64,000 nucleotides of DNA from IMG/VR virus record IMGVR_UViG_3300035181_000401, positions 23,460-87,459 of that record. One strand, 5' to 3'. The notes under the pieces are model-generated. The model was not told where the DNA came from, ran no database searches, and worked only from the letters and a program-made list of their open reading frames with translations. A program made the position numbers and the translations under genes. The stretch comes from a virus. Below, one piece after another: positions 1 to 64,000 of the stretch (the first letter of the stretch is position 1; each line of letters starts with the position of its first letter).

Positions 1-2
1 CT

Positions 3-101
3 CAGATCAACCTTGAAACGTTCTCGACAGGTGCGGGTGTTGCTGCGCTGGCAATGGACACCTCCTGCAACTTCTGGATTTCTGGAACCTATCTCCTTTG
101 A
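3..101 (+). CDS. C-terminal fragment of a structural-type protein (partial)
   Basis: An open frame enters from the left edge and ends at TGA 99-101, giving about 32 residues (start QINLETFSTG, end GTYLL). The Gly/Ala/Thr-rich composition and the position directly before the lysis genes suggest the end of a virion or tail-fibre protein. Too little is visible to name it. Confidence 0.45.
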   Translation, partial: QINLETFSTGAGVAALAMDTSCNFWISGTYLL

Positions 102-103
102 CC

Positions 104-460
104 ATGTTTGAAAACCTTGAGCCAGCAAAGAACTCTAACTTCATCTCTGCCGACTGGCTCACCTATGCCGGTGTCCTTGTGATTTCGATTTGGGGTGGCC
201 TCGTGTCGTTCTTCGAGAAGAAAGAAAAGTTCTCATGGGTGAGTTTGTTTGCTCACCTTTCGTCGTCGTCCTTCGCAGGTTGGATGACATTCCTCGGTTG
301 CCAGTACGCTCACATCAGCGGTCCGCTCGTCGGTATCTTCTGCGGTGTCGCAGCGCACATGGGCACTCCTGCTCTCCTGAAGCTCGCGTCGAAGTTCAAG
401 ATCGTTCGCGAAGTGTTGAAGGCTGAAGGGCTGGATGAAAACGGAGACAAGAAGCAATGA
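104..460 (+). CDS. Putative holin (small membrane protein)
   Basis: A 118-aa protein with hydrophobic segments near residues 18-36 and 47-80, separated by a charged FFEKKEKFSW loop, and a charged C-terminus. Size, topology and position immediately before the endolysin fit a phage holin, perhaps LydA-like. Holins form inner-membrane lesions that release the endolysin or depolarise the cell. ATG 104 is preferred over an in-frame TTG at 98. Its stop overlaps the endolysin start by 4 nt. The role is inferred from context, because holins share little sequence. Confidence 0.62.
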   Translation: MFENLEPAKNSNFISADWLTYAGVLVISIWGGLVSFFEKKEKFSWVSLFAHLSSSSFAGWMTFLGCQYAHISGPLVGIFCGVAAHMGTPALLKLASKFKIVREVLKAEGLDENGDKKQ

Positions 461-990
461 TCCAACTCACAATCGACCAGCTTCTCGCGATTATGCCGAA
501 CGCGAAGAACCACATGCGTGCGTCGATGTTCCTCGCACCGCTGAACGCTGCGATGTACGAATTCGGCATCGACACCCCGGCCCGTGCGGCTGCCTTCCTT
601 GCTCAAGTCGGGCACGAAAGCGGCGAACTGGTGTACGTCAAGGAACTCGCCTCGGGTGAAGCCTACGAAGGTCGTCATGACCTTGGCAACACCTCTCCGG
701 GCGATGGCGTGAAGTACAAGGGCCGGGGCCTCCTTCAGATCACGGGTAAGGCGAACTACATCGCCCTCGCGGCGGACCTGAAGCTCGATTGTGTGGAGCA
801 TCCTGAACTCATGGAGCAACCGTACAATGCGGCCCGGAGTGCAGGCTGGTTCTGGAAGAAGCACAACCTCAACCAGTACGCAGACTCGGGTGACTTCATC
901 ACCCTGACAAAGCGCGTCAACGGTGGCACGAACGGACTGGCTTCACGCCAAGCCCTGTGGGAAGCTGCCAAGAAGGCGCTCGCCGCCTAA
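457..990 (+). CDS. Endolysin, GH19 chitinase-like peptidoglycan hydrolase
   Basis: A 177-aa protein with the GH19 lysozyme/chitinase fold signature. It has the helix FLAQVGHESGE with the likely catalytic Glu54, then YKGRGLLQITGKANY, then the tail GWFWKKHNLN and VNGGTNG. Phage GH19 enzymes cut the glycan strands of peptidoglycan at lysis. There is no signal peptide, so export would depend on the adjacent holin. It is a single domain with no obvious cell-wall binding module, usual for phages of Gram-negative hosts. It overlaps the upstream holin gene (ATGA). Confidence 0.92.
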   Translation: MIQLTIDQLLAIMPNAKNHMRASMFLAPLNAAMYEFGIDTPARAAAFLAQVGHESGELVYVKELASGEAYEGRHDLGNTSPGDGVKYKGRGLLQITGKANYIALAADLKLDCVEHPELMEQPYNAARSAGWFWKKHNLNQYADSGDFITLTKRVNGGTNGLASRQALWEAAKKALAA

Positions 991-1003
991 ACGAAAGGAC
1001 AAC

Positions 1004-1543
1004 ATGGACCTCGGTTCTTTGCTCAAGACAGTCGCCCCGTGGATCGGAACGGCCCTAGGAGGCCCGTTGGGAGGCTTGGCGGTTGATGCCGCTACCTCTG
1101 CCTTGGGACTGTCGGATAAGTCCGCTGACGGGCTTAAAAACGCCCTTGCTGGGGTGACTCAGGAAGACATCCTCAAGCTGAAGCAGGCGGATCAGAACTT
1201 CCAAGAGACTATGCAGACCCTCGGGTTCAAGCAAGTCACCGATCTGGAAACGATTGCCGCGAGCGACCGCAAGGACGCCCGGGCTCTGGAAGTCAACACG
1301 AAGAGCATCATGCCTGCCCTGTTGTCCTCCTTCATCACAATCGGATTCTTCGGCCTGCTCACTGGCATGATGACAGGTGTCCTCCAATACAAGGACAACC
1401 AAGCTCTCATGCTGATGCTCGGCTCGTTTGCGACAGCCTTCACAGGCGTCGTGGCTTACTGGTTCGGCACCACCGCTTCGAGTCAAGCAAAGACCGACAT
1501 CATCGCCCGCTCCCCTCCAGTCCAAATAAATGCGAGTAGCTGA
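1004..1543 (+). CDS. 3TM-type phage holin/lysis membrane protein
   Basis: A 179-aa protein with a Gly-rich N-terminus (about 13-35), a soluble middle with the pattern LKLKQADQNFQETM...DRKDARALE, and two strong membrane segments at about 101-125 and 133-153. This arrangement matches the GTA_holin_3TM type family found next to phage lysozymes. ATG 1004 has a good AAAGGA ribosome site; longer in-frame extensions lack one. It may be the holin, antiholin or pinholin partner of the 104-460 gene. Family assignment is by pattern only. Confidence 0.62.
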   Translation: MDLGSLLKTVAPWIGTALGGPLGGLAVDAATSALGLSDKSADGLKNALAGVTQEDILKLKQADQNFQETMQTLGFKQVTDLETIAASDRKDARALEVNTKSIMPALLSSFITIGFFGLLTGMMTGVLQYKDNQALMLMLGSFATAFTGVVAYWFGTTASSQAKTDIIARSPPVQINASS

Positions 1544-1997
1544 CTGTCATCCGGACCAGAAGTATTACGGTAAAGGTCTTTGTCGAACGTGCTACAACCG
1601 AGAGCACAATCGAAAGAGGCCCAAGCGTGCAGACTACTTCACGCAATACCGAGAAACCCATGCTGATAAGTTTGACGGGTATGCTGAGGCGAGAGCTTCC
1701 AACCCGGAAAAGAGGGCAAGGGACTTGGAGTGCAAAAGGTGGAACTCGATTGAGGCTAAGTATGGCCTGAGCAAAGCTCAGGTCGAAGCACGATTGGAGA
1801 GCCAAAACCGAAGCTGTGCGTTGTGTGAGCAACCTTTTGAAGACACGCCTGAGAGGGTTGGCTACTGTATAGATCACTGCCACCAAACCGGGAGAGTACG
1901 TGGTTTGCTTTGTACGGGCTGTAACACAGGCTTGGGCCTGTTGGGAGACAACGTGACAGGATTGAATCGCGCGCTGGAATACCTCCAGCGGAAATGA
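1530..1997 (+). CDS. Recombination endonuclease VII-like HNH nuclease
   Basis: A 155-aa protein with an N-terminal CHPDQKYYGKGLCRTCY segment common to phage endonuclease VII homologues, a central CALC, the core IDHCHQTGRVRGLLC and CTGC. The CxxC pairs are the structural zinc site and the DHCH segment the beta-beta-alpha-metal active site. T4 endonuclease VII resolves branched DNA before packaging; free-standing homologues can also act as homing endonucleases. It overlaps the upstream lysis gene by 14 nt and has no clear ribosome site, suggesting translational coupling. Confidence 0.82.
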   Translation: MRVADCHPDQKYYGKGLCRTCYNREHNRKRPKRADYFTQYRETHADKFDGYAEARASNPEKRARDLECKRWNSIEAKYGLSKAQVEARLESQNRSCALCEQPFEDTPERVGYCIDHCHQTGRVRGLLCTGCNTGLGLLGDNVTGLNRALEYLQRK

Positions 1998-2002
1998 ACA
2001 AA

Positions 2003-2030
2003 GCCCCTCCATCCGTGAGGACAGAGGGGC
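2003..2030 (-). terminator. Stem-loop terminator for the leftward operon
   Basis: Perfect 7-bp stem GCCCCTC/GAGGGGC. Read on the minus strand it is followed by TTTGTTCATTT, so it should stop leftward transcripts leaving the 2.1-35 kb block. Confidence 0.55.
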
Positions 2031-2062
2031 AATCCAGTTTTATGCTGTGGTAAGCATTTTCA

Positions 2063-2094
2063 GGGACACACCTTTCGGGGTGTGTCCCTTTTTT
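2063..2094 (+). terminator. Strong rho-independent terminator for the lysis operon
   Basis: 10-bp stem GGGACACACC/GGTGTGTCCC followed directly by six T. It ends the rightward lysis transcript and faces the leftward terminator at 2003-2030. Confidence 0.88.
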
Positions 2095-2216
2095 CATTTG
2101 TCAGGCCAGAACACTGCGACGGCTGCCATCACGCCCACAACCATCATGCACAGGGCAACGATGACAACGAACGGGATGACGGGCTTCTCTTCTTCACGGG
2201 TGTGTCTCGGCAACAT
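2094..2216 (-). CDS. 40-aa single-pass membrane protein
   Basis: Small gene with a near-perfect ribosome site (AGGAGGT, 3 nt before ATG 2216). The peptide begins MLPRHTREEEKPV and continues with about 22 hydrophobic residues (IPFVVIVALCMMVVG...) ending FWPDK. An inner-membrane micropeptide with the N-terminus probably in the cytoplasm. No function is assignable. It is the last gene of the leftward block; its stop overlaps the T-run of the facing terminator. Confidence 0.62.
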   Translation of the reverse strand: MLPRHTREEEKPVIPFVVIVALCMMVVGVMAAVAVFWPDK

Positions 2217-2294
2217 GGCACCTCCTACGGTTGTTGCTCTTTGATTCTGCCACGTTTTGAGACACGTGTAAAGCTAGGGAAAACCCGTAGTTCC

Positions 2295-2564
2295 TTACCG
2301 CACCGAGTCCAGCGCGTCGAAGGTGTCGGCCGTGGCGCGGGCTTCCTTGAGCTTCGCGGCGTGCTTCGCCTTCAGGTACTTCGACAGGACGGCCTTCTTG
2401 ATGCCCGTGGCTTCAGCCAGTTCTTCGACAGCCGTCTTGAAGGCGGACTTGGCTTCCTCCAGCGCGTCGAGCGCGTCGTTGGCCTCGCCCTTGCCGTTGC
2501 TGAACGCTTCGACATCGACTTCGTAGTCTTGCCCGTCGCCGAGCGTGATGGTGGTCTTGCTGAT
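2295..2564 (-). CDS. Small DNA-binding-type protein (T4 DsbA-like?), AUC start
   Basis: The frame has consistent protein character (SKTTITLGDG...FKTAVEELAEATGIKK...LKAKHAAKLKEARATADTFDALDSVR) and ends TAA 2295. No ATG, GTG or TTG lies near the 5' end, yet AAGGAG sits 7 nt before an ATC codon at 2564. That start gives 89 aa. The alpha-helical C-terminal half resembles the small phage DNA-binding regulator T4 DsbA in length and layout; this is a weak guess. The non-canonical start is argued in the findings. Confidence 0.6.
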   Translation of the reverse strand: MSKTTITLGDGQDYEVDVEAFSNGKGEANDALDALEEAKSAFKTAVEELAEATGIKKAVLSKYLKAKHAAKLKEARATADTFDALDSVR

Positions 2565-2581
2565 GGTAGTTCTCCTTGTGG

Positions 2582-2965
2582 TCAGGTGAGTTGGTTGACG
2601 ATGTTGTTGAACACGGCCTCACCGAAAGCCGTGCCCGCTGCTTCCTCTTCGGAAGGTGCCAGAAAATTGACCACCGCTTGCAGTTCGGCTTCCACCGCGC
2701 TGTAGGAACGCGACACATAGGTGCCGTTGGCGAGACGATCCCGCACGAACTCGATGGTCACGTCTTCTTCGCACCACTGGTCTTCGAGGCCGTAGCAGGA
2801 ACAGTGGCTGCCATGCACCTCGAAGAGCGAGCCGTCGATGCGTTGGAACAGGCCGTAGGCGCTGCCCGAGTAGTCGGCGTAGGTGTAATCGTACACCAGC
2901 GGGGTAACCCCGTCAAGCACGTCGAGGTTGATGCGCCAGTCCGACGCAATGTCTTGGAGGTTCAT
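2582..2965 (-). CDS. Conserved-type phage protein, unknown function
   Basis: 127 aa starting MNLQDIASDWR. A Cys/His cluster HCSCYGLEDQWCEED sits near residues 53-67, perhaps a metal site. The C-terminal half is helical and acidic. ATG 2965 overlaps the stop of the upstream gene (ATGA), which fixes the start and implies coupling. I do not recognise the family. Confidence 0.75.
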   Translation of the reverse strand: MNLQDIASDWRINLDVLDGVTPLVYDYTYADYSGSAYGLFQRIDGSLFEVHGSHCSCYGLEDQWCEEDVTIEFVRDRLANGTYVSRSYSAVEAELQAVVNFLAPSEEEAAGTAFGEAVFNNIVNQLT

Positions 2966-3324
2966 TGCTTGATGGGCTCCCACGTCACCTTGTCGCCCTG
3001 AAGGACGAGCCAGCCCGCTCGGTCGTAGCCTTGGTAGCCAGCGTCCAGTTCGTCGCGGTCGGCCCACGCAGCCATGCCATTCGGGATCGTCGTGCCGTCG
3101 TTCCAGACGAGCTTGTACTTCGGCGGGATGACTTCGATCAGGTCGCAGTCCGGGTTGACTTCATGTCGGTACACGCGGCCGTTCTCAGCGAACGTCTCGA
3201 CGTACTCATCACCGCTCGTGTGCTGGCAGATGAAGACCAGCGGGTATTCGGTGTCGCCCGACAGGCGGCGCACGAACACGGCCGGACGCCCGCCCACGGT
3301 GTAGGTCTTGGAGGTGTCGATCAC
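2962..3324 (-). CDS. Unknown protein, 120 aa
   Basis: GTG start at 3324 overlapping the stop of the small upstream gene (GTGA); the peptide begins VIDTSKTYTVGGRPAVFVRR. Mostly beta-strand-like, with a C-terminal YDRAGWLVLQGDKVTWEPIKQ pattern typical of small phage-encoded beta domains. No catalytic motif seen. Part of a three-gene overlapping string (3321-3452, 2962-3324, 2582-2965). Confidence 0.73.
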   Translation of the reverse strand: MIDTSKTYTVGGRPAVFVRRLSGDTEYPLVFICQHTSGDEYVETFAENGRVYRHEVNPDCDLIEVIPPKYKLVWNDGTTIPNGMAAWADRDELDAGYQGYDRAGWLVLQGDKVTWEPIKQ

Positions 3325-3452
3325 GAGAGACGCCCCATCTTCTTCAGCTTCTTCTTCGCAGCGACGGCCTTGAGGCGATCCCGGGCGTTCTCGATCTGGT
3401 TCTTCGTGTGGGTGGCGAGGGCCTTGCGGTCCCATTCGTGGCGGAAGTACAT
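3321..3452 (-). CDS. 43-aa basic peptide
   Basis: ATG 3452 follows AAGGAG at good spacing. The peptide starts MYFRHEWDRKALATH and ends in a lysine-rich helix (AAKKKLKKMGRLS), so it may bind nucleic acid. It lies just downstream of a tRNA-like gene and is coupled to the next gene by GTGA. Confidence 0.65.
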   Translation of the reverse strand: MYFRHEWDRKALATHTKNQIENARDRLKAVAAKKKLKKMGRLS

Positions 3453-3478
3453 TGTGTTGGTTCTCCTTGTATTGTGAG

Positions 3479-3555
3479 TGGTGGACGTGGCGGGACTTGA
3501 ACCCGCGATAACCTGCCTGTAGCCAGCAGCGATGACCTAACATATCACCACGCCC
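3479..3555 (-). tRNA. tRNA-like gene, anticodon position CTA (unusual)
   Basis: On the minus strand the 77-nt sequence has a 7-bp acceptor stem (GGGCGTG with CACGTCC), discriminator A, encoded CCA, a T-arm GCGGG-TTCAAGT-CCCGC and a D-arm with GG in the loop. The anticodon arm is CTGCT-GGCTACA-GGCAG, placing CTA at 34-36, the complement of amber UAG. Position 33 is G instead of the near-universal U and 31-39 is a T-G pair. It could be a suppressor-type tRNA, a degenerate tRNA or a tRNA mimic. It lies alone in the replication block, far from the main array. Confidence 0.6.
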
Positions 3556-3563
3556 GGAAGAAA

Positions 3564-4118
3564 TCAGGGCTTGACGATCTTGTAGGCCACGATGTCGAAG
3601 TCTTCGGCACCTTTGCCGCCACGGCCCGATCCGGGCGTACCCGCCGTGAGCCAGTTGTTGTGACCACAAACCGTGGTCCAATATTGCACCGTGTTCGGGG
3701 AGCCGCTGTCGTCGATGTAGCCATCACGGAACTTGACATGGACGACTGCATTTTTCGGGATCACCGGGACACTCTTGCCGTCGTGAAGCGTCCAGCCATC
3801 CACGGTCATCGTGACCTTGCCGGGCTCGTAGGCGGGCTTCTCATCCTTGAGAACGGGAGCCGTGTCGCCGAGGTTCAGCTTGTACTCGTACAGACCGTCC
3901 GCGACGTAGCGGCGTTCGACTTGCAGGCTACCGAAGCGTTCCTTGCGCATGTCGCGGAGACGCGCACTCACGCTGCTCTCGGGGTCTTTCGTCACGCGAC
4001 GGATGTCGCTGAGGGATCGCCACTGGCCGTCCTTCATGACGCCGAAGACGCGGAGGTACTGTTGGCCGAGGCGCTTGCCGTCACGGTCGTGCGTGTACGT
4101 GGAACCGTCGAAATGCAT
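3564..4118 (-). CDS. Unknown protein with winged-helix-like N-terminus
   Basis: 184 aa; ATG 4118 follows AAGGAGAACGACACTC. Residues about 20-65 (GVMKDGQWRSLSDIRRVTKDPESSVSARLRDMRKERFG) have the layout of a winged helix used by phage regulators. The C-terminal part is beta-rich with a Gly-rich loop (TAGTPGSGRGGKG). A DNA-binding role is only inferred. It is transcribed into the tRNA-like gene that follows. Confidence 0.72.
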   Translation of the reverse strand: MHFDGSTYTHDRDGKRLGQQYLRVFGVMKDGQWRSLSDIRRVTKDPESSVSARLRDMRKERFGSLQVERRYVADGLYEYKLNLGDTAPVLKDEKPAYEPGKVTMTVDGWTLHDGKSVPVIPKNAVVHVKFRDGYIDDSGSPNTVQYWTTVCGHNNWLTAGTPGSGRGGKGAEDFDIVAYKIVKP

Positions 4119-4137
4119 GAGTGTCGTTCTCCTTGTG

Positions 4138-4350
4138 TTAGGCCAGCACTTCGCTGGCGGGGACGTGGATGCCGTTCCGGTAGACGACGGGCACGCTGCG
4201 GTGGCCGTGGCTCAGGAGGAAGTTCTTGGCGTCCTCGTCATTGTCGATGTTTCGTTCCTCGAAGTCAATACCCGCAGACTTCAGTCGGGCTTTGAGGGTG
4301 TCGCAGCCTTGGCAGCGGTTTTTCGAGTAAACGATGAGGGATTGTTGCAT
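4138..4350 (-). CDS. Glutaredoxin-like thiol-redox protein
   Basis: 70 aa with the thioredoxin-fold start SLIVYSKNRCQGC, active-site CxxC at Cys13 and Cys16, then the cis-Pro segment RSVPVVYRNG. Phage glutaredoxins reduce ribonucleotide reductase, and a class II reductase is encoded 1.6 kb upstream in the same operon. ATG 4350 has GGAAGGAA in front. The same frame is open back to ATG 4476, which overlaps another stop (ATGA), so a 42-residue N-terminal extension is possible but not conserved-looking. Confidence 0.86.
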   Translation of the reverse strand: MQQSLIVYSKNRCQGCDTLKARLKSAGIDFEERNIDNDEDAKNFLLSHGHRSVPVVYRNGIHVPASEVLA

Positions 4351-4472
4351 GGTTCCTTCCGTGATGTCAAGAGGTTCGTTCTTCTTTCTTTTCAAGAGGC
4401 GCTTGCTGTTCCAGCCCTCCCATTTGCGAAGACGAGCGATGCATTCGCTCATCCCTGTAGGCTTTCGCCTTC

Positions 4473-4562
4473 TCATTCCATCGCCTTGTCGAGCACCCAC
4501 ACGAAGAGGCCGATCACGACGAGGAAGATGCTGCCGAGCACCAAGGCCGTTGTGAGGCTCAT
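4473..4562 (-). CDS. 29-aa membrane micropeptide (tentative)
   Basis: MSLTTALVLGSIFLVV... forms one hydrophobic helix ending VLDKAME. Its stop overlaps an ATG at 4476 (ATGA) as in real neighbouring genes, but there is no convincing ribosome site. Confidence 0.38.
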   Translation of the reverse strand: MSLTTALVLGSIFLVVIGLFVWVLDKAME

Positions 4563-4635
4563 GTGCGCGTGGGAGGCCACGCAAGTGTGGCAGTGATGCG
4601 CAGGCTGCACAAAGATGTGTGGGACGACCACCATC

Positions 4636-5028
4636 TTATTCGCTGTAGAGGATGTTGTCGAGCTTTACCCTCAAGCCCTTGGCGTAGCTCATGTGCTCCA
4701 CGTACTCCCGGGTGAGAGTTTCGAGGTCGTGCAGCCGCCCGTTGAGGCGCTTGATGACACTGTGGGTGAACTTTGCCTCATACATCTCTTCCGTCGTGGG
4801 CTCGAAGGGCGGGACGCTCCAGTCGATGTTGCCCGGATGGGAGTAGTTGTGATCCGTACCCGTGGAACGACCGTTGTCGCTGTCCTGCGTGGAACGGTTG
4901 TAGCGATGATGACCGTACTGGTCCGCCATCGTTTCGTAGCCCTTGTACTTGGCGCTCACCTCCATCATGGTCACACGGCGACTGTCTTGTGTGGTGTACG
5001 TCTTTCCGAGTTCGAGTTGCTTCATCAC
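4636..5028 (-). CDS. Unknown hydrophilic protein, 130 aa
   Basis: Two consecutive ATG codons (5028, 5025) follow GGAGCCTGTG, and the upstream stop overlaps them (ATGATGA). The middle is rich in Tyr/His/Asn (QYGHHRYNRSTQDSDN) and the last 50 residues are helical. No domain recognised. Confidence 0.75.
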   Translation of the reverse strand: MMKQLELGKTYTTQDSRRVTMMEVSAKYKGYETMADQYGHHRYNRSTQDSDNGRSTGTDHNYSHPGNIDWSVPPFEPTTEEMYEAKFTHSVIKRLNGRLHDLETLTREYVEHMSYAKGLRVKLDNILYSE

Positions 5029-5396
5029 AGGCTCCTTTTCAGTCGTTCGATTTCGGCCAGCGTCCGGGCACGCCGGGCGTCATCCGCCGCGCTGGCCTTG
5101 CGGCGCTTGTACTCAGCAGCGGCGATCATCGGATCGTCGGCCTTCAGGATTGACAGCGGCAGCTTGTAGTAGTTCGTGTCGAAGTCACCACGGGTCGTCT
5201 CCGTCCGAATCTCGATTTCCGTCGAGCGGATGTAGATGTCGGTGATCTTCTCGCACAGCAACGAGCCGACACCAGCCTCCTTGATGAGCTTGCGGATGGG
5301 TTCTTCCAGTTCGTCGCGAATGTCGCTTGCCTTCTGTTCGAGGCGTTCGATGGCAGCCAACCTCCGCTTGAATTTTTCGATGTCGATCTTCTCCAT
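5025..5396 (-). CDS. Coiled-coil protein, 123 aa
   Basis: ATG 5396 follows AAGGAGCACTGAC. Residues 5-45 form a charged helix (KFKRRLAAIERLEQKASDIR) and the C-terminal 40 are Ala/Arg/Lys-rich helix. It resembles small phage structural or scaffold-type helical proteins; the function is unknown. Confidence 0.76.
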   Translation of the reverse strand: MEKIDIEKFKRRLAAIERLEQKASDIRDELEEPIRKLIKEAGVGSLLCEKITDIYIRSTEIEIRTETTRGDFDTNYYKLPLSILKADDPMIAAAEYKRRKASAADDARRARTLAEIERLKRSL

Positions 5397-5397
5397 G

Positions 5398-5559
5398 TCA
5401 GTGCTCCTTATCGGTCAGTTGGACAGCCCAGCACCAGCGGAGGAAGTCACGCTGCTTCCACGCACCCGTGCGGACCCACTCGTACACCTGTTCCAACGGA
5501 ATCGCCCCGATTTGTTCGGGCGTCAGTCGGTCCTTGTGCTTGATGTCTTCAGCCTTCAC
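5398..5559 (-). CDS. 53-aa unknown protein
   Basis: GTG start at 5559 inside the stop of the upstream gene (GTGA) is the only start with coupling. The peptide contains RLTPEQIGAIPLEQVYEWVRTG and a Trp-rich end (RDFLRWCWAVQLTDKEH). No family recognised. Confidence 0.68.
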   Translation of the reverse strand: MKAEDIKHKDRLTPEQIGAIPLEQVYEWVRTGAWKQRDFLRWCWAVQLTDKEH

Positions 5560-5915
5560 GACAGCCCTTTTCGAGCCGCTGCGAACACAGCAGCGAGGGC
5601 TTCCGTCTTTGAAGCGTAAAGGACGGCGGGCGGAGGCTTCATCGCGTCGGGTGCCTTGAAATAAGCAGTGTACCACACGCCCTTCGAGACGAGTTGCACG
5701 AGCCACTTGTTGATGGATATGTGCTCGCAATGCTCCGCGAAGAACTCTTCGTTGGCGAGGCCACCTTCCACCTCCACAACTTCCATTGAGGAAACCCGGT
5801 TCTGCTCGTCATCGGACAGGCTTCGCCACAGAATGACCTTGGCATCCTTCTCAGTCAGGGCATGAACGCACCGCTCTCCCAGTGGATCAATGGCAATGGT
5901 GAACTTCTTGTACAT
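5556..5915 (-). CDS. Unknown protein, 119 aa
   Basis: ATG 5915 lies 6 nt after GGAGGA; a further in-frame start at 5927 overlaps that ribosome site and is less likely. Mixed alpha/beta protein starting MYKKFTIAIDPLGERC. It begins a new transcription unit right after the terminator of the ribonucleotide reductase gene. Confidence 0.75.
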   Translation of the reverse strand: MYKKFTIAIDPLGERCVHALTEKDAKVILWRSLSDDEQNRVSSMEVVEVEGGLANEEFFAEHCEHISINKWLVQLVSKGVWYTAYFKAPDAMKPPPAVLYASKTEALAAVFAAARKGLS

Positions 5916-5925
5916 GGCTTCCTCC

Positions 5926-5962
5926 AAAAGAAAAAGGGACTAGCCCCGAAGGACCAGTCCCT
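5926..5962 (-). terminator. Terminator after ribonucleotide reductase
   Basis: On the minus strand AGGGACTGGTCC-TTCG-GGGCTAGTCCCT is followed by TTTTCTTTT. A classic hairpin with a TTCG loop. Confidence 0.88.
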
Positions 5963-5976
5963 AGTGTAGCACAGGC

Positions 5977-7890
5977 TTACTTGATGGGGCAAGCACCCGT
6001 TGCACATTCATCCCCACCGTCAAACTCAGCAGAGCCGATGGACGAGATGAGACGGGTGGAAGCCACGAGAGCATCGTACTGCTCCTTCGAGATTTCCTCA
6101 TACGGAGCTTGGTCGAAGCCATGTTCCGAGTGCAGGAGGAAGCTCAGAGACTTGTGGCCCTTCGCGTAGTTCTTCGCGAGGTAGGTTTGAATCTCGGGAA
6201 GCTCTTCCTTCCGGTAGTATACGGTACACGACACGCTGTTGTCCGACCAGACCGATTGCATCTCTTTGACCATCTTCAGTTGGTCAACCGCACTCATGTC
6301 CTTCGCCAGCACAGTGCCCTCGGGGTAGGCGAACGGGAAGCTCACCACCACAGTGCCGTAGTCCTCCGTGCCGTCGAAGTTGCGTTGGTACTCCACCGGG
6401 TAGCCGTGATCGCGGCAGACCTGAATCAGCGGATGACCAGCAGCAATCCGAATGCGACGGATCATGTACTGAGCGTAGGCAGGGTGGATGCCCGGAGTCA
6501 CGCCCGGCAGCAGCGACAGTGTGCCCGAAGGCTTCACAGTCGTCAGCTTGACGGAGATGGGCCAGCCACGTGCAGCCGAATACTCCTTGTCATACTCCCG
6601 GAGAGCCTTGTACGTCTCGTCCAACCACGAACGCTGTTCCGCTGTCGCTTGCAGGATGCCGGTCATGCCGATACCCATGCGCAGGTTCTTGTGGACGATG
6701 GCTTCCGTTTCCTTATGGTGCGAGCGCAGCATCAGCGAATGCTTGTTCACTCGGTACAGGAGCTTCACCACATCCAGCAGTTCTTCCTTCGACGAGATGT
6801 TCGGCAGGTAGACTTCCGCAAGGCAGCACGTCTCGTAAGACGCCAGACTCTGTTCGGCACACGGGTTGTAGCCCTGAACCTCGGGGTCCGGATACTGCGT
6901 CTCACCCAGTCGGCCCATCTGACGCGAGAGCTTCAGGTTGATGAGGCCGTAGGGCTCGCCCTTGCCGGTGTAGCCATCCCAAAAATACTCGTGGAGGTCG
7001 CTGATGCGATCACAGACCACCGAGTTGTTGGACATCGCACGCCACGAAGGAATGTTGCCCATGTCCCAACGCTTCGCCAGCAGGTACTCCACGTCATCCG
7101 GATCACCAATCGCGATCTGCGCAGAGCGACGGACATTACCAGCAACCACGATGGCACCGATGATGTTCATGATGTCGAGAGCATCAATCGGGCGAATCTT
7201 CTTGCCAGCCCGCTTCTCCAGCACAGCGGAAATCTGTGCGATGCCTTTGCACAAGTCCTCAGGACCGGAGGCCGTCCCACCGAAGCCCTTGATCGGAGCA
7301 CCCTTCGAGCGGATCAGTTGCGTCGAGTAGGTGAAGTGAGGGTTGTCCTTGTCCGACAGGAAGGCAGCTTTCAGCGTCTTCGCCAGCAGGGCAACCCAAC
7401 CTTCGCGTGTATCAGGTACGACAAAGTCAGCATCCGCCGAGTCCTGACGCTTCGGAGCCTTGAACTCTGCGTTCACAGCCGGGAGCTTGTCCACGTTCTT
7501 GCGCTGGATGTTGTAGCCAACGCCAGAGCCCAGCATCAGCATGTCCATCGCCCACGTGAACGGACGCACCGGAGTGTCCACCACGACGAACGCACAGTTC
7601 TGGAGGGACGAAAGACCCAGCGTGTCCACCGTCTTCGTACCCAGTTGCCAGAGGAAGCGGCCAGCAACGGTGCCCTTCAGTTCCAGCAGGTAGCGACGGA
7701 GACGTTCGGATTCCGAGACGCCGAAGTCACACTTCAGTTGATCGTTGGCAGCACGAACCACACGGTCAACAGTGTCAGTGAATTCTTCCGTTGAGGACTC
7801 AGGGTCGTTCTCGAACAGACGGCGGGCGTAGGTGCGCTTGAAGGTGAGGTAGCCGACAGACGACCACGGGGTTTGAATTTCAGTTGTCAT
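5977..7890 (-). CDS. nrdJ: Class II (adenosylcobalamin-dependent) ribonucleotide reductase
   Basis: 637 aa. Reductase-type features in order are GRFLWQLGT and SLQNCAFVVVDT near residues 75-105, SGVGYNIQ, the finger-loop region NPCAEQSLASYETCCLAEVYLPN, PSGTLSLLPGVTPGIHPAYAQ, and the redox tail ECATGACPIK with the Cys pair that regenerates the active site. Size and motifs fit single-chain B12-dependent reductases, which make dNTPs or dNDPs independently of oxygen. The phage would rely on host cobalamin; no thiamine-type radical partner gene is present. A glutaredoxin-like gene lies downstream and its own terminator follows. Confidence 0.93.
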   Translation of the reverse strand: MTTEIQTPWSSVGYLTFKRTYARRLFENDPESSTEEFTDTVDRVVRAANDQLKCDFGVSESERLRRYLLELKGTVAGRFLWQLGTKTVDTLGLSSLQNCAFVVVDTPVRPFTWAMDMLMLGSGVGYNIQRKNVDKLPAVNAEFKAPKRQDSADADFVVPDTREGWVALLAKTLKAAFLSDKDNPHFTYSTQLIRSKGAPIKGFGGTASGPEDLCKGIAQISAVLEKRAGKKIRPIDALDIMNIIGAIVVAGNVRRSAQIAIGDPDDVEYLLAKRWDMGNIPSWRAMSNNSVVCDRISDLHEYFWDGYTGKGEPYGLINLKLSRQMGRLGETQYPDPEVQGYNPCAEQSLASYETCCLAEVYLPNISSKEELLDVVKLLYRVNKHSLMLRSHHKETEAIVHKNLRMGIGMTGILQATAEQRSWLDETYKALREYDKEYSAARGWPISVKLTTVKPSGTLSLLPGVTPGIHPAYAQYMIRRIRIAAGHPLIQVCRDHGYPVEYQRNFDGTEDYGTVVVSFPFAYPEGTVLAKDMSAVDQLKMVKEMQSVWSDNSVSCTVYYRKEELPEIQTYLAKNYAKGHKSLSFLLHSEHGFDQAPYEEISKEQYDALVASTRLISSIGSAEFDGGDECATGACPIK

Positions 7891-8075
7891 TCACTCTCTT
7901 CAGGAAAGGTTTGTAGTTCATCCAACGTGGCAACGTGCTCGATGCGGTACGTTGGAAAGGAAAGGCAAAAGAGCCGCACCGCTTCTTCAGGCGATGCGGC
8001 ATCAATGCGAACGGTGTCTACTCGCATCCAGCGAAGCATCGGGATGCGGTAGGCAATGATGTAGGTCTTGTTCAT
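7887..8075 (-). CDS. 62-aa unknown protein
   Basis: Starts MNKTYIIAYRIPMLRWMRVDTV and has an alternating beta pattern with an acidic end. It overlaps by 4 nt at both ends (ATGA at 8072-8075 and 7887-7890), which fixes both limits and couples it to the reductase. Confidence 0.75.
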   Translation of the reverse strand: MNKTYIIAYRIPMLRWMRVDTVRIDAASPEEAVRLFCLSFPTYRIEHVATLDELQTFPEESE

Positions 8076-8503
8076 CCGACGATCTTGCGACCATTGGTCA
8101 GGGTCACGTCACCGTCAGGCCGACGCTCCATCCACGTCTTGCTCCACGGACCCCGGAAGGTCAGAGCCCATGTAGTGCCGTGGCTGTAGACCTTGTGCAG
8201 ATTGTCGCGTGTCGTGACGATGGGTTTCAGGCTCGGCTTGAAGTGAGTGCGACGCACCACATTCTTGAAGCCCGGGATGAAATATCCGATGAGCGGCAAC
8301 TTCAACTCGATGAGCCGTTCTTCTTCGAGGTGCCCACGGAGCACCCACGACACGCTGTTGAACGCGTGTGAGTGGTAAGCCTCGCGGCTTCCGTCGCTGA
8401 ATCGCAGCAGGGCGATGGAGAAGAGGCCCTTCCACTCGATGAGCCAGTAGCCCGTGACGTTGGAATCAGGTCCACCATCTTTGCGTTTGGCGAAAAGCTT
8501 CAT
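8072..8503 (-). CDS. Cupin-like phage protein
   Basis: 143 aa. GSREAYHSHAFNSVSWVLRGHLEEERL near residues 38-64 is a cupin-like metal-site pattern (HxH and later H), followed by RRTHFKPSLK and a second strand set around VYSHGTTWALTFRG. Phages carry such proteins without known substrate. It sits among nucleotide-metabolism genes. Confidence 0.72.
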   Translation of the reverse strand: MKLFAKRKDGGPDSNVTGYWLIEWKGLFSIALLRFSDGSREAYHSHAFNSVSWVLRGHLEEERLIELKLPLIGYFIPGFKNVVRRTHFKPSLKPIVTTRDNLHKVYSHGTTWALTFRGPWSKTWMERRPDGDVTLTNGRKIVG

Positions 8504-8673
8504 TCGTCCTCCAGTTCAAATCCCACGTCTTCCAGTTCTTCCCGGGTGGGCGGCTCGATGCAGGCGTGGCACGGAGGGCTGATGAAGCATGTACAGCCTC
8601 CACGCGCCTCCATGTACATTTGGAATTGATGTTCCGTTAGGTCATCAATCGGAACCACGTCTTCGAGCTTCAT
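8500..8673 (-). CDS. 57-aa protein with Cys cluster
   Basis: Begins MKLEDVVPIDDLTEHQFQMYM, then GGCTCFISPPCHAC (three or four Cys plus His, a possible zinc knuckle) and an acidic end. The start overlaps the upstream stop (ATGA). Unknown. Confidence 0.7.
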   Translation of the reverse strand: MKLEDVVPIDDLTEHQFQMYMEARGGCTCFISPPCHACIEPPTREELEDVGFELEDE

Positions 8674-8978
8674 GCTTCCACCTCGAAGTCGAACCACTTC
8701 CTCAGGTACGCGTACTTCTTCTCGACCCGCTGAGACATCGCGTGGATGTCCAAGTCGAACTCCCGCACGAGATGCTGCATGGTTGCCATCACGTCCGCCA
8801 TCTCTTCCTCCAGCCATTGCCTGTTCGGTTTGCCCGTTGTTGGCTCGCTTTCGGCAATGCCTTGGATGAGACACCGGGCGACAGCGGAGACGTACTCCCC
8901 ACCTTCTTCCAGAGCTTTGCCCAGCACCTTCAAACGACACACGTCGTTCTCAGGCACCCACGGGCTCGGGCCACTCAT
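8670..8978 (-). CDS. MazG-like nucleotide pyrophosphohydrolase
   Basis: 102 aa all-alpha protein with the EExxE...ExxD layout: KALEEGGEYVSAV near residues 22-34 and WLEEEMADVMATM near 55-67. MazG-like enzymes hydrolyse (d)NTPs to monophosphates; phage versions may clean the dNTP pool or modulate ppGpp. Assigned by the metal-binding pattern, so the subfamily is uncertain. Overlaps both neighbours. Confidence 0.7.
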   Translation of the reverse strand: MSGPSPWVPENDVCRLKVLGKALEEGGEYVSAVARCLIQGIAESEPTTGKPNRQWLEEEMADVMATMQHLVREFDLDIHAMSQRVEKKYAYLRKWFDFEVEA

Positions 8979-9493
8979 GCCGCCACCTTATACTCTTCAG
9001 GAGTCTTCAGAGCACCCCATTCGTTATAGGGCGTGCCACGGATGTCATCTCGCAGAGCTTCAAGCATCGCGATCTGATTCGAGATGTCTTCGCAGTCCGG
9101 CTCGACCAGTTCCTCAGGGAAGTCGGGGTCTTCGCCATCCGCCCGGGTGAAGAGCGAGACGCTGGAGCCCATGAGCTTCGACAGTTCTTTCGTCAGGCTC
9201 ATGTCATACGTCGAGGCAGCGATCAGGCGCTCGATGGGCGAGCACAGCTTGCTGTTCAGGAATTCACGCGATGTGGTGATGGAGCCGACTGCACGGAAGC
9301 CCACGCCGACGTTCCCCTGCATGTCCCGATGCAGAGCCGGAACGTAGAGCACCGACTGATGGATGTTGAAGCCAAGCTGGCTCAGGAAGCTGTTCACCAG
9401 ATCGTCCATCGACGGGTGCAGCAGTTCGATTTCGTTGTATTCGGAAAGTTCCGGGATCAGTTGCAGATCACGGAAGGAAAACACTCGGGACAT
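8975..9493 (-). CDS. Unknown phage protein, 172 aa
   Basis: ATG 9493 follows AAGGAGAAAGA. Starts MSRVFSFRDLQLIPELSEYN. A central VLYVPALHRDMQGNVGVGFRAVGS is followed by helical segments and a variable acidic stretch. Looks like a folded conserved phage protein, but I cannot name it. Confidence 0.78.
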   Translation of the reverse strand: MSRVFSFRDLQLIPELSEYNEIELLHPSMDDLVNSFLSQLGFNIHQSVLYVPALHRDMQGNVGVGFRAVGSITTSREFLNSKLCSPIERLIAASTYDMSLTKELSKLMGSSVSLFTRADGEDPDFPEELVEPDCEDISNQIAMLEALRDDIRGTPYNEWGALKTPEEYKVAA

Positions 9494-9515
9494 TCTTTCT
9501 CCTTGTCTCTAGTTG

Positions 9516-9710
9516 TCAATCGAGAAGCGGATTGGCGACCGGATATTCCCGGGCCATTTGAGCTTCCCATGCCGTCCGGGCAGCTTCGTCGAGAGCGAAG
9601 TTCGCTTCGTTCAGGACAGCTTGCTCACAGGCCGGGTTGTCGCACAGGAGCGTGGAGGCCCCGAAAAGCCGGGTGGCCTCCGCCCCGCAGATGGTGCAGG
9701 GCTCACTCAT
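9516..9710 (-). CDS. 64-aa zinc-ribbon-like protein
   Basis: CTICG near the N-terminus and CDNPAC 16 residues later form a likely four-cysteine zinc site; the rest is an Ala-rich helix. Its start overlaps the previous stop by one base (TAATG). Confidence 0.7.
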   Translation of the reverse strand: MSEPCTICGAEATRLFGASTLLCDNPACEQAVLNEANFALDEAARTAWEAQMAREYPVANPLLD

Positions 9711-10324
9711 TACGCGTCCTCGTGTTCTTCAGCCGGGGCTTCTTCCGCAGCAGCGGGTTCGGCAGGGGCAGCTTCGACCACAGGAGCCTCAGCAACCGGG
9801 GCAGGAGCCTCCACAGGCGCTTCTTCGACGATGGGGGCGGGGGTGGTAGCCAGAGAGGCATCCACGTGGCCCTGAGCCGCTGCTTCAGAGGCCGTCATCT
9901 GCACGTGCTCCGTCAGGCCATCTTCAGCCGGGACGTTCACGAACACCACGGGATCGACCGGGGCAGGTTGCTCACCGACTTCCGGTTCAGCAGGCTGCCA
10001 GCCGGGCTCCGGTTCCGGGTCAGGCTCCGGAGTGGGGAACGGGTTCTGGACGTTCTGCGCTTGCAGGTAGGCCAGCAGGTTCGGGATGTACTTGTACGAG
10101 TACAGTTGGCCGTAGGCGAAGTCGTCCGTGCTGTCGGCGCTGATGAGGCGGAAGTAGTCCGCGTAGAACTCGCCACGAACGTCTTGACCTTCATCGTTGT
10201 CGATGATGTCCGAGGTGAAGAACGGGGTCTTCAGCACAGCCACTTGACCATCGGTCGGGGACACAGCGCGGAGGATGAGGACGAAGGGCAACATGCCCAG
10301 CGGAACTTGAACTTGATGGAACAT
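9710..10324 (-). CDS. Protein with long acidic Pro/Ala/Glu tail
   Basis: 204 aa; ATG 10324 after AAGGAATCTCA. Residues 1-100 look folded (MFHQVQVPLGMLPFVLILRA...). From about 100 on it is low complexity: TPEPDPEPEPG, then repeated AP/EAP/EEAPAEE units to the C-terminus. The tail resembles that of the unrelated gene at 59,226-59,582. Unknown role; such tails often act as linkers or protein-binding segments. Confidence 0.75.
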   Translation of the reverse strand: MFHQVQVPLGMLPFVLILRAVSPTDGQVAVLKTPFFTSDIIDNDEGQDVRGEFYADYFRLISADSTDDFAYGQLYSYKYIPNLLAYLQAQNVQNPFPTPEPDPEPEPGWQPAEPEVGEQPAPVDPVVFVNVPAEDGLTEHVQMTASEAAAQGHVDASLATTPAPIVEEAPVEAPAPVAEAPVVEAAPAEPAAAEEAPAEEHEDA

Positions 10325-10335
10325 TGAGATTCCTT

Positions 10336-11223
10336 TCAGAGAGACATGGCTTCCAGCAGAGGGACGCCGTTGATGATGAGGCCCGTGCCGATGACCGGGC
10401 GCTTGGGGTTCACACGGTTGTATGCGAACGCCAGAGATTTGTTGTCGATGAGGCAACCACCATTCATGCCCCACAGCAGATCACGGGGAGTGCTCCAATA
10501 CTTCAGAGCGAAACTCTCGTGGTAGTGACCGCAGATGTGGTTCATGCCGTACATCTGGCTGGTGCGAATCGCTTCCACCGTCTTGCCGTGGCAGATGTAC
10601 ACGAACTGGCCGTTCGGAAGTTCGATGGTCAGGTCTTCATGCCATTGCCAACCGTCGTCCACATCCAGCACCTCGTTGTAGCTTCGGATGTACCGACGAG
10701 GCAGACCGTGATGCTTCGCCTTCCGGTAGATCATGGAGCCGTGGTTCGAGTCCACGAGGTCCATCGTCGGGAAGAGATGCTTCAGTTCGGCGATGACGGG
10801 TAGCGACTTCTCCAGTTCTTGTCCTGCCGAGTCGAGGTCAGGGTCAGAGTCGTGGAACGACAGAGCGTGCTTGTCCAGTTCGTCACCGAGGCAGATCACC
10901 CGCGTCGGTTGGTACTTGTCCTTCAATCCCTTCAGGAAGGGGATGAGCCTCTTGTGGTGGTAGGGAATGTGCATGTCCGAGATGAGAAGCACTCGGCTGT
11001 TGTCATGCACGCTGTTGGCTTGTGGAACGATCAGTGGAGCCTTGACAGGGACGGTGTACCACCGGCTATCCAAGGCGGGCTCCTGAGCGGGACCAGCCTC
11101 CGCAAGCTTCCGCAGGTAATCGCTCACCGTGCTCTTCGGCAGGTTGAGAGCCGCAGCGATCCCTCGCCACGATGTGCCCGCGTCTGCCATCGTCGCGGCT
11201 TGTTGCCGCCAGTTTTCAGTCAT
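10336..11223 (-). CDS. HTH-metallophosphoesterase fusion
   Basis: 295 aa. Residues 1-45 are a resolvase-type helix-turn-helix (GTSWRGIAAALNLPKSTVSDYLRKL). From 78 on it is a calcineurin-type phosphoesterase: ISDMHIPYHH (D,H), GDELDKH (GDxxD), DSNHGSM (N-H in the GNH position), CHGK and GHYHE (GHxH). All metal ligands are visible, so it is probably an active phosphatase or nuclease. The DNA-binding head suggests DNA as substrate or target. Confidence 0.85.
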   Translation of the reverse strand: MTENWRQQAATMADAGTSWRGIAAALNLPKSTVSDYLRKLAEAGPAQEPALDSRWYTVPVKAPLIVPQANSVHDNSRVLLISDMHIPYHHKRLIPFLKGLKDKYQPTRVICLGDELDKHALSFHDSDPDLDSAGQELEKSLPVIAELKHLFPTMDLVDSNHGSMIYRKAKHHGLPRRYIRSYNEVLDVDDGWQWHEDLTIELPNGQFVYICHGKTVEAIRTSQMYGMNHICGHYHESFALKYWSTPRDLLWGMNGGCLIDNKSLAFAYNRVNPKRPVIGTGLIINGVPLLEAMSL

Positions 11224-11777
11224 CCAGACTCCTTCTGTTGTCGGAGAATTTCGGTCACAGCTTGCTTTCGCTGGGCCACCGTCTTGAGCGATGCCCGAGG
11301 GTATCCGTTGGCGTGACAGAAGTTGAGAATTTCATCTTTACCCCTCTTCATGAACGCGATCACTTGCTTCTGCAACATGGCTTCCGCAAAGTCTGTGCCG
11401 CTGCGTTCGGCATAGCTCTTGATCTTGTGGCACGGGCGACATGCCAGCACCCAATTGTTGTTCACGTCGAGAAGGTTGTGCAGGAATTCGTTGGCTGTCT
11501 CCCACGAGTTGCAGGTGCCCGCTTGCTGAACGTGGTCAACTTCGAGAGAACTCTTCGTGAACATCTCTCCGCAGTAATGGCATTTGCCGAAACTCTTACC
11601 TCGCCCGGTGTAGCCCTCAGGCTTCTCCGTAGTGGTTTGAGAATCCTTCCACTTCAACTTCGCGGGGTAGCGGCTCCAGACTGACCGGAGTCCGCCCCGC
11701 AGGTACGCAAAGAACGCAGCCTTCGTTTTCCAGATGCTCGGGTAGGCTTCCCAAGGCTCCACTAAACCATCTCCCAT
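11220..11777 (-). CDS. HNH endonuclease
   Basis: 185 aa. CHYCGEMF and CRPCHKIKS give two CxxC zinc pairs, enclosing the HNH core LEVDHVQQAG...NNWVLAC. It is inserted between a small gene and the phosphoesterase, with 4-nt overlaps. HNH enzymes of this form in phages are either homing endonucleases or nucleases in packaging or recombination. Its place in a replication operon makes a homing type plausible. Confidence 0.87.
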   Translation of the reverse strand: MGDGLVEPWEAYPSIWKTKAAFFAYLRGGLRSVWSRYPAKLKWKDSQTTTEKPEGYTGRGKSFGKCHYCGEMFTKSSLEVDHVQQAGTCNSWETANEFLHNLLDVNNNWVLACRPCHKIKSYAERSGTDFAEAMLQKQVIAFMKRGKDEILNFCHANGYPRASLKTVAQRKQAVTEILRQQKESG

Positions 11778-11959
11778 GCTTCGCTTTCAATGAAGTTCAT
11801 GATGGCGTCTTCACGGAAGTAGACTGGAGCATCAGGTTTGTCATCACGCTTCACCTTATACAAGAAGCCGTGCTTCCTCACCCAATCATCCACAAACTCT
11901 GCCGTGTAGGTTGGGCCGTCCCGACGATGGACGAATCGGAAGTTGTTAGGCAGTTCCAT
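11762..11959 (-). CDS. 65-aa unknown protein
   Basis: Starts MELPNNFRFVHRRDGPTYTAEFVDDW and ends ESEAWEMV. Overlaps the downstream HNH gene by 16 nt and the upstream exonuclease gene by 14 nt. Mixed alpha/beta; unknown. Confidence 0.7.
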   Translation of the reverse strand: MELPNNFRFVHRRDGPTYTAEFVDDWVRKHGFLYKVKRDDKPDAPVYFREDAIMNFIESEAWEMV

Positions 11960-12998
11960 CGAACTTCACTCCCAGTTTGTCCATCACATCAAGAACGTCC
12001 ACCTTGTCGTCCTCCCAACGGAGCATCCGAGCCAGCGTAAAGTTCTCCCGCATCACGTAGAGCCAATCGATGTCGATGTCCTCGCCACGCCAGCCCTTCA
12101 CCGTCTTCGGCGCAGGGTAGAGCGTCTTGTAGCCACGCACCATTGCTTCGAGAGCTTCCTTGTCGTTCTTCGCATCCTTCAGCACGTTGTAGGCGCTCAT
12201 GTCCGCCCACTTCACCGGGGATGCCACATTCGCGAAGTAGTTGTCCGCGTCGTCGCCGTTCATGGTCTGGTAGTACAGCCACATCCGACCACGTCCACGC
12301 ACCTTGGCCTCCTTGCCGCTCGTGTCGATGAACAGACTGCCGAAGCCTTCGCCATACGTGTCGATGCCGTTGCCAGTCATCGTGTTGTAGAGGTGCCCCG
12401 CACATTGCAGGTAGTCCTTGTCCACGTAGGCCAGCACCAGCTTGTCCTTGTCGAGCCCCGTGCGCTTCCAGAGCTTGTATGCACTGTAGCTGTCGATGCT
12501 GCACGCGTCATCCGCTTCGATACCCGTCACGATGCGACAGTCGTGGTTGTTGATGAGGTATTCCTTCATCTGGTCCAGATGCACCGGACGCAACGCACCA
12601 TCGCGATTGCCTTTGTACTTGATGAGCGTGGACACATCCTCCCGGAATGTCGTGCCCCTACCCGAGTAGCCGTAGTAGCCACCGTCCGCACCAATCGCTT
12701 CGACGTACCCCTTGATGAGAGAGTCCATCGTTCGCACGCAGTTCTCGAAGGGCTCCGGGGTTTGGACATCTGTGATGTCGAACTCTTCCGGCTTGCGCTT
12801 CTTCTCTTCACTCTTGGCGGAGTTCCATTCTGCTAGATACCCGCCAGCCTTCTTCTTGTGGTGTCCCCAAAACTGAGTTCGATTGCCGAACTCATACTCG
12901 TCACCGCTCTCACGGTGAACAACCTTGATCGTCCGCTTCTCGCCAACAAAGCCAGCGGTGTACAGGATAGGATCAAAGTCAAAACAGACTCGTGTCAT
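11946..12998 (-). CDS. 5'-3' exonuclease (FEN/PIN-like)
   Basis: 350 aa with the acidic motifs of the flap-nuclease fold: CFDFDPILY at the N-terminus, IEADDACSID near 160, VLAYVDKDYLQ near 189, NGDDADNYF near 247. T7 gp6 and T4 RNase H type enzymes remove RNA primers and degrade DNA for recombination. It lies in the replisome operon just after the SSB gene and behind that gene's terminator. Confidence 0.9.
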   Translation of the reverse strand: MTRVCFDFDPILYTAGFVGEKRTIKVVHRESGDEYEFGNRTQFWGHHKKKAGGYLAEWNSAKSEEKKRKPEEFDITDVQTPEPFENCVRTMDSLIKGYVEAIGADGGYYGYSGRGTTFREDVSTLIKYKGNRDGALRPVHLDQMKEYLINNHDCRIVTGIEADDACSIDSYSAYKLWKRTGLDKDKLVLAYVDKDYLQCAGHLYNTMTGNGIDTYGEGFGSLFIDTSGKEAKVRGRGRMWLYYQTMNGDDADNYFANVASPVKWADMSAYNVLKDAKNDKEALEAMVRGYKTLYPAPKTVKGWRGEDIDIDWLYVMRENFTLARMLRWEDDKVDVLDVMDKLGVKFDGTA

Positions 12999-13012
12999 TG
13001 ACTCCTTTCAAC

Positions 13013-13045
13013 GGAAAAGCCCACTCCCCGATCAAGGGAGCGGGC
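13013..13045 (-). terminator. Terminator after SSB gene
   Basis: Minus strand GCCCGCTCCC-TTGATC-GGGGAGTGGGC followed by TTTTCC. It separates the SSB unit from the exonuclease gene. Confidence 0.8.
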
Positions 13046-13068
13046 GTCCTTAGTCCAGCCGGAACTGG

Positions 13069-14010
13069 TTAGAAGGGCACATCGTCGTCCATGTCGTCGA
13101 AGCCGGTGTCGGACTTCGGCGCAGGAGCGTTCTTCTTCGGGGCCTTGGCAGCAGGCTTCGGCGCGGGAGCCGGGGTCGGAGCCGGAGCTTCGTCCTCGTC
13201 ACCTTCGTCTTGGTTCTGCTCGCTCTCGAAGGCTTCGATGGCGCGTTGCATCGCGGAACCCGCGTAGTCTTGCGCCAGCTTGATCTTCTTGATGAGGCCC
13301 GAACGGATGAACTTGATGTCTTCCTTCGTGGCGGAATCGAAGCTGATGACTCGGGCAGGCATCGCGAGCGGGTTCACGTTCTGCGGGTTGCCATCGTCGT
13401 CTTCAGGGACCGGGGTGACCGACTTGAAGTTGACGTTCTTGTAGACGATGGTGTTGCCTTCCTTGTCCTTCTTCCCGTTCTTGTCCGGCGTCTCCTTGAC
13501 TTCCACCGTCACCGTGAGGGGCTGGTTGAGAAGCTGTTCGAGGTCGAACGAGTGCTTGTTGCCTTCGACGGCGATGTCCGAACGACCGACAGCCTTGCAG
13601 AGCTTGGCAATCATGTTCGTCGGGGGGATCACCTTCGGCAGCCACTTGCCGTTGGCGTCCTTCAGGATGTTGCCCTGAGGATCACGCTGCGGACCCGGCT
13701 TGAAGTTGATGCCGGTCCACTCACCCGCGAAGTTGTGGTTCACAGAGATGCGGTACGGAGCGGTGCCGATCTGACCACCGTAGTCCACCACGTCATGTGT
13801 CAGGTCGATGAAGACCGCGACTTGTTGACAGGGCTTCGGCTGGCGCGTCTCTTGCGTCTTGGGGTCCACGTACTCTTCGTTCTCTTGGACACCGAGGTCC
13901 ACGATGAGCGAGATGCGACCCTTGCGCAGACCGCCACGGGGGACGGGGATGTTGCGGGGCTCGTATTCGCGTTGCGGACGGTCGGTTTCGGACTTGGGCT
14001 TGAATGCCAT
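13069..14010 (-). CDS. ssb: Single-stranded DNA-binding protein
   Basis: 313 aa. The N-terminal 230 residues form a beta-rich domain typical of large phage SSBs. A low-complexity linker (PAPTPAPAPKPAAKAPKK) is followed by the acidic tip FDDMDDDVPF, the same kind of amphipathic end (DDDIPF) bacterial SSB uses to recruit repair and replication proteins. Abundant protein, consistent with its own terminator. Coats ssDNA at the phage fork. Confidence 0.86.
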   Translation of the reverse strand: MAFKPKSETDRPQREYEPRNIPVPRGGLRKGRISLIVDLGVQENEEYVDPKTQETRQPKPCQQVAVFIDLTHDVVDYGGQIGTAPYRISVNHNFAGEWTGINFKPGPQRDPQGNILKDANGKWLPKVIPPTNMIAKLCKAVGRSDIAVEGNKHSFDLEQLLNQPLTVTVEVKETPDKNGKKDKEGNTIVYKNVNFKSVTPVPEDDDGNPQNVNPLAMPARVISFDSATKEDIKFIRSGLIKKIKLAQDYAGSAMQRAIEAFESEQNQDEGDEDEAPAPTPAPAPKPAAKAPKKNAPAPKSDTGFDDMDDDVPF

Positions 14011-14077
14011 TTGGTATGGTTCCTTTACTCAGAGGAAAGTTGATTGGTGCCTACGCAGGGCACGATGGGTGCAGGGC

Positions 14078-14347
14078 TTACAGGCCCAGCAGGTTCTTCA
14101 GGTTCGTCGCGACGCGTTGTGCGGAGGCGATTTCCTGTTCGGCAGCCAGTTTGGCAGCAGCGGCTTCGGCGATCAGCTTGTCCGCAGCAGCCGACAGGCC
14201 CGTGTGATGCGAGGCCACGACTTCGAGGTCGGCGACGGCCTTGTGCAGAGCCGCGACAGCGGTCTGGACGGAAGGGGCAGCGACGGCGATGCCGACAGCG
14301 GACTTGACCTTGTTGATGAGGTCGGTGACGACTTGCTTGATGCTCAT
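14078..14347 (-). CDS. 89-aa Ala-rich helical protein
   Basis: ATG 14347 after AAGGAGAATCAC. Alanine-rich amphipathic helices throughout (AAADKLIAEAAAAKLAAEQEIASAQ). Likely an oligomeric coiled coil; function unknown. Confidence 0.75.
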   Translation of the reverse strand: MSIKQVVTDLINKVKSAVGIAVAAPSVQTAVAALHKAVADLEVVASHHTGLSAAADKLIAEAAAAKLAAEQEIASAQRVATNLKNLLGL

Positions 14348-14363
14348 GTGATTCTCCTTGTGG

Positions 14364-14714
14364 TTAGGGGGTGAGAATGATCCCTTGAGGCGGGGCAACC
14401 ACACCCTGCTCCGGGAGAATGAGTCCGCTCTTCGCGAACTCGGCGATGGACGCTGCGATGCGTTCCTGCTCGATGGCGTACTTGGCTTGCGAGCCCACGA
14501 GACGGATGAACTTGTTGAACTGCTCCGCGAAGTTTTCCTCCGTGGACAGGCGTTCGGTGAAGCTCAGGTAGTCGAGCGTGACGAGGGTCACAATCTGACC
14601 CAGCGCGTTGAACACTTCCGTGAAGGAGTAGTTCGCTTCGCTGTCCATCAGGACTTCGTTCAGCTTGCCAGCGAGTTCCGCGATGCGAGTCGCGGGCTTT
14701 TCTTGTTGTGTCAT
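14364..14714 (-). CDS. 116-aa helical protein from its own promoter
   Basis: Starts MTQQEKPATRIAELAGKLNEV; helical, with a Pro-rich end (VVAPPQGIILTP). No ribosome site precedes ATG 14714; a strong promoter sits only about 15 nt upstream, so the mRNA may be almost leaderless. Confidence 0.74.
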   Translation of the reverse strand: MTQQEKPATRIAELAGKLNEVLMDSEANYSFTEVFNALGQIVTLVTLDYLSFTERLSTEENFAEQFNKFIRLVGSQAKYAIEQERIAASIAEFAKSGLILPEQGVVAPPQGIILTP

Positions 14715-14729
14715 TGCGGCGGGATTGGA

Positions 14730-14758
14730 ATTATACCACAGACGCCATCAGGCGTCAA
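14730..14758 (-). promoter_or_regulatory. Sigma70-type promoter
   Basis: Minus strand TTGACG - 17 bp - TATAAT, reading toward the 14714 start. The -35 overlaps the stop of the upstream gene, and the spacer holds the inverted repeat GACGCC/GGCGTC. Confidence 0.8.
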
Positions 14759-14966
14759 CCCCCACTGCACCTTCCGGGACGTACAGTGTGTACTTCGTCT
14801 CGATGAACCCGGTGGTTTCGTCATAGGAGACGACATCCGATGTGTAAGCGGGCATCCCGTTCGTCACGTTGTAGGTGTCCGGGTGATCGACGGGCGTCAG
14901 CGTGACGCTGAGGCCGACATGGATCGGCGAATGAATCGCGCTGTATTGGACGACTTTCTTGCTCAT
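14748..14966 (-). CDS. 72-aa beta-type protein
   Basis: ATG 14966 after AAGGAGAAGAGAACAC. Sequence SPIHVGLSVTLTPVDHP...GFIETKYTLYVPEGAV suggests a small beta domain. Unknown. Confidence 0.72.
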   Translation of the reverse strand: MSKKVVQYSAIHSPIHVGLSVTLTPVDHPDTYNVTNGMPAYTSDVVSYDETTGFIETKYTLYVPEGAVGVDA

Positions 14967-14985
14967 GTGTTCTCTTCTCCTTGGT

Positions 14986-15606
14986 TCAGAACTCATCGCA
15001 AACCGTATCGAACAGTTCGGCCAGAGTTCCATTGTTGTCAATGATCTTGTCGGTATCGCTGTGGAACAGGACACCAGCTTCGCTTGCATGAGCGTTGACG
15101 GCTTGGGCGTCATTTCGACGCACGTGCCAGACGGAGCCGCCCAGTTTCCGGATCAGGTCCGCTTCGTTGTCGAAACGAACGTCCGTGATGACGACGCTCT
15201 TGTCTTCGTCCAGCCACGCGGCGATCTGCCGTTGGGCCACGATGAGCCAGATGTCGTTGGTCACCAGTTCCCGCCCCCAATCGGTGCCGAGGGTTTGGAG
15301 CATCTGGCGAGGGCTCTTGCCGAAGTCCTCGATGACCGTCTCCTTGAGACTGCCGTGGACGTGTTCGTCCGTGAGGTTCAGCATCGTCTTGAGCCCTTCC
15401 TTGAGAGGCCGGGCGAAGGCGAGAGTTTCCACTTGGAAGGCGTCCTTCAACATCCCTGCAACGGTGTCCTTGCCGCTGCGTGCCTTACCCGTCAGCCCGA
15501 TCAATTGGGGGCCACGGTAGGCGATGGGAGGGAAGACGTTGGGAGGCAGGCTACAGCCACCCGGGAGAGCCGCGACTTGCGGACCCTCCAGCACTTGATT
15601 GTCGAT
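14986..15606 (-). CDS. Deoxynucleoside monophosphate kinase, AUC start
   Basis: About 206 aa. P-loop GLTGKARSGKDTVAGML near residues 34-50, LAFARPLKEGLK, GKSPRQMLQTLGTDWGRE and VVITDVRFDNEADLIRKLGG match phage dNMP kinases (T4 gp1 type), which convert dNMPs, including modified ones, to dNDPs. AAAGGA is followed 6 nt later by ATC at 15606 (another ATC at 15609); the nearest standard start, GTG 15597, is poorly spaced. The upstream stop at 15623 leaves no room for another start. Confidence 0.83.
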   Translation of the reverse strand: MDNQVLEGPQVAALPGGCSLPPNVFPPIAYRGPQLIGLTGKARSGKDTVAGMLKDAFQVETLAFARPLKEGLKTMLNLTDEHVHGSLKETVIEDFGKSPRQMLQTLGTDWGRELVTNDIWLIVAQRQIAAWLDEDKSVVITDVRFDNEADLIRKLGGSVWHVRRNDAQAVNAHASEAGVLFHSDTDKIIDNNGTLAELFDTVCDEF

Positions 15607-15622
15607 GATGTGTCCTTTCTTG

Positions 15623-16357
15623 TCAATTCTTTTTGAGCCAGATGATGCCCGAGCAACCGGGCAAGAAGTTACACGGACCCTTTCCGTAACCAGCACAGTT
15701 CGAGCATCCGCCCTCTTTGTAGTCTTCAGCAACGTACCGGCTGCCATTGAGGAAGAAGATGTCTCCCGGCTCCGCATCTTCAAACCTGTCTCGAAGCACG
15801 CGGCCGGTCGGAACTTCCACTTCGGGCGGAGGTGCCACGTTCTTCAGTTCCTCATAGCGTTCGAGGAACAGGGCGTGGGCGTCCACGGGTTGAAGGGGCT
15901 CCACGTTGAAGTCGTAGGGCTTGTACAGGGGCCAGTGGCCCACGTTCAACTCGTCAGCGGGCAGCAGGCTGCGACGTTCGGTCATCAGCATCCGGAGGTC
16001 CGCTTCCTTGATCCGGGCGTCCAGCGGGAACGGCAGACCGAAGTGGGCGCAGATGGCACGCTCGACACGCTCTTCGATGAGCTTGTAGTCGGGCAGGAGA
16101 CGCTTGAGCGGGCTCGCCACGTCCCCGAGGTAGGCTTCCGAAGCATCGTGCATCAGGGCAGCCAGAGCCAGTTCCGGAGGCACCATGCGGCTCACCCACA
16201 CCGAGTGCTGGGCCACGCTGTAGAACTTGCTCACGTGCCCCGTGTATCGGCAGAGGTTGGAGAGTGCCCAAGCAATCTCCTTGATGTCGAAGTTGTGCGA
16301 CTCCGGATTCTCGAACGGGAAGTAGCTTCCCGTGCTGGTCATGATGACGTTGCTCAT
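15623..16357 (-). CDS. HD-domain phosphohydrolase with Cys-rich tail
   Basis: 244 aa. VAQHSVWVSRM near 49-58 and LMHDASEAYLGDVASPLK near 69-86 give the H...HD...D metal site of YfbR-like 5'-nucleotidases, which dephosphorylate dNMPs. The last 45 residues carry CSNCAGYGKGPCNFLPGC, a probable zinc or disulphide module not found in YfbR. It sits next to the dNMP kinase, suggesting control of the dNMP pool. Confidence 0.84.
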   Translation of the reverse strand: MSNVIMTSTGSYFPFENPESHNFDIKEIAWALSNLCRYTGHVSKFYSVAQHSVWVSRMVPPELALAALMHDASEAYLGDVASPLKRLLPDYKLIEERVERAICAHFGLPFPLDARIKEADLRMLMTERRSLLPADELNVGHWPLYKPYDFNVEPLQPVDAHALFLERYEELKNVAPPPEVEVPTGRVLRDRFEDAEPGDIFFLNGSRYVAEDYKEGGCSNCAGYGKGPCNFLPGCSGIIWLKKN

Positions 16358-16366
16358 TCTACCTCC

Positions 16367-17935
16367 TTACGCCTGCGATTGCAAGCGGTTGCGGATCGTG
16401 CCCCAGTCCTCTTCCACGAGGATCGTGCTGTCGCGGAAGACTTCACGGAGGAAGCCCGACTTCTCGGTTTCGACACCGACTTGATCGACCAGCACGTACT
16501 CGTCCGTGTCGCCCTTCTTGCCGACGACCAACAGGCCACGGGCACTCTTCTTGACACCGGAGTCCGTCTTCGGGTCTTTGAACAGTTCCTTGCCTTCGCC
16601 ATCCACCACAGCGTAGGTGGCCTTCACAGCGATGCCCAGCGTGTCACGGGTGACGTGCTGGTAGGTGTAGGAGCCGACGCCGAACACGACGTTCGAGGAC
16701 GCGAAGCCCTTGCGTTCGAGGCGGGCGAAGATTTCCTTGGCACGGTCGAGGGTGATCGAGTCACCATAGATCAGGCCGATGCAGGGGTCGAGTTCCTTGT
16801 AGCCCTTGGCGTTCACCGTGCCACCGAACTTGCGGTAGAGCGTCACGATGGAACCGTCCGCCTCTTCGAGCGTGATGAGGCTGTTGTCTTCCCGCACCAT
16901 GACCAGACCTTGCGCGATCAGGCCCGGGCGACGGTTCAGTTCCGACTCGTCGTAGCCACAGATGATCCGCACGGGGTCACCCGAGTCCGGACGGACGACC
17001 ACCTTGGCGAAGCCGAGAGCGTTCTTCTTGCGAGCACGGATTTCCGGCTCCAGCGCGGGCAGGTACTCGGTCAGCACCTTCCAGTAGTCGATGGTGTCCG
17101 ACACGATGGACACGATGCCTTCCGGGTAGTCCACCGAAATCCAGCGGCGCAGCGTCTCCATCTCGCCATCCACTGCGATGCCCAGCGAGGTCACGCTGTG
17201 CTCCGAAGCCGGGACGGAGCCCGCGATGAAGAACGTCTCCGCGTCCACGTTGTAGTAGTCCTCGATCAGATCGATGGCTTGGATGGTGTCCGTGCCTGTG
17301 AACGAGGCAAGGTGGCCGATGCCCGACAGGGCAGCAGCTTGACGACCCATCATGCCACGCATGGAGAAGTCGTGGCACTGGAACGGCACGTGCAGACGAT
17401 GGCCCACGGTCTTGTCGGCATACTCGTTGCACACCTTGAGGAACTGGAAAGCCGTAGTGGCGCTGGTCATCACGGGCCACAGTTCATCGGACAGGACGCT
17501 CTCGATGTATGTCACCAGCCACGCGAAGTCCGGGTGCGTGTTGAACACCGTCAGGACCGGCACCTTGAAGTTCACCAGTGAGCCTTCGGGCAGGGCCTTG
17601 ATGCACAGCGGCAGGTAGCCGAGGTCGTGCAGGGCCTCGATGTGATCGGTCGGGATGGAGTCCGGCCCGAGGGACGTGTCACAGCGGCGTTTGAACTTGG
17701 CGATGACTTCCGCCTTGGGGCGGTTGAAGAACGCTTCGTTGAACTCGCCGATCAGGAAGTCCTTCAGGAAGTGCTGGAGGCCGAGGACGACGACTTGCTG
17801 GTTGTCATCCGCCCACGCCATGTACTTGCCCGCACGCGGGGTCAGGTTGGCGTAGAGGAACGTCGTGCCCTCGCGCATGAACTTGCGGTGGGACAGTTTG
17901 TAGAAGTCGGCGGCGTGGAGGGGGAAGCTCTTCAT
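16367..17935 (-). CDS. nadV: Nicotinamide phosphoribosyltransferase family (NAMPT/Namat-like)
   Basis: 522 aa covering the full family. HDFSMRGMMGRQAA near 200, VVVRPDSGDP near 303, YGDSITLDRAKEI and VVFGVGSYTYQHVTRDTLG match the substrate and phosphate sites of NAMPT. The classical reaction is nicotinamide + PRPP to NMN. It is encoded directly after a PRPP-synthetase-like gene (4-nt gap). In a known phage counter-defence route (NARP1), enzymes of these two families make ADP-ribose pyrophosphate and then NAD+ directly. Which reaction applies here cannot be read from sequence alone. Confidence 0.92.
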   Translation of the reverse strand: MKSFPLHAADFYKLSHRKFMREGTTFLYANLTPRAGKYMAWADDNQQVVVLGLQHFLKDFLIGEFNEAFFNRPKAEVIAKFKRRCDTSLGPDSIPTDHIEALHDLGYLPLCIKALPEGSLVNFKVPVLTVFNTHPDFAWLVTYIESVLSDELWPVMTSATTAFQFLKVCNEYADKTVGHRLHVPFQCHDFSMRGMMGRQAAALSGIGHLASFTGTDTIQAIDLIEDYYNVDAETFFIAGSVPASEHSVTSLGIAVDGEMETLRRWISVDYPEGIVSIVSDTIDYWKVLTEYLPALEPEIRARKKNALGFAKVVVRPDSGDPVRIICGYDESELNRRPGLIAQGLVMVREDNSLITLEEADGSIVTLYRKFGGTVNAKGYKELDPCIGLIYGDSITLDRAKEIFARLERKGFASSNVVFGVGSYTYQHVTRDTLGIAVKATYAVVDGEGKELFKDPKTDSGVKKSARGLLVVGKKGDTDEYVLVDQVGVETEKSGFLREVFRDSTILVEEDWGTIRNRLQSQA

Positions 17936-17939
17936 GTGG

Positions 17940-18734
17940 TCAAATCTCCTTGACTTGGTTTCGGGCGTTCTCATTCATGAGATTTGCCACGTAGATGTTG
18001 TCGTAGTAGGGCAGCAGAACATCAGCACCCTTCGTGAAGAACCCGTGTGTGACGTACAGGTTCAGTTCGGCCGGGTCGTTTGCCCACAGCACCTTCGCCA
18101 GTTCGATGAACGTAGCACCTCCGTCACAGAGGTCGTCCACCACGCAGACCCGCTTGCCCTTGACCTTCGAGGCATCGTAGATGCGCGTGGAGAGGATGAC
18201 GCCGCGCTCGCCTCGAACCTTGTCCGCCACCAGAGCTTCAGCCATGCCATTCACGACTTGGCCGTGCTTGAAGACCTTCTTCGCAGCGCCAGCATCCGGA
18301 GCGATCAGGATGTCATGGATCGGAAGACGGATGGCGCATTCAGCTTGCGGCATCACGTTCAGTCGATCCACCACGGCTTCGAGCACGGTGCTGTGGGCAT
18401 CATACGTTTCCACGAACTCGAAGTCAAGGCTGTTGATGAACTGAGCCACCATCTTCAACGCATGGCCTTCGCCCGGGTTGCATCGGCGATCCTGACGACT
18501 GTACGGGAAGTACGGCATCCGGAGGAAGATGCGCTTGGCACCCGCATGACGCACGGCATCGACAGCTTGCGCCAGCGCCATCAGGTCATCGTTGCCCTCC
18601 CAGTGCAGATGAATCCACACGTCTTGGAACTCGATGAGGCTGGGAGCGGATTCGATCTTGAAGCCAGCTTCACCGCAAGGAAAGCGCCATTGCTTGACGG
18701 TCAGGTCGAGGCCACCAGATTGAACCTTCAGCAT
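17940..18734 (-). CDS. prs: Ribose-phosphate pyrophosphokinase-like (Prs/Adps-like)
   Basis: 264 aa. PYFPYSRQDRRCNPGE near residues 74-89 is the ATP loop region, DAHS near 113 is equivalent to the Prs DLH segment, and the PRPP loop is VCVVDDLCDGGATF near 200. It is shorter than cellular Prs (about 310), as in phage versions. It would make PRPP, or ADP-ribose pyrophosphate if it is an Adps-type enzyme, for the adjacent nicotinamide transferase. It overlaps the upstream gene. Confidence 0.88.
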   Translation of the reverse strand: MLKVQSGGLDLTVKQWRFPCGEAGFKIESAPSLIEFQDVWIHLHWEGNDDLMALAQAVDAVRHAGAKRIFLRMPYFPYSRQDRRCNPGEGHALKMVAQFINSLDFEFVETYDAHSTVLEAVVDRLNVMPQAECAIRLPIHDILIAPDAGAAKKVFKHGQVVNGMAEALVADKVRGERGVILSTRIYDASKVKGKRVCVVDDLCDGGATFIELAKVLWANDPAELNLYVTHGFFTKGADVLLPYYDNIYVANLMNENARNQVKEI

Positions 18735-19030
18735 TGGAAGATCGCCACGTCGAGGGCGGAGAAGATGATGTCCACTTCCCCGTAGAAGGAGTACATCCGG
18801 AAGACCGGCAGCCCTTCGGTGAAGAACACCTCGGAATGGAGCGGCTTGCACTCGCACAGGTCGGCGAGGTCGCCTTCGATGCTGTCGATGATGCCTTCGA
18901 CGGGCTGGACGATGTACCGGGGTTCGTCCGGGTTGCCGTCTTCGGTGAAGATTTCGATGAGTTCATCACCCACGACGTTGATGCCGATGATGGTGTGGCG
19001 CAGCAGCGCCTCGGGGTCACAGAGAATCAT
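18728..19030 (-). CDS. Unknown acidic protein, 100 aa
   Basis: ATG 19030 after AAGGAGCTTG. Starts MILCDPEALLRHTIIG; beta-rich and acidic, with CECKPLHSEVFFTEGLP. No family recognised; coupled to the Prs-like gene by overlap. Confidence 0.72.
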   Translation of the reverse strand: MILCDPEALLRHTIIGINVVGDELIEIFTEDGNPDEPRYIVQPVEGIIDSIEGDLADLCECKPLHSEVFFTEGLPVFRMYSFYGEVDIIFSALDVAIFQC

Positions 19031-19358
19031 CAAGCTCCTTTTCTTTCATTGTGAATTTGATCTTGGCTGCACGAATTATCTCCGTGTCGAGGTCAGTGTA
19101 ACCATGTGCTCGAAGCCAGTCAAGAACTTTGTTTGCTCGGAAGCGGTAGATGTTGATGTCGCCTTCCTTCTTGACGTTCCACGCTCGGGGGAAGTCTTCA
19201 GGGAACTTCATCACATAGGAAGCAGCCACTGTAACATGGCTGCCTCCGTCGATCAAGACTTTCACGGTGGCGTACAACAGCCTCACCACCTTGTCTTTGG
19301 CCCACTGGGCAACACGTTGTTGCTCCAACGTGGGACGGCCCATGCGGTTCTTTGCCAT
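19017..19358 (-). CDS. Unknown protein, 113 aa, possible DNA-binding
   Basis: Starts MAKNRMGRPTLEQQRVAQWAKDKVVRLL; basic N-terminus and a pattern RFRANKVLDWLRAHGYTD near the C-terminus that could be a winged helix. The start shares bases with the upstream stop (TAATG). Confidence 0.72.
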   Translation of the reverse strand: MAKNRMGRPTLEQQRVAQWAKDKVVRLLYATVKVLIDGGSHVTVAASYVMKFPEDFPRAWNVKKEGDINIYRFRANKVLDWLRAHGYTDLDTEIIRAAKIKFTMKEKELDDSL

Positions 19359-19519
19359 TACCAGTCGCTGTACTTGGTCTTGGCAGCATCGTTGACCATC
19401 GACCTTACGTACAGGACGATCAGCAGCATGACCAGAAGGCACCACAGGCTGCCCTTCGACACGAGGGAGTTGTTCCACACCAGCAGGGCAACGAGCCCGA
19501 GTCCTTGGAAGAAGTTCAT
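19358..19519 (-). CDS. 53-aa two-helix membrane protein
   Basis: MNFFQGLGLVALLVW and WCLLVMLLIVLYVRS form two hydrophobic segments; the soluble end is DAAKTKYSDW. Fixed by TAATG overlap downstream and close spacing upstream. Unknown. Confidence 0.62.
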   Translation of the reverse strand: MNFFQGLGLVALLVWNNSLVSKGSLWCLLVMLLIVLYVRSMVNDAAKTKYSDW

Positions 19520-19522
19520 GAC

Positions 19523-19735
19523 TTACGAGAGGACGATGCAAAGCACGGTACTGGAGTCCGTGCCATCCGGGTTTGCCATGTAGATCGTTTCGATGCCCAG
19601 CGTATCGTTAGCCGTGCTAAGGCTCCCTGCGAGGTAGGTTTCTCGTGTCATGACAGGCGTCGAACCGGCTTCCTTGGTCTTCAGGGCCTCCAATGCGGTG
19701 ATAAGGGAGTCGATGGTGTGCGGTTGAGAAGTCAT
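19523..19735 (-). CDS. 70-aa unknown protein
   Basis: ATG 19735 after AAAGGAATT. MTSQPHTIDSLITALEALKTKE then beta strands ending TVLCIVLS. Unknown. Confidence 0.7.
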   Translation of the reverse strand: MTSQPHTIDSLITALEALKTKEAGSTPVMTRETYLAGSLSTANDTLGIETIYMANPDGTDSSTVLCIVLS

Positions 19736-19748
19736 AATTCCTTTCGTG

Positions 19749-22181
19749 TTAATGGCATTCGGCCCAATTGCGCCCGAGAATGTAGTCGGCCGACAACGTG
19801 ACGTTGAGTTTGTAGAAAGCACTCGTCTCACGGACTGCCTCTTGAATCAGTTCACCCGCGAGAGTGTAGCCGACGTAGTAGCCCTTATCGGAGTGACCGA
19901 CTTCAGACCACGTAGGGTTTTCCTTGCGGAACGCCTTGGCATCAGCCTCTTCCTTGAACGTCTTCCACTTGATGCGCGACTTGTGGACTTCCAACTGCGC
20001 TTCGTCGTGGTAGGCGATCATCTGTTGGACGAATGCAGCATTCTTCCAGTCATCCCGGAAGAAGTCAACAGTCAGCCCAGCCTCTCGCATCTTCCGTTCG
20101 TGCAGCACCATCGCCCGCTTGGCGCAGATGACGCCCGCCGATTGGAACAGAGAGTTGATGAGGGCCGAAGCACTGCGGGTGGGAATCTTGCGACCGTCCA
20201 GCCCGAGGATGTACTTCTTACCGCCCGTCGTCTCCCAGTATTCCTTCAGCTTCTCGCCCAACGCAGCCAGAGGCTTCGCCGCTTGCCAGTAGGCCCCGTG
20301 GATCAGCGCACCGATATCCTCGGAGACGCCCACAGTCTTCGCCACTCGCTTCGGCATGGCACCGTAGGCGCACGCGTACTTCACAGGCTTCGCACTCTGC
20401 CGAGCGAACGGGAATGCCTTGCCAATCGCCTGAGACACCAACGTCTCGATGAGCTTCGCCGTCTTCGTGTGAACGTCGTTCGGCTTCTCCATCGTCAGCG
20501 ACAGGCAATAGCTGTGGTCTTCGTCGTCATACCGCCAGCAGTAGTGCGACTCGATCATCGCCTCAAGCGAGGCGAAATCGTAGCCCATTTGGTAGAAGCC
20601 GCCCTTAACGTCCGAGCCAAACATGCCCCGCATGTTCTCCCCGAAGAGAGACGTGATGCGAGGGATGTTAGCAACCAACCGATGCTTGAAGCGAGAAGTT
20701 CCCGCTCCGCACGAGTCAGCAGGAGTCGGGATGCGTCCATCCACAGCAATACGATCCGATGCCAGATAGCCCTTGCCCGCAAATTCATCATCTTCATCCA
20801 TCTCATCAGGGTCCACCATGCCCCCGAGGATCGAGTTGCGGCGGTGGGAGTAGGTCAGGTACTCAGAGATGAGCTTGGCGTGCGGGAACTTGTCAGACAG
20901 TTCCAGCAGAGCCGGGTCCATTTCCTTTTCCTGCCCCACGGTGAACGTCGGGTTGGTGTAGACCTTCAACGGACGCCCGGGCTTGTGCAGCATCAGTTTG
21001 TTGCGCAGCTTGTCGGGCCTCACACCGAGGTTGTCACAACGGTCCTTGCAGAAGGGAGACGCCAGCGTTTGCTCGACGTAGCGTTCCACTGCATCCGCGA
21101 ACTTGTCGGGAGACAGCTTGTTCTTCTTCGAGTCGCACGTGAGGTCACGTTCTTTGTACTGAGAGGGAACCCAGCCAAGCTCCACCAGCCAGCCCTTGAT
21201 GTGCGTCGTGTCCTTCACGGTGGCAGGCTCCGTGGTCAGGATGGGCACCTCCGGGTCCATCGGAAGCTTCCAGACAGTCCCGAAGAACTCAGCGGTACGC
21301 TCTTCCTCGTTGAACTTCCCGTTGTGCTTCTCGATGAACTTCTGCATGTGCGAAGACATCTCCCCGTTCTTCTTGAACTGAATCTTCGGGGGACAGTATG
21401 CCTTCGCCTTCGTAATGCCCATCGGCTTCGGAGGCAGCAGCGGCTCGACGATGAGACGGATTTCTTCCATCTTCTCGTCGAGGAACTTGATGTTCTCCCG
21501 GGCCAGCGTCTCGTTGAACGCGAAGCCACGGTGGGATTGCCGCGTCACGATGTCTCGCACGAGGTGTTCGAGGTTCATCGCGGAAGCCCAGTCCCAGCCC
21601 TCCATCTCGTCCAGCAGATGCAGGTAGAGCTTGACGTTCGTCTTGCAGTCCTGCTCGTTGTAGACCAGCATCTCCGGATGGTAGACACGGAACTCGGCAC
21701 CCTTTGGATCGGAGTAGTGGATCAAGCCCAGTTCAAGAGCCTTCGCCCGCCAGTCGATCTTGTGCTCGCCGAGGCGGATGCCCCATTCGTCCAGCGAATG
21801 TCCACCGAAGCGGTCCGGGTTCAGACACTTCGACGCCACGAGGGTGTCAAAGATATCCACAGGTTTTCCACAGAAGGTGTCGCGTTCTCCGAACGAACGA
21901 TCCCCCACCGTGTACTCGATGTCACAGTAGAGCTTGATAGCCAGCAAATCGAAGTCGAGGATGTTGTGGCCGATGATGACATCTGCTTCCTTCAGCTTAT
22001 CTATGTACGCGCCACGAATTTCTTCGCCGACGAACCGCCACGTCGCGCCAGTGTCCACGTCGATGATGACGGCACAGTGGATGACGAAAGTGGGCTTCAG
22101 CTTGAACGGTGCGCTCAGGTAGTCGATGCTCTGCTCGTTCAGCAGGTTGTTCGACTCGATGTCGGTTACGAATCGCTTCAT
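19749..22181 (-). CDS. DNA polymerase, family A with 3'-5' exonuclease
   Basis: 810 aa. Exonuclease motifs: TDIESNNL at the N-terminus (Exo I), IIGHNILDFDLLA near 88 (Exo II), YNEQDCKTNV near 180 (Exo III). Polymerase motifs: YDFASLEAMIESHY (A), RQSAKPVKYACAYGA (B, with Lys and YG) and AYHDEAQLEV (C). All catalytic carboxylates are present. T7-like layout without a 5' nuclease domain, which is supplied separately at 11,946-12,998. Main replicative polymerase. Confidence 0.95.
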   Translation of the reverse strand: MKRFVTDIESNNLLNEQSIDYLSAPFKLKPTFVIHCAVIIDVDTGATWRFVGEEIRGAYIDKLKEADVIIGHNILDFDLLAIKLYCDIEYTVGDRSFGERDTFCGKPVDIFDTLVASKCLNPDRFGGHSLDEWGIRLGEHKIDWRAKALELGLIHYSDPKGAEFRVYHPEMLVYNEQDCKTNVKLYLHLLDEMEGWDWASAMNLEHLVRDIVTRQSHRGFAFNETLARENIKFLDEKMEEIRLIVEPLLPPKPMGITKAKAYCPPKIQFKKNGEMSSHMQKFIEKHNGKFNEEERTAEFFGTVWKLPMDPEVPILTTEPATVKDTTHIKGWLVELGWVPSQYKERDLTCDSKKNKLSPDKFADAVERYVEQTLASPFCKDRCDNLGVRPDKLRNKLMLHKPGRPLKVYTNPTFTVGQEKEMDPALLELSDKFPHAKLISEYLTYSHRRNSILGGMVDPDEMDEDDEFAGKGYLASDRIAVDGRIPTPADSCGAGTSRFKHRLVANIPRITSLFGENMRGMFGSDVKGGFYQMGYDFASLEAMIESHYCWRYDDEDHSYCLSLTMEKPNDVHTKTAKLIETLVSQAIGKAFPFARQSAKPVKYACAYGAMPKRVAKTVGVSEDIGALIHGAYWQAAKPLAALGEKLKEYWETTGGKKYILGLDGRKIPTRSASALINSLFQSAGVICAKRAMVLHERKMREAGLTVDFFRDDWKNAAFVQQMIAYHDEAQLEVHKSRIKWKTFKEEADAKAFRKENPTWSEVGHSDKGYYVGYTLAGELIQEAVRETSAFYKLNVTLSADYILGRNWAECH

Positions 22182-22190
22182 GCGTCCTTT

Positions 22191-22406
22191 CTAGTTCTTG
22201 TTGAGGTTTCTCTTGGCTCGGGAGGCCACCACGCTGATGCCGCAATAGCTGCACTTGCAGAAGTCGTCCAGCGAGTCAGCCCAGTTGTGCCCGTAGTTGT
22301 GGCGTTCGCACCACAGAGGCTCGTACTTCGTGTTGTCGGGCGGGGCTCTGCGACCGAAGACGAACTCTCGCTTCTCTTGGGAGAGAGGATCGAAGAACGT
22401 GGTCAT
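22191..22406 (-). CDS. 71-aa zinc-finger-like protein
   Basis: WCERHNYGHNW...FCKCSYCG holds Cys/His ligands for one zinc. It ends with an amber stop, showing UAG is used as a normal stop in this genome. Its start overlaps the upstream stop. Confidence 0.7.
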   Translation of the reverse strand: MTTFFDPLSQEKREFVFGRRAPPDNTKYEPLWCERHNYGHNWADSLDDFCKCSYCGISVVASRAKRNLNKN

Positions 22407-22831
22407 GCGATTGCCAGCTTCCCGAGAGTTTCACCGTACCGCTTGATACGCCTCTCATCGTTTCGCATCAGGCTTTCATGCAGGTTGCAGAAGGCATCGC
22501 ACAGCTTGACCTTGCGGGCCAGCGGATGCGGCTTGACGCGAAGGAAGATGTAGTCGTCACGGCTCTCGTCCTCTCGCTTGGTCATCGCCTTCACAGCATC
22601 CGCGACTTCATCCCCGAACAGGGCCAGCAGCATCTCGTAGGTGCAAACGGTGTCTTCGAGGATGTCATGAAGCCATGCGATGACTTCAAGTCGTTCGTCA
22701 CCCGGGAAGGCTCGCTTGACCTTGATAGCCACTTGTGAGACGTGTTCGGTGTACGCGTAGTCCCCGTACTTTTGGCCCGCGTGGAACTTGGCAGCGATAT
22801 GCTTGGCAAGTTCAATTTGATTGATGTCCAT
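22403..22831 (-). CDS. HD-domain hydrolase (SpoT/MESH-like)
   Basis: 142 aa. AAKFHAGQKYGDYAYTEHV then VIAWLHDILEDT and LCDAFCNLHESL give the H...HD...D pattern of (p)ppGpp hydrolase-type HD domains. Small phage HD proteins of this type may degrade alarmones or other phosphorylated nucleotides. ATG 22831 after GGAGAACA. Confidence 0.82.
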   Translation of the reverse strand: MDINQIELAKHIAAKFHAGQKYGDYAYTEHVSQVAIKVKRAFPGDERLEVIAWLHDILEDTVCTYEMLLALFGDEVADAVKAMTKREDESRDDYIFLRVKPHPLARKVKLCDAFCNLHESLMRNDERRIKRYGETLGKLAIA

Positions 22832-22878
22832 TGTTCTCCAGTGTGAGGTGGGTTCGAGGGATTCTACCACGCAGCCCA

Positions 22879-22913
22879 CAAAAAGAAAAGGCCCCCCGCG
22901 AAGACGGGGAGCC
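22879..22913 (-). terminator. Terminator after SF1 helicase
   Basis: Minus strand GGCTCCCC-GTCTTCGC-GGGGGGCC followed by TTTTCTTTTT. Confidence 0.85.
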
Positions 22914-22928
22914 AAAGGCTGTGGTTCT

Positions 22929-24566
22929 TTACGCTGCGAGCGCGTCTTGCACGTCGCGGATCAGCGGGGCCAGTTGCCCCTTCACAAAGGTGTCCATGCG
23001 GCTCTGGATGTCCGGCAGCGAGCCGTCGCTTTCCGGGTCCGCTTCCGCGCAGTCGTGGTCGATGTGGTCGTGCGCAGAAGACTGTGACAGGTACTCTTCC
23101 GTGGTGGCGTTGTACTCCAGCTTCAGGATGGCTCGGGTCAGGGCCACGTACAGCAGGTTCTGCTCTTCGACGGGCAGGCCCACCCAGTCACCGTTCTCGT
23201 CATAGCCGCTCTTGAAGTCGTTCTCCACGATGACTTGCTCGAACTCCCGGCCCTTCGACTTGTGAGCCGTGGTGAAGGTGATGTGGGGGTTCTTCGAGTT
23301 CTGGTGACGCTCCAGCACTTGAATCCACTGGTCGGCCTTGCCCTCCTTGACCACCTTGACGATGCGGCCCAGTTCCGCCGAGTGCTTCGACTCTTCCACC
23401 AGTTCACCCCAGTTGGAGTAGGCCAGCAGGGAATCGTGCTTGACGTTCTTCATGTCGCCTCGGTTGAGAGCGACAGCCGATTGCAGGAGCTTCACGAAAT
23501 CCCGCACGTCGATTTCCAGCGACACTTCCGTGCCCTTCTGGATTTCCTCCACAGCAGCCGTCAGCAGGGCCGTGTTGGTGCGGAAGAGGCGGGTGTAGGG
23601 GGCAGAGCGGTCCACGAGGTTGTAGGGTGCCACGACCGATTGAATCTTCTCGTTGCCATCGATCACCATGTCACGTTCCAGAACCGCAGTGGCGAGGTCG
23701 GCGATGGACTGACCGTAGCGGAAGCTCTTCGTCAGGTACAGCGCGTCAGCGTTGACCATCTGCATCGCGTTGACAGCACCGCGCCAGCCATAAATGGCCT
23801 GACGGGCATCGCCCACCATGACGACGATGGCGTGTTCGGTCTGTTGCATGACGATGTCCAGCACGCAGGGGGTCGTGTCTTGGAACTCGTCCACGTAGAC
23901 GATGCTCTTGCCCGCCAGCTTCGGCTTCGACATCTGGTACAACTTGAGGTAGGTGTCGTGCGTGGCGAGCACTTCCGAGCGCAGGTTGATGCGGTCTTCC
24001 CACAGGCTCTCCGCGTTGGCGAGGATGATCTTCTTGGCAACGTTGACGGCCGAAGAGTTGCCTTTGCACTTCTCGAAGAGGTCTGCCGTGGGGACGTGCT
24101 TCATCTTGATGGCGAGGTCAGCCGACTGCTCGAACAGCGCGACGGTTTCCTTGACCAGCAGACCGAGGAAGTTCGCCGGGATGATGAGGTCTTCATCGAT
24201 CACCAGATTGCGGATGCCGTAGAAGCGGGCAATCTCCGAGCCCGTGCCAGCCACGTTGACGTACTTGCCACGCGGACGGGAGAGCTTGTCATTGAGCTTC
24301 GCACCGTAGGCAGCGTATGCCAGCGAGTGCGTCGTGCGGCACTCCACGTGCTTCGGGAACTTTTCCGCCGCCTCGGTGGCAGTCACCTTGTTGAAGGCAA
24401 GGTAGATCGAAGGGACGGGGGAGGCTTCTGCCGTGACGACCAGCGTCGAGGTCTTGCCAGAGCCCGCACAGGCTTCCACCTTCAGCATCCCCTTGGCACC
24501 AGCCTTCACGAGATTGGCAACGTAGTCGCAGACGGCTTGTTGTTGCGGGGTGGGGGTGCGGCTCAT
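22929..24566 (-). CDS. SF1 helicase, UvrD/Dda-like
   Basis: 545 aa. Motifs in order: Q motif PTPQQQAVC, Walker A ACAGSGKTST near 33, YVDEFQDTT near 220 (II), GDARQAIYGWRGA near 245 (III), KSFRYGQSIADL (IV), FTTAHKSKGREF near 430 (V), LLYVALTRA near 468 (VI). A 3'-5' UvrD-like or Dda-like helicase for replication start, recombination or removing bound proteins. It has its own promoter and terminator, so it is expressed separately. Confidence 0.93.
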   Translation of the reverse strand: MSRTPTPQQQAVCDYVANLVKAGAKGMLKVEACAGSGKTSTLVVTAEASPVPSIYLAFNKVTATEAAEKFPKHVECRTTHSLAYAAYGAKLNDKLSRPRGKYVNVAGTGSEIARFYGIRNLVIDEDLIIPANFLGLLVKETVALFEQSADLAIKMKHVPTADLFEKCKGNSSAVNVAKKIILANAESLWEDRINLRSEVLATHDTYLKLYQMSKPKLAGKSIVYVDEFQDTTPCVLDIVMQQTEHAIVVMVGDARQAIYGWRGAVNAMQMVNADALYLTKSFRYGQSIADLATAVLERDMVIDGNEKIQSVVAPYNLVDRSAPYTRLFRTNTALLTAAVEEIQKGTEVSLEIDVRDFVKLLQSAVALNRGDMKNVKHDSLLAYSNWGELVEESKHSAELGRIVKVVKEGKADQWIQVLERHQNSKNPHITFTTAHKSKGREFEQVIVENDFKSGYDENGDWVGLPVEEQNLLYVALTRAILKLEYNATTEEYLSQSSAHDHIDHDCAEADPESDGSLPDIQSRMDTFVKGQLAPLIRDVQDALAA

Positions 24567-24602
24567 TGGATTCTCCTGTGGGGTGCGTTCGTTGATGTGT
24601 TC

Positions 24603-24631
24603 ATTATGCCTAGGACTTCAGGTCCACACAA
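24603..24631 (-). promoter_or_regulatory. Sigma70-type promoter for the helicase gene
   Basis: Minus strand TTGTGT - 17 bp - CATAAT, immediately downstream of a terminator hairpin and about 40 nt before ATG 24566. The spacer contains GGACTTCAGGTCC-like symmetry. Confidence 0.7.
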
Positions 24632-24632
24632 G

Positions 24633-24660
24633 AGAAAAGCCCCACGGCTAGGTGGGGCTT
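24633..24660 (-). terminator. Terminator of the 24.7-35 kb transcript
   Basis: Minus strand AGCCCCACCTAGCCGTGGGGCT followed by TTTCTCTT, placed between the 24,675 stop and the helicase promoter. Confidence 0.82.
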
Positions 24661-24674
24661 CTCATCCGTGAGAA

Positions 24675-25100
24675 TCACGACTCCAACGGGAAGGGCCATT
24701 GGCTCGACGGGTCCGGCACGTGGCGGAACTCACGCGCAGGGCCGTGGGTTGCCCCGAGGGACTTCTTGGCCTTCTTGCCGCGACGGCTCTTGGCATCACG
24801 GATCGCCGCCGCCACGAACAGGAGGGCGTTGGCACGGTAGGGCTTGCGCTTGGACGTGACGAGCTTGTCCCAAAACGGGTGGGCCACCTCTTCCTTCAGG
24901 GTCTTCGGACCCATCACTTCACGGTAGACATCCCGCTCCGGACACCAGTAGGTGCCGTTCAGTTCTTCGCTGGCGTAGGAGAGGGCGCAGCACGACATTT
25001 CGGCCTCGCCCTTCAGGATCATCTCCGCCGCCCGCTCGAAGACCTTGGGGTTCAGCACACGCAAGTTGTCGCGGCTCAGGGGGTTGTATGCTTTGCTCAT
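24675..25100 (-). CDS. Unknown protein, 141 aa
   Basis: MSKAYNPLSRDNLRVLNPKVFERA; a helical middle with EMSCCALSYASEELNG and a basic stretch KSRRGKKAKKS near residue 110. ATG 25100 overlaps the previous stop (ATGA). Looks like a conserved phage protein of unknown role. Confidence 0.76.
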   Translation of the reverse strand: MSKAYNPLSRDNLRVLNPKVFERAAEMILKGEAEMSCCALSYASEELNGTYWCPERDVYREVMGPKTLKEEVAHPFWDKLVTSKRKPYRANALLFVAAAIRDAKSRRGKKAKKSLGATHGPAREFRHVPDPSSQWPFPLES

Positions 25101-25267
25101 GGGGTTTGTTTCCTTTCCTCTTCGGTCCCGGGGCAAGCTCTATTGGCTGCCCTACGGGACGCTTCGTTGTTCAGTCTGAGAAGCCCGCACTTGGCGCAGT
25201 AGAGCCACGGCAAGGGAGCCTTACGGTGGCCCAGCTTCACCGTGAATGCGTGAGGGTGGGCCTTCAT
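25097..25267 (-). CDS. 56-aa zinc-finger-like phage protein
   Basis: MKAHPHAFTVKLGHRKAPLPWLYCAKCGLLRLNNE...ACPG; CAKCG with a later Cys forms a half zinc site. Many phages carry similar short proteins. Limits set by a 3-nt gap upstream and ATGA overlap downstream. Confidence 0.68.
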   Translation of the reverse strand: MKAHPHAFTVKLGHRKAPLPWLYCAKCGLLRLNNEASRRAANRACPGTEEERKQTP

Positions 25268-25270
25268 GCG

Positions 25271-25717
25271 TCAGCGGCGACGACCGACCGAGATGGACGA
25301 GCGGCTGGTCGTGGTCGAGATGCCACGGCTGTTGGTGCTAGTCCACGCAGAGGGGCGGGGCGTGTAGCTCGGCACGATGGCACGCGGGGCCACGTAGGTC
25401 GGACGGACCACGGTGGGAGCGATGATCGTGTGTTGGACGACGACCGGGGCACGGTAGCCATAGCCGCCGCTGAAGAGGTGGCCCATCATGAAGCCCGACA
25501 TGAAGCCGTCGTGTTGCGGGGCTTGTTGGACGATCACGGGGGCTTGACCCGCGACGACCGGGCCTTGCTGCACTTGCGCCACGGGCGGGGCGTATTGCGG
25601 GGCGGGCGAGCACGCGTTGAGGACGAGAGCGAACAGCAGGATGGACAGCAGGACGGTGATGATGACACGCGTCAGGGAGCCGAAGAAGAAATCGCGCAAG
25701 GGGTGGGTTCCTTTCAT
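25271..25717 (-). CDS. Phage lipoprotein
   Basis: 148 aa. The N-terminus has basic residues, a 20-residue hydrophobic core and lipobox LNAC (Cys36 from ATG 25717), so signal peptidase II processing is likely. The mature part is Pro/Gln/Val-rich with Gly/Tyr (GGYGYRAP) and ends SSISVGRRR. TTG 25699 after AAAGGA is an alternative start. An outer- or inner-membrane lipoprotein of unknown role; superinfection exclusion is a possibility only. Confidence 0.74.
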   Translation of the reverse strand: MKGTHPLRDFFFGSLTRVIITVLLSILLFALVLNACSPAPQYAPPVAQVQQGPVVAGQAPVIVQQAPQHDGFMSGFMMGHLFSGGYGYRAPVVVQHTIIAPTVVRPTYVAPRAIVPSYTPRPSAWTSTNSRGISTTTSRSSISVGRRR

Positions 25718-25733
25718 TAAGGTTGGGAGTCTT

Positions 25734-26654
25734 TCAGTCTTGCTTGAGCTTGACCACGCCAGCCTCCAGAGCGGCGTTGAAGCGTTCAGTGTAGCACTGG
25801 AGACGCTGACTTTCAAGGAAAAAGTTGAGGGCTGCGTCGTGCTTTTCCCACGCGTAGTCCCGGAACCAACCGCTCGTGATCGAGGTGCAGACCTTCATCA
25901 GAGCGAAACGGAACGCCTCTTCGGGCGTCTTGCCACCGGGAAACGGGATGAGGGATCGTTCGAGAGCCAGCACCATTGCCTCTTCCACCACCCCAGCAAG
26001 GCGGATGGCTTCAGGCTGCGCCTCGAACAGTTCCCGGCTGCACTTGACCGGCCCGTCAAGGTAGTAGGTGTAGGCGGGACGGTCGAAGACCGCCACGGCT
26101 TCATGCACAGTGTCGTGGTCGTACTTCTGGATCACGCCCGTCATCGTTGCGTCGAAGAACTCACCCTTGCCCACGGAGAGGTTCGGGTGCTTGTACGTGT
26201 AGGTGTCCACCTCACGCTGACGATAGAACTCCATCCACTCTTCCGGGATGGTGCAGTTCATCTCACGCAGCAGACGAATGTCCGCCATCGTCTTCCAGAA
26301 ATGCGGGCTGTTCTTCAGGAAGCGGTGCGACATCTTGAGGGTGTACACCAAATCCTTCCGGGCAGCGTCCATCGGAACTCCAGCCCAGCCTGACGAGTAG
26401 ACGGACTCCGGGTGTTCCTTCACGAACGCCAGCAGACGCTCGGCACGGGAATCGGGCCACGCGATTTCGACTTCGCAGATGAGGCCCGATGCCCGGCGCA
26501 TGAAGATGCTGTTCCCGTCGTTGATGGGGTAGAAGGAGACGGCACCGAACACTTTGCGAAAGGCAACTGCCTCGTCGTAGGTGCCGACCAAGTCAAGGTC
26601 AGCAGGCTCTCGGTCGAGATGGTGAGCAATGGCAGTCGAGCCAATCATAAGCAT
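25734..26654 (-). CDS. Nucleotidyltransferase-like phage protein
   Basis: 306 aa. The N-terminus LMIGSTAIAHHLDREPADLDLVG has the GS...DxD signature of minimal nucleotidyltransferases, followed by EIAWPDS as a possible third acidic strand. The rest is helical without known motifs. Substrate unknown. ATG 26654 after AAGGAGAACACC. Confidence 0.74.
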   Translation of the reverse strand: MLMIGSTAIAHHLDREPADLDLVGTYDEAVAFRKVFGAVSFYPINDGNSIFMRRASGLICEVEIAWPDSRAERLLAFVKEHPESVYSSGWAGVPMDAARKDLVYTLKMSHRFLKNSPHFWKTMADIRLLREMNCTIPEEWMEFYRQREVDTYTYKHPNLSVGKGEFFDATMTGVIQKYDHDTVHEAVAVFDRPAYTYYLDGPVKCSRELFEAQPEAIRLAGVVEEAMVLALERSLIPFPGGKTPEEAFRFALMKVCTSITSGWFRDYAWEKHDAALNFFLESQRLQCYTERFNAALEAGVVKLKQD

Positions 26655-26675
26655 TCGGTGTTCTCCTTCAATGGT

Positions 26676-27104
26676 TTAGCAGCGCGATGAGTTCCAGTCG
26701 CGGGCGGACGATTCCATGTCGCTGACGACATTGTACAGGCGACCGAGAGCGTTCTCGCTGCGCCAGTAGGAACCGAGGGCCGTGACATTCTCGTTCTCGA
26801 TGTTGTCGAGGGCGTGGGAGATGATGTCTTCCGACTCGTAGGGACCGTATTCCTCGTAGTACGGGAGGCTGAACGTGATGTTCGCCACGCCCGCCACGAG
26901 TTGAGCGTTCTCGAAATGCTCCGCCGCTTCGTTGGCGAGGGCTTCCGCCTCGCTCACGCTGGAGGCTTCCTTCAGTCGGTCGAACGCTTCGCGTCCGGAA
27001 CTGATGGCTTGGGCCACGAACGTGACGGCATCCTTGCGGATCGCTGCCTGTTGGGCGCGGAGGGTGGCAATCGAGATGCCGCCGATGACGATGTCGTTGG
27101 TCAT
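26676..27104 (-). CDS. Helical protein ending DWNSSRC
   Basis: 142 aa, mostly helical with a GISIATLRAQQAAIRK start. The C-terminal ARDWNSSRC is shared with the next gene upstream (VTDWNSSSAYC), and both have short beta starts before long helices. Possibly paralogues. Unknown function. Confidence 0.73.
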   Translation of the reverse strand: MTNDIVIGGISIATLRAQQAAIRKDAVTFVAQAISSGREAFDRLKEASSVSEAEALANEAAEHFENAQLVAGVANITFSLPYYEEYGPYESEDIISHALDNIENENVTALGSYWRSENALGRLYNVVSDMESSARDWNSSRC

Positions 27105-27106
27105 GT

Positions 27107-27343
27107 TCAGCAGTAGGCGGAAGACGAGTTCCAGTCCGTCACCGTGTCGGCGCTCTCGATGTCCCAGCGGAGGGAGGCGAGGTCAGCCGGGGCACCCGTG
27201 GCGCGGGAAATCTGGTTGATTTCGTCGAGCGTGCTCTTGATGAGTTGAACACGTTCGGCGATGGCCTCGATGGCTGCACGCGTGGTGACGGCAGTGGAGG
27301 CGGCGATGTCCGACAGCGGGACACCGTTCAGTACGATGGTCAT
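27107..27343 (-). CDS. 78-aa helical protein ending DWNSSSAYC
   Basis: MTIVLNGVPLSDIAAST then helices; ATG 27343 after AAGGAGAAAGAAACCAA. Shares its C-terminal signature with the 26,676-27,104 gene. Unknown. Confidence 0.72.
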   Translation of the reverse strand: MTIVLNGVPLSDIAASTAVTTRAAIEAIAERVQLIKSTLDEINQISRATGAPADLASLRWDIESADTVTDWNSSSAYC

Positions 27344-27379
27344 TTGGTTTCTTTCTCCTTGAGGTTGTGGGCTGTAGCC

Positions 27380-27559
27380 CTACTTGACGCGAACGAGGAT
27401 GGGCTTCGCGCCCTCCACGTTGTCCTTGACCGTATGGTAGGCTACGGTCCAGTCTCGTGTTTCGATGTTGAAGCGTTGGATTTGACCGTTCACCCTCGCC
27501 CCGACAACCATATCATCAGGAGGAAAGGGCCACGGGGTTTGGTGTTCGGTGTCTTCCAT
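27380..27559 (-). CDS. 59-aa unknown protein
   Basis: MEDTEHQTPWPFPPDDMVVGARVNG... ends AKPILVRVK and an amber stop. Beta-rich small domain. AAGGGG lies upstream of ATG 27559. Confidence 0.63.
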   Translation of the reverse strand: MEDTEHQTPWPFPPDDMVVGARVNGQIQRFNIETRDWTVAYHTVKDNVEGAKPILVRVK

Positions 27560-27568
27560 GCTGGCCCC

Positions 27569-27781
27569 TTAGCAGGACTGCGACGAAGGCATCCAGCCAG
27601 CCGAAAAGGACCAGCCTTCGGCAGCCTTCTCGCTGACGTAGGTGCCGCCCATGCCGTAGGCGATGTCGAGGGTGAATTCCAGACCGTGCTCGTCAGCGAA
27701 GGCTTCCGCCTCCGCCACAGCCGTGTTGATGGCATCCACGAGGGCGGACATCTTCTGGTTCAGTTCTTGTTGCGTGCTCAT
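27569..27781 (-). CDS. 70-aa unknown protein
   Basis: MSTQQELNQKMSALVDAINTAVAEAEAFADEHG then GGTYVSEKAAEGWSFSAGWMPSSQSC. The helix-plus-beta layout and terminal Cys recall the two upstream-cluster neighbours. ATG 27781 after AAAGGAGAAC. Confidence 0.72.
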   Translation of the reverse strand: MSTQQELNQKMSALVDAINTAVAEAEAFADEHGLEFTLDIAYGMGGTYVSEKAAEGWSFSAGWMPSSQSC

Positions 27782-27790
27782 GTTCTCCTT

Positions 27791-29587
27791 TCAGAAGTCT
27801 TTCGGACCGTGCTGGGCCATCCAGTCGGCTTTGTGGTACATCTTCTTCTCGCTGTTCTCGTAGTAGTATTCCCCAGCCGGGCCGGTGATACCATTCATAC
27901 GATTCTTCGAGATGTAAGCCTTGGTGGTGTTGCGCTCGATGGGGTCTTCTGCCATCTTGTCACGCACCAGCAAGATGTTCAGCGAAGCACTCTTGAAGAT
28001 CGTGGAGGAACCTTGAAAGTCCTCTTCCGAAATCATAGCACCGCTGCTGTTCTGCTGTCCACCACCTTGTGACTTCCGGACGTGGTTGATGTTGATGAAC
28101 AACACCCCGTGGCTCTTGTTGAGACTCTTCTGCCACTTCAGGAAGACCGCTTGCTCGTCGATGGACAAACCATCGAGGATGTCTTGCAGCGGGTCGAGGA
28201 CGATCACCTTGACGTTACATTGAACGACCAATTGTTCCACAACAGCCTTGAGGTCGTCAAGCGTTCCGTCACGGTCGTCCACCAAGTAGAAGCGGTGACT
28301 GCCATCCTCACGGAAGAACAGTTCCTTTTCCTTCGCCTTCACCCAGTCCTGTTCGAGAAACTTCTGCTTCTCGGCAGGGTCTTGGATGCTGTTGATGTTG
28401 TAGCGGATGTACCGAGACAACATCGAGATGCCATACTGCCCAGCCGTGGCTTCCATCGACACCACACCAACGAGGTGAGGGCTGTTGAATGCCAGATGCT
28501 CGACGATTTCATCCACCCACGTCGTCTTGCCGAGGCCCGACGCTGCACCGATGTTGACGATACTGCTGAGGGTCATGCCCCCGGCCGTCATCTCGTTCGC
28601 CTCACGCATGAACACAGGGAACGTGACCTTCGGGACCGACACTTCCAAACGCATCCGTGCAGACAGGTCACCGGAGCCAACGATGCCCGCAGGCGTATAG
28701 GGCTTCGAGCCCCAGTAGTCGTTGATGAACTCCTTCTCCCTGCCAAGAGGCGCACCGCTCTTGTCTACCACGTAGTCATCCGCGTCCTTGTACCGCATGG
28801 TCATGACGTGGGCCTTGCCCTTGGGCAACACCTTGCAGATTTTCTCAGTGGCTTCGTGTCCGGCTTCGTCTTGGTCCATGCAGACGATGACACGCTCGAA
28901 CTGGTTGAAGAACTCGTACTGCGCTTGGACTTGCTTCCACGCCCCGGACTCCCCGAGAGTGGAGCATACCACGGCAGGCGGATCGTAGTCCTTGCCTCGC
29001 TGCTCGTTGTAGTCCTTGAGCATCTGGTACGTGTTCAGAAGCTTCGTCTCCCCGCCGACGATGATGCAGTCACGTCGGGCCGACTTGAATCGGAACTGGC
29101 CGATCATGTCACATTCCTTACCCACGACACCGATGGGGTTGGAAAAGTCCTTGGGGAAAACGCGAGTACGGTAGCCGACGATGTTGCCGTCTACCGTCGT
29201 TGGGACGAATTGCTTGATGGGCTTGCCAGTCTCTTCGTCGTACTGGTAACGAACGCCGAAATAGCGGCTCGTCTCATCCCGGATGCCACGGTAGCCGTAA
29301 CCCTTCAGGCCCGTGTAGCTTTTGATTTCGTCGTGTTGTTCTTGTGTCAGGGGTTCTCGGGTAGTCACTTCTTCATCCTCGTCTTCCTCTTCTTCGTTCC
29401 ATCCCATCTTCTCCATGTGCTCGTCAGAGGGGATTGTGAAGTTGCAAGACCAACAATAGGCTCCTTGTCCAGAGCCGTACACGTGGAGGTTGTTGCCCGC
29501 ATTGTCTCGTCCTTTTCGACGGCAACGCGGGCAAGCGGTCTTGTGTTCGTAGCTGAGGTCGAGGCCGTATTTCTCGGCTGGTGACAT
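27791..29587 (-). CDS. Primase-helicase (T7 gp4/Twinkle-like)
   Basis: 598 aa. Zinc site CPRCRRKG...CWSC at 19-48, an acidic linker (EEEEDEDEE) near 66-73, TOPRIM with GGETKLLN and CMDQDEAG near 240, then a RecA-type helicase core with Walker A GAASGLGKTT near 350, VLDPLQDILDG (B) and FININHVRKS. This enzyme unwinds the fork and lays primers for the family A polymerase. It lies in the same leftward block as polymerase and SSB. Confidence 0.94.
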   Translation of the reverse strand: MSPAEKYGLDLSYEHKTACPRCRRKGRDNAGNNLHVYGSGQGAYCWSCNFTIPSDEHMEKMGWNEEEEDEDEEVTTREPLTQEQHDEIKSYTGLKGYGYRGIRDETSRYFGVRYQYDEETGKPIKQFVPTTVDGNIVGYRTRVFPKDFSNPIGVVGKECDMIGQFRFKSARRDCIIVGGETKLLNTYQMLKDYNEQRGKDYDPPAVVCSTLGESGAWKQVQAQYEFFNQFERVIVCMDQDEAGHEATEKICKVLPKGKAHVMTMRYKDADDYVVDKSGAPLGREKEFINDYWGSKPYTPAGIVGSGDLSARMRLEVSVPKVTFPVFMREANEMTAGGMTLSSIVNIGAASGLGKTTWVDEIVEHLAFNSPHLVGVVSMEATAGQYGISMLSRYIRYNINSIQDPAEKQKFLEQDWVKAKEKELFFREDGSHRFYLVDDRDGTLDDLKAVVEQLVVQCNVKVIVLDPLQDILDGLSIDEQAVFLKWQKSLNKSHGVLFININHVRKSQGGGQQNSSGAMISEEDFQGSSTIFKSASLNILLVRDKMAEDPIERNTTKAYISKNRMNGITGPAGEYYYENSEKKMYHKADWMAQHGPKDF

Positions 29588-29889
29588 CAGCGCAGCAGTT
29601 CAGCAGTGGCAGCCCAGCCGATACTTTGGATGAGCTTGCCGAGAAGCTTGGCGTGTTGACGGGTCACGTTGACCGATGCGTGTAGCACCTTCATGGCTTG
29701 CCGGTCCTCGCGCTGCTCCTTCGCCAGTTCCTTGATTTCATCACGCAAAGCCCACAGCGTGTACTTGGCGTGCTTGCTGGTCATGGCACGGATGGAGAAG
29801 TAGCTGGCACGGAGTTCCAGTTCGGCGATGAAGTTGCCGCGACGGTCGATGCGGCTCTGGAGATGGCGGATGCTTTTCGGGGCGCTCAT
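29587..29889 (-). CDS. 100-aa basic helical protein
   Basis: MSAPKSIRHLQSRIDRRGN, rich in Lys/Arg helices (LRDEIKELAKEQREDRQ). One-base overlap with the primase-helicase start. It could bind nucleic acid; unknown. Confidence 0.74.
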   Translation of the reverse strand: MSAPKSIRHLQSRIDRRGNFIAELELRASYFSIRAMTSKHAKYTLWALRDEIKELAKEQREDRQAMKVLHASVNVTRQHAKLLGKLIQSIGWAATAELLR

Positions 29890-29898
29890 GGATTCCTT

Positions 29899-30165
29899 TC
29901 AGGGAGTGGTTCCGTCTTGTTCATGGAGGGCGAGGCTGAGGGCAGCGAAGTATTCGGCGATCTGACTCGCGTCATACTTGTCCACCGGACCGCTGATGTT
30001 GACATTCGCCCTTGTGTAACCGCAGTCCGCCCGGGTGGCAGGAGACAAGGCGACGATGCGCCCACTACGGGGCGTCAGCCAGTGACTCTCCTTGGCTTCC
30101 GGGATGACCGGCTTGGGAAAAACCGCCGTGATGGCGGCTTCCGTGCTGTGCGTCTTGTAGCTCAC
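29899..30165 (-). CDS. 88-aa unknown protein
   Basis: GTG start 30165 in GTGA overlap with the SPFH gene's stop. MSYKTHSTEAAITAVFPKP... and a helical end IAEYFAALSLALHEQDG. Unknown. Confidence 0.68.
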   Translation of the reverse strand: MSYKTHSTEAAITAVFPKPVIPEAKESHWLTPRSGRIVALSPATRADCGYTRANVNISGPVDKYDASQIAEYFAALSLALHEQDGTTP

Positions 30166-30998
30166 TTGCCGCCCAAGTTGACCATGCCCTTGAAGTCCAT
30201 CGGCAGGACGATGGTCTGCACCTTGCCCTCGTGGATGGCTTGGGCGATGAGCTTCTGGTTCTCCAATTGCATCAGGGCCATGTTGCCGGTGTTCTGCGAC
30301 AGGGCGGACAGGCGATGTGCTTCGGCTTCGGCGATGGCGACTTCAGCTTCCTTGGCCTTCAGTTCGTTGGCCTTGGTGACGACGAGGCGGGCGCTCTGAA
30401 GGATCATCTCGGCAGGCTTGGCCGTCTTGACCTGCACACTGTTGATGCTCAGGCACGTCTCCAAACCGTTCTCCTTGAAGACTTCCTTGGCGAGTTCGTG
30501 GACCTGTGCGCCGATCTGGTCACGATTGTCGTTGACCACGAGGGCATCGTAGGAGCGGACGGCCTTGTAGGCGGCGGAGTTCAGCGTGTTCTGCACGAAG
30601 CTCTGCATCAGGAGCCATTCACCCGACTCGGAAGAGCCGTGGAACGTGCGGGACTTTTTGGTCCAGAGGTCGAAGACGCACGCTTGGTTGATCGAGTAGG
30701 CAGCCGTCAGGTCGAACTCGTCGAGCGCGGTGTTGTCCTTGGTGATCGGGTGGGCGTTGTTGATGACGAGGGGAACGTCACGCACCGGGAATTCGAGCAC
30801 GTGACCGACGAGGGTCTGGTTCCACGAGCCGGGCATCAGTTCGCCGGGCAGCGTCTGGTTGTTCACGTCCACGCGGAGGCCGACTTCACCCGTGGCGATG
30901 CGGGCACAGCCCGAGGCGCAGGCCAGCACGCCCGCCATCAGGGCGATGCACAGGATGTTGAGGATGCGGGAGTTGACGAAAGATCGGATCGGATTCAT
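30162..30998 (-). CDS. SPFH/band-7 lipoprotein
   Basis: 278 aa. Hydrophobic signal with lipobox ASGC (Cys31), then a band-7 domain (TGEVGLRVDVNNQ...FDLTAAYSINQACVFDLW...NGLETCLSINSVQV) and a KAKEAEVAIAEAEAHRL coiled coil. SPFH proteins form large membrane rings and bind proteases; T4 rIII-like or prohibitin-like roles in membrane integrity are conceivable. The lipid anchor in place of a plain TM helix is notable. Confidence 0.84.
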   Translation of the reverse strand: MNPIRSFVNSRILNILCIALMAGVLACASGCARIATGEVGLRVDVNNQTLPGELMPGSWNQTLVGHVLEFPVRDVPLVINNAHPITKDNTALDEFDLTAAYSINQACVFDLWTKKSRTFHGSSESGEWLLMQSFVQNTLNSAAYKAVRSYDALVVNDNRDQIGAQVHELAKEVFKENGLETCLSINSVQVKTAKPAEMILQSARLVVTKANELKAKEAEVAIAEAEAHRLSALSQNTGNMALMQLENQKLIAQAIHEGKVQTIVLPMDFKGMVNLGGK

Positions 30999-31183
30999 GA
31001 GGGTTGGTTCTCCTTAGGGATGAGAGGGTGACGCAGCATGGCTTGAACGAATCGCACCGTGCCTTCGTAGTAGTTGTTGACGCCGACACCACCTTGAGGC
31101 AGGAAGCCTTCGTCAATCATCAAGTCCACTTGCTTCTGTAACCCCGCGAGGTTGGGTGACTCGATGATCGCGTAGTTGTCCAT
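30995..31183 (-). CDS. DUF1737-like protein, 62 aa
   Basis: NYAIIESPNLAGLQKQVDLMIDEGFLPQGGVGV matches the short DUF1737 pattern (xxI...L...V...GWxPxGG). Small alpha/beta domain of unknown role found in phages and bacteria. 4-nt overlap with the SPFH gene. Confidence 0.72.
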   Translation of the reverse strand: MDNYAIIESPNLAGLQKQVDLMIDEGFLPQGGVGVNNYYEGTVRFVQAMLRHPLIPKENQPS

Positions 31184-31371
31184 CAGCGGCTCAGGGCGGC
31201 GGCGGCTTCGCGGATTTCGTCCAGCGTCATCGGACGGTTGCCCTTGTCGCCGTTCAGGACCACGTTGAACACGGGCTTGCCCTCGCGGCTCTTCGCCTTC
31301 TGGAAGCCCACGGTGTAGGTGGGGTAGCAGCGGGTGAAGGCGTCGGCGTAGGCGTTCAGGATGTCTTGCAT
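31183..31371 (-). CDS. 62-aa unknown protein
   Basis: ATG 31371 after AAGGAGAACCACCAC. MQDILNAYADAFTRCYPTYTVGF then a basic middle and a helical end. Unknown. Confidence 0.72.
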   Translation of the reverse strand: MQDILNAYADAFTRCYPTYTVGFQKAKSREGKPVFNVVLNGDKGNRPMTLDEIREAAAALSR

Positions 31372-31394
31372 GTGGTGGTTCTCCTTGTGTTGGT

Positions 31395-31568
31395 TCAGAA
31401 CAGGGCGACGATGACTGCCAGTGTAATCGTTGCGACGGTTGCCGTCAAGGCCCCGACTGCAATGGCTTTCCAGATCGACTTGCGTTCGGCGCGGGTGGCG
31501 TGTTTGTAGCCTTGGTAGGCAGCGGTCACCAGCAACCAAACGATGACGAATGTTAGCGCGTTCTTCAT
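31395..31568 (-). CDS. 57-aa two-TM membrane protein
   Basis: MKNALTFVIVWLLVTAAYQGY and AVGALTATVATITLAVIVALF form two membrane helices with a basic loop (KHATRAERKS) between them. AAAGGACTTGACACTCTC precedes the ATG. Unknown. Confidence 0.68.
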   Translation of the reverse strand: MKNALTFVIVWLLVTAAYQGYKHATRAERKSIWKAIAVGALTATVATITLAVIVALF

Positions 31569-31585
31569 GAGAGTGTCAAGTCCTT

Positions 31586-32605
31586 TCAGCCAGTGTAGTT
31601 TTCGCCGGGGATCAGCTTGCGGAATTGAACAAACCCTTTCAGGTTGCCAGACCAGAAGTTGCCGTCGCGATCCATGTGCGACACGCCGGGCTCCCACGAA
31701 CGGGGGAACATCGGCTCGTTGATGGTGGGCTCGTTGTCGTCCTCATTGCCGCTCTGTCGAGCTTGCATCGGAGTCCCTTGGTGCTCGAACGCCGAAGCGT
31801 GCTTGCGGTCATCGCCGACGAGACGTTGGAACACTTCCTCGCATTTCGCGACACCGTAGTCCACGTTGCGGAAGGACACGGCAGCAGAACGAGCGGCGCT
31901 CACCTTGCGTGCAGTCTCCACGTCGAGCCAGACGGGGTAGGAGGTGCCGTCTTCGGCTTCCTCGGTGATGAAGTACCGCATCCCGCCATTGACACGGACG
32001 TTCTCCACGTAGGGCAGATGCCACTCCCCCGGGTTGAGAACCTGCGGCATTGATTGCTCGCGAGCCTCGTACATCACGCGAGCCAGTTCAGCCAGCGACG
32101 GGTCCGCTGCCTCGTGGTGGCGGAGCCAGAAGAAGTTCTCCAGTTCGGTGCCCGAGAAGATGGTCTTCATCATCTGGAAGGCTTCCGTCAGGCGGTTGTA
32201 CACCTGTTTGTGGAAGCCCGCGTCGGCGAAGCCCTTGGAGTAGAGCATGGCGCTGTTCTTGGCGAGTTCCCACGCTTGTTCCGGGGTCACGGGGAACGCA
32301 TGAGCGAAGCCGAGAGCCGGACCGATGTCCACGAGGCCATCGAAATCCTCGCCCTTGTCCTGCATTCCCTTGTTGGCTTCCCCGAAACGGATCGGGCGGC
32401 CGGTGAGTTGCTGCACCATCTTGGCGAACGGAATCGCCCGGCTCGATGCACTGCTCTTGGAGTCGGCCCGATGGGTGTTCAGTTCAGCGAGGATGATGCG
32501 GGGGTACTCCAGTTCATAGCTGATGAACCGGGAGCCGTTGCGTGCGAGGCTGTCCTTGAGGATGGTGGCCTTGACGCCGTGCTTGCCTTCGATGGTGAGG
32601 ATGAT
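31586..32605 (-). CDS. thyX: Flavin-dependent thymidylate synthase ThyX, AUC start
   Basis: About 339 aa. The ThyX motif region is AELNTHRADSKSSASSRAIPF, the variant of RHRxxSxNExSxR used by large phage ThyX proteins; EFFWLRHH-type and VMYEAREQSMPQVLNP segments follow. It methylates dUMP to dTMP with FAD/NADPH. No standard start exists between the ribosome site and the motif; AAGGAG is followed by ATC codons at 32605 and 32602. The N-terminus overlaps the SleB-like gene out of frame by about 127 nt. Confidence 0.86.
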   Translation of the reverse strand: MILTIEGKHGVKATILKDSLARNGSRFISYELEYPRIILAELNTHRADSKSSASSRAIPFAKMVQQLTGRPIRFGEANKGMQDKGEDFDGLVDIGPALGFAHAFPVTPEQAWELAKNSAMLYSKGFADAGFHKQVYNRLTEAFQMMKTIFSGTELENFFWLRHHEAADPSLAELARVMYEAREQSMPQVLNPGEWHLPYVENVRVNGGMRYFITEEAEDGTSYPVWLDVETARKVSAARSAAVSFRNVDYGVAKCEEVFQRLVGDDRKHASAFEHQGTPMQARQSGNEDDNEPTINEPMFPRSWEPGVSHMDRDGNFWSGNLKGFVQFRKLIPGENYTG

Positions 32606-33039
32606 GGTTTCTCCTTGCAGAAGCTGTGCCCGCCTATCTTGTGGCAGAGCATGTGTTTGGCCCACGTCGGCTTCAGCTTGATGCTGAAGAAGAACTTCTC
32701 ATTGTTGAGAACGCGGGGATGTTGGGAGGCTGCATTGTACAACGCAACCTTGTCCTCGTCAAGCTCCACAAGTCCGCTCTTCTTCCAATGCACCCACTGG
32801 AACTGGTGAGGCTCGGCGATCACTTGACAAGCTGTCTTACCTGTGGCATCTGCCCTGTTGTAGATGACATCGAGCACGGCTCTCTGGCCTTCGATGCTCT
32901 CCCCTCGGGCCTCTCGGTAGACAGCAGAGACTAGACAGGGATCGGGTGGAGGTGGAGGGGGTGGTGCTGGGTCTTCGATTTTGGCTAGGAAAAAGGCAAA
33001 AACGCAAAACACCAAAATCGACTTCACAATTTTTTTCAA
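32479..33039 (-). CDS. SleB-like cell-wall hydrolase with membrane anchor
   Basis: 186 aa from TTG 33039. An N-terminal hydrophobic segment (SILVFCVFAFFLAKI) is followed by a run of seven prolines, then a Hydrolase_2/SleB domain: CLVSAVYREARGES (catalytic Glu region), AVLDVIYNRAD, PHQFQWVHW, AKHMLC and GGHSFC. It may be a second murein hydrolase or virion-entry enzyme. The last 40 residues, Ser/Ala/Pro-rich, overlap the thyX frame and may be incidental. Base composition at the start is A+T-rich. Confidence 0.8.
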   Translation of the reverse strand: MKKIVKSILVFCVFAFFLAKIEDPAPPPPPPPDPCLVSAVYREARGESIEGQRAVLDVIYNRADATGKTACQVIAEPHQFQWVHWKKSGLVELDEDKVALYNAASQHPRVLNNEKFFFSIKLKPTWAKHMLCHKIGGHSFCKEKPSSSPSKASTASRPPSSRTASHATAPGSSAMNWSTPASSSLN

Positions 33040-33058
33040 ATTTTGGCTTTCAGAAATA

Positions 33059-33086
33059 GGGACAGGCCCCCGAAGGGGCCTTGTCC
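33059..33086 (-). terminator. Terminator after the 33,102 gene
   Basis: Minus strand GGACAAGGCCCC-TTCG-GGGGCCTGTCC followed by CTATTT; long GC stem, modest T-run. Confidence 0.75.
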
Positions 33087-33101
33087 TCTTGGCATGATTG
33101 C

Positions 33102-33917
33102 TCAGGCCGTGACGGCTGCCGGGGCAGCAACCGGAGTCGCCACCTTCAGCTTCGTTGCCGCGAAGATGGTGAGGTCCGCGACCATCGCCATCACGTCGTC
33201 GTAGGTGGCATCGACGGGGATCGCGCAGTGGACCTTGCCGTGGTTGAAGACGCGCTCCGGAGGAAGGCTGGCTTCCTCCTTCAGACGCTCCTGCACGTAG
33301 GCCATCACCATCTTGTCCTTCTCGGACGGCTGGGCCGTGGTGCCCGTCCCGCCGCTCGCGACGCCGCTGGGCTCCGTGGTGCCTTCACGCGGACGCTTGA
33401 CGGCCACGGCCTTGCCCATGTGCGCCAGCACGGAGTTGATGCCGTCGAAGTTGAACTCCTTCAGCTTCTCCACGATGCGGGCGATCTGCACGCGGGGTTG
33501 CGCGTCCTCCACCCAGTCGGTGACCGTCTCGCGACCACCGAGGTACTGGTAGAGGTCGGCCGACACGTTGATCCGGCGCATGACCGTCTTGTAGTCGGCA
33601 CCCTGCGGAGTGGCACAGGCGTAGCCCGCTTCCGCGTACACCTCGCGCAGCGCCTTCTTCGCTTCGAGAGTGGCCTTCGCCGCGTCCGCCTTCGAGGCGA
33701 ACAGGGAGAGGCCGACCGCGAGTTCGAGTTGCAGCGCGTCACGGTGGAAGCCGCCCGCGTCTTGCAGCGCGTGGACCCACATGCTGTTGCTCGGGGGCTT
33801 CGGCGCGTCGTGACGCGGCACTTCCTTCTCGCCAGCCTTGAGGGCGGCACGCGTGTTGGCAGCCGTCTTCGGCAGCGTCAGCGTCTTGCGGGGGGCACGG
33901 ATCGTCGAGGTAGCCAT
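33102..33917 (-). CDS. Unknown protein, 271 aa, with island-type promoter
   Basis: ATG 33917 after AGGAGAACGCATC. Basic N-terminus (MATSTIRAPRKTLTLPK), helical core, a Gly/Thr/Ser linker near 195-210 (EPSGVASGGTGTTAQPS) and a C-terminal domain with VHCAIPVDATYDDVMAMVADL. No recognised family. It has its own promoter, closely matching one in the plus-strand island, and its own terminator, so it may be an early gene. Confidence 0.78.
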   Translation of the reverse strand: MATSTIRAPRKTLTLPKTAANTRAALKAGEKEVPRHDAPKPPSNSMWVHALQDAGGFHRDALQLELAVGLSLFASKADAAKATLEAKKALREVYAEAGYACATPQGADYKTVMRRINVSADLYQYLGGRETVTDWVEDAQPRVQIARIVEKLKEFNFDGINSVLAHMGKAVAVKRPREGTTEPSGVASGGTGTTAQPSEKDKMVMAYVQERLKEEASLPPERVFNHGKVHCAIPVDATYDDVMAMVADLTIFAATKLKVATPVAAPAAVTA

Positions 33918-33978
33918 GATGCGTTCTCCTGTGATTGCATCCTGCCGACAGAGAACCATTCCCTGTCTGACGGTTCCC

Positions 33979-34006
33979 ATTGTGCTCAGTTTTCGGAGCA
34001 TGTCAA
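33979..34006 (-). promoter_or_regulatory. Early-type promoter shared with the island
   Basis: Minus strand TTGACA - 16 bp - CACAAT GGGAACC. The 16 bases starting at the -35 (TTGACATGCTCCGAAA) and the -10 to GGGAACC block are the same as at 40,952-40,986 on the plus strand. Confidence 0.82.
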
Positions 34007-34068
34007 GCAAATTCCGAAATTCCCATGTCAATCTCATGGATTTTCAAGGAATCTCGGAAAGTCCGAAA

Positions 34069-35037
34069 TCAGCCCTCGCTCATGTCCTCCTTGGAGCGGA
34101 TGCAGACCCACGTGGGGAAGCGAGGCTTGTCCTTCTGGCCGTGCGGGAAGAACTTCACCTTCGACACCTCGGAGGTCAGGAGTTCGGGGTTCTTGAAGAA
34201 CTTCACACGGTCATCGTGGTTCATGTTGCCCGGCCCCACGTCGATGACCTGTCCCGCCGTCATCAACGTCTTGCCATTCCAGACGACATCCTTCAGCACT
34301 TCGGCCTTCAGCATCCCCGCCATACCCTTCGGCACGAGGTTTTCCTGATGCGTCGAACGCTCGGTGCGGCCCAGTTCGTTCGTCTTGGCCTCGTTCTGGT
34401 TTTCCATCGCTTCGGTGACTTCGATGACACGCACCTCGAAGTCCATGAAACGCTTGATGCGGAGGTAAGACCCCGCCTTCACGGTGGCCCGGCCATGCTT
34501 GTGCGGGGCGTTCGGATCGCGCATGATGACTCCCTCGAATCCCATCGACAGCCAGACATTCTCAAGGTCGAGAAGTTCTTCCAGCGAATGCACCAGCTTC
34601 CACGGCACCATGCGGACGTAGCTGTAGCCTTCCGCTTGCAGAGCCGTGACCAATTCCTCCACGGCATTCAGCCGTTCGTGGTAGGCTTGGTCTTGCATGT
34701 GCGGGGCGATGTAGTCGAAGATGTACCACACCGCATCGCAGTGCGTCGGAGCCTTCTTGCGACGAAGGTCGCCGGAGGTCTTCCGGCACAGGTCCGGATG
34801 CGTCCAGTCGTCGGTGACGATTTCGCCATCGAAGCCGATGAACTGCTCCCCGGAGAAGCGTGCCGTGACGTGCGGGTTGTCGTGCAGCTTCAGGCTGCGC
34901 CCGGTGAGCGTGCCACTGAAGTTGATCCCACGCACGCCGTCGATCTTGGGCATGGCTATGAGAGGGAACTTCAGCTTCGATTCCTCGAAGTCGCAAGCCA
35001 ACTGCGGCTTGAAATCAGGTTTGGGTTTGGTAGCCAT
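34069..35037 (-). CDS. ATP-dependent DNA ligase
   Basis: 322 aa. Adenylation motif I MPKIDGVRG (Lys near residue 30), DGEIV (III), FDYIAP (IIIa), FEGVIMRDP (IV) and LRIKRFMDFEV (V), followed by a short OB-fold. Seals nicks at the phage fork. ATG 35037 follows AAGGAGAGACGT. Last-transcribed side of the leftward block starts here. Confidence 0.92.
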   Translation of the reverse strand: MATKPKPDFKPQLACDFEESKLKFPLIAMPKIDGVRGINFSGTLTGRSLKLHDNPHVTARFSGEQFIGFDGEIVTDDWTHPDLCRKTSGDLRRKKAPTHCDAVWYIFDYIAPHMQDQAYHERLNAVEELVTALQAEGYSYVRMVPWKLVHSLEELLDLENVWLSMGFEGVIMRDPNAPHKHGRATVKAGSYLRIKRFMDFEVRVIEVTEAMENQNEAKTNELGRTERSTHQENLVPKGMAGMLKAEVLKDVVWNGKTLMTAGQVIDVGPGNMNHDDRVKFFKNPELLTSEVSKVKFFPHGQKDKPRFPTWVCIRSKEDMSEG

Positions 35038-35224
35038 ACGTCTCTCCTTGTAGCTATGTGACGAAACGAACATTGTTACACATGGTGCGTACACGGGTAT
35101 AGGTATTTGCCCTAAGTGTTGTATGTGACAAAGTTCACGCACAGTTTGCTCGACTGTGGGTTACAGTTCAGCCATTCCGTACACATCGTTACGGTGACAG
35201 CAACAACCCGGAAGGAGTTCCCTC

Positions 35225-35506
35225 TTGAACCAGTCCCAGCTTTACGCCGTCTACCAACAAGCACAGGCTCGTAAGAGGAAGGCGAAGCACGATCAACGTG
35301 ACGATTGCATCATCGCTCTGTGGGACTCCCTCGCGGAATCCCTGACGAACAACAAGAGGCTGGAATCCCAGCTTGACGAACTGTCGAAAGACAACCGACA
35401 ATACGCCCGAGATGCCGACATGCTGCACACGCGGCTGATGGCAGCCGAAGGCAAGGGCCTGACCCTCGCTCAATTCATGGACGTGACCACCGGCTCCATC
35501 CAGTAG
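35225..35506 (+). CDS. 93-aa coiled-coil protein, TTG start
   Basis: AAGGAG lies 7 nt before TTG 35225, the only start. The peptide MNQSQLYAVYQQAQARKRKAKHD... is helical with a heptad region (LTNNKRLESQLDELSKDNRQ) and an amber stop. First rightward gene after the ligase; own terminator. Unknown. Confidence 0.74.
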   Translation: MNQSQLYAVYQQAQARKRKAKHDQRDDCIIALWDSLAESLTNNKRLESQLDELSKDNRQYARDADMLHTRLMAAEGKGLTLAQFMDVTTGSIQ

Positions 35507-35527
35507 GCTCCCGCCTGAAGGATGGTC

Positions 35528-35551
35528 ACCCTCCTTTTCAGGAGGGTTTTG
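35528..35551 (+). terminator. Rho-independent terminator
   Basis: ACCCTCC-TTTTCA-GGAGGGT followed by TTTT. Confidence 0.85.
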
Positions 35552-35659
35552 GTATTTGGAATATCGATTTCAGGATTTTTGGACTTTGTTCCAAGGATTT
35601 TGGATCGCGCTGTCAATGCCACACGTCAACTCTTCCAACCACTTCCAAGGAGAACCAAC

Positions 35660-36109
35660 ATAACCACTGTCCAAATTAAGCTGCTGGATGATCGTCTTCA
35701 CGGCAACATGCCCAGCTACGCGACGAAAGGATCGGCGGCGCTCGATCTGTGCGCCTGTCTCCCCGACACCATCGGCATCGGCCCGGGTGGCGTCGAGATG
35801 GTGCCTGCCGGATTCGCTCTCGACATGGGGCGGGATGACCTCTGCGCCATGATCCTGCCTCGCTCCGGGCTGGGAACCAAGCAAGGGCTGGTGCTCGCCC
35901 ACGGCACGGGCCTCATCGATTCCGACTACCAAGGCCCCATCTTCATCCCCCTGTGGAATCGTTCCAACCAGACCCGCTTCATCGAGCCGATGGACCGCAT
36001 CGCTCAGATGGTGTTCCTCCCCGTCGTGAAGGTGGACTTCGAGCAAGTGGAGGACTTCGCTGTCAAGTCGGCGCGTGGCGAGAACGGCTTCGGCAGTACG
36101 GGGGTCTGA
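35660..36109 (+). CDS. dut: dUTPase, AUA start
   Basis: About 149 aa. dUTPase motifs: ATKGSAALDLCA (1), PRSGLGTKQG (2), GLIDSDYQGPI (3), RIAQMVF (4) and GENGFGSTGV (5). Converts dUTP to dUMP for ThyX and keeps uracil out of DNA. AAGGAG lies 7 nt before ATA 35660, giving the natural family N-terminus TTVQIKLLDD. The first ATG (35705) would cut the N-terminal strand and has no ribosome site. Another non-AUG start in a nucleotide gene. Confidence 0.9.
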   Translation: MTTVQIKLLDDRLHGNMPSYATKGSAALDLCACLPDTIGIGPGGVEMVPAGFALDMGRDDLCAMILPRSGLGTKQGLVLAHGTGLIDSDYQGPIFIPLWNRSNQTRFIEPMDRIAQMVFLPVVKVDFEQVEDFAVKSARGENGFGSTGV

Positions 36110-36112
36110 AAC

Positions 36113-36280
36113 ATGAACGCAGAAACTTCCGCTTTCTTCGAGATGGTTGCTGCGGGCGCAGTCACTACCATGCTGGTCATTGTGGCTCTGGCAGTGACTG
36201 TGGTTGTGCTGACGGGCTGCGTGTTCGGACTGCGCCATGCGTTCAGGTGCCTGAGGGATGGCAAGTCGGTTCTGTGCTGA
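36113..36280 (+). CDS. 55-aa single-pass membrane protein
   Basis: MNAETSAFFEMVAAGAV then a 22-residue hydrophobic helix (TTMLVIVALAVTVVVLTGC) and a basic tail RHAFRCLRDGKSVLC. Four nt after the dut stop. Unknown. Confidence 0.65.
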   Translation: MNAETSAFFEMVAAGAVTTMLVIVALAVTVVVLTGCVFGLRHAFRCLRDGKSVLC

Positions 36281-36283
36281 AGG

Positions 36284-36303
36284 AGGGGCCGTCTGGCCCT
36301 TTC
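36284..36303 (+). terminator. Short terminator-like hairpin
   Basis: AGGGGCC-GTCT-GGCCCT followed by TTCT, right after the membrane-protein gene. Ends the rightward dut unit and marks the left edge of the island. Confidence 0.6.
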
Positions 36304-36980
36304 TCGGAGGATTGCCAAGTAGAGGCATGAGAGTAGAAACAAGGAAGCTGTCATCGATTCTGTGAACTGTACCACAGATCGGCAGCCCTCCCGGGCTGGC
36401 TCAGAATTGGATTTTTCGGATTTGGGATTTCCTAGCGGAAGGGGCCAATTCCCCTAATATGAGCTTCGCTTCCCCTCCCCCACCTCGCCCCCGGGCGATC
36501 ACCCGCCTGTTGCGCGAAAACAACAGACAGGTGTCTGATAGGGAGCGGCTATCAGAGACAGTGTCCAATAGGCGGAGCCTATGAGACGGCTGTCGGCTAT
36601 CATGGACGGGTGTCCGTTAGCCTCAGGCTATCGACGGGCGTCTCGCGACGGACCTAGGGGATAACCCTATGATAAAGAACGACGGGCGCTAACGGCCCTA
36701 CGGTCGTTTGACCGTATGGGAGCGGATTCTAGCGGGTATTCCGGGGCTGTCATCGGGACAAACCCGTAAGGGTGAACCCTTAGTGTCCGGGAGACGCGCA
36801 GGGTTGGATTATGCACCCGGGGGACGACCTCTCTTCCGATGCTGCGCCCCTATTATACCGCCGCCTCCGCTTCGCCCGTCAAGCAATACCCGACAAACCC
36901 GAAGGGCATTACATCGCGTTACTTGCAGTTTCTGCTCTGCCGTGTAAGAATTGTCCTACCATCAATTCCCCCTAGATTCT
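36304..36980. other. Non-coding, hairpin-rich left border of the island
   Basis: No convincing gene. It holds CTGTTG-CGCGAAAA-CAACAG (36508-36527), a tandem hairpin repeat (36525-36651), TACGGTC-GTT-TGACCGTA near 36698-36716 and other short inverted repeats. Open frames here lack ribosome sites and run through these structures. Possible uses: origin part, structured leader RNA or packaging/attachment site. Confidence 0.6.
36525..36651. repeat. Tandem imperfect units of TGTC palindrome plus hairpin
   Basis: About five units of GACRGG-TGTC followed by a small stem-loop such as CTGATAG-GGAGCGG-CTATCAG, ATAGGC-GGA-GCCTAT and TAGCC-TCA-GGCTA. Unit length is about 20-31 bp. Purpose unknown. Confidence 0.7.
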
Positions 36981-36983
36981 GAC

Positions 36984-37012
36984 TTGTCACGCCCGCCCGT
37001 GTCGTGCATAGT
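36984..37012 (+). promoter_or_regulatory. Promoter of the first island gene
   Basis: TTGTCA - 17 bp - CATAGT, 45 nt before ATG 37058. Confidence 0.68.
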
Positions 37013-37057
37013 GCAAACCTTCAAAACCGGGCATCCCGCCCACTATGAAGGCAGACC

Positions 37058-37513
37058 ATGACGACATACCGCAAGACATCGCCCGCCCCCTCTTCCCTCG
37101 TGGCGGAGCCCTTCACAGACTATGCGGACGCCCGGACTCGTGCGGATGCGTTGGGCATCCCGTCCCGCCCCCTCCGCCGCATGACTCCGGAGGGCTTGCG
37201 ATGGCTCGTCATCCGCCCGGGCATCCCGGCCCGTCCGTCCTTCGTTCGCGTGGCAGACTGGCACCCTTCGCCCCGCGTCCGTGCGGACATCCTCGGGGAA
37301 GTCATGGCCCGGATTCGTTTCGATATCGAAGCCCCGGAGCGTGACACGGACCGACAGCCCCGCGAAGTCATCCGCCCGCCTGTGAATGGCAACAGGCAAC
37401 AGGAACGCCCCCGGGAGCCCTTCAAGCCCTCCCCCGGGCATGTTGACCGCATCGGGCGGACCTCCCGGCATCCTTCCATGCAACGGAGGGAGAGGGAGCG
37501 CGTGACGGCCTGA
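37058..37513 (+). CDS. Island gene 1: basic 151-aa protein
   Basis: MTTYRKTSPAPSSLVAEPF...; the second half is rich in Arg/Pro (PREVIRPPVNGNRQQERPRE) and ends RRERERVTA. Likely nucleic-acid-binding or disordered. Own promoter; stop is directly followed by a stem-loop that runs into the next promoter. Not recognised. Confidence 0.72.
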   Translation: MTTYRKTSPAPSSLVAEPFTDYADARTRADALGIPSRPLRRMTPEGLRWLVIRPGIPARPSFVRVADWHPSPRVRADILGEVMARIRFDIEAPERDTDRQPREVIRPPVNGNRQQERPREPFKPSPGHVDRIGRTSRHPSMQRRERERVTA

Positions 37514-37564
37514 AGCCCCTACAAATCTAAGGGGCTTGCGTTACGCTCCCTCATCGCCTACACT
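37513..37564 (+). promoter_or_regulatory. Fused stem-loop and promoter
   Basis: Stem AAGCCCCT/AGGGGCTT (37513-37537) whose 3' arm overlaps -35 TTGCGT (37536-37541); 17 bp; -10 TACACT (37559-37564). Confidence 0.75.
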
Positions 37565-37637
37565 CGCAGTCATGCGCTCCGGACGCCCTCCGGGAACCAT
37601 CGGCAAGCCCGCCGATTCTCACGAATGAGAAACCGAA

Positions 37638-37955
37638 ATGTCTTTCATGCAACCGCAAGTTTATCAAGGCGAATTCTTCCGCGTGAACACGTCGGCCGGT
37701 ACGGAGACGGTCCCCGCTGACGTGCTGTCCCTCCGTGTCGGAGGCGTGGAGGCTTCGATTCTGGCGGACTATTTAGAAGGGACTCCGGACGACCCGCAAG
37801 AAATCATCCCCACGGAATCGGGATGGCTCGCGCGCATGTCCGCCCCGGGCTACCTCGATTGCACGGACTGGACCGCGCACAACACGGAAGCGGAAGCCCT
37901 CGCGTATCTGGCGGAAATGTACGGAGACGACACGGACGAGGAAGGGGGCGAATGA
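37638..37955 (+). CDS. Island gene 2: acidic 105-aa protein
   Basis: MSFMQPQVYQGEFFRVNTS..., a middle LEGTPDDPQEIIPTESGWLARM and a very acidic end (EMYGDDTDEEGGE). Such acidic small proteins can mimic DNA or bind basic host proteins; no direct evidence. Overlaps the next gene (ATGA). Confidence 0.74.
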   Translation: MSFMQPQVYQGEFFRVNTSAGTETVPADVLSLRVGGVEASILADYLEGTPDDPQEIIPTESGWLARMSAPGYLDCTDWTAHNTEAEALAYLAEMYGDDTDEEGGE

Positions 37956-38185
37956 TGGCCCGCGCCCCTCAATTCCTGAACGCCCCGGAAGATTGCGAAT
38001 GGCTCCGGGATACGGCCCTCCGTTCGTTCCCGGACGCTCCGCCCTTTCAATCGTTCACCATCGAAGGGAACGAGGACGCCCCGGAACGCGTGACGCTGTA
38101 CACCTCCGCCGATCCCCTGTATACGGACAAGCCCGCCGCAGAATACGTGCAAGACCCGGAAACGGGCGACCTGACGAGGGAATAA
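37952..38185 (+). CDS. Island gene 3: 77-aa acidic protein
   Basis: MMARAPQFLNAPEDCEWLRDTALRS..., ending DPETGDLTRE. Start overlaps the previous stop, so it is co-translated with gene 2; this is one of few two-gene units in the island. Unknown. Confidence 0.7.
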   Translation: MMARAPQFLNAPEDCEWLRDTALRSFPDAPPFQSFTIEGNEDAPERVTLYTSADPLYTDKPAAEYVQDPETGDLTRE

Positions 38186-38217
38186 CCCTCTAGCCCGTAA
38201 GGGCTTCCCCTGAAGGG

Positions 38218-38246
38218 TTGACAAAACCTAAAAGGGTCCGCACAAT
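38218..38246 (+). promoter_or_regulatory. Island promoter
   Basis: TTGACA - 17 bp - CACAAT followed by GGGAACC; the -35 abuts the AGGGT arm of a stem-loop that follows the preceding gene. Leader contains CGGAGCCCGACA before the ATG. Confidence 0.83.
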
Positions 38247-38275
38247 GGGAACCCTCAACTAACGGAGCCCGACAA

Positions 38276-38527
38276 ATGCACGTCATCGTTTACAGCCCGG
38301 AAACCGGGGAAGAGTACCTTTCGCGGGAACTCGCCCCCGATGAAATCATGAATGAACGGACGTTTGCGGACGAAATCGCGGACGCCTACGGGGTGGAAAT
38401 CGCGGACCCGGACGGATGGATTCCGAATTGTTCCGGGGATATCCGCGTCGAATTCCGCCCGGACCCCGCGAACCCGGTTCACATCTGGTCCGGTGAATCG
38501 TTCTACTTCAAGCGGGAAGACGAATAA
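38276..38527 (+). CDS. Island gene 4: acidic 83-aa protein
   Basis: MHVIVYSPETGEEYLSRELAPDE..., strongly acidic and with WIPNCSGDIRVEFRPDP near the C-terminal half. CGGAG ribosome site. Unknown; a host-targeting early protein is plausible from context. Confidence 0.75.
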   Translation: MHVIVYSPETGEEYLSRELAPDEIMNERTFADEIADAYGVEIADPDGWIPNCSGDIRVEFRPDPANPVHIWSGESFYFKREDE

Positions 38528-38546
38528 CCCCATGGATCAAAGGGGC

Positions 38547-38575
38547 TTGACAACAAAACATCAATGCCCTACAGT
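38547..38575 (+). promoter_or_regulatory. Island promoter
   Basis: TTGACA - 17 bp - TACAGT CTAGACATCG. The -35 continues directly from hairpin arm AGGGGC. Leader CATCGCAACACAAAC belongs to a recurring set. Confidence 0.86.
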
Positions 38576-38609
38576 CTAGACATCGCAACACAAACCCACG
38601 GGTAGACAA

Positions 38610-39092
38610 ATGACCATCGAACGCGCCACCATTCCCGAACAAGTCGCCGAATTTCTGACGGCTGCCGGGATCACGTATTCCGTTACCCTCGTCGGCCCGA
38701 CGGTCCGCCCGGATGGCGGGAAGGGCTGGGAATGCGACGAATGGCGCCCCGTGTTCCGTCGAATCGGGACGTATGCGAAGCCCGCCCGCAAGGGTTGCCC
38801 GGACATCGCCCGCCCTTTCTTCACGGGTACGGGGCTTCGCAAGCCCGGAACGAAATTCACGCCCGCGAAGCCTCAAGCCCCGGACGCGGCATCCGTCCTG
38901 CATTCCCTCATTCTCGACGGGCAAGCGGTGGATATGTCTTTCCGTGACTGGTGCGACGAAATGGGGGATAACCCCGATTCCATTCGCGCGCTCGACACCT
39001 ATCGGGAATGTTGCGACATCGGCGCGGAACTCCGGGCGTTTTTCACTGCGGAGGAACGGCAAGCCCTCGCGGACATGCTCGCGGACTATTGA
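38610..39092 (+). CDS. Island gene 5: 160-aa protein of plasmid/phage type
   Basis: Two parts. The N-terminal 90 residues contain a GGKGWECDEWRP segment. The C-terminal part (MSFRDWCDEMGDNPDSIRALDTYRECCDIGAELRAFF) resembles a helical domain I have seen in small proteins of proteobacterial plasmids and phages with the pattern WC..G...DS..A...Y..C. Function unknown. Confidence 0.78.
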   Translation: MTIERATIPEQVAEFLTAAGITYSVTLVGPTVRPDGGKGWECDEWRPVFRRIGTYAKPARKGCPDIARPFFTGTGLRKPGTKFTPAKPQAPDAASVLHSLILDGQAVDMSFRDWCDEMGDNPDSIRALDTYRECCDIGAELRAFFTAEERQALADMLADY

Positions 39093-39149
39093 CCCGAGGA
39101 CGTCCCTTTAGGGATTCCCGACAAGCCCGAAGGGGCTTTCGCTAGGGGC

Positions 39150-39178
39150 TTGCGTGGCCCCTGCCGATAGCTTAGAAT
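39150..39178 (+). promoter_or_regulatory. Island promoter
   Basis: TTGCGT - 17 bp - TAGAAT, within a run of GGGGCTT repeats after gene 5. Confidence 0.7.
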
Positions 39179-39213
39179 TCCTTCACTGTCAACAAACCCG
39201 AACGGGTGAACCT

Positions 39214-39744
39214 ATGAACCTCGACCTTTCCGACGACATCATCAACGTTTCCGACATCACGGAGCGTTTCGCGGAACTCCGCGACGAGCGGGCGGACCTC
39301 GAATCCGATATCACGGACGCGGCGGAAGCCCTCGAAAACGCGAAGCTCGCCCGGGATGACCTGACGGGCGAAGAGCCCGACGCGGAGACGGACGCCGCAC
39401 AATCGGCAGTTACGGACGCGGAATCCGACGCGGAAGCGGCCCGGGAAGCTCTCGACGAATGGGAGGAAGAGAACCGCGAAGAATTCGACACCCTGTCGGG
39501 CATCGTGGACGAACTCCGAGGGGATGGCGGGGATCATCAATTCGAGGGCGATTGGTTCCCGGGCTACCTCATTCGCGAAACCCATTTCACGGACTACGCG
39601 CAGCAATTCGCGGAGGACATCGGCGCGATTCCCGGGGATGCCGCGTGGCCCTGTACCTGCATCGACTGGGAGGAAGCGGCCCGGGAACTCCGCCACGATT
39701 ACAGCGAAACGGATATCAACGGGACCTCATACCTCTACCGCTAA
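39214..39744 (+). CDS. Island gene 6: coiled coil with ArdA-like C-terminal region
   Basis: 176 aa. Residues 10-95 form an acidic coiled coil (ITERFAELRDERADLESDI...). The C-terminal 65 residues (THFTDYAQQFAEDIGAIPGD...CIDWEEAARELRHDYSE...GTSYLYR) resemble the end of ArdA antirestriction proteins (YAxxLAEDxG...IDxExxARDL). ArdA mimics DNA and blocks type I restriction enzymes. The acidity fits mimicry, but the rest of ArdA is missing, so this is a hypothesis. Confidence 0.74.
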   Translation: MNLDLSDDIINVSDITERFAELRDERADLESDITDAAEALENAKLARDDLTGEEPDAETDAAQSAVTDAESDAEAAREALDEWEEENREEFDTLSGIVDELRGDGGDHQFEGDWFPGYLIRETHFTDYAQQFAEDIGAIPGDAAWPCTCIDWEEAARELRHDYSETDINGTSYLYR

Positions 39745-39759
39745 GGGTTTCCCCTAGTA

Positions 39760-39795
39760 GCCCGGAACTACGGTTCCGGGCAGAATGCAAAGCAT
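39760..39795 (+). promoter_or_regulatory. Type II leader element: hairpin plus CAGAATGCAAAGCAT
   Basis: Stem GCCCGGAAC/GTTCCGGGC ending in CAGAATGCAAAGCAT, just before gene 7. The same element occurs at 41,501-41,535. CAGAAT may be the -10; no good -35 lies 17 bp upstream. Confidence 0.66.
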
Positions 39796-39819
39796 CCCGC
39801 AACACTTCAGGCAAACAAA

Positions 39820-40503
39820 ATGCAAGCCTACGATTCCCGCAAAGTGACGCATGACGGACGCGAATTCGTCGCCCGGTTCTATTACGATGATTCCCACGAT
39901 GCCCCGTGGGAACGGGAGGACGGACACGGACCCGTCACGGGCTGGGAACGCCGCGACAAGCGGCCCGGGGAATGGATCATCAACGAGGACCGGGGATCGC
40001 GTCGATTCTACGATGCGCAAGAGGCCCAGCGAATCGCGCTGCGCGATGGCTGGGGATGCCCTCCCGATGCCCCGTATGAACCGCCGTCCGCATACATGAG
40101 GGAAGCGGAAGCCCGGGCCATCGCCCAACAGACTGCATGGGGATTCACGGGCGGGGGCCGAATCAACCGCCGCGCGGCCCTCGCGTGTCGCGATCCCCTC
40201 GGGGAATGGCTGGGCATGACGCAAAGGGAGATTGCGGCCCGTGCTGTCCGGGCAGACTTCGCCCGCCTCCGTGACTGGTGTAACGATGGCTGGCATTACT
40301 GCGGAGTGTCCGTGTCCCTCGTGACTCCCCCGGAAGACCCGGACGAATTCGCGGAGGAACCCGAAGAGACTTTCGCCTATGCCCTGTGGGGTATCGAATC
40401 GGACGCGGGGGATTACTTCGCGGAAGTCATCGCGGAATTGTGCCGGGAGGCTTTGGCCGACGAAGCCCGCCGCACGTATCCCGTGCATTCTCTCGGGACG
40501 TGA
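39820..40503 (+). CDS. Island gene 7: 227-aa protein of conserved phage type
   Basis: MQAYDSRKVTHDGREFVARFYYDDSH... with DAPWEREDGHGPVTGWERRDKRPGEWIINEDRGSRRFYD near 27-66. That segment is typical of proteins I associate with Burkholderiales phages and plasmids. Acidic C-terminal part (PPEDPDEFAEEPEE). Function unknown. Confidence 0.78.
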   Translation: MQAYDSRKVTHDGREFVARFYYDDSHDAPWEREDGHGPVTGWERRDKRPGEWIINEDRGSRRFYDAQEAQRIALRDGWGCPPDAPYEPPSAYMREAEARAIAQQTAWGFTGGGRINRRAALACRDPLGEWLGMTQREIAARAVRADFARLRDWCNDGWHYCGVSVSLVTPPEDPDEFAEEPEETFAYALWGIESDAGDYFAEVIAELCREALADEARRTYPVHSLGT

Positions 40504-40507
40504 TACG

Positions 40508-40657
40508 ATGACGGGACAACCCTACAGCATCAAACGCGATGGCTCTCTGTGGCGGGTCATCAATCGAGACGGCAACATCATGTTTTCAAGCCTCCGCCGT
40601 GCGAATTGCAGAGACTGGGCGGAACGCTTCTATAGGAACACGGAGGGGACCGTATAG
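40508..40657 (+). CDS. Island gene 8: 49-aa basic protein
   Basis: MTGQPYSIKRDGSLWRVINRDGN..., ending RFYRNTEGTV. Starts 4 nt after gene 7 stop. Small basic beta-like peptide; unknown. Confidence 0.65.
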   Translation: MTGQPYSIKRDGSLWRVINRDGNIMFSSLRRANCRDWAERFYRNTEGTV

Positions 40658-40768
40658 AACAGCCCTCCACGCCTTCAAAACCTACCCGGGAAGGGTAGGA
40701 CACTGCCAGACATCGCCGAATGCCCTACGGGGCTATAAATCAAACTGAAGACGCCGAAACGGAAAACC

Positions 40769-40909
40769 GTGCAACACTCGAAAACCTACGCAAAGACGAA
40801 CAAGACCCGCAACACCCACGAAACCCGCGAAGCCCGACAGGCCCGCCACGAATCGGCAAGCAAACGCCGCCCGTGGACCCGAACGGACAAGCGATCCGCG
40901 ATGCTTTAA
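40769..40909 (+). CDS. Island gene 9: 46-aa highly basic peptide
   Basis: GTG 40769 after ACGGAAAACC. VQHSKTYAKTNKTRNTHETREARQ... is rich in Lys/Arg/Thr and ends just before a strong terminator, which an overlapping longer frame does not respect. Possibly RNA- or DNA-binding. Start uncertain. Confidence 0.5.
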   Translation: MQHSKTYAKTNKTRNTHETREARQARHESASKRRPWTRTDKRSAML

Positions 40910-40913
40910 GCGG

Positions 40914-40940
40914 AAAGCCCCTGCAATCTGTGGGGGCTTT
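40914..40940 (+). terminator. Rho-independent terminator
   Basis: AAAGCCCC-TGCAATCTGT-GGGGGCTTT followed by GCTGTTT. Confidence 0.75.
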
Positions 40941-40951
40941 GCTGTTTCCGC

Positions 40952-40979
40952 TTGACATGCTCCGAAAGCCCGCCACAAT
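40952..40979 (+). promoter_or_regulatory. Island promoter, twin of the 33,979-34,006 promoter
   Basis: TTGACA - 16 bp - CACAAT GGGAACC. Shares TTGACATGCTCCGAAA and CACAATGGGAACC with the minus-strand promoter of the 33,102 gene. Confidence 0.85.
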
Positions 40980-41014
40980 GGGAACCATTCCACCCACGGC
41001 CCGGAGCCCTCGCA

Positions 41015-41224
41015 ATGAACTACATTACCCGTCTCCAGCAAGAAAACGCCGACAAGCAAAACGTGATTCGCGCGGCCCGAATCGAAATCGAAGAATTCCG
41101 TTTGCATCTCTTGTCCGCGAAGTTTCAAGGGCTCGACGTTGACGGGACGCGGAAAGACTGGATCGCTACGGGCGATGTCCTCCGCCGTCTCGAAAGCATC
41201 ATGCAAGCTTTGCCGCTCGAATGA
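41015..41224 (+). CDS. Island gene 10: 69-aa conserved-type phage protein
   Basis: MNYITRLQQENADKQNVIRAARIEIEEFRLHL...GTRKDWIATGDVLRRLESI. The coiled-coil start and the DWIATGDV segment look like a small family common in betaproteobacterial phages. Function unknown. Confidence 0.78.
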   Translation: MNYITRLQQENADKQNVIRAARIEIEEFRLHLLSAKFQGLDVDGTRKDWIATGDVLRRLESIMQALPLE

Positions 41225-41243
41225 CCCTAAAGCCCGGAGGGGC

Positions 41244-41273
41244 TTTACAAAACGTCAAAGGGTCTGTTATAGT
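41244..41273 (+). promoter_or_regulatory. Fused stem-loop and promoter
   Basis: AAAGCCC-GGAG-GGGCTTT with the 3' arm forming -35 TTTACA; 18 bp; TATAGT. Leader has CGGAGCCCGACACC before the ATG, as in the 38,276 unit. Confidence 0.78.
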
Positions 41274-41300
41274 TGACTCATCAACACGGAGCCCGACACC

Positions 41301-41486
41301 ATGACGCAAGCCCTCGCAATCGGTCAATCTCTCACTTTCACCAATACGGACGGCCATCCCGTCACGGGGACCATTGTCGGGCGTGACTGGTCGTTTTCGA
41401 CCCTCATCGCCTACACTGTGGAAATCCACAACGGGATGAGGTATCACGTCAACGCGTCCACCCTTCAATCGGGGCATTCTTTCTAG
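41301..41486 (+). CDS. Island gene 11: 61-aa beta-type protein
   Basis: MTQALAIGQSLTFTNTDGHPVTGTIVGRDWSF... reads like a small SH3-like barrel (LTFT, VTGTIVG, YTVEI). CGGAG ribosome site. Unknown. Confidence 0.72.
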   Translation: MTQALAIGQSLTFTNTDGHPVTGTIVGRDWSFSTLIAYTVEIHNGMRYHVNASTLQSGHSF

Positions 41487-41500
41487 GGTTCGCCCTAGTG

Positions 41501-41535
41501 GCCCGGGGCAACGTCCCGGGCAGAATGCAAAGCAT
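41501..41535 (+). promoter_or_regulatory. Type II leader element, second copy
   Basis: GCCCGGG-GCAACGT-CCCGGGC ending in CAGAATGCAAAGCAT; the loop and stem differ from the first copy but the layout and tail are identical. Confidence 0.66.
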
Positions 41536-41553
41536 ACCCCCGGAGAAAACACA

Positions 41554-41676
41554 ATGTCCGCCGTCCTGCTCGAATCTGTCGCCCGTATCTACATCCGCCG
41601 TCGTCACAATCCGGAAGCCCGGGCGATGGCCCGCGAAACGCTCCGCGCCATCCGTGCGGCCCGTTCTCATTCCTGA
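41554..41676 (+). CDS. Island gene 12: 40-aa basic peptide
   Basis: ATG 41554 after CCGGAGAAAACACA. MSAVLLESVARIYIRRRHNPE... is Arg-rich and helical, ending AARSHS. Good ribosome site supports it. Unknown. Confidence 0.62.
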   Translation: MSAVLLESVARIYIRRRHNPEARAMARETLRAIRAARSHS

Positions 41677-41686
41677 GAATCCTGCC

Positions 41687-41959
41687 ATGACTGCAACCCT
41701 TCACACTCTGCCCGTGCGGTCCGAATACGCCGCGAACGAGGCGCTAGCCCTCGTGTCTCTGTCCCTGTGGGACGTTCACCAGCGAACCCACGGACACCCC
41801 GCATTGATGCCCTCAACGTGCAACAGGAAGCCCGCCACCATGCCGAAACGCTCCGCCCTTCAATGGCTCCGCCTGCCCGTCATTCTGACGCGTGGCGATG
41901 TCCTCGCAATCGTGACAGCCTCCGCCGCAATCGGGGCCTTTCTCGCCCTCGTGCTGTAA
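41687..41959 (+). CDS. Island gene 13: 90-aa protein with C-terminal membrane helix
   Basis: MTATLHTLPVRSEYAANEALALV...; an internal MPKRSALQWLRLP begins a possible shorter product; residues 70-90 (VLAIVTASAAIGAFLALVL) are a membrane helix. Unknown. Confidence 0.6.
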   Translation: MTATLHTLPVRSEYAANEALALVSLSLWDVHQRTHGHPALMPSTCNRKPATMPKRSALQWLRLPVILTRGDVLAIVTASAAIGAFLALVL

Positions 41960-41982
41960 AGCCCCTCCGGAATGCTCGGGAA

Positions 41983-42012
41983 TTGACAGCCCGGGCGTTC
42001 ACGTTGCATAAT
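41983..42012 (+). promoter_or_regulatory. Island promoter
   Basis: TTGACA - 18 bp - CATAAT, 36 nt before ATG 42048. Confidence 0.8.
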
Positions 42013-42047
42013 GATCCCATACCGCAACGAACCCGACAGGTAACGAA

Positions 42048-42272
42048 ATGGCCCGTAAGCAAACCCTCCGCGCCCGTATCCGTGCAACGGTCCGCCGTGC
42101 GGATCACGCCCTCCGCGTCCGCTTCGCCCCGTATGTCGCGCTCGACGATTACGGCACGTTTCAAATGTGCTATACGGCCCGCGAAGCGATGGAATGGCTC
42201 CCCTGTCTGGCCCCGTGTTCCGGGCGTATCCTCTTCGGGGCTCGCACCATCGCCCGCCGCGTTCAAGCCTGA
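42048..42272 (+). CDS. Island gene 14: 74-aa basic protein
   Basis: MARKQTLRARIRATVRRADHALRVRFAPY... Arg-rich helix, then ALDDYGTFQMCYTAREAMEWLPCLAPCSG. AGGTAACGAA precedes the ATG. Probable nucleic-acid or ribosome contact; unproven. Confidence 0.72.
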   Translation: MARKQTLRARIRATVRRADHALRVRFAPYVALDDYGTFQMCYTAREAMEWLPCLAPCSGRILFGARTIARRVQA

Positions 42273-42307
42273 AAGACCCTCCGTCCCGTAGGGGTTTCCG
42301 TAAACGG

Positions 42308-42336
42308 TTGACAAAACCTAAACGGTCCCCTACAGT
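42308..42336 (+). promoter_or_regulatory. Island promoter
   Basis: TTGACA - 17 bp - TACAGT AGAGGCATCG; leader GCATCGAAACGCAAAC. The first spacer bases AAACCTAAA match those of the 38,218 promoter. Confidence 0.86.
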
Positions 42337-42368
42337 AGAGGCATCGAAACGCAAACGGACCTCCGATC

Positions 42369-42584
42369 ATGACTTATCAAGTAACCGCCCTGTACGCCAA
42401 TTCCGAAGAATGCGGATATGGGGAAGGCGATTCTTACGAATACGCCGCGCAGGAATGCGCCGATAGCGTCCCGGACATTTACCCCGCGTCCGATGTTGTC
42501 ATGGTCTGCACTCGCAACGTGAACGGCTGCCCCGTTACCGTCCGGACCCCGCTTGACCTCTTCCGCCAATTCTGCCACGCCTGA
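42369..42584 (+). CDS. Island gene 15: 71-aa acidic protein
   Basis: MTYQVTALYANSEECGYGEGDSYEYAAQECADSV..., with five Cys and an acid-rich first half. Unknown. Followed after 10 nt by gene 16. Confidence 0.72.
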   Translation: MTYQVTALYANSEECGYGEGDSYEYAAQECADSVPDIYPASDVVMVCTRNVNGCPVTVRTPLDLFRQFCHA

Positions 42585-42594
42585 AAGCCCGATC

Positions 42595-43287
42595 ATGGAT
42601 AACCTTTCGCAAGCCCTCGCGGACATCACCCGCCCCTCTTCCCTCGTGGTCGTCCCGTTCTCCGGGTTCTATAACTCGTGGCACGATGACGCCCTAGACA
42701 GGGCTCTCGAAATGATGTTTTCGGACCGTGACACGGGCTGTCACGTGAACGAGGAATTGCAGGGACGGGCGTTCGATTGCATCGAATGGCAAGCGGTACA
42801 CGTGGCCTATTCCGTCCGCTACTGCGAAGCTTTCGCGGAAGAATTCGGGGTTCGCCTGAAATGGGAAAGCCTGTCCTCCCCTCGGGAGTACAATTTTTCA
42901 ACGGACCGCATTTTCGCGGAATGGGATAACGAGGACATCGCCCGCGTTTTCAAAGAGACGCCCCGCGAAATTCTCGACACCATCGCCGAGGAAATGTTTA
43001 CGTCCCGTTCCGGGTTCGCATCGTTCTATTCCCCGGACGTGGCGGAATGGGGCGACCTGAGCGAATGGGACCATAACCAACGCTTCGCCCTGCTCCGTGC
43101 CCATGTGCGCCATGTGAAGGGGAAAGACCTCGATTCCTACGGAGAATTGGACCTCATGGAATCGGACATGGGAAACGGGTTCGCGGATGACGTGCTTTTC
43201 TCGACAGCCTCCGGGGAGGCTAACGCGATGCTCGTCCGTCTCTGCAACGTCTGGTATTATCTGGACGACACCCGGAAGAATCGATAG
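42595..43287 (+). CDS. Island gene 16: 230-aa acidic protein
   Basis: MDNLSQALADITRPSSLVVVPFSGFYNSWHDDALDRALEMMF... The FSGFYNSWHD start resembles proteins of many phages that begin with a IPFSGFYES(I/W)H pattern. Strongly acidic (many Glu/Asp) and Trp/Tyr-rich. Largest gene of the island. Function unknown; DNA mimicry is only a thought. Confidence 0.76.
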   Translation: MDNLSQALADITRPSSLVVVPFSGFYNSWHDDALDRALEMMFSDRDTGCHVNEELQGRAFDCIEWQAVHVAYSVRYCEAFAEEFGVRLKWESLSSPREYNFSTDRIFAEWDNEDIARVFKETPREILDTIAEEMFTSRSGFASFYSPDVAEWGDLSEWDHNQRFALLRAHVRHVKGKDLDSYGELDLMESDMGNGFADDVLFSTASGEANAMLVRLCNVWYYLDDTRKNR

Positions 43288-43320
43288 CCCTACAGGGCAA
43301 CCCCTACACGTGAAAGGGGC

Positions 43321-43351
43321 TTGACACTAAGCCCCGATTCTCTGCTACACT
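43321..43351 (+). promoter_or_regulatory. Fused stem-loop and promoter
   Basis: CCCCT-ACACGTGAA-AGGGG runs into CTTGACA; TACACT follows after 19 bp, a long spacer. Confidence 0.62.
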
Positions 43352-43374
43352 ATGGACACACTACAGGAACAGAC

Positions 43375-43593
43375 ATGAAAATCCGGGCACATCAGAAACT
43401 TCGTATCATCTTCGGGCAGGGTTCCGGGGCTGTCGTCCTGAACGGGATTACCTATCGGCAAGCCCTCGAAATGCTGCAAGGCGTCCCCATGCTGGCATTT
43501 ATCGACGTGGCGCACGACCTGAACGCCGATCCTGTCGCTATCGGGCTTGCCACTGTCCGGCATGGGATTAACGTACAGGTTGACATCCTGTAA
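43375..43593 (+). CDS. Island gene 17: 72-aa protein
   Basis: MKIRAHQKLRIIFGQGSGAVVLNGITYRQALEML... alternating beta/alpha; no motif recognised. Confidence 0.72.
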   Translation: MKIRAHQKLRIIFGQGSGAVVLNGITYRQALEMLQGVPMLAFIDVAHDLNADPVAIGLATVRHGINVQVDIL

Positions 43594-43619
43594 GGAAACC
43601 TGTAAGGGTTTGCCCTAGT

Positions 43620-43648
43620 AGCAGAGACAGGAAAATCTCTGCTATAGT
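43620..43648 (+). promoter_or_regulatory. Hairpin overlapping a TATAGT -10 box
   Basis: AGCAGAGA-CAGGAAAA-TCTCTGCT, the 3' arm running into TATAGT CTAGACATCG. Preceded by GTTTGCCCTAGTAG, a motif repeated at other island junctions. A regulated promoter is likely. Confidence 0.66.
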
Positions 43649-43677
43649 CTAGACATCGAAACACAAGGGATTTTCTG

Positions 43678-43908
43678 ATGCTCCGCCCTGAAACCATCAT
43701 CCCGGGCCTCGAATGCCCGAATCTGGACGACCTGACGGACGCGGAACTCGACGATGCGTGCGATGCATTCGATGCCCTGCAACGGCTCGCGCATATCGTC
43801 CGAATGGCCCGCCGTCAACGTCTCGCGGGGCAGATTCCCTCCGCCATCCGCACGGAGGAAGCGGCGGACTACCATTACAGCAGACTTCCGCAAGCCCTCC
43901 GCTACTGA
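43678..43908 (+). CDS. Island gene 18: 76-aa protein
   Basis: MLRPETIIPGLECPNLDDLTDAELDDACDAFDALQ... acidic first half, then a basic helix (RMARRQRLAG). Unknown. Confidence 0.7.
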   Translation: MLRPETIIPGLECPNLDDLTDAELDDACDAFDALQRLAHIVRMARRQRLAGQIPSAIRTEEAADYHYSRLPQALRY

Positions 43909-43988
43909 CAGAATCCACCCGAAAGCCTCTAACACAATGGGGGCTTTGGGGCGAATTCCCGCCGCATCCCTAACCGGAGTCATACGCT

Positions 43989-44210
43989 ATGAACGCATCC
44001 CAACGCCGCATCGCCCGCCGTTCCGTCCTGTCCGTGCATCCCCTCGGGTCCGCCGTCATGATGCCCACGGGCAAGCCCGCCACTGTCATCGGCACGAACG
44101 GGCACGGCTCCGCCCTCATGGTCCGCCGTGCGGACAATCGTCGCGTCTCCCTGAAGCTCCGCGACATCAGCGGACCGCACGCGATCGGCAACACGGCCCG
44201 GGCCAGCTAG
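43989..44210 (+). CDS. Island gene 19: 73-aa basic protein
   Basis: MNASQRRIARRSVLSVHPLGSAVMM... ; beta-rich and Arg-rich (MVRRADNRRVSLKLRD). Unknown. No obvious promoter immediately upstream, so it may be read with gene 18. Confidence 0.68.
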   Translation: MNASQRRIARRSVLSVHPLGSAVMMPTGKPATVIGTNGHGSALMVRRADNRRVSLKLRDISGPHAIGNTARAS

Positions 44211-44251
44211 AGCCCGAAGGCCCTTCGGGGCCTAGTCCTAAGCCCCTACGC

Positions 44252-44280
44252 TTGACAGGGATTTAGGACTAGGCTACAGT
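44252..44280 (+). promoter_or_regulatory. Island promoter
   Basis: TTGACA - 17 bp - TACAGT AGAACCATCG; leader CATCGTAAACAAAAC. Preceded by GGCCCTTCGGGGCC hairpin. Confidence 0.86.
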
Positions 44281-44316
44281 AGAACCATCGTAAACAAAAC
44301 CTTAACGGGGTTTCAA

Positions 44317-44505
44317 ATGGCAACCTTCACCAAAGACGACATCCGCCGCATGTTCCGCGAAGAATCGCCCGCTGACATCCTGTCGCATATGACGATGAAC
44401 GAGGGTATCGAATACCCGGACGCGTGCGAAATGATCCGGACGGCCCTCCGTCTCGACGCGGAAGCGATGGAAGAAATGCGCGACAGCTACGACAATCGCT
44501 GCTGA
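44317..44505 (+). CDS. Island gene 20: 62-aa acidic helical protein
   Basis: MATFTKDDIRRMFREESPADILSHMTMNEG..., ending EAMEEMRDSYDNRC. Unknown. Confidence 0.73.
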   Translation: MATFTKDDIRRMFREESPADILSHMTMNEGIEYPDACEMIRTALRLDAEAMEEMRDSYDNRC

Positions 44506-44528
44506 AACGTCAACCCGGAGAAACCCTA

Positions 44529-44717
44529 ATGAACTCCCTTTTCCTCGTCGTCCTGTACAGCCCCCGGAGCAATACGAAACTTCGGGTTTTCCTGACGGCA
44601 GAAAACGAGGGTGACGCGAAACGCCGCGCCATCGATGAATGGGGCGGACGGGAGGACCGGGCCGATATGGTCGAATTCCTCTGCCACACTCCCGACACGG
44701 TCAACAAAGGAATCTAA
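44529..44717 (+). CDS. Island gene 21: 62-aa protein
   Basis: MNSLFLVVLYSPRSNTKLRVFLTAENEGDAKRRAIDEWGG... beta-alpha-beta start. CCCGGAGAAACCCTA precedes the ATG. Unknown. Confidence 0.7.
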   Translation: MNSLFLVVLYSPRSNTKLRVFLTAENEGDAKRRAIDEWGGREDRADMVEFLCHTPDTVNKGI

Positions 44718-44719
44718 CA

Positions 44720-44911
44720 ATGATTCAAGTCAACCCGTCCCCGGGCCTCCCCCGGAAATGGCATGTGACGCTCGACGGCCGGGCCGTGGGAGTCATCAAA
44801 GAGACGAAACAGGGCACGGGGAAGGGCTACACCTATCATCCCCGGGGCTCTCGCCTGACAGGCTTGACGTTTCCCAGTCTCGCGGAATGCGTGGCAAGCC
44901 TGAAGGGTTGA
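44720..44911 (+). CDS. Island gene 22: 63-aa basic protein
   Basis: MIQVNPSPGLPRKWHVTLDGRAVGVIKETK..., with GTGKGYTYHPRGSRLTG. The start is 2 nt after the gene 21 stop, so the pair is co-translated. Unknown. Confidence 0.7.
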   Translation: MIQVNPSPGLPRKWHVTLDGRAVGVIKETKQGTGKGYTYHPRGSRLTGLTFPSLAECVASLKG

Positions 44912-45125
44912 AAGACCCTACGGCCCGAAAGGGCTTCCCTAAAGGGCTTGCAGGTCTGACGCTCCCCCCGGGTACAATCCGGGCACAGCGTCGGGAACCG
45001 GCTCCGGGGGCATAATCCAACCCTGCCCGTTTCTCTTTGACTAAGCGTTTGCCCTAGTGACATCCCGGAAAATCTCAGGCATGAGAACGCCCGAAGAACA
45101 TAAAGACCCTGCAAACCGAAGGGGC

Positions 45126-45155
45126 TTGCATACAAAACGTCAAAGGGTGTATGAT
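45126..45155 (+). promoter_or_regulatory. Fused stem-loop and promoter
   Basis: GGGGCTTGCAT: TTGCAT - 18 bp - TATGAT. The spacer shares AAAACGTCAAAGGGT with the 41,244 promoter. The 295 bp before it contain another promoter-like TACAAT at about 44,980 and no convincing gene. Confidence 0.75.
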
Positions 45156-45206
45156 GCACTCATGCGCTAGGGAATCAGCCCGACGCAAACAACCCGGAAA
45201 CACATC

Positions 45207-45545
45207 ATGACGCAATCCACCGAAGCCCTCCGCGCCGAATTCCTCGAAACCCTGACGGCCCAGCGCGACGAACTCCGCGCCCGTCTCGACCGTCTGCAAA
45301 ACGTCATTCACGGGGATTTCGTCGTCCAAATCGGCGGAGTCGGCTGCTACCTCCACGCCCGGGAATCGGGCTATGGCGGCGGTTTCGGCATCCTCGGGGC
45401 TGTCTCTTGGGGCAAGGCAACCGCCGAATACTACGCCCGGGAAAGCACAAAACAGGGCGTCGAATCGACGGCTGTCCACTTCACGCAAGCGGTGACGGAC
45501 TGTCTCGCACAGTGCGAAAAGACCATCGCTCACCTGAGCAAGTAA
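45207..45545 (+). CDS. Island gene 23: 112-aa protein with coiled-coil start
   Basis: MTQSTEALRAEFLETLTAQRDELRARLDRLQ helix, then a Gly-rich middle (GVGCYLHARESGYGGGFGILG) and a helical end. Unknown. Confidence 0.74.
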   Translation: MTQSTEALRAEFLETLTAQRDELRARLDRLQNVIHGDFVVQIGGVGCYLHARESGYGGGFGILGAVSWGKATAEYYARESTKQGVESTAVHFTQAVTDCLAQCEKTIAHLSK

Positions 45546-45559
45546 GGGTTTCCCCGGGG

Positions 45560-45589
45560 TTGCACGTCAACCCTTTGACGTTTCATAAT
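45560..45589 (+). promoter_or_regulatory. Island promoter
   Basis: TTGCAC - 18 bp - CATAAT, with GTCAACCCTTTGAC as an inverted repeat in the spacer. Confidence 0.7.
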
Positions 45590-45638
45590 GGAAGCACGGG
45601 AGGCAATCGGGCCTCCCGTCAACCAAGAAAGCGTTAGA

Positions 45639-45869
45639 ATGACTCTTGCAGAATTCCTCCGCCGTGCCCATGCTGTCGGGTGCGATCTTCACGTTTCCGG
45701 GGCTCTCTACTTTCTGAGCCGGAACGGGATCACTGTCCGGATCGACACCCGCGACAGCACGGAAGCCCCGCACTACGCAATAGCGCACATCAAGAAAGGG
45801 CATGATATCAGCTATCAGCCCGCGACACCCTCCGCCGCGTCCCGGGCTCTCAAATTGCCCCGACGCTGA
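45639..45869 (+). CDS. Island gene 24: 76-aa protein
   Basis: MTLAEFLRRAHAVGCDLHVSGALYFLSRNGITVRID..., basic end. Last rightward gene of the island, followed by a terminator. Unknown. Confidence 0.72.
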   Translation: MTLAEFLRRAHAVGCDLHVSGALYFLSRNGITVRIDTRDSTEAPHYAIAHIKKGHDISYQPATPSAASRALKLPRR

Positions 45870-45885
45870 CGCCTGACACAAACGG

Positions 45886-45909
45886 AAGCCCGCCTAGTGC
45901 GGGCTTTTT
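45886..45909 (+). terminator. Terminator closing the gene array
   Basis: AAGCCCGC-CTAGT-GCGGGCTT followed by TTT. Confidence 0.88.
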
Positions 45910-46145
45910 CACGTCTGCTCTACGTTAGCGGGCGCTATTGTCGTCATTCCCGCCTTTAGGCGTTCCCTAGGCGGACAATCTGTCGGACACGTCCGAATTG
46001 TGCCCATGCGGAAAGTCTACCGGAGTAGAGGCATCCGGGAACGCGTCAGGAAGGGCTACAGCGCGATAAAACGAGGGTAGGAATGCGGACGTAGCAGGAA
46101 GGGCGAAAACGGCCAAAAAGGGCCTTAAACGGGCTGGAATCGGGC

Positions 46146-46194
46146 TGTGGATAAGTGGGCAAGTTATCCACAGGCTAGCCCGAAGTTATCCACA
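46146..46194. other. Candidate replication origin: three perfect DnaA boxes
   Basis: TGTGGATAA at 46146-46154 (reverse) and TTATCCACA at 46164-46172 and 46186-46194, the last two inside AAGTTATCCACAGG repeats 22 bp apart. These are exact consensus DnaA boxes. An A+T-rich stretch (GTGTAATATACAC...CATAAATT) follows at about 46,231-46,270. The surrounding 45,910-46,351 has no gene. Confidence 0.68.
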
Positions 46195-46351
46195 GGGATA
46201 GAGGCGGGACAGGGGAGGGGAGCGGGTGTTTAGCCAATTGGTGTAATATACACTCCCACTGCACATAAATTCGCGCAGGATCGCCCGGACGGCCCCGCAC
46301 AGCACGGGAACCGCCCTTTCTACGGGTAAACCCTAACGACACCCGTCCTGT

Positions 46352-47041
46352 TCACACTGTGATGCCCAGTTTCGCAATCCGGGAAAGCATGTTGCAGACT
46401 CCGGAAGCGTACCACTGTCCACCCCTAGGCGTGGCAACCTGTAGGGCGTTCATTTGATCCGCAATCTGTGACAACGTCAACCCGCCCCGCTTGAGGGCTA
46501 GCAGGGTCGGTGCCACGTGCCGGGCGCACGCGTCCGCGTTTGCCTTCACTGCAACGGCACTAGCGGCCCGGGCTCGATCCCCTGCCGTGGGGTCTTTGTG
46601 GGCGTGCATCCCGAGGGCCTTCCCTGCCGCTTTCTTTGCTGCAAGGGCTACCCTAGTCCGCTCCCCGATCATCCGCCTTTCTTGTTCCGCGATGGTAGCC
46701 TTAACGTGCAACGTGAGGCGGTCCGCTGTAAGCCCGTCCTCCACAGTGACAAGGGGAACCCTGTTCATAAGGCCCGCGATGACCTCTACGTCACGCGACA
46801 AGCGGTCAAGCTTGGATACCAGCAAGGCAGAGCCTTTATTGCGCCTGACGGCCTCTAAGGCTGCTGCAAGGCCCGGCCTGACATCGGGCGGAAGCTTTCC
46901 CGATGCGATGTCCTCGAATGACCCGAGGACGGTATGCCCGACAGTGAAGGCCCGCATAGCCTCCGCTTGAGCATCAAGGCCCGCCCTGCTGTCTCCCTGT
47001 TCCTTTGTGCTGACCCGTCGATAGAGGACAAACGTCCGCAT
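46352..47041 (-). CDS. Serine recombinase (resolvase/invertase family)
   Basis: 229 aa. [10 protein letters not shown] with the nucleophile Ser11, [41 protein letters not shown] (hinge and long helix), and a C-terminal DNA-binding region [22 protein letters not shown]. Small serine recombinases resolve multimers, invert segments or move elements. It has its own promoter and GGAGG ribosome site, and lies between the DnaA boxes and a direct repeat, an arrangement seen in plasmid maintenance modules. Confidence 0.92.
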
Positions 47042-47071
47042 AGTGCTACCTCCAATGATGATGGATGCCTC

Positions 47072-47100
47072 ATCATACCGGAGCCCTTACGGATCGTCAA
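47072..47100 (-). promoter_or_regulatory. Promoter of the recombinase gene
   Basis: Minus strand TTGACG - 17 bp - TATGAT, 31 nt before ATG 47041. Confidence 0.8.
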
Positions 47101-47156
47101 CGGTCAGAGACGAAACGTAATCGCGTGGCCTAGGCGCAACGGATTGAATGTCCTTG

Positions 47157-47186
47157 TTGACAGCATGGGCAGGACTGGGGTACAAT
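47157..47186 (+). promoter_or_regulatory. Rightward promoter without a clear gene
   Basis: TTGACA - 18 bp - TACAAT. Downstream 47.2-47.5 kb has no convincing coding frame; it may make an RNA or regulate the recombinase site by transcription. Confidence 0.72.
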
Positions 47187-47258
47187 GGACGAACGGCCCG
47201 TGCTGTCATATTTCAGGATCGTAGGCGAAGGATGGAGGCGGCGCGGCCATGCGTTAAG

Positions 47259-47315
47259 CCACGCTCTCGATAAATCCTATATTTACACTTGTCCTGTCCC
47301 ACGCTCTCGATAAAT
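47259..47315. repeat. 17-bp direct repeat, possible recombinase site
   Basis: CCACGCTCTCGATAAAT occurs at 47259-47275 and again at 47299-47315, 40 bp apart. Related ATTTAT half-sites in inverted orientation lie at about 47,410-47,445. Upstream of the serine recombinase gene, where res or attachment sites often are. Confidence 0.62.
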
Positions 47316-47513
47316 GTAGGTTTCCGCTTTCCGCCCTGTTCTGGTGCATGTCAGCCACAGCACTCGTTGTGCAGCCTTTACGCGTGCAATGTCAGTCCGA
47401 GCGGACACGCCTAGCATTTATGACGGCTGCTGCGCATTTATCACTGAGGCGTGCCACCTCCAGAAATTTTTCAGAATTTTTCGGTAGACACGCATCTATT
47501 AGGGTTTCCCCTA

Positions 47514-47542
47514 TAGACAAAACCACGTTTTCGCGTTATAAT
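47514..47542 (+). promoter_or_regulatory. Strong rightward promoter of a structured RNA
   Basis: TAGACA - 17 bp - TATAAT, a perfect -10. The motif GTTTCCCCTATAG just before it recalls the GTTTGCCCTAGT motif of the island junctions. Confidence 0.8.
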
Positions 47543-47548
47543 CAAAGC

Positions 47549-47811
47549 ACTTGTGCGGCGAAGGTGCTATAGGGATTAGACAGTAGGAGTCCTCCTTCAA
47601 TATTGATCTTCTATGTCCCTTCGGGACACAGAGTCTCTACGTAGAGACAGTCTCATGGAGACATCCTCATTGAGTATTCTTATTGAGAGGGGGACGACTT
47701 GAGGGAGAGGGACACCTTGTGTACTAGGAAGTCCTGATGTAGAAGTTCTGATGTAGGAAAGCCTCCTAGGCAGATGTCCTATGTGGATGTCTGTCTAGGA
47801 GGCTTCTTGTC
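47549..47811 (+). ncRNA. Candidate structured small RNA, about 260 nt
   Basis: From the promoter at 47514-47542 to the terminator at 47761-47803 there is dense secondary structure: AGGAG-TC-CTCCT, TGTCCC-TTC-GGGACA (47614-47628), the 16-bp palindrome GTCTCTACGTAGAGAC (47633-47648) and a repeated CTGATGTAG (47734, 47748). The only open frame of note is a 29-codon one from ATG 47613 without a ribosome site. An RNA product is the simpler reading. Confidence 0.55.
47761..47811 (+). terminator. Terminator at the island's right edge
   Basis: GCCTCCTAG...CTAGGAGGC long stem (near-perfect through CAGA/TCTG) followed by TTCTTGTCTT. Probably also serves the leftward block from the other side. Confidence 0.75.
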
Positions 47812-47919
47812 TTAATGATCGAGATGAGGGACGGAGTAGTGAGGATCGGAGGTTAGCCACCAATCGAACAGGAAGAAGACGACTACCAGTCCCAGCACCC
47901 AGTCAGCACTGAGAGTCAT
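47812..47919 (-). CDS. 35-aa membrane micropeptide
   Basis: MTLSADWVLGLVVVFFLFDWWL then SDPHYSVPHLDH. One membrane helix. Starts inside the end of the upstream gene (17-nt overlap); no separate ribosome site. Confidence 0.48.
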   Translation of the reverse strand: MTLSADWVLGLVVVFFLFDWWLTSDPHYSVPHLDH

Positions 47920-48070
47920 GGGAGTCAAGGTAGGCTCTCGTCCACCCTTCGTTCCAGTCAGCCCATGCACAGGTGAACAAGGGGTAGGGGTTGGTTCCGT
48001 TCCCTGTCTTGGAGTCCTCGTTGACGTAGGCTTGGTAGCCTTGTTCGTATGCGTCAGTGCCGTAGGTCAT
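47903..48070 (-). CDS. RMF-like mini-protein (ribosome modulation factor type), 55 aa
   Basis: MTYGTDAYEQGYQAYVNEDSKTGNGTNPYPLF...WADWNEGWTRAYLD. The AYxxGYxA...NPY...WxxGWxxA layout resembles ribosome modulation factor, which dimerises 70S ribosomes in stationary phase. A second RMF-like gene lies at 48,297-48,452 and a third at 51,700-51,840. AAGGAGAAGCAAGG precedes the ATG. Confidence 0.66.
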   Translation of the reverse strand: MTYGTDAYEQGYQAYVNEDSKTGNGTNPYPLFTCAWADWNEGWTRAYLDSHDSQC

Positions 48071-48297
48071 CCTTGCTTCTCCTTGAAGAAGCGTCCTCGG
48101 AGTCCGCACTTGGATGAGAAGACGGAGATGAACCGAGGGGCACGTTCGGTGGAACAGTCGAGGTGTCCGATGGTGTGCGTCCGTCCAGTCACAGGGTCCG
48201 GATTGGATTGACGGATGTCTCGTGCGCAGTGCTCGTAGCCATACAACTCACGTTCGGTGGAGTAGTGGGCACAGTTCTTGCAGATGGGATATGTCAT
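48067..48297 (-). CDS. 76-aa Cys-rich protein
   Basis: MTYPICKNCAHYSTERELYGYEHCARD...LDCSTERAPRF...KCGLRGRFF: CxxC and further Cys/His suggest two zinc sites. It lies between two RMF-like genes and overlaps both. Unknown. Confidence 0.72.
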   Translation of the reverse strand: MTYPICKNCAHYSTERELYGYEHCARDIRQSNPDPVTGRTHTIGHLDCSTERAPRFISVFSSKCGLRGRFFKEKQG

Positions 48298-48452
48298 CAG
48301 TCCTCCCAGTCCGGGTCGTCTTCGTCACAGGCTCGTGCAGCGAACCAGCCCTCGTCCCAGTCAGCTTCCTCGGTGGAGCCGATGGGGTAGGGATTCTGGT
48401 CATGCCAGAAGCCGTCCCAGTAGGCGTCTTTGCCTTCTTGGTATGCAGACAT
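48297..48452 (-). CDS. RMF-like mini-protein, 51 aa, acidic
   Basis: MSAYQEGKDAYWDGFWHDQNPYPIGSTEEADWDEGWFAAR...: same AYxxGxxA, NPYP and WxxGW pattern as the 47,903 gene but acidic at the C-terminus (CDEDDPDWED), unlike basic cellular RMF. It may bind RMF sites differently or be an antagonist. Confidence 0.64.
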   Translation of the reverse strand: MSAYQEGKDAYWDGFWHDQNPYPIGSTEEADWDEGWFAARACDEDDPDWED

Positions 48453-48460
48453 GCGTCTCC

Positions 48461-48577
48461 TTAGTCGTCAGAACAGAGAATGAGCATCACCAGCAAGTCA
48501 CCGATGAACTCGAAGATGGCTGGGATGTACCAGCCCGCCCACACGATCAGGAGGGCGAGGACGATCCAGCCTACCAT
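48461..48577 (-). CDS. 38-aa membrane micropeptide
   Basis: MVGWIVLALLIVWAGWYIPAI... nearly all hydrophobic, ending LILCSDD. Start overlaps the upstream stop. Unknown. Confidence 0.52.
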   Translation of the reverse strand: MVGWIVLALLIVWAGWYIPAIFEFIGDLLVMLILCSDD

Positions 48578-48771
48578 TGCAGACGCTTCTCACGACAGCG
48601 GTTGATGGCACCTGCCTTGGTGGTGTGGTAGGTCCACACGTCGTCATCCTCGTACTTCGCCATCCAGCGTTCGATGTTGCTGTTGTACTTGAAGATGATC
48701 GGACGTTCAGCCCGGTAGGAAGTCTCGAAGAGGTAGACGACCAGCATCAGGAGGGCAAACCAGAAGATCAT
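48571..48771 (-). CDS. 66-aa protein with N-terminal membrane helix
   Basis: MIFWFALLMLVVYLFETSYRAERP, then a soluble part with KYNSNIERWMAKYEDDDVWTYHTTK; amber stop. Overlaps the upstream gene by 4 nt. Unknown. Confidence 0.68.
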   Translation of the reverse strand: MIFWFALLMLVVYLFETSYRAERPIIFKYNSNIERWMAKYEDDDVWTYHTTKAGAINRCREKRLQW

Positions 48772-49232
48772 ACCAGTCGTTCCTCTGAGAAGACCCCGAA
48801 GAGCCAGATGTGCTCGATGCTGTGGACTCCGTAGTCGCCATGAGGCACCCAGCGAGCGATCCGCTCGAATTCTTCCTCCGTGAAGAGGCCCGCATACACG
48901 GTTTCCGGATCGTCACCTTCTTCACGGTACTCCCAGCGGGTGTCCCACTGGTGGCGCTTGCCCTTCACGTTGTCTGCCCAGCGGCGGATCAGCGGGAGGT
49001 CTTCCATCTCGATGAAGGAAGTGGCCGTCAGGTAGTCGGCGTCGTTGCTGTCTGCCTTCACCACCAGCATGTAGCGGGGAGGGAGGGCATTGCAGACGAT
49101 TTCCTTCTTCGAGGACTGGACGGCTGTCCAATCAAATTGAGGTGCAGCCGTCAGGAGAGGTGCAGGGCCGAAGGTGATCTTGCCTACGGATGTCGGGTCG
49201 TAGTATCCCGAGATGTCAAGGATGCCGCTCAT
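48768..49232 (-). CDS. Unknown protein, 154 aa
   Basis: MSGILDISGYYDPTSVGKITFGPAP...; a soluble alpha/beta protein with WEYREEGDDPETVYAGLFTEEEF. Start in ATGA overlap with the preceding stop. Confidence 0.74.
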   Translation of the reverse strand: MSGILDISGYYDPTSVGKITFGPAPLLTAAPQFDWTAVQSSKKEIVCNALPPRYMLVVKADSNDADYLTATSFIEMEDLPLIRRWADNVKGKRHQWDTRWEYREEGDDPETVYAGLFTEEEFERIARWVPHGDYGVHSIEHIWLFGVFSEERLV

Positions 49233-49471
49233 CGTTCCTGTCCTACCCACTCGTTTTTCGGGCTCTTCGGACCCAGTTCGATCCGGACCTTCGTCAGAGT
49301 TGCACCCATCGGCTCACCTCGCATGTCATGTTGTTGTGACACATCCCAGTGGACCTTCTTGACGGTGTAGCCCGGACTGTTGGCCTCCACGTACTCGCGG
49401 ACCATCTTTTCCAGCGCGTCACGTCCGAGTTCGGCTGTGATGTTGATGTTCAGGTTGCCGAGGATGCTCAT
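49229..49471 (-). CDS. 80-aa unknown protein
   Basis: MSILGNLNINITAELGRDALEKMVREYVEAN... N-terminal strand and helix, then VKKVHWDVSQQHD. Overlaps neighbours at both ends. Unknown. Confidence 0.73.
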   Translation of the reverse strand: MSILGNLNINITAELGRDALEKMVREYVEANSPGYTVKKVHWDVSQQHDMRGEPMGATLTKVRIELGPKSPKNEWVGQER

Positions 49472-49638
49472 TCGGGCGTCCCTTCCGGCTCGCAGAAGAG
49501 GACGACTTCGCCTTCCTCGGTGATGCCGAAGGCGTTGACGGAAGGGTAGGCGTAAATGTCGCCCACAGTGACTTCCAGCACCACTTCCAGATCATCCGGG
49601 AGGACTCGAAGAGCTTCCCGCAGTTGTTTGACGTTCAT
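49468..49638 (-). CDS. 56-aa unknown protein
   Basis: MNVKQLREALRVLPDDLEVVLEVTVGDIYAYPSVNAFG... ATG 49638 after AAGGAGAAAC. The pattern (LREAL..LPDDLEV) is common in small phage proteins of unknown role. Confidence 0.74.
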   Translation of the reverse strand: MNVKQLREALRVLPDDLEVVLEVTVGDIYAYPSVNAFGITEEGEVVLFCEPEGTPE

Positions 49639-49940
49639 GTTTCTCCTTGTTCGATTGCGATGCAGAGCCAATAGGTTGTGCTACGCTCTCCAACTTTCCG
49701 TTGCCCGGTGGTCGGGTCGTACTCGTCGAAGATGTCCCACGTTGTATTGGCTCCGAGGATGGGGTAGTCTGTGCCTTCCAGCCCCCACTCCGTCTCCATT
49801 TCACCACGCCCGCTGAAGCCCATGTAACCTCCCTCGGGGTTGCTGAAGGACGAAAAGACCCGAAGACGGGTCATGTGTTCGTTGCGGATGGCGTCGAAGA
49901 CAGCCCGGGAAGTGGGCCAGCGTGTCCACTCCTTGCTCAT
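49635..49940 (-). CDS. 101-aa unknown protein
   Basis: MSKEWTRWPTSRAVFDAIRNEHMTRLRVF... with GGYMGFSGRGEMETEWG; beta-rich. Overlaps the upstream stop (ATGA). Confidence 0.73.
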   Translation of the reverse strand: MSKEWTRWPTSRAVFDAIRNEHMTRLRVFSSFSNPEGGYMGFSGRGEMETEWGLEGTDYPILGANTTWDIFDEYDPTTGQRKVGERSTTYWLCIAIEQGET

Positions 49941-50080
49941 GGCCGTCCGATCTGGTGAACTTCCTCCACGAAACGCAGCATCCGTGCGAACTGAGCGAAC
50001 GTCAGGCCGTGGGTGATGTTTTTCGGAGCGTTGTGCCAGAGTCGAAGGACTTGTGCTCCCGTCAGAGGTTGAGGTGTCAC
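49937..50080 (-). CDS. 47-aa unknown protein, GTG start
   Basis: GTG 50080 in GTGA overlap. VTPQPLTGAQVLRLWHNAPKN...; helical. Unknown. Confidence 0.64.
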   Translation of the reverse strand: MTPQPLTGAQVLRLWHNAPKNITHGLTFAQFARMLRFVEEVHQIGRP

Positions 50081-50340
50081 GCGATGTACTCCTTGGGCAG
50101 CTTCCCTCCGTCTTCTCCCGGCAGCCAGTACCTCCACTGGATGTCCTTGTGCAGAGACTTCCGGGAAGCCCACTCCGCAGCGGCTTCCGGCGTCATCCAG
50201 CGATGAGCACAGAAGCTCCACTGCTCGCCGTCCCACCAGCGGTAGACGCGGAAAGCTGTGGCTTCGATGGAAGCGGGCCACCAGCCCACAAAGGGAGGCT
50301 TCCCCTTGCGGTACATGGCCTCCGTGATGACTTCAGGCAT
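50077..50340 (-). CDS. 87-aa Trp-rich protein
   Basis: MPEVITEAMYRKGKPPFVGWWPASIEATAFRVYRWWDG..., eight or more Trp. Reads like a small binding domain; unknown. Confidence 0.72.
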   Translation of the reverse strand: MPEVITEAMYRKGKPPFVGWWPASIEATAFRVYRWWDGEQWSFCAHRWMTPEAAAEWASRKSLHKDIQWRYWLPGEDGGKLPKEYIA

Positions 50341-50776
50341 CGACGGTGTTGTCCGCCTCGATCTGCTCGGCGATCATGTCGTCGATTTCCTTGGCGGAGG
50401 GCAGACCTGCGAAGTCGCGTGCCTTGGCTTCGGCGATGGAGTAGAGCATGTTGAACAGCACCCCTTCCATCGTCGGCACGCCCGCTTCCGAACGGGCTTC
50501 CGCCAGCTTGTGCAGGTCGTGCGCCTTCAGCAGACCCACCAGCAGACCTTCGACTTCACGCGTGCGTTCCGCGAGGAAATCGATGAGCATGTCACGGAAG
50601 CCGAGTTCCGCCGCGATGGCGTACTTCGAGTGGAGGTCTTCGGCCGTCATGGCTTCCATGTGGCGCGTGAAGTAGCCGTCCTTGGCATCCATCTGGAGGG
50701 TGTCACGCTGGGCGTAGTTGGTGGTCGAGCCGAACAGCGGGTGGACGGAGAGGGTGTCCTGAGAATCGGTACGCAT
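50333..50776 (-). CDS. 147-aa helical protein
   Basis: ATG 50776 after AAAGGACTTTCCACCC. MRTDSQDTLSVHPLFGS... then long helices and an acidic end (SAKEIDDMIAEQIEADNTVDA). Its first 70 nt overlap the end of the SLOG-like gene. Unknown. Confidence 0.74.
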   Translation of the reverse strand: MRTDSQDTLSVHPLFGSTTNYAQRDTLQMDAKDGYFTRHMEAMTAEDLHSKYAIAAELGFRDMLIDFLAERTREVEGLLVGLLKAHDLHKLAEARSEAGVPTMEGVLFNMLYSIAEAKARDFAGLPSAKEIDDMIAEQIEADNTVDA

Positions 50777-51164
50777 GGGTGGAAAGTCCTTTCTTGATTG
50801 CGCGAGAGTGCATGTCACGGCTGCCCGTGCTTTTGCCATCCCACAGTAGTAGGAGAGCGTCGGCGAAGTCCGCCATCCGCTGATTTCTGTCGTGTCCAGC
50901 ACGGGCATTGTACATCACGCCGTCGCTTCGGACCTTCACCACGGCTCCGGGAGCCTTGATGTCGTCCCAGTCGGCTGGGAACGGATGCCATTGTAACCCA
51001 TTCTTCTTGGCGAAGTCAAGGCCCAACGCATCCGCTCCTTTTGCCATTCCGCAGACAACTTCGATGGACTTCTTGTGTGCCTTCCAGATGCCAGAGTCAA
51101 CAAGAGCCCATCTCAGGCATTCGTAGTCGGTGATTGAACGACTGCCTGCGACGATGAGCTTCAC
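50703..51164 (-). CDS. SLOG-domain protein (DUF2493/YspA-like)
   Basis: 153 aa, GTG start in GTGA overlap. KLIVAGSRSITDY at the N-terminus, VVCGMAKGADALG near 39-51, PFPADWDD, GHDRNQRMADFADALLLLWDGKSTGS near 93-118: the full DUF2493/SLOG pattern. SLOG folds bind nucleotide-derived ligands and occur in defence and cytokinin-type enzymes. Here a nucleotide-sensing or nucleotide-sequestering role is possible but unproven. Confidence 0.83.
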   Translation of the reverse strand: MKLIVAGSRSITDYECLRWALVDSGIWKAHKKSIEVVCGMAKGADALGLDFAKKNGLQWHPFPADWDDIKAPGAVVKVRSDGVMYNARAGHDRNQRMADFADALLLLWDGKSTGSRDMHSRAIKKGLSTHAYRFSGHPLRPPAVRLDHQLRPA

Positions 51165-51388
51165 GGGTTGCAGGGAACCCCGCCGCCGTTCGCACCGATG
51201 ACTTGGTGCAGTGTGCCGTCGTATTGCTGGACGTACTTGTAGCCCGCTTGGCAGACGGAACCGTCGCCCACAGGGGTTGGGTGGTGCCCGAATATTGCGG
51301 GGACGACGACAGCGAGGATGATGCCGACGATTACCACGCAGATCATCAGTTCGATGAGCGTGAAGCCTTGTGTCCGAAATTTGTACAC
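51161..51388 (-). CDS. Type IV prepilin-like protein
   Basis: 75 aa, GTG start after AAGGAGG. A class III signal (MYKFRTQG / FTLIELM) with Glu at +5 and a 20-residue hydrophobic helix, then a short C-terminal part with two Cys (SVCQAG, VPCNP) able to form the pilin-type disulphide. It would be cut and methylated by host prepilin peptidase and inserted in the inner membrane. Too small for a major pilin; resembles a minor or pseudopilin head. Confidence 0.85.
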   Translation of the reverse strand: MYKFRTQGFTLIELMICVVIVGIILAVVVPAIFGHHPTPVGDGSVCQAGYKYVQQYDGTLHQVIGANGGGVPCNP

Positions 51389-51399
51389 GTTTTCCTCCT

Positions 51400-51609
51400 T
51401 CAGTCGAACATATCGCTGATGACTTCAGCGACGACGATGGCTTCCACCACGTCGAGAAGGGACGGGCCGTCATCGTAGACGACAGTCTCTTCCACGATCA
51501 CGTCCGTGCTTCTACGAGCGGGGGCCGAAGTCGTCCGTTTCGCGTTGGGGGAGCCCTGTGGGGCGTACCCGGGGATTCTTCGAGTAATCTTGGGGGATGG
51601 GGTGCCGAT
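51400..51609 (-). CDS. 69-aa protein with AUC start
   Basis: AAGGAGG is followed by CCC ATC ATC (51612, 51609). The frame then reads GTPSPKITRRIPGYAPQG... and ends with a hydrophobic acidic stretch YDDGPSLLDVVEAIVVAEVI. No standard start is near; TTG 51663 lies inside the neighbouring gene without a ribosome site. Overlaps the 51,512-51,703 gene. Unknown function. Confidence 0.55.
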   Translation of the reverse strand: MGTPSPKITRRIPGYAPQGSPNAKRTTSAPARRSTDVIVEETVVYDDGPSLLDVVEAIVVAEVISDMFD

Positions 51610-51703
51610 GATGGGCCTCCTTGTATTCGGTTTCGTGGTTGATGAGAGCCCATGAGAAGGCAACAGCCATCAGGGCGGGAAGGATGAAGTAGCGGAGCTT
51701 CAT
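51512..51703 (-). CDS. 63-aa protein with N-terminal signal/anchor
   Basis: MKLRYFILPALMAVAFSWALINHETEYKEAHH...: a short basic start and hydrophobic helix, then a hydrophilic domain. It overlaps the next gene by about 98 nt in another frame, a spanin-like nesting, though no lipobox partner is seen. Confidence 0.62.
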   Translation of the reverse strand: MKLRYFILPALMAVAFSWALINHETEYKEAHHRHPIPQDYSKNPRVRPTGLPQRETDDFGPRS

Positions 51704-51840
51704 TGGCTGGCCTCATTCCAGCCTTTACGCCAGAGGGCTGCAACTTGGCTCCAACTACGGTGAGGACATGCCGTGATTGGCAAGCCCATCTGGAACGCAA
51801 TTCTTCCTCTGTGCCAAGGGGAATAGCCGGAATACCCCAT
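51700..51840 (-). CDS. RMF-like mini-protein, 46 aa
   Basis: MGYSGYSPWHRGRIAFQMGLPITACPHRSWSQVAALWRKGWNEASQ in short reads HRGRIAFQMG...CPH...LWRKGWNEA, the closest of the three to E. coli RMF (RGYQAG...CPY...WLGGWREA). Basic, as expected for binding 16S rRNA. TGATG overlap with RtcB, so it is co-translated with an RNA-repair enzyme. Confidence 0.74.
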   Translation of the reverse strand: MGYSGYSPWHRGRIAFQMGLPITACPHRSWSQVAALWRKGWNEASQ

Positions 51841-53114
51841 CAGTTCCCCTTCACGCAGAGCACGGCCTTGAGGGTGTGGACCACCTCCACCAAGTCCTTC
51901 TGGAGTTCCATGACGACATCGAGGCGCTTGTAGGCACCCGGAATCTCGTCCAGCACATCCACGTCCTTGCGGCATTCGACGCCTTCGGTCTGTGCCACGA
52001 GGTCCGTCAGCGAGAAGCGCCGCTTGGCTTCCGCACGGGACATGGCCCGGCCAGCGCCATGCGAGCACGAACAGTAGGAGTCCGGGTTGCCCTTGCCACG
52101 CACGATGTAGCTCTTCTGACCCATCGAGCCCGGGATGATGCCCAGTTGGTCCTTGCGGGCTTGGATCGCGCCCTTGCGCGTGACCCACACGTTCTGACCG
52201 AAGTGGTTCTCGCGGGAGATGTAGTTGTGGTGGCAGTTCACGGCCTCGCTGGTCAGGACGAACTCCTTGCAGATGTGCTTCCGCAGAGCGGCGATGACGA
52301 CATCCATCATCACGGCACGGTTCGCCAGTGCGTAGTCCTGCGCCCACGTCACTGCTTCCGTGTAGTCCTTGAAGTCCTCCGTGCCATCCGGGATGTAGGC
52401 CAAGTCCTTGTCGGGCAGGTTGATGAAGTATTGCTCCATCGTCTTCTTGGCCTTCTCGATGTAGTGCGAGCCGATCAGGTTGCCGATGCCACGGGAGCCC
52501 GAATGCAGCATGACCCACACGTCGTCGTTCTCGTCCGTGCAGATTTCGATGAAGTGGTTGCCCGAGCCGAGGGAGCCGAGTTGCGGACCAGCCTTCTGCA
52601 CGAAAGCGGAATGACCTCCCATCACCTCGTAAATGACTTGCTGAGGGGCGCGCGTGTAGAGGTCGCCGAACTCTTGCGAGCGCAGCGAAGTCTCTTGATC
52701 GAAGTCCCGGTTGCCGCCCTTGCCCAGCGGGACAGCCGCCTCGATGGCGTCACGGATGGCCTTCAGGCTCTCGGGGAGGTCGCTCGCCTTCATCGACGTG
52801 CGGACAGCGTTCATGCCACAGCCGAGGTCCACGCCGACAGCCGAAGGGATGATCGCGCCGATGGTCGGGACCACGGAACCGACGGTTGCACCCTTGCCCA
52901 AGTGGGCATCCGGCATGAGGGCGATGCCTTGCGGCGCGATGAAGGGCAGGCGGGCGAGGTTCTTGGTCTGCTGGAGAGCGGCGTCTTCCACGTCGATGAC
53001 TTTCTCGATGGCTTGGTCCGCAGTCCCCGGCTCGAAGCCATACGTCGGAACTTCTTTCGTGCCCAGCCATGCCTTGATGGGACGGGAACCTTCTTCGCGG
53101 GTGATGATGGGCAT
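51840..53114 (-). CDS. rtcB: RNA-splicing ligase RtcB
   Basis: 424 aa. GVDLGCGMNAVR near 94 (metal Asp/Cys), GSGNHFIEI near 184, HSGSRGIGN near 206, NCHHNYISRENHFG near 302, and SCSHGAGRAMSR near 368 with the His that takes GMP. All catalytic ligands are visible. Joins 2',3'-cyclic phosphate or 3'-P ends to 5'-OH ends, the break left by anticodon nucleases. Neighbours include a macro-domain protein and a second RNA ligase. Confidence 0.94.
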   Translation of the reverse strand: MPIITREEGSRPIKAWLGTKEVPTYGFEPGTADQAIEKVIDVEDAALQQTKNLARLPFIAPQGIALMPDAHLGKGATVGSVVPTIGAIIPSAVGVDLGCGMNAVRTSMKASDLPESLKAIRDAIEAAVPLGKGGNRDFDQETSLRSQEFGDLYTRAPQQVIYEVMGGHSAFVQKAGPQLGSLGSGNHFIEICTDENDDVWVMLHSGSRGIGNLIGSHYIEKAKKTMEQYFINLPDKDLAYIPDGTEDFKDYTEAVTWAQDYALANRAVMMDVVIAALRKHICKEFVLTSEAVNCHHNYISRENHFGQNVWVTRKGAIQARKDQLGIIPGSMGQKSYIVRGKGNPDSYCSCSHGAGRAMSRAEAKRRFSLTDLVAQTEGVECRKDVDVLDEIPGAYKRLDVVMELQKDLVEVVHTLKAVLCVKGN

Positions 53115-53123
53115 GTGTTTCCT

Positions 53124-53606
53124 TTATTTGAACGTGTATACGGGGATGTTGCGAACGTTGAGGCAAGTGGCTGTGCGAGGTTGAAGCGAAGTTCCCGACC
53201 TTCCTGCGCTATCGTGCTCCACGATAGCCACGAGTCGAACGGGCTGCCCGTCCCTCTTCAAGTCATCGATCATACCCTCAACCGTGCTTCCAGTGCAAAT
53301 GAAATCGTCGAGAACGATGCCACGACGGTACAGGTGATGGTCGTTTCCTTCGATGAAGCAACCGTGGGAGGCTTCGCCACGCTTGCGCATCAGGAGCACA
53401 GGCACGTCCATGTACATCTGGAGAGCACCAGCGATGAAGGTTCCGCTCGTTCCCCGCACAGCGATGAAGTCCGCCTGCAACTCCGCCATGACGGCTGGGA
53501 GACTGCAAGCCAGTGCTTCAGCACGCTTGCGCAGTTCTTTGCGGCTGAACTTCCAATCTCCGTATCCGTTGGAATTGAAACGACCACCTTCATCGTAACG
53601 GGGCAT
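53124..53606 (-). CDS. Phosphoribosyltransferase-like protein
   Basis: 160 aa. IVLDDFICTGSTVEGM near 101-116 is the PRPP loop of type I PRTases; DFIAVRGTSGTFIAGAL is the upstream pyrophosphate loop. Base substrate not readable. ATG 53606 after AGGAGGCTTCGCC. May link to the PRPP made by the Prs-like enzyme. Confidence 0.8.
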   Translation of the reverse strand: MPRYDEGGRFNSNGYGDWKFSRKELRKRAEALACSLPAVMAELQADFIAVRGTSGTFIAGALQMYMDVPVLLMRKRGEASHGCFIEGNDHHLYRRGIVLDDFICTGSTVEGMIDDLKRDGQPVRLVAIVEHDSAGRSGTSLQPRTATCLNVRNIPVYTFK

Positions 53607-53673
53607 GGGCGAAGCCTCCTTTGAAATTTCTGAAGCCGCCATCTTATGCGGCTCTTAGTCCCACGTCAAGAGG

Positions 53674-54126
53674 TCATTCGACCAAAAGCCACAGGTATTT
53701 CGTCATCCCGTGCGTCTCTGACTCGATGATGGCGGAGATGACATCCCAGTCACCTCCCCCGAGGCCAGCCCCGATCATCGGGAAGTGAAGATCGCTGCAC
53801 CCCACGTTCAGACCGAAATCTCGTACTGCCCGGAAGCAGCGAGCCACGGCTTCGTAGTTCACATACCTCTTTCCGTCCCTGCCGAAGTCGGTTTGAGTGA
53901 TCGCATTGACAAGCCATTTGCCGGGGTCCACCTCCACGGTTGTAATCGTGCCGAGCCGTGTTGCACACATCTCGTAGGCTTCCCTGTAGACACGGAAAGC
54001 TTCAGGGTATTGCGCTTTGACAGCTTTCGCCATGCCAGAGCCCATCACACCTTTGGCGTTGCAACCGTGGACGATGATGCCAGTCTCAACATCCAGCGCA
54101 TCGCCATAGCTACGAATGATCGTCAC
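53674..54126 (-). CDS. Macro-domain protein (ADP-ribose phosphatase type)
   Basis: 150 aa, GTG start. IIVHGCNAKGVMGSGMAKAVKAQYP near 17-41 and FPMIGAGLGGGDWDVI near 114-129 are the two ADP-ribose loops, as in Poa1p-like ADP-ribose-1''-phosphatases. It could hydrolyse ADP-ribose-phosphate formed in tRNA repair, or ADP-ribose products of defence enzymes. Stop/start overlap (GTGA) with the next gene. Confidence 0.87.
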   Translation of the reverse strand: MTIIRSYGDALDVETGIIVHGCNAKGVMGSGMAKAVKAQYPEAFRVYREAYEMCATRLGTITTVEVDPGKWLVNAITQTDFGRDGKRYVNYEAVARCFRAVRDFGLNVGCSDLHFPMIGAGLGGGDWDVISAIIESETHGMTKYLWLLVE

Positions 54127-54287
54127 TTGGCGTCCTCGTTGAAGTCGAATGAGACGCCCTCGTCATCGAAGACCTTCTCGCCGTCGATCTTGACGGCAAC
54201 CCACGGGGAAGAACAGCAGCCGCACGCACCGATCTGTAGCTCGATGCCGCGCTTCTTCAGTTCAGCTTCCAGTTCGTCTTGGGTCAT
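54123..54287 (-). CDS. 54-aa protein with Cys cluster
   Basis: MTQDELEAELKKRGIELQIGACGCCSSPWVAVKIDG... ; CGCC suggests a metal site or redox pair. Acidic end. Overlaps both neighbours by 4 nt. Unknown. Confidence 0.68.
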   Translation of the reverse strand: MTQDELEAELKKRGIELQIGACGCCSSPWVAVKIDGEKVFDDEGVSFDFNEDAK

Positions 54288-55474
54288 TTGCCCTCCTTCT
54301 TCAGCAGGTAGCTGTTGCTGATGGCTTTGAACGAGAACGGCGTCTTGTTGCTCTTGAAGACGATGCCCTCACGCTTCACGCCCGGGTTCTTGCCGGGGCC
54401 TTCAGCGAGGTCGAGGATTGCGTCCACGAGGTCACGCGGGGTCTCTTCCGGGTTGCCGGACAGCAGAGAACACAGCGAGAACGTGTCGTGCAGAACCGGA
54501 ACGTAGTTCCAGCCCAGCGCATCCACCACCTCGCGTGCCTCTTCCGGCAGCAGGTAGCGTTGATCGTCGATGTCGAACACGTCGAACACGTGGTACTCGA
54601 AGCCCTTCACTTGCTCGTAGTTGCCTTGGATGGACGGGGCCAGCAGTTCACCTTGCACGGCGATGTTGCGGGCATAGTTCTCCAGTGCCTCGAACATCTG
54701 ATGCTCGCGAGCGAACTTCGAGAAGTGGTTGTCCTCGTCGATGCCGAGTTGGATGTTCCGGCTGCACACGCCCGTGAAGTAGTTCGGGGCGGAAGTGAAG
54801 CCGAGGGCACGGCCGATCTTGTACCAGAAGCGGCCCCAGCCAGACATCTTGCGCAGCTTGCGGGCTTCCTCGTCCTTCGCCACGTGTGCGAAATGCGGCG
54901 AGGTGGCATCGACGTGGTAGACGGTCATCGAAGAGCCGTCCAGCTTGATCGTCACCTCGAACGTCTCGTCCAGATGCTCGGGAATCACGTGCATGTAGTT
55001 CTGCACGCGCTCTTGGTCCGTCTTCTGGATGAACGAGGGGAACGGCTTGCTGCCAGCGGACTTGTTCGGGCCATTGGATTGCGTCTCTTCAGCGGGCTCC
55101 CACTTCTCGATGCCCAGCAGTTCCGTCACGTCGTCGCCTTCACCCAGCGCACGAGCGAACAGCGTATCACCGAATGCAGTCACGGGCATCAGCAGGCCCT
55201 GCGACAGTTGCTTGCGCAGCTTGATCGACTTCAGGCGCATACCACGCTTGGTGCCCCAGTTGACGAATCGGGGTTGGAAGATCGGCGTGTCGAAAGCCGG
55301 GTTGCTCGAATCCAGCCACGAGTCAATCTCGAAGTAGACCGCGAGGTCGCCCACCTTGAACTCGTCCTTGCCGACGACGACGGACCAGCCCAGCACGTCC
55401 GCACGGACGATGTTGTCTGCGCCGGGGATCGGCTGGATGTTGGTGATGCGTTGAATGGATGCGAGCTTACGCAC
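54284..55474 (-). CDS. RNA ligase, Rnl5/DraRnl-like
   Basis: 396 aa, GTG start after AAGGAGAACCAACCC. The N-terminal part (IQPIPGADNIVRADVLGWSVVVG...VGDLAVYFEIDSWL) is the OB-fold seen in Deinococcus RNA ligase. Motif I IKLDGSSM near 196-203, EGIVFKS (IV) and FSFKAISNSYL (V) follow. Joins 3'-OH/5'-P RNA ends, usually nicked duplexes. Together with RtcB the phage covers both break chemistries. Confidence 0.9.
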   Translation of the reverse strand: MRKLASIQRITNIQPIPGADNIVRADVLGWSVVVGKDEFKVGDLAVYFEIDSWLDSSNPAFDTPIFQPRFVNWGTKRGMRLKSIKLRKQLSQGLLMPVTAFGDTLFARALGEGDDVTELLGIEKWEPAEETQSNGPNKSAGSKPFPSFIQKTDQERVQNYMHVIPEHLDETFEVTIKLDGSSMTVYHVDATSPHFAHVAKDEEARKLRKMSGWGRFWYKIGRALGFTSAPNYFTGVCSRNIQLGIDEDNHFSKFAREHQMFEALENYARNIAVQGELLAPSIQGNYEQVKGFEYHVFDVFDIDDQRYLLPEEAREVVDALGWNYVPVLHDTFSLCSLLSGNPEETPRDLVDAILDLAEGPGKNPGVKREGIVFKSNKTPFSFKAISNSYLLKKEGK

Positions 55475-55631
55475 GGGTTGGTTCTCCTTGTTCGTTGGCA
55501 GCTTGAGTGCCATGTTTGGTGTCGAGGTGGGGCACGAAGTAGAACGGATTCTCATTCGTGAGAATCATTCCGAATGCCATCCACGGAAAGCCCATGCGGG
55601 CCAGCAGGTATGCGAGAGCGAAGGGGTTCAT
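55467..55631 (-). CDS. 54-aa protein with hydrophobic N-terminus
   Basis: MNPFALAYLLARMGFPWMAFGMIL then NENPFYFVPHLDTKHG. Possible membrane anchor. Its stop lies 8 nt inside the ligase start. Unknown. Confidence 0.58.
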   Translation of the reverse strand: MNPFALAYLLARMGFPWMAFGMILTNENPFYFVPHLDTKHGTQAANEQGEPTRA

Positions 55632-55909
55632 TCGGGGCGCAGCACGTCGAAGACGCGATCCAGTTCTTTCACTTGCTTGGCAGCGAAGCCCGCTACGCCT
55701 TCGTAGAACGTGCCCGTGGCAACTTGCACACGGTCGCCTGCTGCCATGTCTTCCACCACATCCCCGGGTTGGACGATTTCGGTGTCCTTGAGGGGGCGAA
55801 GCTTGGTCGGACGTGTCTTCAGCATGGTCATCTGACTCATGCCGCCACCTCGCACGCCTCCGTAGAGGAAGAGAACGTTGCTCAGGTGGTCGTGATCGCG
55901 AAGGGTCAT
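55628..55909 (-). CDS. 93-aa unknown protein
   Basis: MTLRDHDHLSNVLFLYGGVRGGG... ; C-terminal part with IVQPGDVVEDMAAGDRVQVATGTFYEG, a small beta-barrel-like stretch. Unknown. Confidence 0.7.
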   Translation of the reverse strand: MTLRDHDHLSNVLFLYGGVRGGGMSQMTMLKTRPTKLRPLKDTEIVQPGDVVEDMAAGDRVQVATGTFYEGVAGFAAKQVKELDRVFDVLRPE

Positions 55910-55919
55910 GTCACTCCTT

Positions 55920-56177
55920 TCAGGTGGTCAGTGCGTCCATGCACCGTTCGTAGAGGCTTGTGGGCAGCGAGCGGCACTCGTTTTGCGTGTGCAGTTCGAT
56001 TGCGCCACCTCCGAAGGTGCGGAAGGTGATGGCGAACACGTCATTGGTCCGCATGTCAAAGTGCGGGTCGATGTACTTGACGATCAAACCCTTGCCGCAG
56101 AAGCGGGTGGGGCTGTGGAACTTGGCGATGTACGAAACGAGGTCAGCGAACTCGTTGAACGTCATGGGTGCGCTCAT
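55920..56177 (-). CDS. 85-aa unknown protein
   Basis: ATG 56177 after AAGGAGAAGA. MSAPMTFNEFADLVSYIAKFHSPTRF... alpha/beta; ends ERCMDALTT. Unknown. Confidence 0.72.
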   Translation of the reverse strand: MSAPMTFNEFADLVSYIAKFHSPTRFCGKGLIVKYIDPHFDMRTNDVFAITFRTFGGGAIELHTQNECRSLPTSLYERCMDALTT

Positions 56178-56349
56178 TCTTCTCCTTGGGGGTTCGGTTG
56201 TCAAGCATGAAGTGGTCGCAATCACCATTGGTCTTCACGGGACTGTTGGCAAAATACGACTGACGCCACGGGTTCGGCTCCGCTGTGAAGCGGTAGCAAG
56301 TGGTTGCACGTGGGCAGGCAATGCCCGAGCACATGGAAATATCAGGCAT
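56143..56349 (-). CDS. 68-aa Cys-rich protein
   Basis: MPDISMCSGIACPRATTCYRFTAEPNPWRQSYFANSP... with C-x(4)-C-x(5)-C and a later GDCDHF. I recognise the pattern from short proteins in many phages and bacteria (probable zinc binder) but know no function. The last 35 nt overlap the next gene. Confidence 0.74.
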   Translation of the reverse strand: MPDISMCSGIACPRATTCYRFTAEPNPWRQSYFANSPVKTNGDCDHFMLDNRTPKEKNERTHDVQRVR

Positions 56350-56515
56350 CCAACTTCTCCTTCAAAAGTTCAACGAAGTATTTTCCGTCGATGTATGTGA
56401 TGTGGTCTTCGTCGAAGTCTCCCTTGCTCGCATAGTAGCAATTGCTGGGCACGAGCACCTTGATTTCTCGTGTGGCAGTTTCCGCTGCCCACAGCACGTC
56501 CTCAAACGTCAACAT
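56342..56515 (-). CDS. 57-aa unknown protein
   Basis: MLTFEDVLWAAETATREIKVLVPSNCYYASKGDFDEDH... ends ELLKEKLDA. Start overlaps the previous stop by 14 nt. Unknown. Confidence 0.67.
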   Translation of the reverse strand: MLTFEDVLWAAETATREIKVLVPSNCYYASKGDFDEDHITYIDGKYFVELLKEKLDA

Positions 56516-56969
56516 ACTTCGTGACGTGGTAGTGCAGACGAGTACCGAGAAACTTGCGAGTGCTCCAACCGCCTTCGGTGAACACGCTTTTCTTCGAGTC
56601 ACGGCTGCCGAGATAGGACGACACAAGCCAGCCCTCTTCCTGCGCGTTCTCTCGGAGCCACTTTTCGTAGTCTTCCGTTTTCCCGAACTCGGGGACAGCT
56701 TCAGGCGGACAGAGGATGCTCCGCCGTTCCGTCACGCGGGTCTTCCCTACGTACTGGAGGCCACGAAGCTCCCCAGCCACGACAGCAGATCGGCCCGACC
56801 CAACGATCTTGCCGAAGTCCTCGAACGAAATCTGGAGGTCAACGAACTGGATGCCCGAGACGGGGTCCGTCAGTTCGAGAGAAATGTAGCCATCGCCTTG
56901 TGTTGTCGAGACATTGCCGGTGCGAATTTCGACGGCTACTTGGCCTTTGCCAAGGGTTGGTTGTTGCAT
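56502..56969 (-). CDS. 155-aa unknown protein
   Basis: ATG 56969 after AAGGAGACTC. Beta-rich N-terminal part (VAVEIRTGNVSTTQGDGYISLELTD), then a Tyr/Trp-rich helical part. Unknown. Confidence 0.74.
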   Translation of the reverse strand: MQQPTLGKGQVAVEIRTGNVSTTQGDGYISLELTDPVSGIQFVDLQISFEDFGKIVGSGRSAVVAGELRGLQYVGKTRVTERRSILCPPEAVPEFGKTEDYEKWLRENAQEEGWLVSSYLGSRDSKKSVFTEGGWSTRKFLGTRLHYHVTKYVDV

Positions 56970-56978
56970 GAGTCTCCT

Positions 56979-57467
56979 TCAGAACTTGATCTTGAACTGT
57001 GCCGAGTACATCCACGTGGAGCCGGGATGGTTCTTCAGCGGAGACGGCGGGAGCACGATGAGGTTGACACCGTACTTCTCGCCTTCGTATTTCACCACGC
57101 CCGTCGCAACGGGGCCGAAGTGGTAGTTGTACTCCGGGTAACCCGACACGATGCCCAGTACGCCGCCCGCCTTCAGGCCGAACACGTGGATCGGGGTGTA
57201 GGTGGCAGCAGCCAGCACAGCCGTGCGCTTGTAGCTGTTCTCGTACACCATCGCCCCGTAGGCGACATCCGAGGCAGCCGGGGCGTACTCGACGCCGATG
57301 CCCGGGTTCTGCTGGTTGTAGTTGGCGTTGTGGTTGCTGTGGTAGGACGTGACCATCGTGTCCAGCCACAGGTCCGCCGCCTTGCACGAGGCGGGCAGCA
57401 GCACCAGCATCATCAGGATCACGACCCAAATCGCGCCCGCGTTCGTTCTTTCGTTCGTCTTCGACAT
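56979..57467 (-). CDS. Predicted outer-membrane beta-barrel protein
   Basis: 162 aa. Signal peptide (AIWVVILMMLVLLPASCKAA, cleavage near residue 31), then amphipathic strands with PGIGVEYAPA, YENSYKRTAVLAAATYTPI, GVVKYEGEKYGVNLIVLP and a C-terminal strand ending KIKF, the terminal aromatic used for barrel insertion. Sized like an 8-stranded barrel. Phages may use such proteins to change the surface and exclude superinfection, or as lipid A enzymes; no catalytic site identified. Confidence 0.76.
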   Translation of the reverse strand: MSKTNERTNAGAIWVVILMMLVLLPASCKAADLWLDTMVTSYHSNHNANYNQQNPGIGVEYAPAASDVAYGAMVYENSYKRTAVLAAATYTPIHVFGLKAGGVLGIVSGYPEYNYHFGPVATGVVKYEGEKYGVNLIVLPPSPLKNHPGSTWMYSAQFKIKF

Positions 57468-57489
57468 GACTCGCTCCCTTCATACAGGC

Positions 57490-57522
57490 AAAGAAAAAGC
57501 CCCTGCGCCGAAGCACAGGGGC
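57490..57522 (-). terminator. Terminator after the ClpP-like gene
   Basis: Minus strand GCCCCTGTGC-TTCG-GCGCAGGGGC followed by TTTTTC. Confidence 0.88.
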
Positions 57523-57538
57523 CAGCACGAAGCGTACT

Positions 57539-58195
57539 TTACGCCTCGTCTTCTTCAGTGTCAAGCACTCCCTCGAAATTTTCAGGGATTTCGATGCCGA
57601 AGTACGCAGCACGAGCCTTCCAACGTTCGATGAACGCAGGAGCGTCGAGCCAGAAGTCCTTCCCGTCGATCATCTCTTCGATTTCATCTTCGGTCAGGAA
57701 GCCACGGTAGGTGCGCCGCATGTCGTCTTCGAGGAAGTCGGTGTAGAACTTCCCAGCAGACTTCCAGTCGGAATATTTGCCGCCGTGCCCGATGGAGCCA
57801 TTGTGGATCAGGCAGTTGAAGCCCGGGCTCAGGGTAAACTCGGGAGCGTGCATGAGGATGACGCTCGCCGCGCTGTGGCACCCGCCAGTGGCCCGAACGA
57901 TGACTCGCCCTTCGCACTCGTGCATGGCTTGCAGGAACAGGTCCGTGGCGTCCACGTCACCTCCCGGGCTCTGGAGGAACACTTCCACGATGTCGCCCTC
58001 GGATGCAGCCCTGAAGGCTTCAACGGCCTCTGTGAACTGCTCCGGGGACTCGATGGCACCGAACAGGTAGATGGCGAACCGCCCCGCTTGGGAAGGTGTG
58101 TAGGTCACGCGGAACATGCCGCTGTCTTCCCACATGCCGCGCCGCTTGGTGGCTTCCTTCGTAGGCGACAGGGCCTTCGGATTCTTGGTTTGCAT
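57539..58195 (-). CDS. clpP: ClpP-like serine protease
   Basis: 218 aa. VEVFLQSPGGDVDATDLFL near 75-93 (oxyanion Gly-Gly), GGCHSAASVILM with the catalytic Ser near 112, and NCLIHNGSIGHGG with His near 137. Phage ClpP-like proteins act in capsid maturation or, as here among early genes, in degrading host proteins with host ClpX/A-type partners. ATG 58195 has AAAGGCGACATC; ATG 58210 is an alternative. Confidence 0.86.
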   Translation of the reverse strand: MQTKNPKALSPTKEATKRRGMWEDSGMFRVTYTPSQAGRFAIYLFGAIESPEQFTEAVEAFRAASEGDIVEVFLQSPGGDVDATDLFLQAMHECEGRVIVRATGGCHSAASVILMHAPEFTLSPGFNCLIHNGSIGHGGKYSDWKSAGKFYTDFLEDDMRRTYRGFLTEDEIEEMIDGKDFWLDAPAFIERWKARAAYFGIEIPENFEGVLDTEEDEA

Positions 58196-58206
58196 GATGT
58201 CGCCTT

Positions 58207-58998
58207 TCATGACGTGTGATAGTAGAGCTTCACGAACGCACGGGTCAGACCAGATCGCACCACGTCTTCGGGCTTGAACTGCACGACGCCAATCTCGTCA
58301 TCCAACGCGTCCAAGTCCTCGTGGTCCATGTATTCCGGATGGGTCTGGAGCGTTCGGTTGATGAGGTCGATTGTGGTCTTCAGGCCACTCGACACCTTGA
58401 GGTCGTTTTGCTTCTCGTCACCCGTGAACACCAACTGGCAGTTCTCCCCAAGTCGCGTCAGCACCATCTCCATCTCGTCATGAGTGAAGTTCTGCGCCTC
58501 TTCGACCAGTACGAAGCAGTCCTCGAAGCTCATCCCTCGCAGGTACTCCGCAGGGATCATCTCGATGACCTTCTTCTCAAGGCAGTAGCGGGTGAAGCCT
58601 TTGCCAAGGAACCGCTCAAGGTGAGCGATGGTTTGCTTGAAGTAGGGTGCCATCTTCTCTTCGATTTCACCCGGCAGGAGGCCGATGGACTTGCCCACTG
58701 CAACAGCAGGGCGAGCGAGGTAGACCTTCTCGACCTTTTTGGACCGCAGGAGGGATGCGGCCCGGTAGCACGCCAGCATGGACTTGCCCGTGCCCGCAGA
58801 GCCCGTCAGGAATACGACACGTCGGCCTTCGTTGAGGTAGCCGAGTGCGACCCGTTGGTTGTTCGTCTTCGCCGTGATTGTGACCGCTGGCGTAGCGGCA
58901 GGAGATTCAGGCGGGATGTAAGCTGCCACCCGAGCGGCATGGCAGTCCATCATCATCTTTTCCCGACGCGTAGGCCGAGCAATCTTCTTTCGTCCCAA
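58207..58998 (-). CDS. phoH: PhoH-like ATPase
   Basis: 263 aa. Walker A FLTGSAGTGKSML near 63-75, ARPAVAVGKSIGLLPGEIEEKM near 94-115 typical of PhoH, VLVEEAQNF (Walker B) near 167, VFTGDEKQND near 189 and GLTRAFVKLYY at the end. A cytosolic ATPase/RNA helicase-like protein common in phages; role unclear. 4-nt overlap with the ClpP-like gene region. Confidence 0.93.
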   Translation of the reverse strand: MGRKKIARPTRREKMMMDCHAARVAAYIPPESPAATPAVTITAKTNNQRVALGYLNEGRRVVFLTGSAGTGKSMLACYRAASLLRSKKVEKVYLARPAVAVGKSIGLLPGEIEEKMAPYFKQTIAHLERFLGKGFTRYCLEKKVIEMIPAEYLRGMSFEDCFVLVEEAQNFTHDEMEMVLTRLGENCQLVFTGDEKQNDLKVSSGLKTTIDLINRTLQTHPEYMDHEDLDALDDEIGVVQFKPEDVVRSGLTRAFVKLYYHTS

Positions 58999-59025
58999 GG
59001 AAACCTCCGATCCTTTGGTTATTCG

Positions 59026-59229
59026 TCAATCGCTGCCACTGCGGAGCAATGCAGGCTGCGACCGCTGTTCTTCGATGCGCTTCCGGCCCCACTTGGCAAG
59101 GATCAGGTGCTCCAGAGATGCACTCTCGGGCACGTCGCCAGTGAAGAAGGAGTCGATGAGGCTTTGCAAGAAGTCGCGCTCGGCTTCGGCACGCAGAGCA
59201 CGGCTCTTCAGGGCAGCGGTGTTACTCAC
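59026..59229 (-). CDS. 67-aa helical protein, GTG start
   Basis: VSNTAALKSRALRAEAERDFLQSLIDSFFTGD..., then basic KWGRKRIEEQRSQ. GTGA overlap with the upstream stop. Unknown. Confidence 0.72.
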   Translation of the reverse strand: MSNTAALKSRALRAEAERDFLQSLIDSFFTGDVPESASLEHLILAKWGRKRIEEQRSQPALLRSGSD

Positions 59230-59582
59230 TGCGCAGCGGGTTCAGCAGGAGCGTCTTCAGCGGGCGCTTCTTCCGCAGCTTCTTCGCCGCCAGCCGCGAG
59301 CACGGCATCCACGACATCGGAGTCAGCCGTCAGAGGGGCAGCAAGGCTACCAGCGGCTTCCGCAGCGGCCTTGGCAGCCTTGGCAGCGCGTGCCTTCGCC
59401 AGAATCTCGGCACGACCGGGCTTCAGGACAGGTTCATCCTCACGCTGGACGATGCACTCGTACCAGTAGCCGATCATCGTCGGAGGGTTCTGCGGATCGA
59501 GCGTCCAGCCATCGGCCACAGCGTCGAGGATCAGTTGCACGAACACGATGAGGTTCGGGTCCATCAGGGTCTTTTGATTCAT
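59226..59582 (-). CDS. 118-aa protein with acidic Ala/Pro tail
   Basis: MNQKTLMDPNLIVFVQLILDAVADGWTLDPQNPP..., then an Ala/Lys helix and an EEAAEEAPAEDAPAEPAAQ tail resembling that of the 9,710-10,324 gene. Unknown. Confidence 0.74.
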   Translation of the reverse strand: MNQKTLMDPNLIVFVQLILDAVADGWTLDPQNPPTMIGYWYECIVQREDEPVLKPGRAEILAKARAAKAAKAAAEAAGSLAAPLTADSDVVDAVLAAGGEEAAEEAPAEDAPAEPAAQ

Positions 59583-59713
59583 TCGTCTTCTTCCGGAAAG
59601 ATAGGTTGGTCAAGGTCTTCAGCGAGTTCGAGTCGTTCGAGGACTTCGGTCAGGTCGGGATACGCGTCGTCGTCAGGCCACTCGGGGGCCTCATCAGAGA
59701 GGTTTCGGGGCAC
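59579..59713 (-). CDS. 44-aa acidic peptide, GTG start
   Basis: GTG 59713 after AAAGGAGCCTT. VPRNLSDEAPEWPDDDAYPDL..., very acidic. First gene of the leftward block, ATGA overlap with the next. Unknown. Confidence 0.62.
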   Translation of the reverse strand: MPRNLSDEAPEWPDDDAYPDLTEVLERLELAEDLDQPIFPEEDE

Positions 59714-59853
59714 AAGGCTCCTTTCAATAGGTTATTCTTATAGAAACGTCCGTCCTTCGTCCGGATGCCTATTACTGAATACCTACTAAATTATTATTGT
59801 ATACTATATTGAATATAATATACAGTAATACTCTGTAGGTACTATTAATAGAT

Positions 59854-59882
59854 AGTGTAGCACGACAATGGCTGTTTGTCAA
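59854..59882 (-). promoter_or_regulatory. Leftward promoter of the 47.8-59.7 kb block
   Basis: Minus strand TTGACA - 17 bp - TACACT; long A+T-rich leader of about 140 nt before GTG 59713. Confidence 0.85.
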
Positions 59883-59987
59883 GTCCGAAGGACAACTTCT
59901 CATCATTGAGAACGCCCATCCTCGTCCGGTGGCCGGGCGTCAGCCCGAGGCTTGTTGTGCAAATGCCTGTGTCCTACGGACACGATC

Positions 59988-60016
59988 TTGACAATTGAGA
60001 GTGTCTATGATACAAT
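59988..60016 (+). promoter_or_regulatory. Rightward promoter of the spike operon
   Basis: TTGACA - 17 bp - TACAAT, followed by AAGGAGTTCCA and GTG 60045. Confidence 0.9.
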
Positions 60017-60044
60017 GCAACATTCAATCGTATAAGGAGTTCCA

Positions 60045-60380
60045 GTGAGCAATTCATTGGTGCTGACCGATGTTCCGAGCTTCACTGAAACGCCTGTAGA
60101 CCTGAAGAAGCTCCAACGAGACATCGCCAAGCACGGTAAGCCAGCCATCGACGCCCTCGTCAGTCTGCTCGACAGCAAGGACGAAAAGACTCGCCTGACG
60201 GCAGCTACGCGTCTTCTTGAGTTTCAGGTCGCCATCGCCAAGGAAATCAACGGCGAACAACTCCAACGCCTCATTGCCCAAGTCAAGCTGACTCTGGCAG
60301 GCGGCAAGAAGTCTCTCTACCCCGGAGAAGACGACAACACACCTCTGGTCGATTTCACAACGATTCGCCGGACGGAGTGA
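60045..60380 (+). CDS. 111-aa helical protein before the spike genes
   Basis: GTG 60045 with AAGGAG at 5 nt. MSNSLVLTDVPSF... then LQRDIAKHGKPAIDALVSLLDSKDEKTRLTAATRLLEFQVAIAKEI, a HEAT-like helical repeat region. Resembles small phage proteins near head or packaging genes, perhaps a small terminase-type protein; uncertain. Confidence 0.74.
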   Translation: MSNSLVLTDVPSFTETPVDLKKLQRDIAKHGKPAIDALVSLLDSKDEKTRLTAATRLLEFQVAIAKEINGEQLQRLIAQVKLTLAGGKKSLYPGEDDNTPLVDFTTIRRTE

Positions 60381-60428
60381 CAATCCGCGTGTCCGTTTTA
60401 GGCCACGCCCAACCCTGCTCAGGTCAAA

Positions 60429-62252
60429 ATGGTCTACACCGACAATCTCGCAATCGAGGGCATTACCCTTGCCCAACTCGCTGCCGGTCCCACAACCAAG
60501 CAACTTGCAGCGGCTCCCCGAGTTTCGTACTACGTCATTGGTGCTTCGCCTCCAGTCTACTACGAAATTGATCCCGTCAACAAGGTCTTCACGCAGTTGC
60601 AAGCTGGCACGCCAGCCTTCTCCCGTGGACGCCTCGTCGGCCTTTTCGGGGGCTCTGTCACAGCCCGCACAAGCCGCCAACGCTCCACATCAGCGAATGG
60701 CGTGGTCGCTACTCCCATCCTCGACGCTTCCGGCAATGCGACAGGATACACCGTCACCGTCACAACTTCCAACAACCATAATGCTCTCACGGGCAACAAG
60801 GTTCTGATGAGTTGTGAAAACGCCGATGCCATCGCCCTCTCTTCGGGCGGCACCATCGGTTCGCTCGTCGCCACTGGCGGCATTGCGACGTTCGACAACA
60901 ACTACTTCTACGGCACGATCACCGTCACCGGCAACAAGACGTTCACGATGTCTTTCCCCGGTGAAACGCTTCCTGCCACTGGTGGCTACTCCGGTACTTC
61001 GACGCAGTCGTGGACCGTGAGCTTCCAAGAGCACATGACCCCGAACGGCATCCTGACCGAAGTGACCCGCCGTCTTGGCCGTCACCTTCGTCTCGGTGCG
61101 AATTTCGCGACGGGCTCCAACAACACGATGAACCTCCGGGAACGTCTCCCGCTGGTCATCAAGCACATCCTGCTCGGCACGGTGCATGAAATCCGTGGCT
61201 CGTTCGGTTTGGGCAACACGTTGATCTACGCTTCCAACCACGGTTGGACGGTGGCGCAAGCGGTGGCTCAGGCAGTGTTCGACGTGACTGCGATGGTGCA
61301 ACAGATTGCCGCTGCTGGCGGCTCGTCTACCATCGAGATGCCTGCTCCGCAGACGAATACCACAGGTGCTGACACCACGGGTCTTCGTGCCCTGTACGAA
61401 GGTGTCCGTGCTGTTGCGAACGTTCCTGCGAACAAGTGCCGGATCACTGAAGACTTCAGCATCATCGTTGACCCGAACAGTGGCATTGGCAAGAGCCGAT
61501 TCTACCGTGTCGGCGATCAGACCCACCCGAGCAACCAAGGCGTCGTGGCGCTCTCCTACGCGATTGCGCAACAGGAAGCTCCATTCTACACCGTGGGCGC
61601 GGAAGTCGCGATCACCTCGATTTACGACAACCTCAAGTCCGACTCTGGCTCGACGCAACTCTGCGACGGCATGTGGGCGGGCGAAAATACGATTGCCGCG
61701 TCCGGCCTGTCCGTGAAGAACTCCGGGAACGTGCATCCCATCGTCACTGCTATCTCCACAACGGGCAACGCCTCGCGAAGCATGACGTGGAGCTACTGGC
61801 CCCGGGCGGACGGTGTTGGTTATGACCTCGTGTGCGAAATCGTCGCAGCGGCGGCTTCCGACACATTTTCGATCCAGATTGGCAACCCGTCTCCACGGCA
61901 GTTTTCTGCCACGGTGGTTCAAGGCGCGAAGTACGTTCCGTACATCGACGCCACGGTTGTTACCCGAACTGGCACCCTCGCGGAAGCCTCGTGCTACTTC
62001 GGCATGACGGCAGACTTCGGCGCTGACACGGGCCGCACTGGCTACCTCAGCACGGACCGTATCCTCGACGGCACCAACAACGAAGGCGCGTTCTCGCAAC
62101 CTGTGAAGATGGGCCAAGCCCTTCCCGGCATCACCATCCCTACTGGTTGGACCAACTGCACCAACATGGGGTTCACCCTCTTCCTCCAAGCGAACTCTGC
62201 GGGCACGTTCTACATCCGCTTTGGTCGTCCTACTCTCCGTCAGGTGGCATAA
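60429..62252 (+). CDS. Tail spike/fibre with SGNH-hydrolase-type domain
   Basis: 607 aa. LVGLFGGSVTAR (Ser76) has the place of the GDS block I nucleophile, and GDQTHPSNQG (Asp363, His366) is the classic DxxHP block V, so an esterase/deacetylase acting on surface polysaccharide is likely. The C-terminal 200 residues are beta-rich and virion-like (PTGWTNCTNMGFTLFLQANSAGTF). It is encoded rightward with a second structural gene. Block II and III residues were not pinned down. Confidence 0.76.
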   Translation: MVYTDNLAIEGITLAQLAAGPTTKQLAAAPRVSYYVIGASPPVYYEIDPVNKVFTQLQAGTPAFSRGRLVGLFGGSVTARTSRQRSTSANGVVATPILDASGNATGYTVTVTTSNNHNALTGNKVLMSCENADAIALSSGGTIGSLVATGGIATFDNNYFYGTITVTGNKTFTMSFPGETLPATGGYSGTSTQSWTVSFQEHMTPNGILTEVTRRLGRHLRLGANFATGSNNTMNLRERLPLVIKHILLGTVHEIRGSFGLGNTLIYASNHGWTVAQAVAQAVFDVTAMVQQIAAAGGSSTIEMPAPQTNTTGADTTGLRALYEGVRAVANVPANKCRITEDFSIIVDPNSGIGKSRFYRVGDQTHPSNQGVVALSYAIAQQEAPFYTVGAEVAITSIYDNLKSDSGSTQLCDGMWAGENTIAASGLSVKNSGNVHPIVTAISTTGNASRSMTWSYWPRADGVGYDLVCEIVAAAASDTFSIQIGNPSPRQFSATVVQGAKYVPYIDATVVTRTGTLAEASCYFGMTADFGADTGRTGYLSTDRILDGTNNEGAFSQPVKMGQALPGITIPTGWTNCTNMGFTLFLQANSAGTFYIRFGRPTLRQVA

Positions 62253-63097
62253 TGAAGCCTTCACAAGAAATTTATGAAAGCAGCCTTGCGCTGCCTCCTG
62301 CAAGTGATATGATCGGGGAAATCCTGCTCTGTGCGGAACGAGGCCCACAGCCTCAAATCTGTGCATGGCGGGCCACCTACGGTGAAACAGGTGCGGTGTG
62401 GGTTCCGCTCGGTGACAGCTTCACAGGTGTCATGGCGAACTGTCCTGCGGCAACAGATGTCCGAACAGGCGCGACGGTGTTCCTGACTGACCTTGGCGTC
62501 CGTGCGATGCCGGGAGATACCAGCTACACTAACGTCGGTGGGCGTCTCCGTTCCAACGGCACGCGATGGGTTCCCGCTCCGGGCATGTCGGTCGTCCTCG
62601 TTGAGATTTACGCCACTGCTGCAACCCCTTGGGGCTCGTCTGGTGCCGGTTCTGTCGCCAACCTTGGCTCTACGGACATCACGCACGCTGCCGGTGCTGT
62701 TCCGACCATTGGTCCGAACATCATTCAGAGCGGTTCGATTCTTCGACATGAGCTTCTGAGCAAGCGGATTGCTGGCACGACCAGCAGCGCGGGCCTTTTG
62801 GCTGGCGTCATGGCGAACAGTCAATTCATGTTCGGTGCTTCGTTCTCAGCTGCTGGTGCTGCTGCGGAAGCTCCTGCGGACGGTCAGACGATCATCACAG
62901 GTGACACCACGTTCACAGGTCGCGCCTATCAGTTGTTCGGCGTGCAGAACGTCGGCAGCTACACAGATGTGACTTCCATGAGCCCGAACGTTCGGACAAC
63001 CGGCCTTCAACTGAAGTGCGTGAAGTTCAACAACACGGGCTCCGCCAACACCGACAATCTCGGTATGCATTTCTGGCGAACAACTTTGATTGGCTAA
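62252..63097 (+). CDS. Structural/tail-fibre-type protein, 281 aa
   Basis: ATG 62252 shares bases with the spike stop (TAATG). Gly/Ala/Thr/Ser-rich beta protein with a central VGGRLRSNGTRWVPAPG carbohydrate-type segment and a sandwich-like C-terminus (LQLKCVKFNNTGSANTDNLGMHFW). Probably a virion protein that works with the spike. Not recognised further. Confidence 0.72.
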   Translation: MKPSQEIYESSLALPPASDMIGEILLCAERGPQPQICAWRATYGETGAVWVPLGDSFTGVMANCPAATDVRTGATVFLTDLGVRAMPGDTSYTNVGGRLRSNGTRWVPAPGMSVVLVEIYATAATPWGSSGAGSVANLGSTDITHAAGAVPTIGPNIIQSGSILRHELLSKRIAGTTSSAGLLAGVMANSQFMFGASFSAAGAAAEAPADGQTIITGDTTFTGRAYQLFGVQNVGSYTDVTSMSPNVRTTGLQLKCVKFNNTGSANTDNLGMHFWRTTLIG

Positions 63098-63101
63098 ACG
63101 C

Positions 63102-63129
63102 TTGACAAACAAGCGTTCCGTGCTACAAT
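63102..63129 (+). promoter_or_regulatory. Promoter of the tRNA array
   Basis: TTGACA - 16 bp - TACAAT. The expected start, 7 nt past the -10, is 63136, exactly the first base of the tRNA-Met-like gene. AACGCTTGACAAACAAGCGTT makes an inverted repeat around the -35. Confidence 0.88.
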
Positions 63130-63135
63130 AGCTTC

Positions 63136-63319
63136 ACGGTTGTAGCTCAGTGGCTCAGAAAATCCCTCTCAAGCAAGAGAGGGAATTCTAGACCCTCCCT
63201 CGATTGAGCGGAAGGGGATTAGTACGAGTAGAGCAACGGACTCATAATCCGTAGGTCGCCAGCCGCGTGGAACGGAAGTCATGAGCCGAGAAACGTGGAA
63301 CGTCTGGTCAGCCGTACCG
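63136..63319 (+). tRNA. tRNA-Met(CAT)-like gene with large D-loop and T-loop inserts
   Basis: 7-bp acceptor ACGGTTG (63136-63142) with CAGCCGT (63309-63315), then A-CCG. D-stem GCTC (63145-63148) with GAGC (63231-63234) encloses an 82-nt loop. Anticodon arm ACGGA-CTCATAA-TCCGT (63236-63252), anticodon CAT at 63243. T-stem GCCAG (63258-63262) with CTGGT (63304-63308) encloses 41 nt. Bases flanking the inserts match the tRNA-Thr next to it. Whether it gives a functional tRNA is unknown. Confidence 0.62.
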
Positions 63320-63326
63320 AACACTT

Positions 63327-63402
63327 GCCCTTGTAGCTCAGTGGTAGAGCAACCGCCTTGTAAGCGGTAGGTCGTCAGTTCGATTCTGGACCTAGGGCAC
63401 CA
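63327..63402 (+). tRNA. tRNA-Thr(TGT)
   Basis: Cloverleaf with GCCCTTG acceptor (one T-T mismatch), D-arm GCTCAGTGGTAGAGC, anticodon arm ACCGC-CTTGTAA-GCGGT, T-loop TTCGATT and encoded CCA. Reads ACA. Confidence 0.93.
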
Positions 63403-63408
63403 TATTAC

Positions 63409-63495
63409 GCCCGCCTGCCGAAACTGGTAGACGGACCGGCTTGAGAGGCCGGGGACCGAAAGGTCGTGCAGGTTCGAGTCCTGCGGTGGGCACCA
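63409..63495 (+). tRNA. tRNA-Leu(GAG)
   Basis: 87 nt class II tRNA with extra arm GGGACCGAAAGGTC. Anticodon arm CCGGC-TTGAGAG-GCCGG, T-loop TTCGAGT, encoded CCA. Reads CUC/CUU. Confidence 0.94.
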
Positions 63496-63504
63496 AGAAC
63501 AAAT

Positions 63505-63580
63505 GCGGGATAGCTCAGTCTGGTAGAGCGTCGGCCTCATAAGCCGAAGGTCGTGGGTTCAAATCCCGCTCCCGCAACCA
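63505..63580 (+). tRNA. tRNA-Met(CAT)
   Basis: Acceptor GCGGGA..., D-arm GCTCAGTCTGGTAGAGC, anticodon arm CGGC-CTCATAA-GCCG, T-arm GTGGGTTCAAATCCCGC, encoded CCA. Elongator-Met or, if lysidine-modified, tRNA-Ile(CAU). Shows the array has a normal CAT tRNA besides the interrupted one. Confidence 0.93.
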
Positions 63581-63727
63581 AGACATACTGAAGGGTGGTG
63601 CAATCTCGTGCCCTTCGTTCGTCGGCGGCTCCAAACAGCAGTGTGAGAAGAACTCTGCGACGGTGGAGTAGACCTCGCTCAAACGAGATGCGGAGCACAG
63701 CGAATAGGCAGGTATGCCACTTACCCT
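63581..63727 (+). other. Long structured spacer in the tRNA array
   Basis: 147 nt with GAAGGG...CCCTTC, GCAG...CTGC and a long-range ATCTCGT/ACGAGAT pairing. No cloverleaf could be drawn and no gene is seen. Confidence 0.45.
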
Positions 63728-63803
63728 TGCCGGGTAGCTCAGTTGGTAGAGCAAACGGCCGATAACCGTTAGGTCACTGGTTCGAGTCCAGTTCTGGCAA
63801 CCA
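63728..63803 (+). tRNA. tRNA-Ile(GAT) with C33
   Basis: Acceptor TGCCGGG/TCTGGCA, D-arm GCTCAGTTGGTAGAGC, anticodon arm AACGG-CCGATAA-CCGTT, T-loop TTCGAGT, encoded CCA. The base before the anticodon is C rather than U. Reads AUC/AUU. Confidence 0.88.
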
Positions 63804-63897
63804 AAATTCTCATGGGGTGGGAAGCGTCTCAACAAGCGACGTTAAAATCTTGTGTCGGTCCTGACCAGCGGACCTTAACTGCTGGCACGAATTCAGT

Positions 63898-63973
63898 TGG
63901 GGGTTAGCTCAGTTGGTAGAGCAACGGGTTTTGATCCCGTTGGTCGTAGGTTCGAGTCCTACACCCCTTGCCA
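63898..63973 (+). tRNA. tRNA-Gln(TTG)
   Basis: TGGGGGT acceptor with ACCCCTT, discriminator G and CCA, D-arm GCTCAGTTGGTAGAGC, anticodon arm ACGGG-TTTTGAT-CCCGT. The weak 1-72 pair and G73 fit tRNA-Gln. Reads CAA. Confidence 0.92.
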
Positions 63974-63979
63974 AGATTT

Positions 63980-64000
63980 GCCCTCATCGTCTAACTGGTT
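63980..64000 (+). tRNA. 5' end of another tRNA (Glu/Asp-like, partial)
   Basis: GCCCTCATCGTCTAACTGGTT has an acceptor strand and a D-arm of tRNA-Glu type (TCGTCTAA). Cut off by the window edge, so the anticodon is unseen. Confidence 0.55.

What the first reader, a model, noticed from the sequence alone, without database searches (positions are those of the whole stretch)
63136..63319. A tRNA-Met-like gene carrying separate inserts in its D-loop and T-loop
Seen: acceptor (7 bp), D (4 bp), anticodon (5 bp, CTCATAA loop) and T (5 bp) stems all pair. The D-loop is 82 nt (63149-63230) and the T-loop 41 nt (63263-63303) instead of about 8 and 7. Exon parts match the neighbouring tRNA-Thr almost base for base, and the promoter start coincides with base 1. 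The D insert holds an 8-bp hairpin TCCCTCTC/GAGAGGGA; the T insert has CGTGGAACG twice. Known tRNA introns mostly sit in the anticodon loop, and D- and T-loop inserts would break the tRNA elbow. It could be a doubly spliced tRNA (the phage encodes two RNA ligases), a decoy, a nuclease trap or a new structured RNA.
Basis: partly seen in the sequence, partly recalled or inferred. Interest (0 to 1): 0.86.

Follow-up and report, generated by a model that had tools for sequence, protein, structure and literature searches.

The report
tRNA-Met-like phage RNA with hairpin inserts
At the head of a phage's tRNA gene cluster sits a tRNA-Met-like gene whose two elbow loops are swollen by structured hairpins; the feature is real and rare, it cannot be turned back into a standard tRNA by cutting the inserts out, and it is more likely a tRNA look-alike RNA (or a recently disabled tRNA) than a spliced tRNA.

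Summary
Observation confirmed. 63136-63315 pairs 21 of 21 cloverleaf positions (19 Watson-Crick), with an 82-nt D-loop and a 41-nt T-loop. No equally good match occurred in 16.8 Mb of shuffled sequence. ARAGORN and Rfam do not call it. It is the first unit of a 16-tRNA array, directly behind a TTGACA-16-TACAAT promoter. The D insert (63154-63228, 75 nt, two hairpins) interrupts an otherwise canonical D-loop exactly. The T-loop has been replaced, not just interrupted: no single excision can restore TTCRA, so the 'doubly spliced tRNA' reading fails on the T side. The genome encodes RtcB and an Rnl-type ligase but no tRNA-splicing endonuclease. No relative shares the layout (the closest phages, L008 and L009, lack it), so there is no covariation test. 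Among about 770 perfect phage cloverleaves scanned, one other clear D-loop-insert tRNA turned up (L058, CUA suppressor); a Roseivirga tRNA-Met copy with D- and T-loop hairpins is a decayed parallel. Best reading: a lineage-specific tRNA(CAU)-derived structured RNA, probably a non-translating mimic (0.4), with a recently disabled pseudogene close behind (0.3). The array also holds other structured RNAs, one conserved across several phages and absent from Rfam.

The parts
63102..63129 (+). sigma-70-like promoter TTGACA-16-TACAAT
   Evidence: 11 of 12 matches; 0.4 expected in shuffles
63136..63315 (+). tRNA(CAT)-like cloverleaf, acceptor to acceptor; discriminator A63316, then CCG
   Evidence: 21/21 stem pairs
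63136..63153 (+). exon-like part 1: acceptor 5' strand, TA, D-stem 5', AGTGG
   Evidence: D-insert-free exons match phage tRNA-Met (Typha, 91.8%)
63154..63228 (+). D-loop insert, 75 nt: closing CTC/GAG, 8-bp hairpin TCCCTCTC/GAGAGGGA, second hairpin CCCTCCCTC/GAG-GG-AGGG
   Evidence: fold z = -3.2; enforced cloverleaf fold
63229..63262 (+). exon-like part 2: TA, D-stem 3', anticodon arm (loop CTCATAA), variable loop, T-stem 5'
63263..63303 (+). T-loop replacement, 41 nt: CCGCGT/ACGTGG helix, GGAA/AGAA internal loop, CGG/CCG; no TTCRA obtainable
63304..63315 (+). exon-like part 3: T-stem 3' and acceptor 3' strand
63327..63402 (+). next unit of the array, tRNA-Thr(TGT), 10 nt after the discriminator base

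Best explanation
A tRNA-Met(CAU)-derived structured RNA that is no longer a translating tRNA. The acceptor, anticodon and T stems and all checked consensus bases outside the T-loop are kept, while the D- and T-arms are extended by helices that would break the normal elbow. It is probably transcribed from its own promoter as the first, nearly leaderless unit of the tRNA operon, and would act as a tRNA mimic, for example a competitive decoy for tRNA-targeting nucleases or other tRNA-binding proteins. Shown: pairing, inserts, promoter match, loss of TTCRA. Inferred: expression, non-translation, decoy role.
For: 21/21 pairs with no mismatch although the T-loop consensus is wholly lost. Inserts fold as coaxial extensions of the arms at almost no energy cost to the cloverleaf (-64.6 vs -65.1 kcal/mol). 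D insert more stable than shuffles (z = -3.2). Intact strong promoter. The array holds other structured RNAs, e.g. L005 183-439 with homologues in several phage tRNA arrays. Sister phage L008 carries a YrlA-ordered tRNA-like RNA beside a gene of the phage RNA-binding family phrog_850. The phage carries tRNA-repair-type ligases. [quoted passage not shown]
Against: One genome only; no homologue of the layout in viral contigs, phages or genomes, so no covariation. The T insert alone is not more stable than shuffles (z = -1.6). Canonical D-stem probability is only 0.11 without constraint. No expression data. Perfect stems could also mean recent insertion.
Confidence: 0.4

Rival explanations
1. A recently disabled tRNA-Met pseudogene: hairpin sequences entered the D- and T-loops and nothing has yet decayed in the stems.
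For: TTCRA lost, CCA replaced by CCG, layout absent from relatives that keep the array (L008, L009). A normal tRNA-Met(CAT) lies at 63504. A decayed parallel exists: the Roseivirga tRNA-Met copy (L306) with D- and T-loop hairpins, lacking its acceptor 3' strand, beside an intact tRNA-Met.
Against: Zero mismatches in 21 pairs, promoter intact, both inserts structured and coaxial with the arms.
Confidence: 0.3
2. A leader element of the tRNA operon: a folded 5' end that protects the long polycistronic transcript or controls its transcription or processing.
For: First unit behind the promoter, inferred start at base 1, 10 nt from discriminator to tRNA-Thr; insert hairpin 1 is terminator-like on the minus strand.
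Against: No terminator on the plus strand; L008 and L009 arrays begin with ordinary tRNA-Tyr and have no such leader.
Confidence: 0.14
3. A doubly interrupted pre-tRNA from which both inserts are excised and the exons rejoined by phage RtcB or the Rnl-type ligase.
For: D insert interrupts a canonical loop exactly (AGTGG|TA); joined exons match ordinary phage tRNA-Met; RtcB and RNA ligase encoded.
Against: No single T-arm excision gives TTCRA; no EndA homologue; no intron or ribozyme family in the inserts; the D junction shows 4-nt and 1-nt gaps rather than a 3/3 bulge-helix-bulge.
Confidence: 0.1
4. A translating tRNA that simply tolerates expanded arms, as other tRNAs of this phage have odd T-loops (tRNA-Phe, L005 843-918, loop GGCAGAG).
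For: All stems and identity-relevant bases kept; a D-loop-insert tRNA with canonical T-loop exists in L058.
Against: Two large inserts at the elbow would be expected to clash with the ribosome (general knowledge); a normal tRNA-Met is present.
Confidence: 0.06

Closest known systems
Ordinary phage tRNA-Met genes (e.g. Mycobacterium phage Typha)
   Same: Joined exons 63136-63153 + 63229-63262 match at 91.8% over 90% of the query
   Different: 75-nt D insert, T-loop replaced by 41 nt, CCG instead of CCA
Archaeal pre-tRNAs with multiple or non-canonical introns (review PMC4090602)
   Same: Interruptions outside the canonical intron site, more than one per gene
   Different: No bulge-helix-bulge, no EndA gene, and excision cannot rebuild the T-loop
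Bacterial Y RNAs of the YrlA type (RF02553)
   Same: Structured RNA that mimics a tRNA; such an RNA seems present in sister phage L008
   Different: YrlA has T-arm before D-arm inside a long stem; here the order is normal, the acceptor stem is closed, and no TROVE or L008-type protein was found
GOLLD and other large ncRNAs known from phages and tRNA clusters (PMC12286853, PMC6582537; titles and abstracts only)
   Same: Structured RNA associated with phage or tRNA clusters
   Different: No Rfam match; far smaller and built on a tRNA frame
L058 6922-7029, tRNA(CUA) with a 45-nt D-loop
   Same: Perfect cloverleaf with a hairpin-bearing D-loop insert in a phage tRNA array, missed by ARAGORN
   Different: Canonical T-loop TTCGATT, amber-suppressor anticodon, unrelated sequence

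Membership tests
Canonical tRNA | 7+4(3)+5+5 bp cloverleaf | tested here: met
   21/21 pairs
Canonical tRNA | T-loop TTCRANY and short D-loop | tested here: not met
   41-nt T-loop without TTCRA, 82-nt D-loop
Canonical tRNA | Recognised by tRNA models | tested here: not met
   Not called by ARAGORN or by Rfam RF00005 even at E<=10
Protein-spliced intron-containing pre-tRNA | Excision restores a standard tRNA | tested here: not met
   D side yes, T side no
Protein-spliced intron-containing pre-tRNA | Splicing endonuclease in the same genome | tested here: not met
   No PF01974 match in the phage; controls positive. The host is unknown.
Protein-spliced intron-containing pre-tRNA | Joined reads in RNA | not testable with these tools
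   no RNA data
Self-splicing group I/II intron | Intron covariance model match | tested here: not met
   No match in 63090-64000 up to E=10
Y RNA (YrlA type) | T-arm/D-arm order inside a long stem and Ro60 partner | tested here: not met
   normal tRNA order; no TROVE and no L008-type protein in the genome
tRNA pseudogene | Stem decay relative to functional copies | tested here: not met
   no mismatch in 21 pairs; loss of T-loop consensus is compatible with it
tRNA decoy for anticodon nucleases | Bound or cut by the nuclease in place of tRNA | not testable with these tools
   needs biochemistry

The most novel reading that the evidence does not exclude
A bacterial virus makes a tRNA from a gene interrupted in both the D- and T-loops, removing the inserts with an unknown activity and sealing with its own RtcB, giving a tRNA with a non-standard T-loop.
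Probability: 0.08. Interest if true: 0.9.

Novelty: new variant of a known kind. Interest (0 to 1): 0.5.

Why it matters
If expressed, this would be a tRNA mimic built by extending the two elbow arms of a real tRNA, placed at the head of a phage tRNA operon in a genome with RNA-repair genes; it would give a concrete test of the idea that phages use tRNA look-alikes against tRNA-targeting defence. It also shows that standard finders miss tRNA-derived genes with loop inserts, of which a second phage case (L058) was found here.

Tried and rejected
Relatives by neighbouring gene: none in viral contigs. Exact anticodon arm: none. D-loop-insert patterns in viral and genome collections gave almost only tandem or partly duplicated tRNAs, recognised by a second D-arm in the gap; in genome loci partial duplications mimic the layout. 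Most of these patterns required two bases before GG, so they would not have matched the candidate's own AGTGG spacing; only one search did. BLAST of each insert in phages: only chance-level hits. Inserts do not recur in the phage or in the held loci. Trans-splicing with a distant 3' half: no TTCRA T-arm followed by a matching acceptor in the genome. D-insert/T-insert kissing: one 6-bp complement GGCTCA/TGAGCC, about 0.7 expected, so not used. Y RNA and Ro60: excluded for this phage. Ile2 identity: acceptor pairs G4-C69, T5-G68 do not look like the lysidine-synthetase type, from memory only.

Full report
Setting. The window is bases 23460-87459 of an 87,459-base IMG/VR virus record. The record ends in a 127-base terminal repeat, so the tRNA array that begins at 63136 continues at the other end of the record (L005). 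The array holds tRNA-Thr, Leu, Met, Ile, Gln, Glu, Asp, Lys, Asn, Tyr, Trp, Ser, Pro, His, a tRNA-Phe that only Rfam calls and a tRNA-Ala-like gene at L005 927-1003 that hits the tmRNA model. Terminase relatives among named phages are Pseudomonas phages at about 42% identity. The closest contigs are L007 (identical, but starting inside the array, so it does not cover the candidate), L008 and L009 (74%).

The observation. A strict cloverleaf scan with free D- and T-loop lengths finds the candidate with 21 of 21 pairs, 19 of them Watson-Crick, D-loop 82 and T-loop 41. Ten dinucleotide shuffles of the window gave none, and 16.8 Mb of shuffled phage sequence gave none with 19 or more Watson-Crick pairs. 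With the D insert removed, the exons match ordinary phage tRNA-Met genes. A strong promoter-like site ends 7 nt before base 1. Against tRNA-Thr the exons differ at 10 of 52 positions; five differences are paired changes in the acceptor and anticodon stems (counted by hand), so the gene long kept its pairing, though this does not date the inserts.

Anatomy. The D insert is bounded by complementary ends (CTC/GAG) and holds two hairpins; it is more stable than shuffles (z = -3.2). The T-loop replacement extends the T stem by a 6-bp helix with a GGAA/AGAA internal loop; alone it is not exceptional (z = -1.6). With the cloverleaf enforced, the energy is -64.6 against -65.1 kcal/mol for the best fold, although the canonical D stem has a probability of only 0.11 without constraint. 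Consensus bases outside the T-loop (T8, A14, GG of the D-loop, A21, T33, A37, G53-C61) are present by inspection.

Can it be spliced into a tRNA? On the D side yes: removing 63154-63228 leaves AGTGGTA, the same loop as in tRNA-Thr. On the T side no: enumeration of every single excision between 63253 and 63308 never yields TTCRA, and ARAGORN calls a tRNA only when TTCGAAT is put in artificially. No EndA homologue, no intron family and no matching 3' half elsewhere were found. RtcB and an Rnl-type RNA ligase are encoded, but these also fit tRNA repair.

Relatives and parallels. No homologue of the layout was found in viral contigs, named phages or genomes; L008 and L009 start their arrays with ordinary tRNA-Tyr. 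An insert-tolerant scan of 2.1 Mb of viral loci, with 773 normal perfect cloverleaves, found one further clear case: L058 6922-7029, a CUA tRNA with 21 Watson-Crick pairs, canonical T-loop and a 45-nt D-loop with a hairpin. In a Roseivirga assembly a second tRNA-Met copy carries hairpins in the D-loop and before the T-loop, but lacks its acceptor 3' strand; a related genome has a similar tRNA 3' fragment downstream of the normal gene. That case looks like decay and shows how such a layout can arise without function.

Context. The gaps of the array are not empty. L005 183-439 belongs to an RNA with invariant GAGAAACAC...GTGAAAAGTCGGAA found in tRNA arrays of several phages and absent from Rfam. 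63581-63727 shares a motif with L009 and with a 183-kb phage. L008 carries tRNA-like RNAs in permuted, YrlA-like order beside a DUF2828/DUF7788 protein of the phage RNA-binding family phrog_850. So structured and tRNA-mimicking RNAs are at home in such arrays, which is why I rank a mimic above a pseudogene, but only slightly: with one sequence there is no covariation and no expression evidence.

Verdict.

Noticed in passing
L005 183-439 (the other end of the same record); L009 4208-4452; L158, L159, L160, L161, L162, L163, L165: Structured RNA with invariant GAGAAACAC...GTGAAAAGTCGGAA and a long variable outer stem, lying in tRNA arrays of several phages; no Rfam match. L009 copy folds at z = -6.7.
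   Followed up: partly
window 63581-63727; L009 5040-5161; L166: Gap RNA sharing GCAATCTCGTGCC...AAACGAGATGC between tRNA genes in three phages.
   Followed up: partly
L008 2698-2850 and 2920-3060: tRNA-like RNAs in permuted order (T-arm, acceptor hairpin, D-arm) inside a stem; the first weakly matches YrlA (E=0.17, below its cut-off), next to a DUF2828/DUF7788 gene at 3093-4514.
   Followed up: partly
L008 2651-2706 and three similar copies nearby: Short stem elements with TTNCAGCA...AAAAA; one resembles Dictyostelium class I RNA below its cut-off (26.9 bits, E=0.006).
   Followed up: no
L058 6922-7029: tRNA with CUA (amber) anticodon and a 45-nt D-loop containing a hairpin, 21/21 Watson-Crick pairs; ARAGORN misses it.
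   Followed up: partly
L306 (minus strand 511-690) and L373 501-640: Roseivirga tRNA-Met locus with extra tRNA pieces carrying palindromic hairpins; an open frame resembling a GIY-YIG endonuclease (by eye) lies beside it in L373.
   Followed up: partly
L005 843-918: tRNA-Phe with a non-standard T-loop GGCAGAG and D-loop AGATAGTA; missed by ARAGORN, scored by Rfam at 54.9 bits.
   Followed up: no
L009 4745-4838 and L165 near 1125-1215: Conserved tRNA-Ser-like RNA (CGGATCGACAGGGACAATAACCCGG) with a variable hairpin after GCGGTG, in two phages.
   Followed up: partly
L157 3432-3570: Two overlapping tRNA genes (Phe 3432-3503, Met 3498-3570) sharing six bases.
   Followed up: no
L018 5744-5953: Group I intron match (78.6 bits) near the terminase region of a distant relative.
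   Followed up: no
window 16367-18857: Nicotinamide phosphoribosyltransferase and ribose-phosphate pyrophosphokinase genes side by side, suggesting NAD salvage.
   Followed up: no
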